Of a DNA stretch of 34,736 nt, positions 1-34,736 are shown piece after piece. The position numbers and the translations under genes were made by a program. The stretch comes from a virus: the IMG/VR virus record IMGVR_UViG_3300035698_004930, positions 1 to 34,736 of that record. One strand, written 5' to 3'. The number at the start of each line of letters is the position of its first letter. The stretch's first letter is position 1. The notes beneath the pieces were generated by a model, which was not told the DNA's origin, ran no database searches, and saw only the letters and a program-made list of their open reading frames with translations.

Positions 1-110
1 ACATTGGAAAAGCTAAAGTTTGGTTTGATTGTAAAAGTGAAACATTGCACAGCGATAAAGGTTTAGTTCGCTCAATGTTTAATCAAAATAGCATTAAGTG
101 TGCAAAATGA
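1..110 (+). CDS. 3' end of an unidentified small phage protein (partial)
   Basis: An open frame enters from the left edge (codons from base 3) and ends at TGA 108-110. The visible 35 residues begin IGKAKVWFDCKSE and end NSIKCAK. The stop overlaps the ATG at 107 of the next gene (ATGA), the coupling style seen throughout this window, which supports it as real coding. I do not recognise the family. If the window is one circular molecule, the purine-rich stretch AAAGAGAG at the far right end would lie just upstream of this frame. Confidence 0.55.
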   Translation, partial: IGKAKVWFDCKSETLHSDKGLVRSMFNQNSIKCAK

Positions 111-514
111 AAACAGCGGCAGAGCGTGCAAAAGAGGCTGGGTTACCCAGCCTGAAAACAGTGGCTGAGATTTCTGGCGAATCAACGCAAACATTAAATA
201 ATTGGCTGAAAAACAAACCATTTATTTTTTATGCAGTAATAGAAAAAACAATAAAGGAGTACAAAATGAGCACATTAAAAGAAGTTTTAGCATTTATTTT
301 AATTAAGATTAAAAAAGAAAATGACTCACGCGTTGATGAAACTACAATTTCAGAAGACGATAACAATGAGTGCTTAATTAATATTTTTCAAGCGGCAGGT
401 AATAAATTTACAGATATTGATTTTGACATATCGAACGATGAAGAAATATTGATTGATCTATTTGGACTGGATGGTTTTTGGGCTATTCGTGAATTTGAGC
501 AAGGTATTTATTAA
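107..514 (+). CDS. HTH-type small DNA-binding protein fused to an acidic unknown domain
   Basis: I start it at ATG 107 rather than GTG 98, because ATG 107 overlaps the TGA of the preceding frame. Residues 1-50 look like a short phage helix-turn-helix protein (LKTVAEISGESTQTLNNWL), a family that usually stops near 50 residues. Here the frame continues. An internal ATG at 266 is preceded by AAAGGAG at good spacing, so the downstream 82 residues (acidic, ending EFEQGIY) may also be made alone. It may be a fusion of two formerly separate small genes. It lies in the rightward early arm ahead of ssb. Function is unknown beyond likely DNA binding. Confidence 0.65.
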   Translation: MKTAAERAKEAGLPSLKTVAEISGESTQTLNNWLKNKPFIFYAVIEKTIKEYKMSTLKEVLAFILIKIKKENDSRVDETTISEDDNNECLINIFQAAGNKFTDIDFDISNDEEILIDLFGLDGFWAIREFEQGIY

Positions 515-578
515 GAAGCATAATGGGGTTATATGCAGCGTCAGATAATATTTTAATAGACAGTAAAGGAAAATTATA

Positions 579-773
579 ATGAATGATAAAGTAACAAAAG
601 AAGATTGGGTAGTTCATGTTACCGGCGCAGATGGTGTGCATCCCATGCTCGATGAATTGAGCGCATTGAGAGAGGCGAATAAGCTGAATAGAATAATGTC
701 AGAGCGTGAGCGTCATAATTATGACCCTATTTGTTTTGCAGTTGTGAAAAATAGATCGGTTGAGGTAGTATAA
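579..773 (+). CDS. Small phage protein of unknown function (64 aa)
   Basis: A short soluble, charged protein beginning [27 protein letters not shown] lies a suitable distance before the ATG. It ends one base before the ssb start, so it is very likely co-translated with ssb. There is no membrane segment, signal peptide or cysteine cluster. I do not recognise it. The 64-base gap before it contains only an 18-codon frame (ATG 523) that I do not call. Confidence 0.6.
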
Positions 774-774
774 A

Positions 775-1215
775 ATGGCCAGAGGCGTTAATAAAGCAAT
801 AATTGTTGGTTTGATCGGGAAAGACCCAGACGTAAAATATACGGCAGGTGGCAGTGCTGTAGTGAATGTTTCGGTTGCTACAAACGAATCATGGCGTGAT
901 AAAACGACTGGTGAGAATGTTGAAAAAACAGAATGGCACCGAATTGTTATTTTTGGAAAATTAGCAGAAATCGCTGCTCAATATTTGCGCAAAGGCCAGC
1001 AGGTTTATTTTGAAGGCAAAATCCAAACTAGAAAATGGGCTGATAAAGATAGTGTAGATCGATACAGCACAGAGATAGTTGCTAATGAAATGCAAATGTT
1101 GGGTGGGAAGGGTGATAATACTGGAGCGTCAAACACTGCGCGGTCTCCACAAAATGGTGCTGCGGCTCATGCGGCTGCTGGCGATGATGATGAATTCGAC
1201 GATATACCGTTTTAA
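775..1215 (+). CDS. ssb: Single-stranded DNA-binding protein
   Basis: At 146 residues it is the usual phage/bacterial SSB size. The OB-fold spans about residues 1-110, starting [20 protein letters not shown], with the typical segments [31 protein letters not shown] and [12 protein letters not shown] low-complexity linker (about 112-136) leads to an acidic tip ending DDIPF, the peptide that recruits replication and repair partners. It coats ssDNA during replication and recombination, in keeping with the Exo and O-P genes elsewhere. It is the last gene of the rightward arm, followed by a strong terminator. Confidence 0.97.
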
Positions 1216-1229
1216 TTATAAGCTTATAA
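1216..1229. repeat. Palindrome TTATAAGCTTATAA, copy 1
   Basis: A perfect 14-bp palindrome directly after the ssb stop. The same palindrome, followed by the related string AAC(G/T)ACAAGTT, recurs at 34034-34056. The ACAAGTT part here is also the first arm of the ssb terminator. Confidence 0.6.
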
Positions 1230-1231
1230 CG

Positions 1232-1276
1232 ACAAGTTTAGTTTAGTCTTTTTAGATTAGAGTAAACTTGTTTTTT
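1232..1276 (+). terminator. Rho-independent terminator of the ssb operon
   Basis: ACAAGTTTA at 1232-1240 pairs with TAAACTTGT at 1263-1271. The stem continues inward to about 18 pairs with one mismatch and two G-U pairs, closes on a TTTT loop, and is followed by TTTTTT. It sits 17 bases after the ssb stop and ends rightward transcription. Confidence 0.85.
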
Positions 1277-1363
1277 AAATAATTCTAAAAGAGAGGTAAT
1301 TACTTAATGTTATGTTAGTATAGATTCTTCTCCTTGTATGTGTTGCTAGATTTTTAGCAGCTT

Positions 1364-1393
1364 AAGCCGCTTATTTTACTAAGCGGCTTTTTT
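1364..1393 (+). terminator. Second rightward terminator between the convergent arms
   Basis: A perfect 10-bp GC-rich stem, AAGCCGCTTA (1364-1373) and TAAGCGGCTT (1380-1389), with a 6-base loop, runs into T1388-1393. Read leftward there is no U-run after the stem, so it acts best as a backstop for rightward transcription against the convergent tail-fibre gene. Whether it also ends the late leftward transcript is unclear. Confidence 0.75.
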
Positions 1394-1397
1394 GCTT

Positions 1398-3476
1398 TTA
1401 AATATCGTCCCTTTTAATTTGTAAATAACTTCTATCATTTACAGCGCCGCCCGTTGTGCCACCATCAAACCTAATTTTAACTTGACCTGAATCGCCGCTA
1501 TTCATCCATATTTTCCCCTGCAGCACCAAAGTTCCCTCAAAGTCGCCAGGCTGATTATTTACCAAGTTTGTGCTTATTGTTGTATTTTCAAATTTGACTT
1601 GAACGCTTGTTGTTGTTGCGTCTACGCTTTGAGTATCGACAGCGCAATTCACTGCGTAATAACCGTCGCAAGGAGCAGTAAACTCTTTCGCGCTAATATC
1701 GTAATTAGACTGATAATCTAATGATTCAGTATTGAACGAAATAACTGTTGTCGTGTTGTTTGATATTCCAGTTTGATCTGCGCTCATTCCGGCAATTACA
1801 TTAGCAAGCTGCGCAAACTTACCTTTGTTTTTGTACGTTGCCGTGCTTGTGTGATGATTATATAAAGCAGCAAACGCACCGTCTGATCCACAACTGTTAT
1901 TATGAACTGTTGAGTTGTTTGATCCATCAATCATATTAATAGCGAGTCTCGGCTTGTTGCCTAATCCACTTATGTCATTTTTAAATATCACCCTGTTTAA
2001 TTCCACTTCGCATCTGGGGCCGCTCGCTCTTATAGCGTCATAGAAAAGCTCTGCATTGTCACATAAGTAAGCTGTATCGATTAGATCATTATTACTTACT
2101 GAGCAATCTGTGCCAGCTGTTACAATCCCATCTCTTCTACACCCGTCCAGCGTATTTCCTGAAACTGTTGAATTGTCTGACGCTAGACTTATTACGCCGC
2201 CAAAAGTTCGATAAAATTTATTTCCTTTTATTGTCCAGGCATCGGCTGAGTTATTTAGTGTGCTTATTAAGAACTCATAGCCCGCATCAAATGCAGTGTT
2301 ACTGCCGCCATTTATAAATGTGCAGCTCAATATGTCAATGCTTCTTGAATTATCTTCGCAGCGAATAGCTCCCCTTTGCGACCCAGCAAATTTAGTACCG
2401 ACAAACGATATTGTGTCAGAAGGACTAGAAGATGCAGATGGAAACAATACGCCCCAGTGATTTCCTGTTCTGATTGTGACATTAGATCCGAACGTCATAT
2501 TCGTACAGCCGTCAAGAATTAGCTGTGATTTATTGCCATCTCTTATTAGCACATTAGAATAGAAAAAACTTGAGCAGCTATTAAGCGTTACATTTTCAAT
2601 CGTTGCTTGTTTAAACTCAATATTAGCGAAGAAGCAGTAAATAGCATTACTAATTTCTAAGCATTTTGTATCATAAGATATATTATTATCGTTTCCATTA
2701 ACGCTAAAGCCAAAAAGAGATAAGTTTCTATTTATTCGCTCAGACTCAGCCCCCCCCTGATCGGGCATACTTATAATAGTGAAGTCAGTGCCAGAGCCAG
2801 CCTGCGCCTGCAGCTCTGTTATATCAACGCCCATTCCGAATAGTGCTACATTCTCATAAAGAGTTAATCCCGTTGTCATTTCATAAGTGCCTGAGCTGAG
2901 CCTAACTTCACCTTCACCATGACCATGGACGAAGTCGATAGCATCTTGCAAGAATTGTCCGTTGTCTGTACCTACCCCCGTTGTTCCAGTTGGGTCGCCA
3001 TCTGCAACACAATAAAAATCTTCGGCGTAGACTACCATTTTTAGACGTGCCGCTACTGTTGTTACTTTTAACCCGGCTGTAACAAATGGCAGAGATACTG
3101 CGTTATTATAACTTGTCCATCTTGCGGAAGGTGGAGCGTCTTCGTTGTTATCTTCAAGAGATGTATAATCAATACCCAAATAATTAACAGTTGAGTTTTT
3201 CGTATACGCAAACGCAACACCGCCGTTTGCCGCCGCTGCTATAAAGTCAGGAATAGTGTGCTCTTGCCACTCTTTTATATTTGATGTGATGTCATTGAAT
3301 AGTTGATTACTTTTATCTCTTTCAACAAACCTAGCTGTTCCTGGATTTGCAACAGGGTCTTCTGAATACGCAGAAGGGTATCCAGTTTGATAGTTCGAGT
3401 CGGTTCCCGTTGGTGTATCCGGCATTTCTGAGAGGTCGCCTGCTTCAGCGAATGCTGTTATAATTCGTTTAGCCAT
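1398..3476 (-). CDS. Tail fibre / tailspike with beta-helix and C1q-like C-terminus
   Basis: 692 residues, the last gene of the leftward late operon, as expected for the receptor-binding or depolymerase protein. The N-terminal 170 residues are probably the virion-attachment part. From about 165 (DGQFLQDAIDFVHGHGEGEV) to about 540 there are repeated short Asn/Ser-rich beta-strand rungs of the pectate-lyase-like right-handed beta-helix type. The last ~130 residues, with a YYAVNCAV strand and an ending near SYLQIKRDDI, resemble a C1q/TNF-like jelly roll that trimerises fibres. No catalytic residues can be assigned by eye. It starts 1 base after the previous gene ends. Low-GC content matches the neighbours. 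Confidence 0.8.
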   Translation of the reverse strand: MAKRIITAFAEAGDLSEMPDTPTGTDSNYQTGYPSAYSEDPVANPGTARFVERDKSNQLFNDITSNIKEWQEHTIPDFIAAAANGGVAFAYTKNSTVNYLGIDYTSLEDNNEDAPPSARWTSYNNAVSLPFVTAGLKVTTVAARLKMVVYAEDFYCVADGDPTGTTGVGTDNGQFLQDAIDFVHGHGEGEVRLSSGTYEMTTGLTLYENVALFGMGVDITELQAQAGSGTDFTIISMPDQGGAESERINRNLSLFGFSVNGNDNNISYDTKCLEISNAIYCFFANIEFKQATIENVTLNSCSSFFYSNVLIRDGNKSQLILDGCTNMTFGSNVTIRTGNHWGVLFPSASSSPSDTISFVGTKFAGSQRGAIRCEDNSRSIDILSCTFINGGSNTAFDAGYEFLISTLNNSADAWTIKGNKFYRTFGGVISLASDNSTVSGNTLDGCRRDGIVTAGTDCSVSNNDLIDTAYLCDNAELFYDAIRASGPRCEVELNRVIFKNDISGLGNKPRLAINMIDGSNNSTVHNNSCGSDGAFAALYNHHTSTATYKNKGKFAQLANVIAGMSADQTGISNNTTTVISFNTESLDYQSNYDISAKEFTAPCDGYYAVNCAVDTQSVDATTTSVQVKFENTTISTNLVNNQPGDFEGTLVLQGKIWMNSGDSGQVKIRFDGGTTGGAVNDRSYLQIKRDDI

Positions 3477-3477
3477 T

Positions 3478-4131
3478 TTATCTTATTCCTATGTGAAAGT
3501 TCCCACGACTGAAATTGCCGCGCTTATTGCCGAATAAAAACGGCGTTGAATCTGAACCGATTATATAATCGATGCTTATGCAATTTGATCTCGGTAGTAA
3601 ATCATAATCTTGGATTACACTTATAAATGACGCTAATTCAGCATTATTTATAATGTATGTGTACGTCATGTTTAAGTTATCTATCGCATATACTTGCCTA
3701 AATCCAAATAAATCAGACAGTTTTTTATTTATTTCGTAAGTTGAAGAGTTCATATTTAATATAAAAACCTTCAGCTGAAGCATTATTCTTTTTTGGTCGA
3801 CAGTTAAATTATCAACTGTCGACGCATTCGTTCCAAAATTACCATTGCTGAAATTTTTGCGATTACTGCCGAAAAAAATAGCGGGATAATCTGGTCTCGA
3901 TTTGATCGATTTATCAAAGAGCGGTAAATCTAAAATTATTGACCAGACGGATAATCCAAATTCGTTAGCTGTTCGCAAGTCAAAAACATCAGCTACCCAA
4001 TCGTTCCAAAATTTACAATAATTCTCATCATACCATTTTTGCTTTAAAGTGATTAATTTATTAAGTTTTGCCGCGCTGCCTCTTTGCCAGTCAATCGCTT
4101 TCGATAAATCTAATCTGCACTCATAATTCAT
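3478..4131 (-). CDS. Baseplate-distal tail protein, DUF2612-like
   Basis: 217 residues. It lies between the baseplate J protein and the fibre, where small myophages carry the tail-fibre adaptor/P2 gpI-like protein. The N-terminus (IDWQRGSAAKLNKLITLKQKWYDENY) and the segment FGLSVWSIILDLP resemble the DUF2612 family, and the C-terminus FLFGNKRGNFSRGNFHIG contains a repeated F-G-N-x-R-x-N-F-S motif (also FFGSNRKNFSNGNFG near residue 90). It overlaps the upstream gene by 4 bases (ATGA). Its likely role is joining fibre to baseplate; the family name is from memory. Confidence 0.65.
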   Translation of the reverse strand: MNYECRLDLSKAIDWQRGSAAKLNKLITLKQKWYDENYCKFWNDWVADVFDLRTANEFGLSVWSIILDLPLFDKSIKSRPDYPAIFFGSNRKNFSNGNFGTNASTVDNLTVDQKRIMLQLKVFILNMNSSTYEINKKLSDLFGFRQVYAIDNLNMTYTYIINNAELASFISVIQDYDLLPRSNCISIDYIIGSDSTPFLFGNKRGNFSRGNFHIGIR

Positions 4132-5321
4132 AATACAATCACTTGTACATTGTCTTTGGCTATAGATGCCTTTTCGAAAATCGCCGCTTCTATTGTATCA
4201 GTCGTGTAAATTGCCGCGCCGTCGTTTTCAGCTATTTCACATTTAAGTACGAAAATTCCAGCAACTTGTTCGTTTACTGCGCCCGAAATTTCAAACGGTG
4301 AGGCGCTACTACCGACAATAAACCCTTCTTTATTGTCGACTAGGCCGTTGGAATAATCGACCACAGCATTTTTCACGTCATCAACTGGGTCAATCCCCAA
4401 GCCAGCTTTTACGGTGATTCTAACCAATTTAGGCTTATCATTTGGTCTATCGAATTTAACAGCTATATCTTGAAGCGAATAAGGATCAATTACAGACACT
4501 GAAGTTGAGCCGTTAAAATCACTGCCGCCGCTTCTTGCTCTGTAATAAGCAGTAGCAATATCGAGATTTACACCGCCGTCGACACAAACATAAGTTGAAT
4601 TAGGAGCCATCGTTACACCGTCAATTGTTAATATTGAGTTTGAATAATTCTCTCTGAAAGATAAACTTGCTACGTTTTCGAGTGTGCTTATTGCTGTGAT
4701 TATAGCGGAGGTATTATTAACCGCATTACCAGCCAATTCTATTTTTCTTTGCCGCCTTGTCGACACATCATTTTGTTCTAGTTTTCCGACTACAGCAGCA
4801 GCGGCATTCGTGACAGTTTCCCACCCTAGCACTCCATCTATAATAGTTTCAATTTCTCCGTCGCTAGCAGTAATAACGCCATAATTTACACTGATAAAAC
4901 TAGCATCGACAGTCAAAGAGGCGGGAATGACTATGGCATTAACGGCTTCCCATTCTTCGAGATTTAAACCTTGAACGCGGCTCCCTTTCGCAATTATTGC
5001 GCCTTGTACGCCTGTGCATGTGCAAATAACAGTTGATCTTTCTGCTTCGTCTCGTTCACCATTCGACAGAGCATAAATAGCATCGAGAAAATTATTCTCG
5101 GCTAAGTTTGGATTTATTTGATTTGCAAGTGTCGCGTTGTTTCTAATAACTGACATTCTCGAAGTTATTTCAGCATCAATTTGACGGCCTTGCTCTGTTG
5201 ACGAATCAACAACAAAATCAGCGCCATATATTTCTCTATATTCCGACTCGACTTCATCCTTTATTGTCGAAGTGTCGGGAATAATTACGCCCTGAGCGCT
5301 TATATAATTATATATTGCCAC
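4128..5321 (-). CDS. Baseplate J-like wedge protein
   Basis: 397 residues, typical of the P2 gpJ/Mu gp47 family that forms the baseplate wedge. The N-terminal segment GVIIPDTSTIKDEVESEYRE and the following NPNLAENNFLDAIYAL match the usual start of the family. The central part QRRKIELAGNAVNNTSAIITAI and the C-terminal DTIEAAIFEKASIAKDNVQV are also typical. It overlaps the preceding gene by 14 bases and the next by 4. Confidence 0.85.
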   Translation of the reverse strand: MAIYNYISAQGVIIPDTSTIKDEVESEYREIYGADFVVDSSTEQGRQIDAEITSRMSVIRNNATLANQINPNLAENNFLDAIYALSNGERDEAERSTVICTCTGVQGAIIAKGSRVQGLNLEEWEAVNAIVIPASLTVDASFISVNYGVITASDGEIETIIDGVLGWETVTNAAAAVVGKLEQNDVSTRRQRKIELAGNAVNNTSAIITAISTLENVASLSFRENYSNSILTIDGVTMAPNSTYVCVDGGVNLDIATAYYRARSGGSDFNGSTSVSVIDPYSLQDIAVKFDRPNDKPKLVRITVKAGLGIDPVDDVKNAVVDYSNGLVDNKEGFIVGSSASPFEISGAVNEQVAGIFVLKCEIAENDGAAIYTTDTIEAAIFEKASIAKDNVQVIVL

Positions 5322-5655
5322 TTATATCACCATTCCCATAAATTGTGTTTATTGTTGCTGTGTATGATAGCTCATTATTGTCTAAATCATAAGAAAATGA
5401 AGAAATGCCATTGACTCCCTCAACTTTTAATATTTCGCTTCTCGCTTGCGCTTCAAATAGTTGAAAATTTGGTGAACCCGCGAACACGTTATTAAAGTAA
5501 TCAACTCCAGTGGTTTGATTATATTGCAGCTCTTTTAATTGCTGCTTCATTGCTTGTTCACAGTTTTGCGCGATTGCAGATAAATCATAAAGATATATAA
5601 ATAAGCCGTTTTTAGTGGCTCTATCTCCATTATCATCGACTTTTATTGTTCTCAT
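5308..5655 (-). CDS. Baseplate wedge protein at the gp25/W position
   Basis: 115 residues between the spike and the J protein, the normal place of the gp25-like (P2 gpW) wedge component. The central residues TTGVDYFNNVFAGSPNFQLF and the later ARSEILKVEGVNGISSFSYD fit such proteins, in which the C-terminal half presents strands that contact sheath and wedge. The assignment rests on position and general appearance more than on a diagnostic motif. It is coupled at both ends (4- and 14-base overlaps). Confidence 0.65.
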   Translation of the reverse strand: MRTIKVDDNGDRATKNGLFIYLYDLSAIAQNCEQAMKQQLKELQYNQTTGVDYFNNVFAGSPNFQLFEAQARSEILKVEGVNGISSFSYDLDNNELSYTATINTIYGNGDISGNI

Positions 5656-6374
5656 TCGTTCTCACCTGTTGATGATACTAGCCCCGCAGGTGCTGTTGGT
5701 GAGCCTTCGTGTGTATGGCCCGCTAGTTCTTTTCCTGCAATAATTGCAAGTGGCGATGTCACGGATACAGGGCTTTCAACAGCACCCGCCGCATCAATAG
5801 TGAATCCATTTAAATCAAATCCACCAGGTGCAATTCCTGTGATTGTGTCCGCGCTTAAAATAAAAGATATGTCATCTTTTCTTATTCTTATTTCATTTTC
5901 ATCTAATGCAATCTTTATATTGCCTTCTTTATTTTGAATTACTATTGCATCAGCATCTTCTGCAGCAACAGTAAATCCCGCCATTACGTCGGGTATAAAT
6001 CGAGAATCCGCGAAGTCGTGCATTCTTTTTGTATTTGGTTTTGCTTGATCATAAGATTGCTTGAATAGACTTATATCTCTATCACTTGACTCTATCCACC
6101 CCAAATCTCCTACCGATATGTTGAACGTAATTAAAAAATTGCCGGCGCCTTCTGTGACTACCGGAATTCCTTTTATTTCGCTTCTAATTAATGTACCGCC
6201 TTCAGAATCTACAACTAATATTTGAGGCTGAACGTCTACATATTTTCTATCAGCAGAAACTTTAGTAACTTTTACGGGCAAGCTATTTTGCATTTTCTTA
6301 TTGATATAATTAGAAATAACATTGAAAGCACCTGTTAATAGATCATCATCATTAATATTTCTTGAGCTTTTCAT
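5652..6374 (-). CDS. Membrane-puncturing spike, Gp138-like
   Basis: 240 residues. The N-terminal OB-like part (about 20-125: VKVTKVSADRKYVDVQPQI, then VGDLGWIESSDRDISLFK) is characteristic of the Gp138 spike family. The middle and C-terminal regions are short beta segments suited to a trimeric beta-prism. The tip carries GHTHEG, an H-x-H (H220, H222) that in P2 gpV-type spikes binds an iron ion at the needle apex. It pierces the outer membrane during tail contraction. It overlaps hub and wedge genes by 4 bases. Confidence 0.85.
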   Translation of the reverse strand: MKSSRNINDDDLLTGAFNVISNYINKKMQNSLPVKVTKVSADRKYVDVQPQILVVDSEGGTLIRSEIKGIPVVTEGAGNFLITFNISVGDLGWIESSDRDISLFKQSYDQAKPNTKRMHDFADSRFIPDVMAGFTVAAEDADAIVIQNKEGNIKIALDENEIRIRKDDISFILSADTITGIAPGGFDLNGFTIDAAGAVESPVSVTSPLAIIAGKELAGHTHEGSPTAPAGLVSSTGENE

Positions 6375-7192
6375 TGTATCCTATTTGCCTCGGCGCTTAA
6401 ATAAAATGGGCCTTCACTGCTTGTTATGTCAAATTCTAATTTATAAATAACATAATCACCGTTTAGAACGGGGTTTATTTCGCTTGTTAAGCTCAGTTTA
6501 GAGCCAATTTGTGAGACAGAATCAAATAACATTGAAACTTTTACGCCGTTTTCTGTGCCTTTTGGTACTCCAATCATGCCCGTTGATTTATTTAATACTC
6601 TAACAGTTGCGCCGGTTTTGGGCTTTCCTGTTGGTTTTACGTACAGAATTGAATTGTCAACATAAACATCAGACTCAGATAATTCAGAAAGTTTTTTAAT
6701 TTGCGCATCCGCTGAACCCGTAAAATTATAATTAGCAATATTTCGGTCAGGCACTTCAAAAGATAATCCTAAGTCGTTATCAATTGCAACACCGGCGGCG
6801 ATACTCGAAAGTTTTGATAACGCTTGACCGCTTCTTGAGACTAACTTACCTTTGTTAAAATTTCCCGTGATGCATCTCAGCTCCAATCCCAGGTCTGGTT
6901 TTTCTGTCGGAAACACTCTGAATATATCGCCAATATATAAGATGCTTGCGCACGTAGATTCGCGGCCAACTTCTAAAATAACGCTTTTTTTATCGTTGCT
7001 GGTATTAAATGGGTTTGCAACTCTCATTAAATATTCGCGCGTTTCGCTATTTAAATTAAGAATTGTTATTGAGCATTGGCCAGCGTTTGGCGATGTAAAT
7101 TTAGTGCCTTTTGCCCTTATCGAAAGACCTTCATAAAATTTTATATTGTCGCCTACTTGAATCCCAAGCTTAACAATGCGCTGATCAATCAC
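6371..7192 (-). CDS. Baseplate hub protein
   Basis: 273 residues, lying between the plug and spike genes. The N-terminus IDQRIVKLGIQVGDNIKFYE and the strand-rich segments with ITILNLNSETREYLM and ILYIGDIFRVFP resemble hub proteins of the gp27/gpD fold in small myophages. The hub forms the trimeric ring that carries the spike and starts the tube. It is coupled to both neighbours by 4-base overlaps. No conserved catalytic motif is seen, so no lytic function is inferred. Confidence 0.7.
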   Translation of the reverse strand: MIDQRIVKLGIQVGDNIKFYEGLSIRAKGTKFTSPNAGQCSITILNLNSETREYLMRVANPFNTSNDKKSVILEVGRESTCASILYIGDIFRVFPTEKPDLGLELRCITGNFNKGKLVSRSGQALSKLSSIAAGVAIDNDLGLSFEVPDRNIANYNFTGSADAQIKKLSELSESDVYVDNSILYVKPTGKPKTGATVRVLNKSTGMIGVPKGTENGVKVSMLFDSVSQIGSKLSLTSEINPVLNGDYVIYKLEFDITSSEGPFYLSAEANRIQ

Positions 7193-7497
7193 CTTACCGC
7201 CTCTATTTCTTCTTGAGACAAGTAAATCAAGAATTGAGTTGATTCGAATTTAGTATAATCTGGTAGCTCACTATCGATCATATCTAAAATAAAATTACCA
7301 GACTCTTGGTATTTATAAGAAATTAAAGGCGCGCCATTTACAATTCTATTCCCGTTTTCAATAATGACAATACCATTTCTGATAATTCCGTACGTCATAA
7401 ATCCAGAAGCTGATTTTATTTCTATTTTATACCTAGCACCATCAAGAGTGACGATAATTTCTTGGTTGGGTATTTGCTGTAGAGTAATTTGCCTCAT
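7189..7497 (-). CDS. Baseplate plug protein (DUF6983/Pam3 gp18-like)
   Basis: 102 residues, matching from memory the small family described as the baseplate plug in cyanophage Pam3. Diagnostic segments are IPNQEIIVTLDGARYKIEI near the start and SELPDYTKFESTQFLIYLS near the end. It sits in the tube lumen at the hub. It overlaps both neighbours by 4 bases. The family identification is by pattern memory, not a search. Confidence 0.75.
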   Translation of the reverse strand: MRQITLQQIPNQEIIVTLDGARYKIEIKSASGFMTYGIIRNGIVIIENGNRIVNGAPLISYKYQESGNFILDMIDSELPDYTKFESTQFLIYLSQEEIEAVR

Positions 7498-8009
7498 TTG
7501 CTAAAATACTCCGATATTTTACCAGCTATTTTTTGCAAATTAGTTTTGCTTAATTCTTTTGGTAATTGCTCACCTCTATTCTCAGTGTCAACATTTGATT
7601 GATTCGAGACATCAGCAGCAGCAAGTTTTTTAGTTATTACTGTGCCCGTTATTTGTTCGATAAAATTAATAGTCATCGAAATGGTATCGTACATAGCCGC
7701 GCTTTCTTCTGAAGGATAGCTCTCTATGTACATATTATTAAATGTCGAAACTCTTGTTTGAATACTGAACTTAGCATTATTATTGCTCGAATCTTGAATA
7801 GACTTATAAACACTTTGATAGTCGTTAGAATCTAAAATTATTGGAATTGAGATTCTAATCTGATTGATTATTTTATTATCTGCAACGACAGTACCATCTT
7901 CAATAGTATGTTGCGCGTAGGTATTGCCCGGGCTAATTGACGCTTTTAATAGTTTAGCGGTTGGAAAAAGCTGCTCTCCCGACTCGTTTAATATTGCTGT
8001 AACGTCCAT
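7494..8009 (-). CDS. Tail/baseplate protein following the tape measure gene
   Basis: 171 residues, mainly beta-strand in appearance (SPGNTYAQHTIEDGTVVADN, then IRISIPIILDSNDYQSVYKS). Small myophages have a protein of this kind between tape measure and plug, thought to be part of the hub or tube initiator. I see no enzymatic motif. It starts one base before the tape measure ends. Structural role is inferred from location. Confidence 0.6.
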   Translation of the reverse strand: MDVTAILNESGEQLFPTAKLLKASISPGNTYAQHTIEDGTVVADNKIINQIRISIPIILDSNDYQSVYKSIQDSSNNNAKFSIQTRVSTFNNMYIESYPSEESAAMYDTISMTINFIEQITGTVITKKLAAADVSNQSNVDTENRGEQLPKELSKTNLQKIAGKISEYFSK

Positions 8010-9691
8010 TAATAAGCCTCCGCATCATCGAATTGCTCGATTGCATTTGTAATTTGGCTGTTTAGATTTTCACCAATGGCGCTGGCTACACCTGCGGCAT
8101 CAGTCGCTTGTGTGTTGACAGTTGTTGATCCTACATTGAAATTATTTGTTCTACTTGAAGATTGCTGACTATTAACAATCGACGCGCTCGTTTGCCCGTT
8201 CAGCGGATTTCTATCAATAGTGCCGCTTATAGTTAGCGCTTTATTTAAGTTTGAATTTATCTCATTATCGCCGAATCCAAAAAGTGCACTCGTATCTTTA
8301 AACATCTCATCTATAGAAAATTCGGGCATTGAGCCTGCAAGCTCTTTAAATAATTCTTTTGTTGTCTCAATAGGCGACACAATAAAATCAAGTATTTTTG
8401 CTATTCCCGACCCCAATAAATTAAACGCTTTTAGAATAAAGTCGACAGCGCTGTTTGCAGTATCTCCAAATCCCGTAAGCGTCGCGCCCATATCTCCAAA
8501 AATATAAGCTAATACATCGCCTAAAATATCAGCTGCATTCTCCATGTTTTTAAACATTTCTTTGCTGTATTCAGATAGTTTTTTCAATGCTTTCTTGACA
8601 GTATCAGAAACACCATCAACTAGCCTACCAAACCACTCATATTTTTTTGCTAAGTCGCCAATATATGACTCTTGCCCGCCGATATATGCAACAACATCCT
8701 CATACAATAAAGCAAATGCAATACCAACACCCGCGACTATTGCAGTGATTAATAAAAATGGTGCCAATAATAACCACGTTGCTATTGCTGCGCTAGTGAC
8801 GGCAGGAAGATATGCGGCAGTTATAACGCCAGCAATAGCAACAAAAAACTCAGTTACCGCCGTTTTATTATTCCCTGCCCACTCAGACACAGACGCAAAT
8901 CCGTCCAACATAGTTGTGAGCATGGGTAAAATAGTTGTTCCGACCGCGGTGTATAGATGAAGAAATGATTGCTGACTGTCTGCCATAGCATCATTAAAAT
9001 CAGCAGCGGCAGCAGCATCTTCTTTTGTTGCGACACCTAATGATTTTTGTTTTTGCACTAATTCATCAACAGCGACGCGCCCTTGCTGCAACAATAATAT
9101 TGTGCCTTGGTCAAGACCTAGTTTTTTTCCAAACGCGAAAGACTCGACGCGGCTTAATTTTTGAAATGACCCCGCTAATTCTGGCAATAACTCGAACGCG
9201 CTTTTAACTCTTCCGCCTGCTGCAACCGCCTCAATTCCAAGACGTGCGAATACCTCTGAAGCATCGCCACCGCCCGTCAGACTTATATCTGTTAATTTAT
9301 CAGTTAGGCTTTCAAGCGTACCTCGGAATGCTGAAGCAGAACCTCCCGATCTTTTGACAGCTTCGCCCCATGCTCCGACCTCTTCGATTGAGTGCCCTGT
9401 GACCTCTGAGAACTTACCTATTCCATCGGTTGCCAATGCTTGCGAAGTAATACCCGCAAATAATCCAGTTACAACAACTAAACCGGCGGCAACAGAAACT
9501 AAGTTTTCTGATAAACCGAAAAAGTCATCAGAGGTATTATCTACAGAAGAGCCTAATTCATCAAACGAACCAGCAGTTTCATTTGCTGTACTTTCTGCGC
9601 TGGATAGACTCTTATCTACTTCATCAATTTCGCGCTTAGCTTTATCTGCATCAGTTTCAAATAAGATACCGAAAGTGGTTAGTAAACTCAT
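8009..9691 (-). CDS. Tail tape measure protein
   Basis: 560 residues, short for this role, implying a short tail. The N-terminus (MSLLTTFGILFETDADKAKREIDEVDKSL) opens a helical/coiled segment. Two hydrophobic regions (about 65-85 and about 295-330, with WLLLAPFLLITAIVAGVGIA) are typical of tape measure proteins that insert into the inner membrane. The C-terminus is Ser/Thr/Asn-rich. Its ATG overlaps the TGA of the frameshifted chaperone product upstream, the classical arrangement of tail chaperone followed by tape measure. Confidence 0.88.
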   Translation of the reverse strand: MSLLTTFGILFETDADKAKREIDEVDKSLSSAESTANETAGSFDELGSSVDNTSDDFFGLSENLVSVAAGLVVVTGLFAGITSQALATDGIGKFSEVTGHSIEEVGAWGEAVKRSGGSASAFRGTLESLTDKLTDISLTGGGDASEVFARLGIEAVAAGGRVKSAFELLPELAGSFQKLSRVESFAFGKKLGLDQGTILLLQQGRVAVDELVQKQKSLGVATKEDAAAAADFNDAMADSQQSFLHLYTAVGTTILPMLTTMLDGFASVSEWAGNNKTAVTEFFVAIAGVITAAYLPAVTSAAIATWLLLAPFLLITAIVAGVGIAFALLYEDVVAYIGGQESYIGDLAKKYEWFGRLVDGVSDTVKKALKKLSEYSKEMFKNMENAADILGDVLAYIFGDMGATLTGFGDTANSAVDFILKAFNLLGSGIAKILDFIVSPIETTKELFKELAGSMPEFSIDEMFKDTSALFGFGDNEINSNLNKALTISGTIDRNPLNGQTSASIVNSQQSSSRTNNFNVGSTTVNTQATDAAGVASAIGENLNSQITNAIEQFDDAEAY

Positions 9692-10256
9692 TTTTTAACC
9701 TTCTTTTTTTGATATTCCATGGCTAAATACTCGTTGATTTTCGGTATCATAATGCACTCATACATATTAAGCGCATCTTCGTAGTCGTAAACAGTTCTTA
9801 ACTCAATTAAACTTGCTTGTTTTTCGCTGACAATTGCCCCGATAAGCGATTCAACATTGACATAATTCGATCTGGGAGCGTCTGATTGAATTTGGCTAAT
9901 GCGTTTGATAGCTTTTCGGGGCTGAAAAAATTTGTATTATATTTCACCATTTCTAGCTCAATCTTTACAAGCATCTCCCAGTCTTCAACGTGAGCGTTTA
10001 AAATAACATCATTATCAAGCCTAATCCAAGAGCCATCTGGGGCTTTTACGTCAACATAAGACATTAACATTTTCATTAATTTCTCATTTGATTTGTAATC
10101 GCCAATTTTTGGCATGGCTGTAGGCATGTATTGTGTGAATATTTCACGGCCTCGCGTAGCTGGAACGCGGGAAATTCTAAACTCCTTCTCTCCGTCATCG
10201 ATTGATTTTATCGTGACCTCGAGGGGTTTTATTTGGGGTAAAGCTTGAGCTGGCAT
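9688..10256 (-). CDS. Tail assembly chaperone, -1 frameshift fusion product
   Basis: Residues 1-111 come from the zero frame of the short chaperone. At T TTT TTC (9930-9924) the ribosome would slip to the -1 frame, which then stays open for 78 codons (starting QPRKAIKRIS, containing YDYEDALNMYECIMIPKINE) to TGA 9690-9688, overlapping the tape measure ATG. The -1 frame has a TAA just upstream of the slip site and none after it, so its open stretch begins where a shift is expected. The result is a fusion of about 189 residues equivalent to lambda gpGT or P2 gpE+E', which guides tape measure and tube assembly. Confidence 0.82.
9807..10256 (-). CDS. Tail assembly chaperone, unshifted short form
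   Basis: 149 residues (MPAQALPQIKPLEVTIKSID...), ending at TAA after KNKQV. AAAAAGGTG lies before the ATG. It lies between tail tube and tape measure, the fixed place of the G-like chaperone in tailed phages. It is the major product if frameshifting is a minority event, and is not expected in the virion. The last 38 residues are replaced in the frameshifted form. Confidence 0.8.
   Translation of the reverse strand: MPAQALPQIKPLEVTIKSIDDGEKEFRISRVPATRGREIFTQYMPTAMPKIGDYKSNEKLMKMLMSYVDVKAPDGSWIRLDNDVILNAHVEDWEMLVKIELEMVKYNTNFFSPEKLSNALAKFNQTLPDRIMSMLNRLSGQLSAKNKQV
9924..9930 (-). promoter_or_regulatory. Slippery heptamer T TTT TTC for -1 frameshifting
   Basis: Read on the minus strand, in zero-frame phase, the codons are AAT TTT TTC (Asn-Phe-Phe), which fits the X XXY YYZ rule; after slipping both tRNAs re-pair on TTT TTT. 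P2-type phages use the near-identical T TTT TTG at the same place. A downstream stimulatory structure was not established. Confidence 0.8.
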
Positions 10257-10287
10257 AATGCACCTTTTTTATATTAGCACCGTAGAA

Positions 10288-10348
10288 TTAATCACTAACA
10301 AAGTCCGGTGCGACTCTTTCGGCTCATGATTGCCTAGTCAGTAATTAA
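10288..10348 (-). other. Predicted branched RNA structure between tube and chaperone genes
   Basis: In a 95-base gap of an otherwise tightly packed operon, TTAATTACTGAC (minus strand, from 10348) can pair over 12 positions, two of them G-U, with GTTAGTGATTAA (ending 10288). Inside are two small hairpins, GGC/GCC (10321-10334) and an AGTC/GACT stem (10300-10319). There is no U-run, so a terminator is unlikely. It could protect mRNA ends or set the tube-to-chaperone expression ratio. Seen by eye only. Confidence 0.4.
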
Positions 10349-10351
10349 TTT

Positions 10352-10822
10352 TTAAATATTCTTCGCTGAATCTGGTGATGGTGTATACAGCATTTTAGCA
10401 AATCGTAATTTGTATGATGCTGTTTTTAACCTGCCCGCTGAACCCATAGATGTTGCTGGCTTTCCGCCCGTTAGCTTTCCGCCTGTTAGTGTTAGCGTTG
10501 ATCCGTCCGGCGCTATTCTAATGAGCGTTATTTCATCTCGTGCGGGGAGCTTTCCTTTTTCTGCTCTATTCGCTTCAAAAATTATACCCATCGTCAGGTG
10601 ACTTAATGTGTTGGGTATTAGATTTAAATAAACTTCAATTGGCGTTGCTGTCGTCCACGTCACAGCGTCGCCGTTTGTGCCCATAACCATTTCGGCTATT
10701 GTCATTTCTGGCAAATCCATGCCGTCGGCATCATCTGCAAAATGAGTTATAGGCGCGGGGACAGGGACTGTGTTGCTTGCGATTATCTGCGCAATAGTTC
10801 CAAAATTTGATACATCAATCAT
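10352..10822 (-). CDS. Tail tube protein
   Basis: 156 residues directly after the sheath gene, where contractile-tail phages encode the tube subunit. It is beta-rich with a central glycine-rich strand region (STLTLTGGKLTGGKPATSMG) and ends FAKMLYTPSPDSAKNI. The large gap of 95 bases after it and its likely high demand as a major virion protein suggest separate expression control. The identification is mostly positional; I do not see a decisive motif. Confidence 0.7.
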   Translation of the reverse strand: MIDVSNFGTIAQIIASNTVPVPAPITHFADDADGMDLPEMTIAEMVMGTNGDAVTWTTATPIEVYLNLIPNTLSHLTMGIIFEANRAEKGKLPARDEITLIRIAPDGSTLTLTGGKLTGGKPATSMGSAGRLKTASYKLRFAKMLYTPSPDSAKNI

Positions 10823-10833
10823 TTAAATAACTC

Positions 10834-12321
10834 CTAAATTAATATGTGACGGCCTTTGATACTATCGACCGCATCGCGCTTGGCATAAATTAAAGTGTAA
10901 TCAAGAAAGTACTCAGTTACAGCGTTGTTTGTTTCTTCACCGATATCAACAGCAAACCAATAACCTTTGCTCGCAACGTCAAAATGAACATCGTCTCGGC
11001 CAGAGATTTGATTGATATATTGAATCTGGGTAGTTGTTAATTTTTTACCTTTAGATATCGAACCGTTAACTAAAGCTTTTGCGACAGTTGCAGCAACATA
11101 AGCAGACCCAATGGCCTTACCATTATCATCAGCCGAGACAATCGGCATAGCTAAAAACATGTTTAAGAATTCTGCTTTTAAATCAGCTTTTAACCATTGC
11201 TCGTTAGCGTAAACACCCATTTTTTTAGGCGCTGTTGATCCGCCCATTAATGTGCCACGCTGATAAAAACTAATCTGTGCGCCAGCTTCTTGAGTTTGGC
11301 CATAATAATTAATTCTAATCAAATCAAGGTTATTTGATTCAGTTGTTGTTGTGACTGTCGGAGTTAATCGACCATCCTGAACATACATATAATTTGCTGC
11401 CGCTGCCGACTTACTAAAATTTTGACTAGCAAGCAAAGCACACGGGAGCATTTCTGGATATTCATCAACGTTAGCCGCGTCGTATAATGTAACGCCAGTT
11501 CCCGCATAACCAACCAATGCATCATAATAATCTTGTGCATCTGCTAATAAAACAGGGACATGATATTGGAATTCTACGTTTCTTGTGTTATTCCATATTG
11601 CCGATTCCTCGACTTGTGCAATTGATAATGTATTAATAAACAAATACGAACCGAAGTCATTAGTTAATTCTGTTGAGCTTGCTAATACATCAGTTACAGA
11701 TTGAGCTGTTATTCCGTCGCTAAACACGGCAGTCGATTCCCAGCCGATTGGGCCAAGCACAGCAGCTAGTCCAGAAATTGCAATAGTTCCATCGGCCGTG
11801 CCATTTGTGTCAAGAATAAATTGCGTTTTTAGCTCATTATAAACAACTGTAGCAGCTGCGAAGGTTCCACTCTCTGCTTGTATTTTTGTTTGAAGCTCAG
11901 ACGCAACATCTGAATAACTAGCGTCTGCACTAAAATCAACAACGATGTCTGCACCAACACCGGCAAGCGTTATTTTTATCGCTCCCGCCGTGATGGCGTT
12001 TAAATCTGCAAGTGTTCCAGCTTTTGCACCAAATACCTGCGCCGAAGTATCGGCTTCTGCCCACCTTGCAAAGTTTATATTTTTTGGTGATGTGATGGCT
12101 TTTGACACAAAGCCATAATAAAACAAAGCTCTTTTGTGCTCTTTTGAGCCTGACCCAAAATAATCTAGGACAGAGCCGGGATCGCTAAACTTTAAAACCG
12201 ATTTTGTCGGCACTAGTTCGTTTGTTGTGAAGATTCGGTTTAGTAGTTCGCGCGCGCTAACAGCAGCAGCACCGCCAACTCCTGATGTTATTTGTACATA
12301 TTTATTTGAATTAATAGCCAT
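10834..12321 (-). CDS. Tail sheath protein (DUF3383-like)
   Basis: 495 residues, the usual length for the DUF3383 sheath family of small myophages. The N-terminus MAINSNKYVQITSGVGGAAA and the segments GSVLDYFGSGSKEHKRALFYYGFV and FLNMFLAMPIVSADDNGKAIGSAY are characteristic; the C-terminus (VTEYFLDYTLIYAKRDAVDSIKGRH) is typical of the domain that links subunits. It surrounds the tube and contracts at infection. Its presence defines a contractile tail. Confidence 0.9.
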   Translation of the reverse strand: MAINSNKYVQITSGVGGAAAVSARELLNRIFTTNELVPTKSVLKFSDPGSVLDYFGSGSKEHKRALFYYGFVSKAITSPKNINFARWAEADTSAQVFGAKAGTLADLNAITAGAIKITLAGVGADIVVDFSADASYSDVASELQTKIQAESGTFAAATVVYNELKTQFILDTNGTADGTIAISGLAAVLGPIGWESTAVFSDGITAQSVTDVLASSTELTNDFGSYLFINTLSIAQVEESAIWNNTRNVEFQYHVPVLLADAQDYYDALVGYAGTGVTLYDAANVDEYPEMLPCALLASQNFSKSAAAANYMYVQDGRLTPTVTTTTESNNLDLIRINYYGQTQEAGAQISFYQRGTLMGGSTAPKKMGVYANEQWLKADLKAEFLNMFLAMPIVSADDNGKAIGSAYVAATVAKALVNGSISKGKKLTTTQIQYINQISGRDDVHFDVASKGYWFAVDIGEETNNAVTEYFLDYTLIYAKRDAVDSIKGRHILI

Positions 12322-12324
12322 AGT

Positions 12325-12843
12325 TTATATGCCGTGTAAGTTACTGTTAACCCCTTCGATCGGAGGAACTTCTTTTTCATACTCATGCTGATATGTTAAT
12401 GTTAGATCAAAAGATGGTGAAGATTCATTCCTGTCCTTATCGTTTATAAAATAACTTGGTCTAACATCTGTTATACGCTCTATATTAACACCGTTTGATC
12501 TTAAATTCCTTACCGCGTCATAGCTTTGCAATAAATCAGCCGCAGCCGTTAAAATATCCGAAGCTGTCAAGCTATTAATGTCGGACGGGTCTTGTTGAGC
12601 TAGTGCGTCAAATTGAAATGATGCGCGTTTAAAATACTGCTGTGTTCTTTTAGTGCCAGCATATTTAAAGCCTGTTCCTATTTGTGGGTTCGTGACTTTA
12701 TGAATAAAAATACGGCGCTGATTCGATTTAGACTGTTGGGTTGGCTGATAAGACTGTTTAATTTTTACATCAGACAACCCATAAAGGTTTAATTGCGATT
12801 TTAATTCACTAATAATAACTTTCAATACATCGTTATCAAGCAT
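12325..12843 (-). CDS. Tail terminator/neck protein
   Basis: 172 residues immediately before the sheath gene. The start LDNDVLKVIISELKSQLNLYGLSDVKIKQSYQ and the segment FIHKVTNPQIGTGFKYAGT, together with DLTLTYQHEYEKEVPP near the end, fit phage tail-terminator-like proteins in this gene position. It overlaps the preceding gene by 8 bases. The role as the cap of the tail tube is inferred from gene order. Confidence 0.6.
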   Translation of the reverse strand: MLDNDVLKVIISELKSQLNLYGLSDVKIKQSYQPTQQSKSNQRRIFIHKVTNPQIGTGFKYAGTKRTQQYFKRASFQFDALAQQDPSDINSLTASDILTAAADLLQSYDAVRNLRSNGVNIERITDVRPSYFINDKDRNESSPSFDLTLTYQHEYEKEVPPIEGVNSNLHGI

Positions 12844-13207
12844 CGCTTATTCTCACGCATAAGACGCTATTCCATCCGCCTGACTCTGACCAATCGAAAT
12901 TAGGTAGTGCTTTATATTTTCCACCATTAAAAATTATTTGGTCTGCGTTATCATCTCGGTTTAATACGTCGATTAATTCAACATCCCATATCTGAATGTA
13001 AATTTTAGAGAAATCTAAGAATAAGTTTTTATATTCTGATCTCGATACTGGCTGAACGCTTCCGCTTCTAGATTCTGGAGCGCCGTAAACATCAATATCA
13101 TAGCCTATCTCGTTTTCAGATTTAGATAGCCATTTTAATATTTGATAATCTTGCTTTCCAATCACTGATTGAGTCGCAGCAAGTAAGTTAAACCCGAAAT
13201 TACTCAT
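12836..13207 (-). CDS. Head-tail connector region protein
   Basis: 123 residues, beta-rich, beginning MSNFGFNLLAATQSVIGKQD. It lies between the gp10-like tail completion protein and the tail terminator, a position normally filled by a neck protein. The pattern ENEIGYDIDVYGAPESRSGSVQPV looks like phage collar proteins seen next to DUF3383 sheaths. It overlaps both neighbours (4 and 8 bases). Confidence 0.55.
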   Translation of the reverse strand: MSNFGFNLLAATQSVIGKQDYQILKWLSKSENEIGYDIDVYGAPESRSGSVQPVSRSEYKNLFLDFSKIYIQIWDVELIDVLNRDDNADQIIFNGGKYKALPNFDWSESGGWNSVLCVRISDA

Positions 13208-13689
13208 GATACTAACTCATAAGTGATTGTATTAATCATAACAGCTTCTTCAACAAGTGGTTTATCCAAGCTTCCAATAGTCTTGCCGTTAGCCTTTTTT
13301 GATAGCCTTGCGTCAATCGTTGACTGTTGGAGCGCGGCAAAATTACCTGTCGCTATTTCGTTTTTAATATCCGCTGAAGACTTTAAGCCTAATCCGTTTA
13401 ATACATTATCAATTGTATGGCTGCCTTTAATTACAGCCTCGGCTCCTTGATCTACTATTCCCGCCCATTCGCTAGATTTTGATTCTATCGTGTTTCTTAA
13501 AAAAGGTCGCGGCTGTATTCGTTTTGAAGGATCGCCATATTCATTTTTTGCAGCAACACCAGCAACTGTCGTTCCGTCGTCATATTTTGCAGACTCGAAC
13601 CAACCTACTTGAACTTTTTTATTGCTCGCATTGCCAATAATATCGCTCAATGCAGCTAATGCTGTACGATCAACATTGACGCGAGCCAT
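13204..13689 (-). CDS. HK97 gp10-like neck/tail completion protein
   Basis: 161 residues. Typical features are VQVGWFESAKYDDGTTVAGVAAKNEYGD followed by IQPRPFLRNTIESKSSEW, the signature order of gp10-type proteins, and a C-terminal helix-rich half ending DKPLVEEAVMINTITYELVS. It completes the neck between connector and tail. It starts at the base where the DUF4054 gene ends. Confidence 0.75.
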   Translation of the reverse strand: MARVNVDRTALAALSDIIGNASNKKVQVGWFESAKYDDGTTVAGVAAKNEYGDPSKRIQPRPFLRNTIESKSSEWAGIVDQGAEAVIKGSHTIDNVLNGLGLKSSADIKNEIATGNFAALQQSTIDARLSKKANGKTIGSLDKPLVEEAVMINTITYELVS

Positions 13690-14117
13690 TAAAAGCCACC
13701 GCCAATTTTTCTAAATCCCCTGCGCTCTTCACTTCCACCGATATAAAACCCGCCAGCACTTGCAGCGCTTAGCATCGATAAAAGCTGAATTCCGTACGGT
13801 GTTGAACTAAACCAATAATTCCACGTATCAGAATTTGGCGGCTCTGATAGCGAAACAGATACACTTCCCTCAGAGGCTGAAGTGACTATTTGAGTTGGCC
13901 TACCTGAGTTGATCGAATCTTGAATATAAAGCAAATGAGCGAGCATTAGTTGAAGCGCGTATTCTCTGCATTCTTCAACTAATGTACAGTCATTATCATC
14001 AATATAGCATTTACCAACAGCATACTGAGCATTTAAGCGCGTATCAGTATAATCAGTAGCATTAGAGTAAATCGTAAAATTTATTCTAAATGATGTTATA
14101 TCGAGAGGAATAGACAT
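13689..14117 (-). CDS. Head-tail adaptor (DUF4054-like)
   Basis: 142 residues. The helical segment ECREYALQLMLAHLLYIQ and the C-terminal STPYGIQLLSMLSAASAGGFYIGGS are typical of DUF4054 adaptors that bind below the portal. It ends with GFRKIGGGF. It lies in the usual order capsid, unknown, adaptor, gp10-like. Confidence 0.78.
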   Translation of the reverse strand: MSIPLDITSFRINFTIYSNATDYTDTRLNAQYAVGKCYIDDNDCTLVEECREYALQLMLAHLLYIQDSINSGRPTQIVTSASEGSVSVSLSEPPNSDTWNYWFSSTPYGIQLLSMLSAASAGGFYIGGSEERRGFRKIGGGF

Positions 14118-14133
14118 TATTTATCCCGCGTTT

Positions 14134-14505
14134 CTAATCTTCGCCAGCGCCCACCGAAACAACTGCCTTCGGGTTTTTCTTTTTGAATCCCGCTTCAGTT
14201 ATCTGAGCAGATTTATCCGCTTTTAATTCTGCTTGCTTCTTGCCGATAGAAAAGAAACCTCGGTTAATCTTGCGGTTAAACGATGCGTTTTTTTCTAACT
14301 GCTCAAGTTGATTAGTAGTTACTTCTGTACAAACAGGGTCGCCACATTTTCTAGACTCTTTATTCGCGCCGAACGCAACACCGAATCCGCCGAGAATCGT
14401 AACACTTGATTCAATCGTGTTTTTACCAGAAATATCACCTTCTTTTTTTTCTGCGTACAAAGGGAATACTACATCATTTGATGCTGTGCTATAAATTTTA
14501 GCCAT
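14134..14505 (-). CDS. Capsid-associated protein of unknown function
   Basis: 123 residues (MAKIYSTASNDVVFPLYAEKKEGDIS...), lying between major capsid and adaptor genes. Notable are two cysteines in CGDPVC and a basic, glycine-rich C-terminal half. It could be a head fibre, decoration or connector component. I do not recognise the family. A hairpin and 60-base gap separate it from the capsid gene. Confidence 0.6.
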   Translation of the reverse strand: MAKIYSTASNDVVFPLYAEKKEGDISGKNTIESSVTILGGFGVAFGANKESRKCGDPVCTEVTTNQLEQLEKNASFNRKINRGFFSIGKKQAELKADKSAQITEAGFKKKNPKAVVSVGAGED

Positions 14506-14532
14506 TTTATTTAATACCTTATTTTTTATGAA

Positions 14533-14554
14533 TAGCCCCGTATCGCAGGGGCTA
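14533..14554 (-). other. GC-rich hairpin after the capsid gene
   Basis: TAGCCCC and GGGGCTA form a perfect 7-bp stem 12 bases after the capsid stop. In leftward RNA it is followed by UUCAUAAAAAA, with no U-run, so a pure intrinsic terminator is unlikely. mRNA 3'-end protection or partial attenuation, giving more capsid than downstream product, fits the location. Confidence 0.55.
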
Positions 14555-14565
14555 AATTATATTTG

Positions 14566-15696
14566 TTATACGCCTGTGTAACGAACGATAGCGTAAGGTA
14601 GCGCGCAAAAAACACCAGCAAGCGCTGAAGTATAGCCTTCAGTTGTTCCGCCTTTTGCGTTTTGTGTCGAACCTAAAGCCATCATTTTAGAAGGTACTAT
14701 TTGTGCCATCGGCTGACCGCCTAGTGCTTCGCCTGCGCCATTCACTTTTACAGCTTTTAGATAAAAAACGTTATCACCCGAATCCGCGTCATCGAATTGA
14801 GGGACCACAACGATGTTTATATTCGGGAAGTTCTCTGTTAGCCATTCTTTAACAGTCATGCTATTTGTGAATGACGAATCTGAACGATAAAGCTCACTTT
14901 GAACAGATAGCGCGATTTCCAAATCAATAGCATCAGTAGTGATATCGATATTTCCACCGGCTTGCACGTTAAGCGCATCAATAGCTGTAACTATATCACT
15001 GACTTTTTCAGCAGCAGTTTTAGAAGGAAAAGTAGTGTCTCCCCCTGCACCTGTCGAAACTGTTATATATGATGGCAAATTAGGATCATTTAAAATGCCG
15101 AAAGTTTTGCCAGTGCCCGCATTAAGCCCATTGAACGCTACCTCATTCCTCAATATCTCAAACGATAAAGCAAGAGCTGCTCGCTTCTCACTCATCGGAT
15201 TTATGCCTGTTGCGGCACTGCGAGCATCAGCTAATTTTGCAGATTGAATGCCTTTTTCAAAGCGTAAAATCTGGCGGGTCTCGTATGTTTCATTGAAATC
15301 AGCAAGCGATAAACCGCCATTATCACTATAAAGTGTAGGCGCTCCCAAGTGCTCTAATGTCTTCAAATAAACTTCTTCGTCGTGCCATTGCCCGCCGATA
15401 GCGACCGGCGCAATTTGTTCAGATTTTCGAACAACTGTTAGTGTGTTTATATACCCGGGTAATGCAGACTGTAAAAATTGAATGGGCGTACCATTCGCTG
15501 CGGTAGTAACGGGCTGAACAATACCGGCATCCATTGTGAACGAGCTAGATTTTTGTGAGGCTAAAAAACTATCAGAGAAGCCAACGCCCAGCTTAGCAAG
15601 CTTTTGGGGGTCTTTCGCGACAATATCAATCCCCGCCGAATCCATGACAAATGTCATAGGCTTCTGAACGTGTGTAATTTTTGTAATTTGTGGCAT
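14566..15696 (-). CDS. Major capsid protein (DUF2184-like, HK97 fold)
   Basis: 376 residues. The segments GQWHDEEVYLKTLEHLGAPTLYSDNGG and YETRQILRFEKGIQ, the later GKTFGILNDPNLP, and the C-terminus SALAGVFCALPYAIVRYTGV are typical of the DUF2184 capsid family. It lies after the cement and protease/scaffold genes as expected. No N-terminal scaffold-like delta domain is obvious, consistent with scaffolding being supplied by the upstream protease-linked coiled coil. Confidence 0.88.
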   Translation of the reverse strand: MPQITKITHVQKPMTFVMDSAGIDIVAKDPQKLAKLGVGFSDSFLASQKSSSFTMDAGIVQPVTTAANGTPIQFLQSALPGYINTLTVVRKSEQIAPVAIGGQWHDEEVYLKTLEHLGAPTLYSDNGGLSLADFNETYETRQILRFEKGIQSAKLADARSAATGINPMSEKRAALALSFEILRNEVAFNGLNAGTGKTFGILNDPNLPSYITVSTGAGGDTTFPSKTAAEKVSDIVTAIDALNVQAGGNIDITTDAIDLEIALSVQSELYRSDSSFTNSMTVKEWLTENFPNINIVVVPQFDDADSGDNVFYLKAVKVNGAGEALGGQPMAQIVPSKMMALGSTQNAKGGTTEGYTSALAGVFCALPYAIVRYTGV

Positions 15697-15705
15697 GTTT
15701 AATTC

Positions 15706-16203
15706 CTATGCTGTGGCTACAGTAGAGCCAGATAAATCAAAGTATATTTCTGCTAAACCCGCTGAGCTGTTACGCTTAACTAGCCCACCTGGTAACCTAG
15801 TGGAGCTGGCTGGCGCTGAAGTTGCAGGGGCGACTGACACTAATACACCTGTTGCATCGGTGATATATATAAAATCGCCAATATTCGCAGACCCTGCGAG
15901 AGTCACCCAGAAATATCCGCGCTTTGCAACTTCACACTGAGAGCCATTTTCAAAAAATGTCTTTACTGCTAGTGATGGACGTGAGCCTGTTTTCGGACTT
16001 ACTAATAAGCCAGCTAAATTACCGTTGGCAGCAACACCAACTTCATAATCATTCCCACTTACAGTGTGTACAGCTCGACCTACAACATTATTTGACTCAG
16101 TAGCTGAGTTTAAAATAGAGCCTTCAGCATCTTCAAATCCAGAACGCGAAAATGTACCCGCCATTCCGCTTGCTAAACTATTGTTAGTAATACTTGACTG
16201 CAT
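15706..16203 (-). CDS. Capsid cement/decoration protein
   Basis: 165 residues, almost all beta (QSSITNNSLASGMAGTFSRSG..., VGRAVHTVSGNDYEVGVAANG, PGGLVKRNSSAGLAEIYFDL). Proteins of this look, located just before a DUF2184-type capsid gene, are structural cement proteins that stabilise the shell. It abuts the upstream protease/scaffold gene (shared base). Confidence 0.7.
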   Translation of the reverse strand: MQSSITNNSLASGMAGTFSRSGFEDAEGSILNSATESNNVVGRAVHTVSGNDYEVGVAANGNLAGLLVSPKTGSRPSLAVKTFFENGSQCEVAKRGYFWVTLAGSANIGDFIYITDATGVLVSVAPATSAPASSTRLPGGLVKRNSSAGLAEIYFDLSGSTVATA

Positions 16204-17333
16204 TAGATAATCCCCATTTCTTTTAGTGTAGTAGATTCAGCACCGGCTTTATCGTCTTGCTCGTCTTGTGCAACAGTAAAATTCGGCTGCTTACGTGCAG
16301 CAAGATAACCATTTAATGTGGCTACCTCTTGCCCCGAATCGCAAGCCATACCGATTTTATCGAGTGCGTACTTTGCAACAGACTGTTTATCCATATCGCT
16401 ATGATCAAATACGCCAACAATTGCAGACGCTTTATCTGCCAGTGCATTTTTATCAGCGATAGCTTTAACGACTGAGTTCGCATCGACAGCAGAAGATTTA
16501 ATTTCTTTAATCTCTTCGCCCAACGCTGTAACAGTTTCAACTATCTCTAAAATAACCGAGTCCATGCCCGTCTTTTTATCGTCGTCACCGTCTTTTTTTG
16601 GAAAAGGATTTACGCCTTTTTCCGGCTTTTTGTCTTCAGCTTCTTTTTTCTTCATGTCTTCTGCTTTCTTTTCGTTAGCTTCTTTCATGTCTTGTGCTGA
16701 TTTCTTGCCGTCTTCAATCTCTTTTTCAAGAGCTTTTATTTTAGCTACCGCCTCTTCGAGTGTCATTTTGTCACCATTATTTTTAATATCTAAGTTTAAA
16801 TTATCAAGAGCAAACGTTGCTCTGTCCATTGCAACAGCAACTTTCTTACCCATCCGTCCATTCGGAACAGATGCTAAATGATTACCGCGAATTCTTTTTT
16901 GTATTGCGTCGTATTTTTTGCCGTCGGGTGTAGTTCCGCTGATAACCTGCCAAACACATCCAAATCCGCAAGATAATTCTTTTAAGCCGTCTTTAATTGA
17001 CTGCTTTAAGTCATTTCCAAATAGCTTAAGGTTTGAGTATAGCGTTCCGTCTTTATAGTAAACGTCTTCGCCTGTCACGCCTTGAACTCCAACTTCTTCA
17101 GCATTCGTGTATTGATCACCGAGCATTTCGTGATATGGAATCCAAGGAGCAAGCTTAAAAGATTCAATTGTTTCAGGATTATTCAGCTCTTTCTCGGGCC
17201 GCCATACGTTATATATTTTATCAGACTCAAGGTCTGGAGATATATTCGAGCCAAGATATTGAAAGACACCGCTTTTTGAAATAGGGTTGTCTTTAATATG
17301 TATAAAGCCGTTTTCGTCTTCAGTGTGAGCCAT
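16203..17333 (-). CDS. Head maturation protease with scaffold-like C-terminus (DUF2213-like)
   Basis: 376 residues. The first ~175 residues (ISKSGVFQYLGSNI, then LAPWIPYHEML, LKLFGNDLKQSIKDGLKELSCGFGC, HLASVPNGRMG) match the DUF2213 prohead-protease family. From about 195 to 245 there is a highly charged Lys/Glu coiled coil (EDGKKSAQDMKEANEKKAED), typical of scaffolding, followed by a linker and a helical tail. It probably directs prohead assembly and then cleaves itself. A promoter candidate lies just upstream. Confidence 0.78.
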   Translation of the reverse strand: MAHTEDENGFIHIKDNPISKSGVFQYLGSNISPDLESDKIYNVWRPEKELNNPETIESFKLAPWIPYHEMLGDQYTNAEEVGVQGVTGEDVYYKDGTLYSNLKLFGNDLKQSIKDGLKELSCGFGCVWQVISGTTPDGKKYDAIQKRIRGNHLASVPNGRMGKKVAVAMDRATFALDNLNLDIKNNGDKMTLEEAVAKIKALEKEIEDGKKSAQDMKEANEKKAEDMKKKEAEDKKPEKGVNPFPKKDGDDDKKTGMDSVILEIVETVTALGEEIKEIKSSAVDANSVVKAIADKNALADKASAIVGVFDHSDMDKQSVAKYALDKIGMACDSGQEVATLNGYLAARKQPNFTVAQDEQDDKAGAESTTLKEMGII

Positions 17334-17361
17334 TATTAAATCTATGTTTATTATTGTTAGC

Positions 17362-17390
17362 AGTATAAATTATTTTTCATATAGATGCAA
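17362..17390 (-). promoter_or_regulatory. Candidate sigma-70 promoter ahead of the capsid genes
   Basis: On the minus strand TTGCAT (17390-17385), a 17-base spacer and TATACT (17367-17362) lie about 30 bases before the protease/scaffold start, in a 91-base AT-rich gap. Good match to the consensus, but untested; the region is AT-rich, which raises the chance of coincidence. Confidence 0.45.
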
Positions 17391-17424
17391 AACTGCTATT
17401 TATATAAGTATAAGTTACTTGACT

Positions 17425-18339
17425 TTACTTAAAAGAAATCACAGGGATTTTAAAGCATTTGCAATTTATGGCATCAGACGGACCGCCTCGCTCACCCGTC
17501 TTCTTGTCGATTATTGGCGGGTCGCTTAGTTTAAAAGTTTGCCCTGCTAACACATCACGATGATAAGATCGCGGTGCCTGGCTTCCTCCACTGTGTGCCC
17601 ATTCATATTCATCAAGACCCACATCAATCATTCTCGAAGTTGCTATATTGCTGTAAGCTTTTCTAGTTTGATCGAGTGCAATATTCTTTGCTTTATTTTT
17701 GTAAGTTTTATATTTACCTTGGAGCGAATTGTTAATTGTTTCTTTTAACGAAGAAAGAGAGCCGGTATTTGTTGATATTGATCTTGATATCGCCTCTTTA
17801 ACTTCTGTTGTGTAATCAGTTGATATCGTTTTTATTAATGACGAGCTTTCGTCTGTGCTTGCTATAATTATGTCTTTTGTTCGCTCGCTTAATGAATCTG
17901 TTTTTATAGTTAATCCACCGCTTAATTTTTCAGTTGACAGTCTCAGGTCATTTGATGATTGACGGCTAACAGTGCTCACCATTTTTTTAGCGAAGTCATT
18001 GCCAAATAGATTGAATCTCTTCTCCCATTTTTTAATCAAGAAATTCATTAGTATTCGTGATTGACTCGCTATCGATGCGTCCATCGCAACATTGCTTGTT
18101 GTTATTTGGCTGGGAGTTTTAGTAATTGATTTTTTTGCTGTGCTCGTTTTGAATAGATTTTCAATTTGACCTGATATGTCTAAGTGCATTTTTCTAACCA
18201 TTGACTGCGCCTCATCAGCTGCACGATTTGCGCTTGCTTCATTTAATCGCATTGGTAGGCCATGCAAAGTTGTTTTTCTATTACCAACCAAGTTAGCTCT
18301 CTTTCGAGTCATTACAAACTTTTTGTATTCCTTAGTCAT
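17425..18339 (-). CDS. Mu F-like minor head protein
   Basis: 304 residues. The C-terminal 100 residues contain the recognisable F-like pattern: ARKNIALDQTRK-type helix (here NIALDQTRKAYSNIATSRM), then YEWAHSGGSQAPRSYHRD, and the Cys-containing end GGPSDAINCKCFKIPV. The N-terminal part is helical. It binds portal inside the head and is often ejected. It shares one base with the portal gene, suggesting coupled translation. Confidence 0.85.
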   Translation of the reverse strand: MTKEYKKFVMTRKRANLVGNRKTTLHGLPMRLNEASANRAADEAQSMVRKMHLDISGQIENLFKTSTAKKSITKTPSQITTSNVAMDASIASQSRILMNFLIKKWEKRFNLFGNDFAKKMVSTVSRQSSNDLRLSTEKLSGGLTIKTDSLSERTKDIIIASTDESSSLIKTISTDYTTEVKEAISRSISTNTGSLSSLKETINNSLQGKYKTYKNKAKNIALDQTRKAYSNIATSRMIDVGLDEYEWAHSGGSQAPRSYHRDVLAGQTFKLSDPPIIDKKTGERGGPSDAINCKCFKIPVISFK

Positions 18340-19808
18340 TACTCTTCTTCGATTATTTCATCAGGCATCTTTAAACCTGAATAACCTGAGTTTTTATCAT
18401 TAATAAGCTTTTGACGTACATCAATATTATCAATAGACCCCATGTTAAAATAATTCATATCAGCGGTTGAATCATTTGATCTAGTTGTTGATAGCTCTAG
18501 CTCACTCATTATTTTCAATGGCCGCCACTGCAATTCTATTTCTAGGTCTTTTATGTTTAGTGCTTTTGATAGTTCAGATGGTATTAGCCGCTCATAATGA
18601 GCTTGTGCTATTTCATTCATATCATTACCTTGCAGTTCTTCAACGTCTTCAAGATAAATGCTATTATCAGTGTCGCCGGATGAGAACCCTTTTGGGCTTG
18701 TGCCAAGCAGTTTAGTTGCGGGGATGCCGAACTCTGAACAAACTAATTGATATTGACTCATGATTACATCATCTAAATCAGCCAGTGATGTTTCAAGCTG
18801 AATAATATCTTCATCTTTTCCGACAACTGTTACGCCATAATTATCACGATAGTCATTTGCTGTTTGTAGGTTTTTAACAAATTGGGTTTTATTTGACTGT
18901 GCCTTAGCTAGATCTGTTTTTCTTACCTGCATTCGCTTAGTCATTGCTAGATGGGGCGCTTCGTTCGCTGTTCTTTCAGCAGCATAAACGCGCTCATATA
19001 CTTTTTGAGCTAATGAAATACCGCCGTACCGATAAGTCGGCTTTAAGTAATCTGATACCTCGTCACCCAATAGAATTACAAAATGTGATTTGTGATATTT
19101 TTTTCCGCTAATTTGCCAAAATGTTGGGTCATAAAACCCCATGGATGTAGGGTCTGTTAAATCGTCATTGTTAAAAATAGGCGTTATCCAATACGGATCA
19201 ATTTGAGAAATACCCTCATAAGTCCCATTTTTAAACGCATCTGGATTGAATGGCTTTTCGTAGTCAAAATTAGGGATTGTATTTTTGAATAATAAATGAC
19301 GAACACCAAAGATATTTTTAAACTTTACGCCCTCACTCATATTATATTTAAGTCGATACTTTTTATCTAAAGCCTCGATTAATTTAATTTGTTTGGCATC
19401 AAGCCCAGTTCCATCATTTACACTAATGTCCCATCCTTTTTTAACCGCGTCCTTTGCTTTCATCTCGCAGCCTTTTGCTACTAGCCAATGCTGCGCGATA
19501 ACTGCACAGGCGTAATACCCAATAAAACTAGATGAAGCTATGAAATAAGACAGCAGGTGCGGGTTTGCGCTTTCAAAATTAGCTTGATACTGTGCCGATG
19601 CACCATCACAGCTATCCATTGCTGCACTCGATGCTAACTTGGGGGTAGGTGCTTTGCGTTGAATAGCGTTATTATTAATGTATTCAACTCTAACTTGATT
19701 CATATCGATATCAGAATCAATACAGTCTAAAGCATCAGTTGAAAACTCAGACTTTTTTATTTCAACCTTAGCCGCTGCTTTCTTTTTTTGCCAAAATTTC
19801 CAATTCAT
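18339..19808 (-). CDS. Portal protein (DUF1073-like)
   Basis: 489 residues. Features of this portal family: SSFIGYYACAVIAQHWLVAKGCEMKAKDA near the start, YRYGGISLAQKVYERVYAAE in the middle, and LVCSEFGIPATKLLGTSPKGFSSGDTDN followed by LQWRPLKIMSELEL towards the end. It forms the dodecameric ring at the unique vertex where terminase docks. It is followed at once by MuF. Confidence 0.88.
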   Translation of the reverse strand: MNWKFWQKKKAAAKVEIKKSEFSTDALDCIDSDIDMNQVRVEYINNNAIQRKAPTPKLASSAAMDSCDGASAQYQANFESANPHLLSYFIASSSFIGYYACAVIAQHWLVAKGCEMKAKDAVKKGWDISVNDGTGLDAKQIKLIEALDKKYRLKYNMSEGVKFKNIFGVRHLLFKNTIPNFDYEKPFNPDAFKNGTYEGISQIDPYWITPIFNNDDLTDPTSMGFYDPTFWQISGKKYHKSHFVILLGDEVSDYLKPTYRYGGISLAQKVYERVYAAERTANEAPHLAMTKRMQVRKTDLAKAQSNKTQFVKNLQTANDYRDNYGVTVVGKDEDIIQLETSLADLDDVIMSQYQLVCSEFGIPATKLLGTSPKGFSSGDTDNSIYLEDVEELQGNDMNEIAQAHYERLIPSELSKALNIKDLEIELQWRPLKIMSELELSTTRSNDSTADMNYFNMGSIDNIDVRQKLINDKNSGYSGLKMPDEIIEEE

Positions 19809-19833
19809 TACTGCGCCTTTATAATTAAATTAT

Positions 19834-21960
19834 TTACCACTCAAGATCGAAGAAGTCAGGAACGTCTTTTTCTTGAAGCTCTTCTGTTGCATACCGTAAC
19901 GAGTCTATAAAATGATTAAAGTCGTCAGTCGGTTTATTTGTCGCGACTCCTTCTTTGTTAACTGCCCATGAGTAGTTTTCGAATTCTACCATAAATTCTA
20001 CTAAATGAGCGTTTACTACTATTTCAAACTCAAGTAGAAAATCAATACCCGCGCTAATTGACCCCTGCCCTTTTCTAGCTCCGATTATCGACACGCCTTT
20101 TTGGTCAAGATAGTCAATAGACTTAGGCTCTGAGCTGTCAGCTACTGTTTTATGCTTATGTAGTTGTTTAGATATTATTCGCCTAGCAATTTCAGCATTA
20201 GACAATCCTTTTTCATAAAAACCATCGAAAACGTATATTATTTTATTCTCAAGATCAACGTATGATTCATTAAAAGCTGATGGGTCGTTTGTGTAGCCAA
20301 AATCTAACCCCTGGACAGACTTCAAATTTCTTATCTCGTCTTTATTAATAAACCGTGTTGATACTCTGTTGAATATTAACCCTTTTGCTGTACCCCAATT
20401 CCCCAAAGCATAAATATTATAAAACCGAATATTAGTCTTCTTCTTATTGCTCATTACAAGCTTATAATCATCATCAATAAACTGATTATCTAAATACGTT
20501 GTCTTTAATGTGAACACACCATCTATCGGGTCATCGAAGAATATCTTCTTTATCCAGTGCTGCTCAGATACTGGATTCAATGTTAATGTTATATGTTTTA
20601 GTACGCCGTGATTACCTCGCAATCTAAAATCCAGCTGCTCAAAATCTTCTTGCGTTAATTCTGTCGCTTCTTCGCACCATATTGACGTAACACCCTCAAT
20701 TGACTTCAATTTTTCAACGTCATCAAGACCGCTAAACATCATTTGTGAGCCTGTTGGCTTATAGACCATTGTTTTATCTGTGAGGTTTATATCGAAATAT
20801 GGCAATAGCCCCCATGCTGATATTATATTTTTCATCAAAGCAAAAACTGAGCGCTTCAATGTTCTATCTACTTTTCTAATAATTAAGTAATTGTGTTTTT
20901 CTTTTAGAATACGTTGTAGAACTACACGAGCGACTTTATGTGATTTACCTGAGTTATGATGTATTGTGCCATCTTCTGAAATATAATTATTAGTATCAAG
21001 TACTTGCATGCACCAGTACTCGGACTTCTCGCATACATCTATTGATAAAACAGGGGTGGAGCTGGATATTACGCTAATACCACCAGACATAGAATTTACA
21101 GATGAATCAGCCAAATAACCAGAAAGCCCTTGAGCGATACTTGCGACTTGTCCCGCTTTGCAATGGCGTTCGTTCTTCGTCTGAGATCGCTGAGACATTA
21201 AATGAGAATCCAAAGTACGTACAGAAGATGATGCTTCGATACAATTTGCCGAGGGGGGTTCAGAGTAAAGTTCCATCTCACCGAAATGGCTTTTACAAGA
21301 CAGGTCGCCACATAAACAATGACGGCTACTGCTCTTTAATTTGACCAAAGTCTCACTATTTAATGGCAAACAAGAATGGTCGCATACTAGAGCATCGACT
21401 TTTAATGTCTCAGAAAATAAAGCGTAATCTCCTTCCTCGCGAAGCAGTGGATCATATTGACGGCATTCGTCTGCATAACCACCCAGATAATCTACGTCTG
21501 TTTGACTGTAACGCGGATCATCTTCGAGAGATATTAAAAGGGAACATTCCGAAACGGAGTCAAGACGGGAAGGCTGCGCTTGACTTAGTTCGTCGCCGAG
21601 ACCCAGCATATCAACACGTCGATACTCACCCGTTGAAAGTAAAACAAGGTGGTGCCCGCTTGATTGAAATTCTCCGCGCTCTGTTGTTATTCGATATAGA
21701 TTCGCCTTTCCTTTTGGGAACGATCCACCACTTAGAGAAAGCTGGTATTTTTGATTTTTCTGATTCCAACTTAAAACTCGCATTGGACGATCTATATCGC
21801 AAATACGCTTAAAACCATACTCAGTGTGTATTTTTGTGTCAGGGTGCACGCATCCCGCGCCGCCCCATATTACCTGATACCTTGATTTGTCTTTGAAATA
21901 CGGAATAAACGCGGGTGATGTTTTATTTAGATACCCCCTGACTTCTGCCAGGTTTACCAC
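19834..21960 (-). CDS. terL: Terminase large subunit interrupted by an intein
   Basis: 708 residues before splicing, 408 after. The N-extein (1-36) ends GGAG and the C-extein starts SGKS (337-340), so splicing is needed to form the Walker A loop. Walker B is IWCEEA (427-432), the coupling motif LTLNP is at 459-463. Nuclease-domain acidic residues are likely D553 (GLDFGY), D608 and D686 (HFIDSLRYA). It packages DNA using ATP and cuts concatemers with the small subunit. Its start overlaps the terS end by 7 bases. Without intein excision the ATPase should be inactive, so the intein is not a passive passenger. Confidence 0.95.
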   Translation of the reverse strand: MVNLAEVRGYLNKTSPAFIPYFKDKSRYQVIWGGAGCVHPDTKIHTEYGFKRICDIDRPMRVLSWNQKNQKYQLSLSGGSFPKGKANLYRITTERGEFQSSGHHLVLLSTGEYRRVDMLGLGDELSQAQPSRLDSVSECSLLISLEDDPRYSQTDVDYLGGYADECRQYDPLLREEGDYALFSETLKVDALVCDHSCLPLNSETLVKLKSSSRHCLCGDLSCKSHFGEMELYSEPPSANCIEASSSVRTLDSHLMSQRSQTKNERHCKAGQVASIAQGLSGYLADSSVNSMSGGISVISSSTPVLSIDVCEKSEYWCMQVLDTNNYISEDGTIHHNSGKSHKVARVVLQRILKEKHNYLIIRKVDRTLKRSVFALMKNIISAWGLLPYFDINLTDKTMVYKPTGSQMMFSGLDDVEKLKSIEGVTSIWCEEATELTQEDFEQLDFRLRGNHGVLKHITLTLNPVSEQHWIKKIFFDDPIDGVFTLKTTYLDNQFIDDDYKLVMSNKKKTNIRFYNIYALGNWGTAKGLIFNRVSTRFINKDEIRNLKSVQGLDFGYTNDPSAFNESYVDLENKIIYVFDGFYEKGLSNAEIARRIISKQLHKHKTVADSSEPKSIDYLDQKGVSIIGARKGQGSISAGIDFLLEFEIVVNAHLVEFMVEFENYSWAVNKEGVATNKPTDDFNHFIDSLRYATEELQEKDVPDFFDLEW
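20953..21852 (-). other. Intein in the Walker A loop of TerL (300 residues)
   Basis: It begins with Cys1 (CVHPDTKIHTEYGFKRICDID, block A), has a block B-like SSGHH at intein residues 64-68, and ends CMQVLDTNNYISEDGTIHHN followed by Ser+1, matching blocks F and G with penultimate His and terminal Asn. Inserted exactly between G36 and S337 of the terminase. The intervening ~100-265 residues are rich in Ser, Cys and Asp and contain no LAGLIDADG or HNH motif in this frame. They are instead the antisense reading of an HNH endonuclease gene. Canonical class 1 splicing chemistry is expected. Confidence 0.93.
21102..21812 (+). pseudogene. HNH homing endonuclease antisense to the intein, with one in-frame TGA
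   Basis: One frame of 237 codons with a TGA at codon 81 (21342-21344). Part 1 (80 residues) has an HTH: VRSSSEIAETLNENPKYVQ and LRYNLPRG, then KTGRHINNDGYCSLI. Part 2 continues in the same frame with EHRLLM, VDHIDG, NHPDNLRLF, the HNH nuclease core, and a helical C-terminal domain (ARLIEILRALLLF, GTIHHLEKAGI). Read across the TGA the order matches complete phage HNH endonucleases. The frame starts 12 bases after an in-frame TAG (21090) and lies entirely within the intein. No convincing ribosome site precedes ATG 21102 or ATG 21363. The nonsense codon suggests a recently inactivated gene unless it is read through. Confidence 0.88.
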
Positions 21961-22526
21961 TCGTTCTCTCCAGTATCTTCAATTATTTTACTCTCAGATT
22001 TGGATGGTGCGTCATACCCCGCAAGCTCGGCCAATTGCTTCATTGCCGTTAACTTAGGTGTTCTTTTGAATTTAAGGCCCTCTTTCCCTGCCGTCACTTC
22101 TTCAATAGACCCCATGTGATCGGGGTTAATTTCGTCCGAGTTTTTTAACGTCCAAAATGACTGGGGTACAGACTCAGCCTCTCCCGTTTCCTTATTAACT
22201 GCCTCTACGTCCCTGTATCCCCACTCAATCAAATCATTAGCATTTGTTCGTGCAACTAAAGTAAGCTCCTTCATCATCTCCTCGCGGCTCATAATCGCGG
22301 GATTTACTATAGTATTAATCATTGAGTCCATAAAAAGCTTTACATTAGGATTTGCTAAGATTTCACTAACCGACGCTCTCATAGTTCCCTCTTTTATTGC
22401 TTTCCCGCTTGACTCTCTATAAGCATCGATATCGCTCTTTCCTGAAATCACACTTAAAGATATTTCTTTTTGCAATGAAGTTAAAACATTGAATAATAAT
22501 ACCTGTCCTTCATTCATTTCATACAT
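21954..22526 (-). CDS. terS: Terminase small subunit
   Basis: 190 residues immediately before terL with a 7-base overlap. The N-terminal half fits an HTH DNA-binding terminase small subunit (ISVISGKSDIDAYRESSG-like region, then EGTMRASVSEILANPNVKLFMDSM). The middle has SREEMMKELTLVARTNANDLIEWGYRDV and the C-terminus TAMKQLAELAGYDAPSKSE, all common in Terminase_2 proteins. It recognises the packaging site and regulates TerL. Confidence 0.85.
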   Translation of the reverse strand: MYEMNEGQVLLFNVLTSLQKEISLSVISGKSDIDAYRESSGKAIKEGTMRASVSEILANPNVKLFMDSMINTIVNPAIMSREEMMKELTLVARTNANDLIEWGYRDVEAVNKETGEAESVPQSFWTLKNSDEINPDHMGSIEEVTAGKEGLKFKRTPKLTAMKQLAELAGYDAPSKSESKIIEDTGENEW

Positions 22527-22527
22527 A

Positions 22528-22815
22528 TCAAGCCTTTTTTATCTCCATTTCCTCCTCGATACTAACATACAACATAATATAATCCTTTTTGCTGCTAATA
22601 ACTAGATTCTGTATATCGTCGTATGCTTCTTTTAGCGCAATCGATGTGCTTTTAAAATCAGCCGCGTTATAGTCAAATAAATTAATATTTAGATCCCGAC
22701 ATATTAAGCCCAGTGATTCCACTGGGTCAATAACGCTCGACTTTGTAACCCCTAAGCCCACAGCAATAAACAGGTTCTCTTGTGAGAATTTAATACTATC
22801 AATCAGTGCTTTCAT
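22528..22815 (-). CDS. Unknown phage protein (95 aa)
   Basis: A soluble protein, MKALIDSIKFSQENLFIAVGLG..., ending with an acidic EEEMEIKKA tail. It starts by ATGA overlap with the HTH gene upstream and ends one base before terS, so it is part of the packaging operon. No motif I recognise. Confidence 0.6.
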   Translation of the reverse strand: MKALIDSIKFSQENLFIAVGLGVTKSSVIDPVESLGLICRDLNINLFDYNAADFKSTSIALKEAYDDIQNLVISSKKDYIMLYVSIEEEMEIKKA

Positions 22816-22970
22816 TTTTTTAAATCCCTCCGTGGTGAATATAAAACTCCATCAACAACAATAAAATTCTTATTCAGCCATTGTGTTACTTGTTGTTTCA
22901 TAATGCCATGGGCACTAGCGAAATCAGACTGGGTTCCGTGGTGTTTTAATATGTAGTCTTTAAGCTTCAT
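22812..22970 (-). CDS. Cro-like short HTH protein (52 aa)
   Basis: MKLKDYILKHHGTQSDFASA then HGIMKQQVTQWLNKNF, and a final strand VVDGVLYSPRR. This is the form of a Cro-like DNA-binding protein: helix, helix-turn-helix with QQVTQWL as recognition helix, and a short beta tail. It overlaps both neighbours by ATGA (22970-22967 and 22815-22812), which strongly supports the start and stop. It may regulate the late operon or assist the terminase; function unproven. Confidence 0.78.
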   Translation of the reverse strand: MKLKDYILKHHGTQSDFASAHGIMKQQVTQWLNKNFIVVDGVLYSPRRDLKK

Positions 22971-23164
22971 GATCTAAGCTCTTGTTTTTTGATATATTCC
23001 AGGAACTCAATATCATTCATATCAGTGCAGTCATCCCAGTCAGTGAAAAACTGCTCTTTTTCTTCTTTAACCATCCACCGGCATTTGACCGGTGAGCAGT
23101 AAAACCTTTTACTTATTGAATCTGGCATTATGCTCGACCACCCATTCTGATCTTTTTTGCGCAA
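22967..23164 (-). CDS. Unknown small protein (53-65 aa)
   Basis: The longest frame begins at TTG 23164, but AGGAAG directly abuts that codon, too close to help. An in-frame ATG at 23128, preceded by GGTGG, gives a 53-residue protein beginning MPDSISKRFYCSPVKCRWMV. It has two close cysteines and an acidic middle (FFTDWDDCTDMNDIEFLEYI). Start uncertain. It is coupled to the HTH gene by ATGA. Not recognised. Confidence 0.5.
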   Translation of the reverse strand: MRKKDQNGWSSIMPDSISKRFYCSPVKCRWMVKEEKEQFFTDWDDCTDMNDIEFLEYIKKQELRS

Positions 23165-23168
23165 CTTC

Positions 23169-23285
23169 CTAACGTGTTACCCTGTCCAGGTCTTCAGTTA
23201 ATGCGCGGGTCATCGCCTCGATGTGTGCACCATACGCGTTTGATTCATTTGCAGCCCAGTTAATGATTTTTTGTGATTCTGTCAT
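23169..23285 (-). CDS. Very small unknown protein (38 aa)
   Basis: MTESQKIINWAANESNAYGA then HIEAMTRALTEDLDRVTR. AGAGAGAAG lies at proper spacing before the ATG, the purine-rich ribosome site style used by several genes here. It is the first frame after a 150-base non-coding stretch with a promoter candidate. Amphipathic helix likely. Function unknown. Confidence 0.5.
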   Translation of the reverse strand: MTESQKIINWAANESNAYGAHIEAMTRALTEDLDRVTR

Positions 23286-23319
23286 TTTCTTCTCTCTTTG
23301 TTTGTTTGTGTATGCGGTT

Positions 23320-23347
23320 ATTATAGCGTTTCGCTTTATCTAAGTAA
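23320..23347 (-). promoter_or_regulatory. Candidate promoter for the packaging/structural operon
   Basis: A perfect TATAAT (23325-23320, minus strand) stands 35 bases before the first small gene of the packaging cluster. The best -35 is a weak TTACTT (23347-23342) at 16 bases. The 152-base gap 23286-23437 has no frame worth calling, unusual in this dense operon. Confidence 0.45.
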
Positions 23348-23437
23348 CGCGTTTTGTTTACACTTAGAGAGTTATTTTTTAATTGTTAAATACTGCTTTA
23401 TATCTGCACTGAAAGAAGTTAACTAAGTTATTGATAA

Positions 23438-23722
23438 TTAACTATTTTCATCAATTCGTTTTTGCAGCAATTCGTTCTCTAATTCTTGATGCTTTATCTC
23501 TGCCTTTGTCTTTCTAATCATTAAAAATCTAAAGTGAATTAATAGAGGTATCAGCATTAAACCCATGAACCCGCTTAATTTCGGTATATCGTCGGGTAAC
23601 CATGCGAACCAGCTGATTAAATGAGCTGTTTCAGCTATCACGCCGCTTGTTATTGCGCCGGTCGCTATCACGTAATTTATCGGGTCGCTTTCTACGATCG
23701 TTTTTACGAGTTCTTCGCTCAT
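23438..23722 (-). CDS. Small membrane protein, possible holin
   Basis: 94 residues with two hydrophobic segments (about 16-38, YVIATGAITSGVIAETAHLI, and about 48-70, LSGFMGLMLIPLLIHFRFLM), then a charged helical tail (KAEIKHQELENELLQKRIDE). Size and topology fit a class II holin or lysis accessory protein; it lies downstream of endolysin and the 3-TM holin. It overlaps the upstream gene by 4 bases. Confidence 0.55.
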   Translation of the reverse strand: MSEELVKTIVESDPINYVIATGAITSGVIAETAHLISWFAWLPDDIPKLSGFMGLMLIPLLIHFRFLMIRKTKAEIKHQELENELLQKRIDENS

Positions 23723-24186
23723 ATCCTTTTCGAATCCGTATGTATAAAATACAGCTCTTTATAAAAAGCAGAATGAAACCAAAATTTGTGATTACTTCGC
23801 GTATCTTCTCCACTGCCTTCAATCCGTAGCATGACAAAAACAGAATACCCGTAAATTCCTAAAAAAATTGTTGGGTAAATATCAGGATAAATATCATTAA
23901 CATCTAGTATCCATCCCGTTATATTGCCGAATAGCGATAATAAACACACTTGAGCTAGTCCGACGCTTAGCCATGTTTCGCGTATATAAGATAAGATTGT
24001 TAATGTGACTAAACCCATTGCACCCGCTGCTAAATAAAATACATCGCTGTTTAAATCAATTGTTATAAAGCTGAAAGCATAAACCGATGCTGCATAAGCT
24101 ATTGCAAGCTTAATTCTGTATCCGCTGGGCTGTATCAGAGCAACAAACCCCATGGTTAAAAATACTAGAAATAGTGGCCATTCCAT
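23719..24186 (-). CDS. Multi-spanning membrane protein
   Basis: 155 residues from ATG 24186, which shares a base with the preceding stop (TGATG); a GTG one codon upstream is possible. About four hydrophobic segments: PLFLVFLTMGFVALIQ, IAYAASVYAFSFITI, VFYLAAGAMGLVTLTIL and GLAQVCLLSLFGNITGWIL. It lies in the lysis region. No family recognised; a role in lysis or superinfection exclusion is a guess. Confidence 0.55.
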   Translation of the reverse strand: MEWPLFLVFLTMGFVALIQPSGYRIKLAIAYAASVYAFSFITIDLNSDVFYLAAGAMGLVTLTILSYIRETWLSVGLAQVCLLSLFGNITGWILDVNDIYPDIYPTIFLGIYGYSVFVMLRIEGSGEDTRSNHKFWFHSAFYKELYFIHTDSKRI

Positions 24187-24275
24187 CACTTAGCCTTCTT
24201 TTTTCTTTTAATGCCGCCGTAATTCGTAGATTGCTTTTTAATCGGGCTTTTACCTTTCTTTGTTTCCTTTGCCAT
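24186..24275 (-). CDS. Basic micro-protein (29 aa)
   Basis: MAKETKKGKSPIKKQSTNYG then GIKRKKKAK. AAGG lies before the ATG and the stop overlaps the next ATG as TGATG. Lys/Arg make up more than 40% of the residues. Such tiny basic frames occur in phage lysis or packaging clusters. Real translation is plausible because of the tight coupling; function unknown. Confidence 0.5.
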   Translation of the reverse strand: MAKETKKGKSPIKKQSTNYGGIKRKKKAK

Positions 24276-24285
24276 TTTTTAAACC

Positions 24286-24696
24286 TTATTTTTTGAATAC
24301 TTTTTCAGCGCCACGGCTTCCAAAATATGCAATTGTCATAGTTAGCATTAAGCCTTCTATGACGGGAATGTAAGCCTCTTTTACTGAGAACTCGCCCATA
24401 TTTCCATCTAATAAAACTATACTACCAAACAATATTTGAACAAATATAAAAGACAATGGACGAACCATTCTAGTGATAAAGTGCTCATTGTCACTAGTCC
24501 ATCGTTTAGTTACTTCTTTGTCATATTGAGCAAGCGCTGATAATTGAGCCACTTTGAAAGTATTAATTTCTTTTTCTATCAGTATTTTTGCTTGTAGTCG
24601 CTCTTCATCGCTAGTAAATAAACTATCTAAGCCTTTACTTATTGAGTCCGTTACTTTTGCCGCGCCCTCACTGAATAAATTACTAAACCAACTCAC
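24286..24696 (-). CDS. Holin-like protein (3-TM GTA-type)
   Basis: 136 residues. The N-terminal helix (FSNLFSEGAAKVTDSISKGL...) and the conserved RWTSDNEHFITRMVRPLSFIF lead into two to three hydrophobic segments (LSFIFVQILFGSIVLL; VIEGLMLTMTIAYFGSRGAEK), resembling the 'holin of 3 TMs, for gene-transfer release' family. It probably opens the inner membrane for the endolysin. It overlaps the endolysin gene by 4 bases. Confidence 0.8.
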   Translation of the reverse strand: MSWFSNLFSEGAAKVTDSISKGLDSLFTSDEERLQAKILIEKEINTFKVAQLSALAQYDKEVTKRWTSDNEHFITRMVRPLSFIFVQILFGSIVLLDGNMGEFSVKEAYIPVIEGLMLTMTIAYFGSRGAEKVFKK

Positions 24697-25022
24697 AGCA
24701 TCAGCCCGTGCTTTGCTGCTAATATGTTTGACGGCTCTATATGAATATGCGTTGAATGAACAATAATATCATACTCAGTTAATGACTCTCTTAAATCAGT
24801 AATTACCTTTGCTCTTTCTTGACCATTAAAATAATGCGTTCTAAAATCCAAGGCTAGACCATAATAATGCCAGCTTTCAGCGCTATGAATGCCGTCAAGT
24901 CCCGCCGTTATTGTCGCACCCTCCAGCCTTCCGTTATCTCTCCAAACTCTTTCTGCTACTTTTAAAACCGGCCTCATTAATAAATGAAGCCCTCTTATGT
25001 CTGCACCTTCTTTTAATCTCAT
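24693..25022 (-). CDS. Endolysin, peptidase M15-type
   Basis: 109 residues with the zinc-peptidase pattern SxHxxGxAxD at 50-59 (SWHYYGLALD) and HIHIEP at 92-97, giving probable zinc ligands H52, D59 and H94 and catalytic E96 or a neighbour. It would cut the peptide part of peptidoglycan. There is no signal peptide, so it needs the holin next door. AGGAAG precedes the ATG. Confidence 0.85.
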   Translation of the reverse strand: MRLKEGADIRGLHLLMRPVLKVAERVWRDNGRLEGATITAGLDGIHSAESWHYYGLALDFRTHYFNGQERAKVITDLRESLTEYDIIVHSTHIHIEPSNILAAKHGLML

Positions 25023-25043
25023 AATAACTTCCTATTTTTCTTT

Positions 25044-25070
25044 ATTTTAGCACATTGCTAAGTACTTAGC
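25044..25070 (-). promoter_or_regulatory. Extended -10 element beside a 14-bp palindrome, upstream of the lysis genes
   Basis: GCTAAGTACTTAGC (25057-25070) is a perfect palindrome. Next to it on the minus strand is TGCTAAAAT (25052-25044), an extended -10. No good -35 is seen, as is common for activator-dependent late promoters. It is in the 141-base gap before endolysin. A late-promoter/operator role is inferred. Confidence 0.35.
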
Positions 25071-25163
25071 TTATTTACTAATTAAGCGCCATTCGATGAA
25101 TAGATTACTTCGATTCTACAGTTTATAGCTTCGAAAACTAATTCTTTTTTCTTTTGTTAATCC

Positions 25164-25472
25164 CTAATTCACCCATGCCCACTGTAAGCGACAGTCGTAC
25201 CGCTTGGGAACGTCATTGATATATCCTCTACTATTTCCCAACTTTAGCGCCGCTGCCGCAATCAAAGGTGCATTAACGCGCGTATATCCGAAATTCTCAG
25301 GATTACCAAGAAACGCCAGCTCTTTTTCTTTTTTTAGAACCAGCTCTTGCTTGAGATTATAATTCTGCCATTTTTGACGCGCTGCTTCTCTCTCCTCCTC
25401 CCTTAAAGCACAGCCATTAGCTATAGTGAATGGCTGAACTCTTTCGCTTGCACTGTATATAATTATATTCAT
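25164..25472 (-). CDS. Unknown protein between ninG and the lysis genes (102 aa)
   Basis: Begins MNIIIYSASERVQPFTIANG and has a charged helical middle (REEEREAARQKWQNYNLKQE) and a C-terminus with RGYINDVPKRYDCRLQWAWVN. Lambda-like phages carry the late antiterminator at this map position, but I see no zinc finger or HTH, so I do not assign that. Soluble. An upstream purine-rich stretch AAAGGGAAAGAAG serves as ribosome site. Confidence 0.6.
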   Translation of the reverse strand: MNIIIYSASERVQPFTIANGCALREEEREAARQKWQNYNLKQELVLKKEKELAFLGNPENFGYTRVNAPLIAAAALKLGNSRGYINDVPKRYDCRLQWAWVN

Positions 25473-25556
25473 CTTCTTTCCCTTTCTCGTTAATTAGCTG
25501 ATGAATAGGGTATTAAAGCAACCGGTATTTATTACTAAGTATTAGAAATTCTATAC

Positions 25557-26189
25557 TTATACGTTTTCTGCTTCTAGCTTTCGAATCTCTATATTCATTT
25601 CTTTACGCATTAAGATCAACTCTTCACACGTCCATTTTTTTATTCTATCTACTTCACAATATTCAATAATTGCATCAGCTTCCTCTTTTCCGAATCTGTC
25701 TTCTAAGCCTTTCAAATATCCGCGCGTTGTTTTATCGCCGTTAATATTGCCGCTTTTTTCTTTGTTGCAGTATTTATTGCATTGAAGATAAGTGTTCTTT
25801 TCATCGTATCTAATCGCACCCTGGCTTGCTACTGTTTTAAAGTGACCGCAACACCAATCCATATTTTTCTTGCCGCATGAAGTGCACTCAGGCTCTTGAT
25901 TATTATCTTTGAATAGCTTTATCTCTTGCAAAACCCTCAGCCGATTAAAAACTTTTTGGGTCAATTTTTTCTGATGCGGCAGGTCATTAGCTTTAAAAAC
26001 CCTCCGCATTTTTACAGTTTCTTCTTTGAACTCCTTTTTTTCTTTCATTAGCTTTAAGCGTGCTTGCTTATTAATCCAGCTTATTGAGCATTTTGGCGTA
26101 CATATAAACTGAAGTTCCCGTGTTTTTTGAAACACTTTTAAGCAGTTTTTACACTTTCGTTTGCCTAGCTTTACTTTTTTATATTTCAT
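25557..26189 (-). CDS. ninG: Recombination protein NinG (Rap-like)
   Basis: 210 residues, the usual length. The N-terminal zinc-type cluster CKNCLKVF ... CTPKCSISWINKQ, the helical middle, and then CTSCGKKNMDWCCGHFKT with NTYLQCNKYCNKEKSGN and GLEDRFGKEEADAI are the hallmarks of lambda NinG. In lambda it promotes recombination by cutting branched intermediates, which fits the exonuclease gene upstream. Its start codon is the end of an 11-bp hairpin. Confidence 0.93.
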   Translation of the reverse strand: MKYKKVKLGKRKCKNCLKVFQKTRELQFICTPKCSISWINKQARLKLMKEKKEFKEETVKMRRVFKANDLPHQKKLTQKVFNRLRVLQEIKLFKDNNQEPECTSCGKKNMDWCCGHFKTVASQGAIRYDEKNTYLQCNKYCNKEKSGNINGDKTTRGYLKGLEDRFGKEEADAIIEYCEVDRIKKWTCEELILMRKEMNIEIRKLEAENV

Positions 26190-26230
26190 TCGCCCGTTTT
26201 TACGCTTAATATAGAATATACGGGCGAATG
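26187..26230 (-). promoter_or_regulatory. Hairpin that buries the ninG start codon
   Basis: On the minus strand CATTCGCCCGT (26230-26220) pairs perfectly with ACGGGCGAATG (26197-26187), whose last three bases are the ninG ATG. The loop is 22 bases and AT-rich. A competing small hairpin GGCG/CGCC begins just upstream. This looks like translational control of ninG rather than a terminator, because no U-run follows. Confidence 0.6.
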
Positions 26231-26246
26231 CGCCTTATAATGCATG

Positions 26247-26462
26247 TTATAAGTCCGTTGTGAGTTTAAAAACAAAAGGCTTGACGGGTGTTTCATGCTG
26301 ATTTATCACTCTATCTTTTTCCCGTAACTCCTCCATTAAGCTATTGCCGAATTCTTTGAGAGTCTTGTACTAGCGTTTGGCATCAACATCACCGTCATCG
26401 ACTCCTTTATCACTAAAAATATATCCATTACCGATTCGCTCTATTTTTAAATCAAATTCCAT
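26247..26462 (-). pseudogene. Small phage gene interrupted by an amber codon
   Basis: From ATG 26462, with GGAGAAAGA before it, 30 codons (MEFDLKIERIGNGYIFSDKG...) run to TAG 26372-26370, and the same frame then continues for 40 codons (YKTLKEFGNSLMEELREKDR ... KPFVFKLTTDL) to TAA. The two halves together look like the common phage type with an 'IERIxNGYIF' start and a helical end. Probably a single nonsense mutation; suppression cannot be excluded. This fills the gap between ninG and the coiled-coil gene. Confidence 0.65.
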
Positions 26463-26521
26463 TCTTTCTCCAATTTTAAAATCTAATTCTGCCGAATCCG
26501 ACAGAATTAAAAATATATTAG

Positions 26522-27502
26522 TTAGTAAGTAATAGTTAAATTACTAATCTCTTTGCGAACAATCGCAATAATTATACTTTGACCAACTTTTTCATCTTCT
26601 AGCCCAAGCTCTTTAAACTTCGCTAATATTGCGCGATTAACATGCCCTTGATGCTCTTTGTTCGCTGCTTGCCTGTCTTTGCCTGCTTGAATTCTAGCCG
26701 CTTGCCTGGCTATTTCTGCCTCTTCACGCTGTCGCTCTTGCTCTAAATTATAAGCCGCTTGTCGTGCTCTTTCTTCAGTATCCTTAATAGCTTGAATTTT
26801 ATTAGCTTCGGCTTGTTCTTTGGCCAGCTTAGCGTCGTTAATTGCTTTCACTTCAGCTTGTTTAGCTCTAATTTTTTCATCTTCAGCTTTTTGTTTAGCG
26901 TCGATAATATCTTGCTCTGCTTTGCGCGTAGCTTCATTCGCTGCATCTAGTGCAATCTTAGCCTCTCTCGCTGCCTTTTCTTCTGCTAGTCGCTTGTTAG
27001 TTGCATCACGCTCAACTTGTTCTTTAGCCGCTAATGCTTTCGCCTCTTTTTCAGCAATAACAGCTTCTTTATCTGAAATAATCTTTTCGCGATTAAAAAT
27101 ATCATCTTCTGCTAATGCGCGCTCATGATCTAAAATAAATGCAGCGGCCTTTAATTCGTCGGCTTCTTTCTTTGCTTCAGCAGCTCTCCATTCGATCAAC
27201 GGCTTTAATATCTCATCTCTAAGTAATATGAATCTATTTTCGACAATCTTCCAGTCGTCGTTTACACCATTTATTAAGTCCTTTTCTTTTTGAATAACAC
27301 CCTTTCGACAATTATCAACATACACTTTAGACGATGAGATGCTACGACCCAGTGACGCAATAGCTTTTCTTCCTTTTGCGGTATTAACATCATTAATTTG
27401 TGATCTTGCATCATTCTCTATCGCTGTTAATTTATCATCTAAGCTAGCCGCTGTTAATGACTGAATTGTTGTTAGGTTTTCAATTTGTACTAATTCGTTC
27501 AT
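26522..27502 (-). CDS. Long coiled-coil protein of the recombination cluster
   Basis: 326 residues. Residues 1-110 (LTTIQSLTAASLDDKLTAIE, GRKAIASLGRSISSSKVYVD) look like the N-terminus of phage DUF1351-type proteins. Residues about 110-285 are a continuous Ala/Glu/Lys coiled coil. The C-terminal 45 residues (NRAILAKFKELGLEDEKVGQ...) form a compact domain. It ends one base before the exonuclease gene stops reading into it, and is co-transcribed. Proteins of this shape often accompany phage Exo genes; precise role unknown. Confidence 0.75.
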   Translation of the reverse strand: MNELVQIENLTTIQSLTAASLDDKLTAIENDARSQINDVNTAKGRKAIASLGRSISSSKVYVDNCRKGVIQKEKDLINGVNDDWKIVENRFILLRDEILKPLIEWRAAEAKKEADELKAAAFILDHERALAEDDIFNREKIISDKEAVIAEKEAKALAAKEQVERDATNKRLAEEKAAREAKIALDAANEATRKAEQDIIDAKQKAEDEKIRAKQAEVKAINDAKLAKEQAEANKIQAIKDTEERARQAAYNLEQERQREEAEIARQAARIQAGKDRQAANKEHQGHVNRAILAKFKELGLEDEKVGQSIIIAIVRKEISNLTITY

Positions 27503-27503
27503 T

Positions 27504-28124
27504 TTAATTCACTCCCTTAATGTCTTCTCTAATAATGCAAACAAGCGCTTCAAACTCGCTAATTCTTACATTCAATTCCCTAAATTCTTTTACGTAATCA
27601 CACGCGTTTAATCTAGTAATAAATAATTGATTTCCTTCGGGGAAATCTGCGCAATAACTAATGTAATCAATCCATTCTCTTTTAATTGACATTAGGTTGA
27701 ATATTAATTGCCATTTATAAGCGCTATCAAAAGAGCCTTTCTTGATTGTTTTATACTGCTGTGAAGCAATAACACTTTTTATCTCAATAGCGCCATTATT
27801 GCTAACAAGCCCGTCGGGTGAGCACCCTGTAAACCCATTGTCAAAAAAACCCCCGTTTGTTACTTCGCAAAAAGTGCGCTCTTCATATAGCTGTCTCGCA
27901 GTAGGCTCTTGATCATGTCCTCTCTGCATGTGCTCGTTAGAGTATCCGCCGCTAGTAACATTGCCGGTGATTTGACCTATAGCTATGTCGACCGCTAACT
28001 TTTTTGCAGGTTCGCCGAACGCCTTCCCATTGTTAGCCATTATCTTAGATACAGCTGACCCTGTGGCTTTTCCAACTCTTAGCTGAAGCCACTCATCTGT
28101 ATTTTGCTGAATATCAATAAACAT
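27504..28124 (-). CDS. YqaJ/lambda Exo-type 5'-3' exonuclease
   Basis: 206 residues. It has WLQLRVGKATGSAVSKI near the start, HDQEPTARQLYEE (E73), and the PD-(D/E)xK core GCSPDGL (D104) with IEIKS (E114, K116), then WQLIFNLMS. These are the metal-binding and catalytic residues of the family. It resects double-stranded ends to make 3' tails for annealing. It starts in the last base of the preceding gene, a likely functional partner. Confidence 0.93.
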   Translation of the reverse strand: MFIDIQQNTDEWLQLRVGKATGSAVSKIMANNGKAFGEPAKKLAVDIAIGQITGNVTSGGYSNEHMQRGHDQEPTARQLYEERTFCEVTNGGFFDNGFTGCSPDGLVSNNGAIEIKSVIASQQYKTIKKGSFDSAYKWQLIFNLMSIKREWIDYISYCADFPEGNQLFITRLNACDYVKEFRELNVRISEFEALVCIIREDIKGVN

Positions 28125-28639
28125 TATTCAGCACCTTCTTTAGCTGCTTCTTTTATCGCTTCAAATACTTCATTATTAACGATCATGCGCTTTGTTACTG
28201 CGTGAATATTACCATCACGCTTGAAAGCAATTACTGCATTAGTGAATGATTGAGTTCCTGTCATCAAATCTTTTTTCATTTGCGGCTGGTTGGGATGAAT
28301 TCGAACACCGCTGACAATGGACCCTGCATATTTCACGTTAGAATCAATTCTTAATTGGACTCTAACGTTTTTCCAATCTTCAAGAAATGGCGAATTACAA
28401 AATCCTTTTAAAACTTTCGAGTTTGTCGCATTAACAACAAGCGGTTTAATCGACTCTTTAAAATAAGCAATATTGTGATCGCCTTTTTTACCTGCGACCC
28501 GAACGCCATATTCTTGGCAAACGTGAGATATTTCAAACTGTAGGTTGCTACCAGCTTCCTGGTATTCCTCCAAATCAGCAACCCCGAGATGGTCGCTTTT
28601 AAATACTTTTCTATAATGCGTTTTAGTCTTATCGTTCAT
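28124..28639 (-). CDS. Phage protein paired with Exo, possible ssDNA-handling partner
   Basis: 171 residues, typified by KTHYRKVFKSDHLGVADLEE, VCQEYGVRVAGKKGDHNIAYF, KPLVVNATNSKVLKG and SGVRIHPNQPQMKKDLMTG. I recall similar proteins directly beside YqaJ-type nucleases in many phages. No RecT, Erf or Red-beta signature is visible, so annealase function is only a suggestion from location. One base overlaps with exo. Confidence 0.7.
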   Translation of the reverse strand: MNDKTKTHYRKVFKSDHLGVADLEEYQEAGSNLQFEISHVCQEYGVRVAGKKGDHNIAYFKESIKPLVVNATNSKVLKGFCNSPFLEDWKNVRVQLRIDSNVKYAGSIVSGVRIHPNQPQMKKDLMTGTQSFTNAVIAFKRDGNIHAVTKRMIVNNEVFEAIKEAAKEGAE

Positions 28640-28797
28640 GATAATAGCTCCAAACTAACTCTATCAGCCATTCTTCTTTCAAATGCATCTAATGAGTCGT
28701 CCTTAACCTGAACGTAGCTTATTTGCTTACCTGCTAACTTTGTGCGTGCTCTATGCGGCGGAGCTTTACGTCCCTTTATTGCCATTGGCTTATTCAT
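28636..28797 (-). CDS. Small basic protein (53 aa)
   Basis: MNKPMAIKGRKAPPHRARTK then LAGKQISYVQVKDDSLDAFE and RRMADRVSLELLS. It starts 8 bases inside the end of the upstream gene and its TGA overlaps the next ATG. Tight coupling on both sides supports real coding. An N-terminal basic, proline-containing half and an amphipathic C-terminal helix. Not recognised. Confidence 0.65.
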   Translation of the reverse strand: MNKPMAIKGRKAPPHRARTKLAGKQISYVQVKDDSLDAFERRMADRVSLELLS

Positions 28798-29236
28798 TTT
28801 CTATCATCTCCAAAGTTAGTGCTATCAATCCCCTGATTTCAATCATTGCCACATATGACTGATCGAGCGTAAGCACTTTACCCGCAATACTATCTATAAT
28901 CTTAAGCGCGTTAAATGCTGCATCTGATTGCTGTGGCGCTCCAATATCTGCCCACTCTTGAGTTGTTAGCTCGCGGCATAGTGTATACGCAATTTTTTTG
29001 GGGCTATACGTGTGATGAAGAACCACTGAGAAGCGCTTGCCATCCATCTCCTCGAATAGAAGAATATCAGTTCCACCAAACATATAAAGCTGGCCCTTAA
29101 TCGGCACAAAAGGAGTCTTAACTGGCTCTAATGCTTCGTTGACTTGAAGCTCGCTACCTTCATTATTCATGTAATTCTTAACAGTTTGCTCGATACGCTC
29201 AAAGCGCGCTAATTCTTCTTTACTAATTTCTAACAT
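28790..29236 (-). CDS. Unknown early protein (148 aa)
   Basis: Begins MLEISKEELARFERIEQTVK, a helical segment, with a beta-like middle (VPIKGQLYMFGGTDILLFEE, VVLHHTYSPKKIAYTLC) and a helical end (IEIRGLIALTLEMIENE). AGAGAGAGAGA lies before its ATG. It is now the first phage gene downstream of the IS66 copy, so its expression may depend on read-through or on promoters in the IS. Confidence 0.6.
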   Translation of the reverse strand: MLEISKEELARFERIEQTVKNYMNNEGSELQVNEALEPVKTPFVPIKGQLYMFGGTDILLFEEMDGKRFSVVLHHTYSPKKIAYTLCRELTTQEWADIGAPQQSDAAFNALKIIDSIAGKVLTLDQSYVAMIEIRGLIALTLEMIENE

Positions 29237-29338
29237 TTTTTATCTCTCTCTCTTGAATGAGTGGTTATATTAATGCTTAAGCTTTTTCATGTGAAATAAC
29301 TTTAAATTCTATGATTATAATTCTAATCAAAAAACATA

Positions 29339-29346
29339 AAATACGC
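29339..29346. repeat. Target-site duplication AAATACGC, left copy
   Basis: Eight bases identical to 31047-31054 on the other side of the IS. Eight bp is the normal IS66-family duplication and shows simple insertion without loss. Confidence 0.9.
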
Positions 29347-31046
29347 GTAACTATTCAGCCCTCTTAAAAAGAAGGCAGTTCTCCAGCCAACGCAGACTTG
29401 ATTGCTTCGGTTGCAGATAGGCCTTGTTTCCGGCAAGTCGATAGATAACCTCTAATACGACAAAATACCTCAGCACCTTGCGCCGATCTAAAGCATCCTG
29501 ATATTTTTTGTTGTACTTTTACCATGCGTAAGTCCTGCTCACCTTGATTATTCGTATAAGGGATATCTTCCCGCGTCATAAAACGCAGCACATCCTCTTC
29601 AAAGTTCAGTAGTCTTTCAAGTAAGTTTCTCGACTTACTTCGCTTAAGTCGACCTCGTTGCCCCGGTTTTCGTTCAGCTTCTAGTGGAGCCGGACACTCA
29701 ATGTCTCCTTTGTCTAATATCGCCCGATACACAGCACGTACTTTCGCTTGCCTCGTTTTCGTCAAACGCCCTCCAGCTTGTTGTACTTCACTATTCAGGA
29801 CTTTAAGGTGCTGCTCCATTTCTCCGGCCCACGCCATCTTGTCCTCTTCAAAGCTCCATGTCAGTTCACGTTGGTGGTGCGCATTACATAAACTGTTTTC
29901 AGCGTTCACAGCAACGCTATAGTAAGCTTTCCAATGATCGTGACAGAGGACACCCTCATAAATAGGAACAACACCCATATCGATCATAGCCTCACCACCT
30001 CGTTTGGCGTGGTGCATTAAATAGGTAAACTGAGCGTTAGAGCACACATGGAGCCACACCCGTTTACCTTTAATATTGATGCCGGTTTCATCAGTATGTA
30101 CGACGGTGCTATTGAGCAAGTGTTGGCGAACAATTGAGTCCCAAGAGTCGAGCTTGTTAAAGACTTCGCGGTTGAAGTTCACTAAGCTACCTGTACTTAG
30201 GGGCAACCCAAACTGATCGCCGAAGTATTCACGGATACGGGCATAAGGTAACAACTGGTATTGAGATAAGTAGACAGCATGTGCTTTGATGGTGGGACCA
30301 TATTGTACGCGTTGCTGAATGGGTTCTGGAAAAGTCGCTGTATAGCGAAGACCGAGGTCATCGATTAAAACTTCGGCCTGGTATTCGGTGACGACCCGAC
30401 GAACCTCAATGTCGAATAATTGCCGCCGCTCAGGCGCCAAAGCACGATAAATACGTCCCTGAGGGAGTGTACGTCGATCGATTGTCAAAGGAATAAGTGT
30501 ATCGGGTTGGTCAGTTAATACCAAGGTACTGCCTAGATGGCCAGGTTGCCCACCGGGTTTACGACTTGAAGGTTCCCGTGTACTTTTTTGACGATTAGGG
30601 TCAGCGGCGGGCGGTTTAGAACTGTTGCGCGAGTTCAGTCCTTTTTGAGCGGAAAGAGCTAGTATAAAACCGACCATAAGTTTGATCATCGCGCGTAAAG
30701 CGGGTGAAATACTCGGGTCATTTTGAAGCAAAGTATTCACTTCATCGATGACAGTATCAAGGTTTTCGCGAGTTGGCGGCATAGGAATGAACAGTTAGTC
30801 TAATGAATGAGACGCTATTATCGCACGGGTTTTCAAGGGCGATTTTTACTCATTGTATGATCGATTATAAGTCTTAATTTATAAGGGCGAGGAAGATCTA
30901 GTGTCTGCTATTAAATGATTATCATCAAGCCGCTATACGCGGTAAATGCATTGATTTAATGCTAGCAAAGCCAGGAGTGGAATGACTAGAAAAACGGCTA
31001 AAACCCTGTCAAGAATTATTTTTAATAATTCGGGCTGAATAGTTGC
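29347..31046 (-). mobile_element. IS66-family insertion sequence, 1700 bp
   Basis: Ends are GTAACTATTCAGCCC (29347-29361) and the inverted GGGCTGAATAGTTGC (31032-31046), 14 of 15 matching, flanked by AAATACGC duplications. It carries a single tnpC-type transposase, without tnpA/tnpB, as in the ISBst12-like subgroup. About 250 bp upstream of the transposase (30783-31031) have no convincing gene. It is richer in GC than the phage. Insertion is intergenic, in the leftward early operon. Confidence 0.95.
29364..30782 (-). CDS. tnpC: IS66-family transposase
   Basis: 472 residues. An N-terminal helical/leucine-zipper part is followed by the basic proline-rich KPPAADPNRQKS and KPGGQPGHLGST, then the DDE catalytic domain: VVHTDETGIN (D231), LCHDHWKAYY (D282) and TNNQGEQDLRMVK (E415). 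ISGCFRSAQGAEVFCRIRGYLSTCRKQG near the end is a family hallmark. No frameshift or stop, so it appears intact and potentially active. Confidence 0.96.
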   Translation of the reverse strand: MPPTRENLDTVIDEVNTLLQNDPSISPALRAMIKLMVGFILALSAQKGLNSRNSSKPPAADPNRQKSTREPSSRKPGGQPGHLGSTLVLTDQPDTLIPLTIDRRTLPQGRIYRALAPERRQLFDIEVRRVVTEYQAEVLIDDLGLRYTATFPEPIQQRVQYGPTIKAHAVYLSQYQLLPYARIREYFGDQFGLPLSTGSLVNFNREVFNKLDSWDSIVRQHLLNSTVVHTDETGINIKGKRVWLHVCSNAQFTYLMHHAKRGGEAMIDMGVVPIYEGVLCHDHWKAYYSVAVNAENSLCNAHHQRELTWSFEEDKMAWAGEMEQHLKVLNSEVQQAGGRLTKTRQAKVRAVYRAILDKGDIECPAPLEAERKPGQRGRLKRSKSRNLLERLLNFEEDVLRFMTREDIPYTNNQGEQDLRMVKVQQKISGCFRSAQGAEVFCRIRGYLSTCRKQGLSATEAIKSALAGELPSF

Positions 31047-31054
31047 AAATACGC
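31047..31054. repeat. Target-site duplication AAATACGC, right copy
   Basis: Matches 29339-29346 exactly. It lies 9 bases from the end of the phage gene at 31063, so the element missed coding sequence. Confidence 0.9.
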
Positions 31055-31062
31055 ATAGTTTC

Positions 31063-31377
31063 TTACAGTTTCTCTATTACGTTTATTAATTCGCTGTTTT
31101 TGCAAGCATCACTATTTGTGCATTGCGTACAAATAGTGTGCGGATTATATTCGTGTGAATCCTTGTCATTGCAAATTCTTATTTTAAACTCCATTGGTTG
31201 CGGCTTTACTCTGTAGTGAAAAAGCATAAAATTAAATATAGGATTGTCATGCGTATCGTATGAATTAATTAGCGGATCATATATTGACCCAACACTAACG
31301 CCTTCGATTTTTAGACCAGCTTCATCTGCTTGAATTACCGCAATCATCTCAGCGTGTGTGTTTTTTTGCATCTTCAT
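31063..31377 (-). CDS. Unknown early protein with a cysteine cluster (104 aa)
   Basis: Contains helical start MKMQKNTHAEMIAVIQADEA, a beta middle (NFMLFHYRVKPQPMEFKIRI) and four cysteines in C(N)-x-C-x2-C-x5-C form (ICNDKDS..., TICTQCTNSDACKNSE), possibly binding zinc. The early region location suggests a host takeover or replication accessory. Family not recognised. Confidence 0.6.
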   Translation of the reverse strand: MKMQKNTHAEMIAVIQADEAGLKIEGVSVGSIYDPLINSYDTHDNPIFNFMLFHYRVKPQPMEFKIRICNDKDSHEYNPHTICTQCTNSDACKNSELINVIEKL

Positions 31378-31378
31378 T

Positions 31379-31539
31379 TTAATTGTTCTCCACTATTTTC
31401 TTAGCTGCGTTTAGATTACTCTCAGTTAGACAGCCCAAATAATCAACACTTGAATCACTTTGTCATTAATTACTTTTTCAGCTTCTAGCTCTATAATGTA
31501 ACTAGCTTTAAAATTCAATTTGAATTTTAATTCTGTAAT
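31379..31539 (-). pseudogene. Small early ORF disrupted by a frameshift
   Basis: One frame (TELKFKLNFKASYIIELEAE, then KVINDKVIQVLIIWAV) ends at TAA, and another frame continues without pause as DYLGCLTESNLNAAKKIVEN to TAA 31381-31379. A one-base indel near 'GTGTTGATTATT' would join them as a ~53-residue protein. No ATG is in place: the best start is ATT 31539 after AGAGAG. Likely a decayed gene; a sequencing error in the indel is an alternative. Confidence 0.45.
31508..31530. repeat. Perfect AT-rich palindrome TTAAAATTCAA-T-TTGAATTTTAA
   Basis: Two 11-bp arms around one base, spanning the end of the 57-aa gene. No U-run follows, and a hairpin this tight would be strained, so a protein-binding site is likelier than a terminator. 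Chance in AT-rich DNA is possible. Confidence 0.4.
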
Positions 31540-31700
31540 TGTTTTATCTCTCTATAGCTTACAAATATATCGCCATCTTTCTTAAGCTCTTGCTTAATCG
31601 AATTTAATTGGCGCTTTGTCATTTTTGTAGTCTGCCAAAGATCATAAGTGGTAGCAATGCCATTTTTTTTTACATATTTAACTTCAAAATGTCTTTTCAT
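31527..31700 (-). CDS. Small basic unknown protein (57 aa)
   Basis: MKRHFEVKYVKKNGIATTYD then LWQTTKMTKRQLNSIKQELK and KDGDIFVSYREIKQLQN. The ATG overlaps the stop of the gene before (ATGA), supporting it. Beta start, helical middle. Not recognised. Confidence 0.65.
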   Translation of the reverse strand: MKRHFEVKYVKKNGIATTYDLWQTTKMTKRQLNSIKQELKKDGDIFVSYREIKQLQN

Positions 31701-32173
31701 TTTCCCATCCTCATTGTATTTTTATCGTTGACATTGGGGTCGCTATCGCTGTCAAAGTCTTCTAAATTATCTCTTTCAATCTCACAAAGAAGCGCCTCAA
31801 ACTCTCCTGATTCGTGTATTTCTTCACAGACAACACCTTTTAACTCTGCCATTTCTAAGTCGCTTATAACTGGGTTATAGTCGTTATCTAAGCTAAACAT
31901 AATGTCGTGGCTACTACCATTTATATCGATAGTTTGCGTGTATGATTTAACCGCGTTTTTAATTCTAAATATTCGGCAGTTGCTCGAATATTTGTCACTT
32001 ATAATCTCCGTTGTTCCGTACTCTTTAAGCTCTACCCATGCACGAATAGAAAGAACGTGCAGCGGCTTGCTCTTAGATACTTGTGTTAGCATTTGAACAC
32101 AACTACCATTGTCTAAAAACCTATCTTCAGTTGTTATCGTGAAGACCTTTCTACCTATTTTTATATCAATCAT
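31697..32173 (-). CDS. First leftward early protein, unknown (158 aa)
   Basis: It is the first gene transcribed from the leftward promoter, in the place where lambda has N or a Cro-like regulator. The sequence (MIDIKIGRKVFTITTEDRFL..., IRAWVELKEYGTTEIISD, then a very acidic NLEDFDSDSDPNVND) shows no HTH. GAGAGAGAA precedes ATG. An anti-host or regulatory role is possible but not shown. Confidence 0.6.
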   Translation of the reverse strand: MIDIKIGRKVFTITTEDRFLDNGSCVQMLTQVSKSKPLHVLSIRAWVELKEYGTTEIISDKYSSNCRIFRIKNAVKSYTQTIDINGSSHDIMFSLDNDYNPVISDLEMAELKGVVCEEIHESGEFEALLCEIERDNLEDFDSDSDPNVNDKNTMRMGK

Positions 32174-32204
32174 TTCTCTCTCGCTTGTTATTTAACTTGA
32201 GTGA

Positions 32205-32233
32205 ATTGTACTTGTAGTGCTTAACTATGTCAA
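32205..32233 (-). promoter_or_regulatory. Strong leftward early promoter
   Basis: Minus-strand TTGACA (32233-32228), 17-base spacer, TACAAT (32210-32205), close to consensus sigma-70. An operator arm overlaps spacer and -10. It would transcribe 32173 downward, including the recombination genes. Confidence 0.85.
32207..32223. promoter_or_regulatory. Operator, left copy
   Basis: TGTACTTGTAGTGCTTA, an exact inverted copy of 32265-32281. Each copy is itself an imperfect dyad of WGYAC half-sites separated by 5 bases, like Cro/CI-type operators. It covers the leftward -10. Confidence 0.75.
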
Positions 32234-32255
32234 TACAAAAAGTACGATATAGTTA

Positions 32256-32283
32256 TTGACTTAATAAGCACTACAAGTACACT
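32256..32283 (+). promoter_or_regulatory. Rightward early promoter, probably leaderless
   Basis: TTGACT (32256-32261), 16 bases, TACACT (32278-32283). The likely start of transcription falls on or beside the ATG at 32290, so the first gene may be read from a leaderless message. No ribosome site is seen before that ATG. Confidence 0.6.
32265..32281. promoter_or_regulatory. Operator, right copy
   Basis: TAAGCACTACAAGTACA, the inverse of the left operator, overlapping spacer and -10 of the rightward promoter. A protein bound to both would shut both arms together. The midpoint half-site AGTAC near 32241 could be a remnant third site. Confidence 0.75.
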
Positions 32284-32289
32284 AAATGA

Positions 32290-32520
32290 ATGAAAAAAAC
32301 ATATATAGAAAACTCGGAATTTAAAAGATACGTAAAAATCGCGGGCGGTGTTGCTGCTGCAATGATGCAACTTAACTGTTCATTATCATTAGTACACAAA
32401 GTTCAGACAGGTGAAAAAGGGCTAGGCAAGAAAAAAGCAATATGGATAAATGCTAAGCACCCACAGCTAGATTTAGTTAAATTATTAGAGCCTGGAGAAG
32501 GCAATAAAATGAGGGGCTAG
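32290..32520 (+). CDS. Cro-like HTH regulator
   Basis: 76 residues. VKIAGGVAAAMMQLNCSLSL followed by VHKVQTGEKGLGKKKA has the shape of a phage HTH: helix 2 with A-A-A, turn, recognition helix SLVHKVQTGEKG. It is directly downstream of the operator and is the best candidate to bind it. It is followed at 2 bases by the replication gene. No separate CI-like repressor is seen. Confidence 0.72.
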   Translation: MKKTYIENSEFKRYVKIAGGVAAAMMQLNCSLSLVHKVQTGEKGLGKKKAIWINAKHPQLDLVKLLEPGEGNKMRG

Positions 32521-32522
32521 CC

Positions 32523-33827
32523 GTGGTTTCTGGATTTATTACTCTGCATAGAAAAATAATTGAATGGGAGTGGTATACAGATGCTAATACCTTCCGTTTA
32601 TTCATGCACTTATTAATTCACGCGAATCATAAGTCTAAAAATTGGCGGGGAATAGTTATAGAACGCGGTGAGTTTTTAACAAGTCTAGAGTCACTATCCA
32701 CTAGCTTGAAGCTGTCAGTCCAACAAATTAGAACATCTTTGAAGAAGCTAGAAAGCACTCAAGAAATAACAAACAAATCAACAAACAAGAATAGAGTTAT
32801 AACCCTTACTAACTATGACTCTTATCAAGACAACGAAGGTGCCAGGAACAAGCAAACCAACAAGCAAGCAACAAGCAATCAACAAACAAGTAACAAACAA
32901 GTAACAACTACTAACAATGTAAACAATGATAACAATGAAACAATAAAGAAAAAGAGCGTAACAAAAAAAGCTAAAGCTTTCGTTCGCCCTTCAATTGAAG
33001 ACATAGAATCATACATTTTTGATAAAAAATTCTCAGTCGATGCTTATAATTTTTTTAATTACTACGAAAGCAATGGCTGGAAAGTTGGCAAGAACCCAAT
33101 GAAAAAATGGGAAGCAACGATAAATCAATGGGAATCACGAGATAAAAAGAAGGTAAAAATGAAACAAATAAAAGCAGCGACGGGAAAGGCCGCAAAATTA
33201 GCGACCATGAAAAATTCGTGCGGCAGTACAGCGAGCAATTTACCCCCGCCGAATAACGAAAACATAGATTCTTTCATGTTGATAATGGCTTTGCGATATG
33301 AATCGCTGTGGTCTAATAAATTCGCGAACTCAGCAACAGGTGCAATATTAAAAAATCAATGGAATGAGCTATTAAATAAAGTGCAGTATGAGCGCGTCAT
33401 TAAGGCTATTGAGAGACTTTCATTGTCGCACCCTGTGTATCCGCCGAAACTTGGTGAGTTCGAGCTTATGTGTCAACCCGACCCACTAGAATTGGGGTTG
33501 CCGACTTATGCCCAGGCATGGAAAGAGTTGAATTCAATTCGTGACCCGGGCGATAAAGCGATTTATTCGCACGGCATAATTTTAGCAGTATCGAAAGACC
33601 CGCGGTATGACAATCACAGATTAAAGCAGCTAAGTGAGTCAGCTTTCAAAAAAGTGTTTAATGACGGACTATATCAAAAATATATTAGCCAGGCATTGAT
33701 GGGCAAGGTTTTTAGGCTACCGCTGGTTATTGAAGACAAGACGATTAAAGCAACAAAAGACGAGCGGAAAAAAGCAGCTAATACATGCTGCCAAAACATG
33801 AAAAACATACTGAGAGGAAGGGTTTAA
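32523..33827 (+). CDS. O-P fusion replication protein
   Basis: 434 residues from GTG with GAGGGG ahead of it. Residues 1-105 resemble the winged-helix of phage O/DnaD-type initiators (ITLHRKIIEWEWYTDANTFR ... VITLTNYDSYQ). Residues 107-140 are an Asn/Gln/Thr/Lys repeat tract. Residues 155-205 (IEDIESYIFDKKFSVDAYNF; WKVGKNPMKKWEATINQW) form the O-type C-terminal module. Residues about 240-434 look like lambda P helicase loaders (YPPKLGEFELMC, GLPTYAQAWKEL, IYSHGIILAVSKD). An internal ATG 33159 after AAGAAGG could yield the P part alone (222 aa). Confidence 0.82.
   Translation: MVSGFITLHRKIIEWEWYTDANTFRLFMHLLIHANHKSKNWRGIVIERGEFLTSLESLSTSLKLSVQQIRTSLKKLESTQEITNKSTNKNRVITLTNYDSYQDNEGARNKQTNKQATSNQQTSNKQVTTTNNVNNDNNETIKKKSVTKKAKAFVRPSIEDIESYIFDKKFSVDAYNFFNYYESNGWKVGKNPMKKWEATINQWESRDKKKVKMKQIKAATGKAAKLATMKNSCGSTASNLPPPNNENIDSFMLIMALRYESLWSNKFANSATGAILKNQWNELLNKVQYERVIKAIERLSLSHPVYPPKLGEFELMCQPDPLELGLPTYAQAWKELNSIRDPGDKAIYSHGIILAVSKDPRYDNHRLKQLSESAFKKVFNDGLYQKYISQALMGKVFRLPLVIEDKTIKATKDERKKAANTCCQNMKNILRGRV
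32780..32905 (+). repeat. AAC/AAG-rich direct repeats in the replication gene, candidate origin
   Basis: AACAAACAAGT occurs twice in tandem (32881-32891 and 32892-32902), its core AACAAACAAG also at 32780-32789, and shorter AACAAGCAA units lie between. The strand is nearly G-free for long stretches. Lambda-type origins are iterons inside the O gene at just this point, between DNA-binding and helicase-recruiting parts. Confidence 0.5.
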
Positions 33828-33829
33828 TT

Positions 33830-34047
33830 ATGACAGAACAAGATTATATAAAAGTATCGAACAAAGCGAAGATACAAGCCGCGCCTAATGTGGCAAATAT
33901 TCCGAGTTTATAGCATCGCCCAGCAAATCGAAGGTTCTTGATTATATCGAGATAATGAAACAGGTAGTTAATGATAAGCATGAGATCGTGCTTTTCGAAA
34001 AAACATATCATTTAGTTTGCACTACACCGCACGTTATAAGCTTATAA
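33830..34047 (+). pseudogene. Small frame pair, possibly one frameshifted gene
   Basis: ATG 33830 opens 27 codons (MTEQDYIKVSNKAKIQAAPN VANIPSL) to TAG 33911. A second frame, shifted by -1 and open from about 33893, reads EFIASPSKSKVLDYIEIMKQ, then VVNDKHEIVLFEKTYHLVCT to TAA 34045. A one-base change near 33904 would join them. Alternatively the first is a complete micro-gene. The rest of 33828-34114 holds only a palindrome. Confidence 0.4.
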
Positions 34048-34048
34048 C
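34033..34048. repeat. Palindrome GTTATAAGCTTATAAC, copy 2
   Basis: A perfect 16-bp palindrome, with the same following string (ACAAGTT) as the copy behind ssb at 1216. It lacks the downstream hairpin arm and U-run present there, so it is not a terminator by itself. Both copies are in the rightward arm. Confidence 0.6.
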
Positions 34049-34114
34049 TACAAGTTAATTATATTTAGAAAGCATCAGTGTTACTGTATGTTTTTGAATA
34101 AACGAGGAGTGGAA

Positions 34115-34354
34115 ATGAGCAGCAAAGATTTTTTTAATCGTCGATGCGCTGGCTGCAAAAGCTGGAGAGGAGACAAGACACGAGCAAGAGCCATGCACGT
34201 TGAAAACCCTATGTCAATGGACTTTTTGCACGGGTGGGCAGAGGACGGGGACTGTATGCTTGAACATAAATGGCTAAACACATCAATTGAAGGCGATGCG
34301 ACCGTTGTTAATACAGTCGATGCTAATTTTGGCTGTATTCTTTGGACGGAGTAA
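34115..34354 (+). CDS. Small cysteine-containing protein (79 aa)
   Basis: I start at ATG 34115 because GAGGAG precedes it at good spacing; an upstream ATG at 34088 has no site. MSSKDFFNRRCAGCKSWRGD carries CxxC, with later Cys in GDCMLEHKW and FGCILW, so zinc binding is possible. It resembles small phage proteins with an N-terminal C-x2-C-x-W, but no known function. Confidence 0.65.
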   Translation: MSSKDFFNRRCAGCKSWRGDKTRARAMHVENPMSMDFLHGWAEDGDCMLEHKWLNTSIEGDATVVNTVDANFGCILWTE

Positions 34355-34357
34355 AGA

Positions 34358-34603
34358 ATGAAACAAACAAAATTAGGCTCATTGATTGAGTCATTAATGA
34401 ATATTTTAATTGGATTTGGAGTCGCATTAGCTTCACAGATTTTAGTCTTTCCTTTGTTTGAAATCCACGTTTCTCTGAGTACAAACTTATTGATTGGCGC
34501 GTGGTTTACAGTAATATCATTGGTACGTAGCTATGTGATTAGGCGATGGTTTGATGCTAGATTACATGCCGCAGCTGAAATGCTGGCAAAACAAGCATCT
34601 TGA
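34358..34603 (+). CDS. Two-TM membrane protein (DUF7220-like)
   Basis: 81 residues. SLIESLMNILIGFGVALASQ followed by ILVFPLF, then LSTNLLIGAWFTVISLVRSY and VIRRWFDARLH match a very common small phage membrane protein whose role is unknown. Two hydrophobic segments with a basic C-terminal helix. It begins 3 bases after the previous stop. Confidence 0.8.
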   Translation: MKQTKLGSLIESLMNILIGFGVALASQILVFPLFEIHVSLSTNLLIGAWFTVISLVRSYVIRRWFDARLHAAAEMLAKQAS

Positions 34604-34623
34604 TACTGCTAACAGTCTGTATT

Positions 34624-34643
34624 TGCGCGGCGAAGGTCGCGCA
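34624..34643 (+). other. Stable GC hairpin after the DUF7220 gene
   Basis: TGCGCGGC and GTCGCGCA form an 8-bp stem (one G-U) on a GAAG loop in an otherwise AT-rich 130-base tail. No U-run follows, so it may be an RNA-protecting element or attenuator. The rest of 34604-34736 holds only a purine-rich ribosome-site-like string at its end. Confidence 0.5.
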
Positions 34644-34736
34644 TAATCAGTGTGTTATAACCATAGACCTAAAAGTTATTTCCATCAAAAAACCGGATAG
34701 ATTAATATCTACTTATTGAAATTAAAGAGAGAATAT

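Follow-up and report, generated by a model that had tools for sequence, protein, structure and literature searches.

The large terminase (terL) gene in the window, by which we mean the whole 34,736-nucleotide stretch of metagenomic viral DNA analysed here (IMG/VR record IMGVR_UViG_3300035698_004930), is interrupted by what is very likely (probability about 0.87) a mobile intein that has its homing endonuclease encoded separately, as a gene running antisense within the intein DNA; that the intein splices, that the endonuclease cuts and that an antisense transcript is made are inferences. The sequences themselves show that both frames are coding and are constrained together, that precise empty sites exist, and that the element has moved horizontally and has decayed in some copies. 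Our reading rests on recurrence in a single phase, stop-codon deficits, missing Phe-[KNTIM] residue pairs, frame-specific selection and Shine-Dalgarno-like signals, together with the HINT fold of the sense product, the HNH_3 matches of all endonuclease relatives, the empty sites, an intein identity exceeding that of the exteins, and endonuclease decay in which the sense frame is kept. Against it we count the lack of a recognisable promoter, the lack of a significant PDB match for the HNH model and the interruption of the window copy.

The terL open reading frame (19834-21960, minus strand; 708 aa) encodes a PBSX/Terminase_3 large terminase whose Walker A motif is split by the intein between GGAG and SGKS. 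The N-extein (21853-21960, minus; 36 aa) ends in WGGAG, as judged from the reading frame and from intein-free relatives in which the same residues are joined straight to SGKS, and the C-extein (19834-20952, minus) carries the Terminase_3 and nuclease domains. The intein between them (20953-21852, minus; 300 aa) is supported by motifs, Pfam, a HINT-fold model and intein matches in the PDB. On the minus strand it has splicing block A (21814-21852), block B with its invariant His (21643-21675) and blocks F and G (20953-21018). With Cys1 at 21852, the block B His, a C-terminal HHN ending at 20953 and a +1 Ser, it has the complete set of splicing residues (Cys, Ser or Thr at position 1, block B His, C-terminal His-Asn, and Ser, Thr or Cys at +1). 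Pfam Intein_splicing was matched in 44 of 45 intein relatives. In the AlphaFold model both ends build a confident HINT fold (pLDDT exceeding 90 for most of residues 1-90 and 270-300), and residues 144-260, inside the stretch opposite the HNH frame, are disordered; the PDB matches of the model are inteins (E 8e-6), and the criterion of a HINT fold is met. No endonuclease could be detected in the sense frame of the window intein or of the 45 intein relatives searched, and the definition of a bifunctional intein, with an in-frame endonuclease domain amid the splicing halves, is not fulfilled. Nor is that of a split intein, which demands two half-genes: the intein is continuous in one frame at every fully covered locus. 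The initial annotation had described an intein with splicing blocks at both ends and no endonuclease in its own frame; this description held, and its coordinates were exact. Elsewhere in the window, an IS66-family transposase gene (29364-30782, minus; E 1.1e-42) was observed amid the map of phage structural and replication genes.

The HTH-HNH endonuclease frame (21102-21812, plus strand; 236 codons with one in-frame TGA) covers 79% of the intein DNA and, as had also been claimed initially, lies wholly inside it on the other strand. When the frame is read through the TGA, residues 1-236 match residues 1-234 of the 234 of PHROG 10730 (E=1.8e-99). On the plus strand it comprises a helix-turn-helix region (21171-21257), an HNH core (21390-21503) with the motifs EHR, VDHIDG, LHN and DNLRLF, assigned by position and by residues invariant in 43 sequences, and a C-terminal domain (21624-21809) opposite the block B region. 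Pfam HNH_3 was found in 43/43 HNH relatives, with HTH matches as well, and the expectation of an HNH motif plus a DNA-binding domain is met. In the predicted structure the HTH and C-terminal helices are confident; a fold search of the HNH model against the PDB returned nothing significant. The C-terminal domain shows low divergence and, in the phage collection, is confined to antisense-intein HNHs, which suggests, without proving, an origin by overprinting; it may possibly be a de novo domain. Of the 80 antisense HNH frames examined, only that of the window has an internal stop, the TGA at 21342-21344 (plus), and the ribosome-binding site of the window frame is degraded. Because of these two features the window copy of the endonuclease is probably dead, a refinement of what the initial annotation had proposed. 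It is likely a decayed allele in which the sense intein frame stays open, and it therefore documents a stage of decay, intact copies, that of Pseudoalteromonas phage PHS3 among them, being found elsewhere.

The arrangement recurs widely in phages and prophages, and a check for recurrence that had been proposed at the outset confirmed that homologous inteins have a conserved antisense HNH frame. Among 185 distinct related TerL inteins, 176 carry an antisense HNH, all in one phase, none carries a sense HNH and 9 are without HNH; the 176/185 tally was made with an iterated HNH profile, as a strict HNH motif had missed many copies. Because the intein tallies used the best 80 hits per scan and loci chosen for an open sense frame, the absence of sense HNHs is valid for this intein family and not for all TerL inteins; for those of mycobacteriophages, active endonucleases are on record (PMC5050341). 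A scan restricted to the C-terminal splicing block found the antisense HNH in 79/80 loci, the remaining locus being truncated by a contig end, and two scans for more divergent inteins widened the recurrence. In annotated phages, tblastn recovered the HNH frame in Pseudoalteromonas phage PHS3 (70%) and in eight Pectobacterium/Dickeya phages (about 46%); it lies antisense within an open TerL-intein frame in PHS3 and in all five of those eight that were inspected. Scanning viral contigs and genomes for the HNH, an approach blind to what the sense strand encodes, brought in Enterobacter cloacae, Acinetobacter, an actinobacterial MAG and many viral contigs; all main-family loci with full coverage in these scans are antisense in a TerL intein, and three distant HNH relatives (L007, L031 and L037) are free-standing. 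Among 295 family and 398 phylum genomes surveyed, only the Enterobacter start genome had the element, which is therefore rare in species representatives; a plasmid search gave no match.

Several loci deserve separate mention. Four candidate exceptions (L057, L073, L107 and L110) were rejected, since they were pattern misses and inspection by eye revealed the same arrangement. Three more divergent TerL inteins (L250, L251 and L296) have a longer antisense HNH of another subtype, with an IHHMNE motif and extra HTH-like repeats, and two loci (L170 and L172) have a direct duplication within the intein/HNH DNA, the sense frame still being open. In E. coli MEI003 (L115, 4026-6313), RefSeq labels the antisense frame 'HNH endonuclease' and the terminase 'missing N-terminus'; such inteins are thus hidden by annotation.

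Both frames are held open. When synonymous codons were shuffled in 80 loci with one protein fixed, 472 antisense stops (about 6 per locus) were expected with the sense protein fixed. Only 11 were observed: six precede the HNH start codon, four coincide with the natural end of the frame, and the window TGA is the 1 internal stop; with the HNH protein fixed, 0 sense stops were observed versus 540 expected. Across 18,662 HNH codons the sense frame contains 0 stops, and the other reverse frames contain 855 and 794. The phase pairs the wobble position of one frame with the middle codon position of the other. It forbids Phe before Lys, Asn, Thr, Ile or Met, and none of these pairs occurs in the antisense HNHs (0/297, versus 10/29 in seven free-standing relatives). 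Selection is purifying in the HNH frame across the N-half and core of the endonuclease, and in the sense frame across the splicing blocks. Omega (a count ratio, without a tree) was estimated in four gap-free groups: for the HNH N-half it was 0.29-0.45 in the antisense frame and about 2 in the sense frame, and for the HNH core 0.30-0.74 and 1.3-1.8, respectively; outside the HNH frame, sense omega was 0.20-0.46, with 0.79 in one group. The N-half values also run counter to the outcome that would have refuted the initial annotation, namely constraint in the TerL frame only. Nucleotide divergence is minimal in the overlap of the block B region with the C-terminal domain of the HNH. A Shine-Dalgarno-like motif precedes the HNH start in 45/70 cases versus a 6% background; no promoter of the antisense gene was recognisable, the scan being uninformative with 4 sites versus 3.8 expected.

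Intein-free alleles and precise insertion between codons are both documented. The terL region is intein-free in 784 of the 785 E. coli genomes that have it, only MEI003 being occupied, and the listed empty E. coli loci are shorter by exactly 1008 bp. Pseudoalteromonas phages AL (L208, empty) and PHS3 (L004, occupied) share one host species and differ by a clean insertion of 900 bp and by 4 mismatches in 700 flanking bases. The intein DNA of MEI003 and the Enterobacter prophage is 92.2% shared, versus 71.3% for the C-extein DNA; as another pair has 79% for the intein versus 80.5% for the extein, the intein is not merely slow-evolving. The element has moved between these divergent terL genes of E. 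coli and Enterobacter, and what is asked of a homing endonuclease, namely a gene located in the insert, missing from empty alleles and carried by an element that moves horizontally, is met. Four mini-inteins (L175, L179, L180 and L181) retain HNH remnants and one locus (L093) has lost the HNH N-terminus, the sense frame being kept in all five; such a pattern is consistent with a homing cycle that loses its endonuclease before the intein. Beside the insertion, PHS3 and AL have two synonymous differences, at -4 and -1, within near-identical surroundings, possibly a trace of co-conversion. PHS3 also has a putative DNA methylase gene between the terL and portal genes (L004, 1757-2677) that is missing in AL.

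We propose that the sense strand encodes the HINT splicing halves, connected by a disordered linker, and that TerL would be made as a precursor from which the intein excises after translation, restoring TerL. The HTH-HNH endonuclease, which has a start codon of its own and in most cases a ribosome-binding site as well, would be made from an antisense message separate from that of terL; this protein would cut intein-free terL at the Walker A codons, and repair would copy the whole cassette in. The Walker A motif at the insertion site is common even to very divergent terminases. The initial annotation had likewise envisaged an intein that splices and an antisense protein that cuts empty terL; this is supported, with splicing, cutting and antisense transcription remaining inferences. 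A bolder reading, towards which the balance leans slightly, is that of an old and widespread class of mobile elements with splicing on the sense and homing on the antisense strand, in which any endonuclease is encoded antisense and in a single phase throughout, its C-terminal domain having been gained by overprinting opposite the block B region.

Antisense open reading frames are common opposite real genes, and several other antisense frames of the window have no relatives (a PHROG match was absent for four other plus-strand ORFs). The HNH frame might accordingly be a spurious mirror of the sense coding sequence. However, this possibility is all but excluded by the full-length HNH family match, by antisense purifying selection, the stop deficit and ribosome-binding sites, and by the same-phase recurrence in 176/185 distinct inteins. 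It is also very unlikely that a free HNH gene inserted into and broke terL, the open sense frame being fortuitous. Annotation pipelines do call the two pieces separately and splicing is only inferred, but all splicing residues and a HINT fold are present, sense stops are absent where 540 were expected, the splicing blocks are under sense purifying selection, HNH-less mini-inteins remain in frame, and plaque-forming phages such as PHS3 carry the element.

The HNH protein could instead be a DNA-packaging partner of the terminase rather than a homing enzyme, given that it sits in terL and that in some phages packaging is assisted by HNH proteins encoded close to the terminase genes (cited in PMC11855218 and PMC10448857). 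We consider this very improbable, as the HNH is missing from intein-free sister phages and prophages, is decayed in several carriers and travels together with the intein. For a group I intron whose endonuclease gene is antisense there are documented precedents (PMC9548176), but such an intron is practically ruled out here: an Rfam match, as the requirement for intron RNA structure would demand, was absent in the window, PHS3 and the E. coli loci, and the open sense frame encodes intein blocks. We therefore retain the intein with an antisense homing endonuclease as our reading.

Taken in this way, the data describe a large intein family with splicing and endonuclease on opposite strands. Strand separation could uncouple endonuclease expression from terminase expression and free the splicing protein of a nuclease domain. 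The family further provides a strong natural example of dual coding over a long antisense stretch (about 700 nt in over 170 distinct sequences), one that leaves a measurable fingerprint; terL genes of this kind are missed by annotation pipelines. As PHS3 (occupied) and AL (empty) are both Pseudoalteromonas marina phages, homing is directly testable.

In published descriptions, inteins have their splicing and endonuclease domains fused in a single frame. The initial annotation knew of no established class with an antisense gene, and none was reported in the literature searched, which excluded the fractured-genes paper (Dassa et al. 2009) and a relevant 2025 preprint on the non-canonical architecture of actinobacteriophage inteins (10.1101/2025.01.02.630785). 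Fractured genes with split inteins reportedly have an endonuclease gene separate from the splicing protein (Dassa et al. 2009); there the intein is split into two genes, whereas here one continuous intein frame is overlapped. The ShiLan element (PMC11855218), whose HNH domain is a distant relative, also has an HNH gene that overlaps an open host-gene frame (a phage methylase) and is hidden out of frame. However, it lies on the same strand, without a splicing domain or a detectable ribosome-binding site; an element of that type, with a same-strand HNH in another frame and no splicing domain, does not describe our case, in which the HNH is on the opposite strand and a HINT domain is present. In nuclear group I introns with I-DsqI (PMC9548176), an endonuclease gene likewise lies opposite a self-splicing element and the empty site is cleaved, but splicing there is of RNA in rDNA and the other strand need not be coding, whereas here both strands code for protein. 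The bifunctional TerL inteins of mycobacteriophages (PMC5050341) are, like ours, mobile, endonuclease-associated splicing elements in a motif of the TerL ATPase domain; they hold the endonuclease within the intein protein, whereas here it is a separate antisense gene lying opposite a disordered sense linker.
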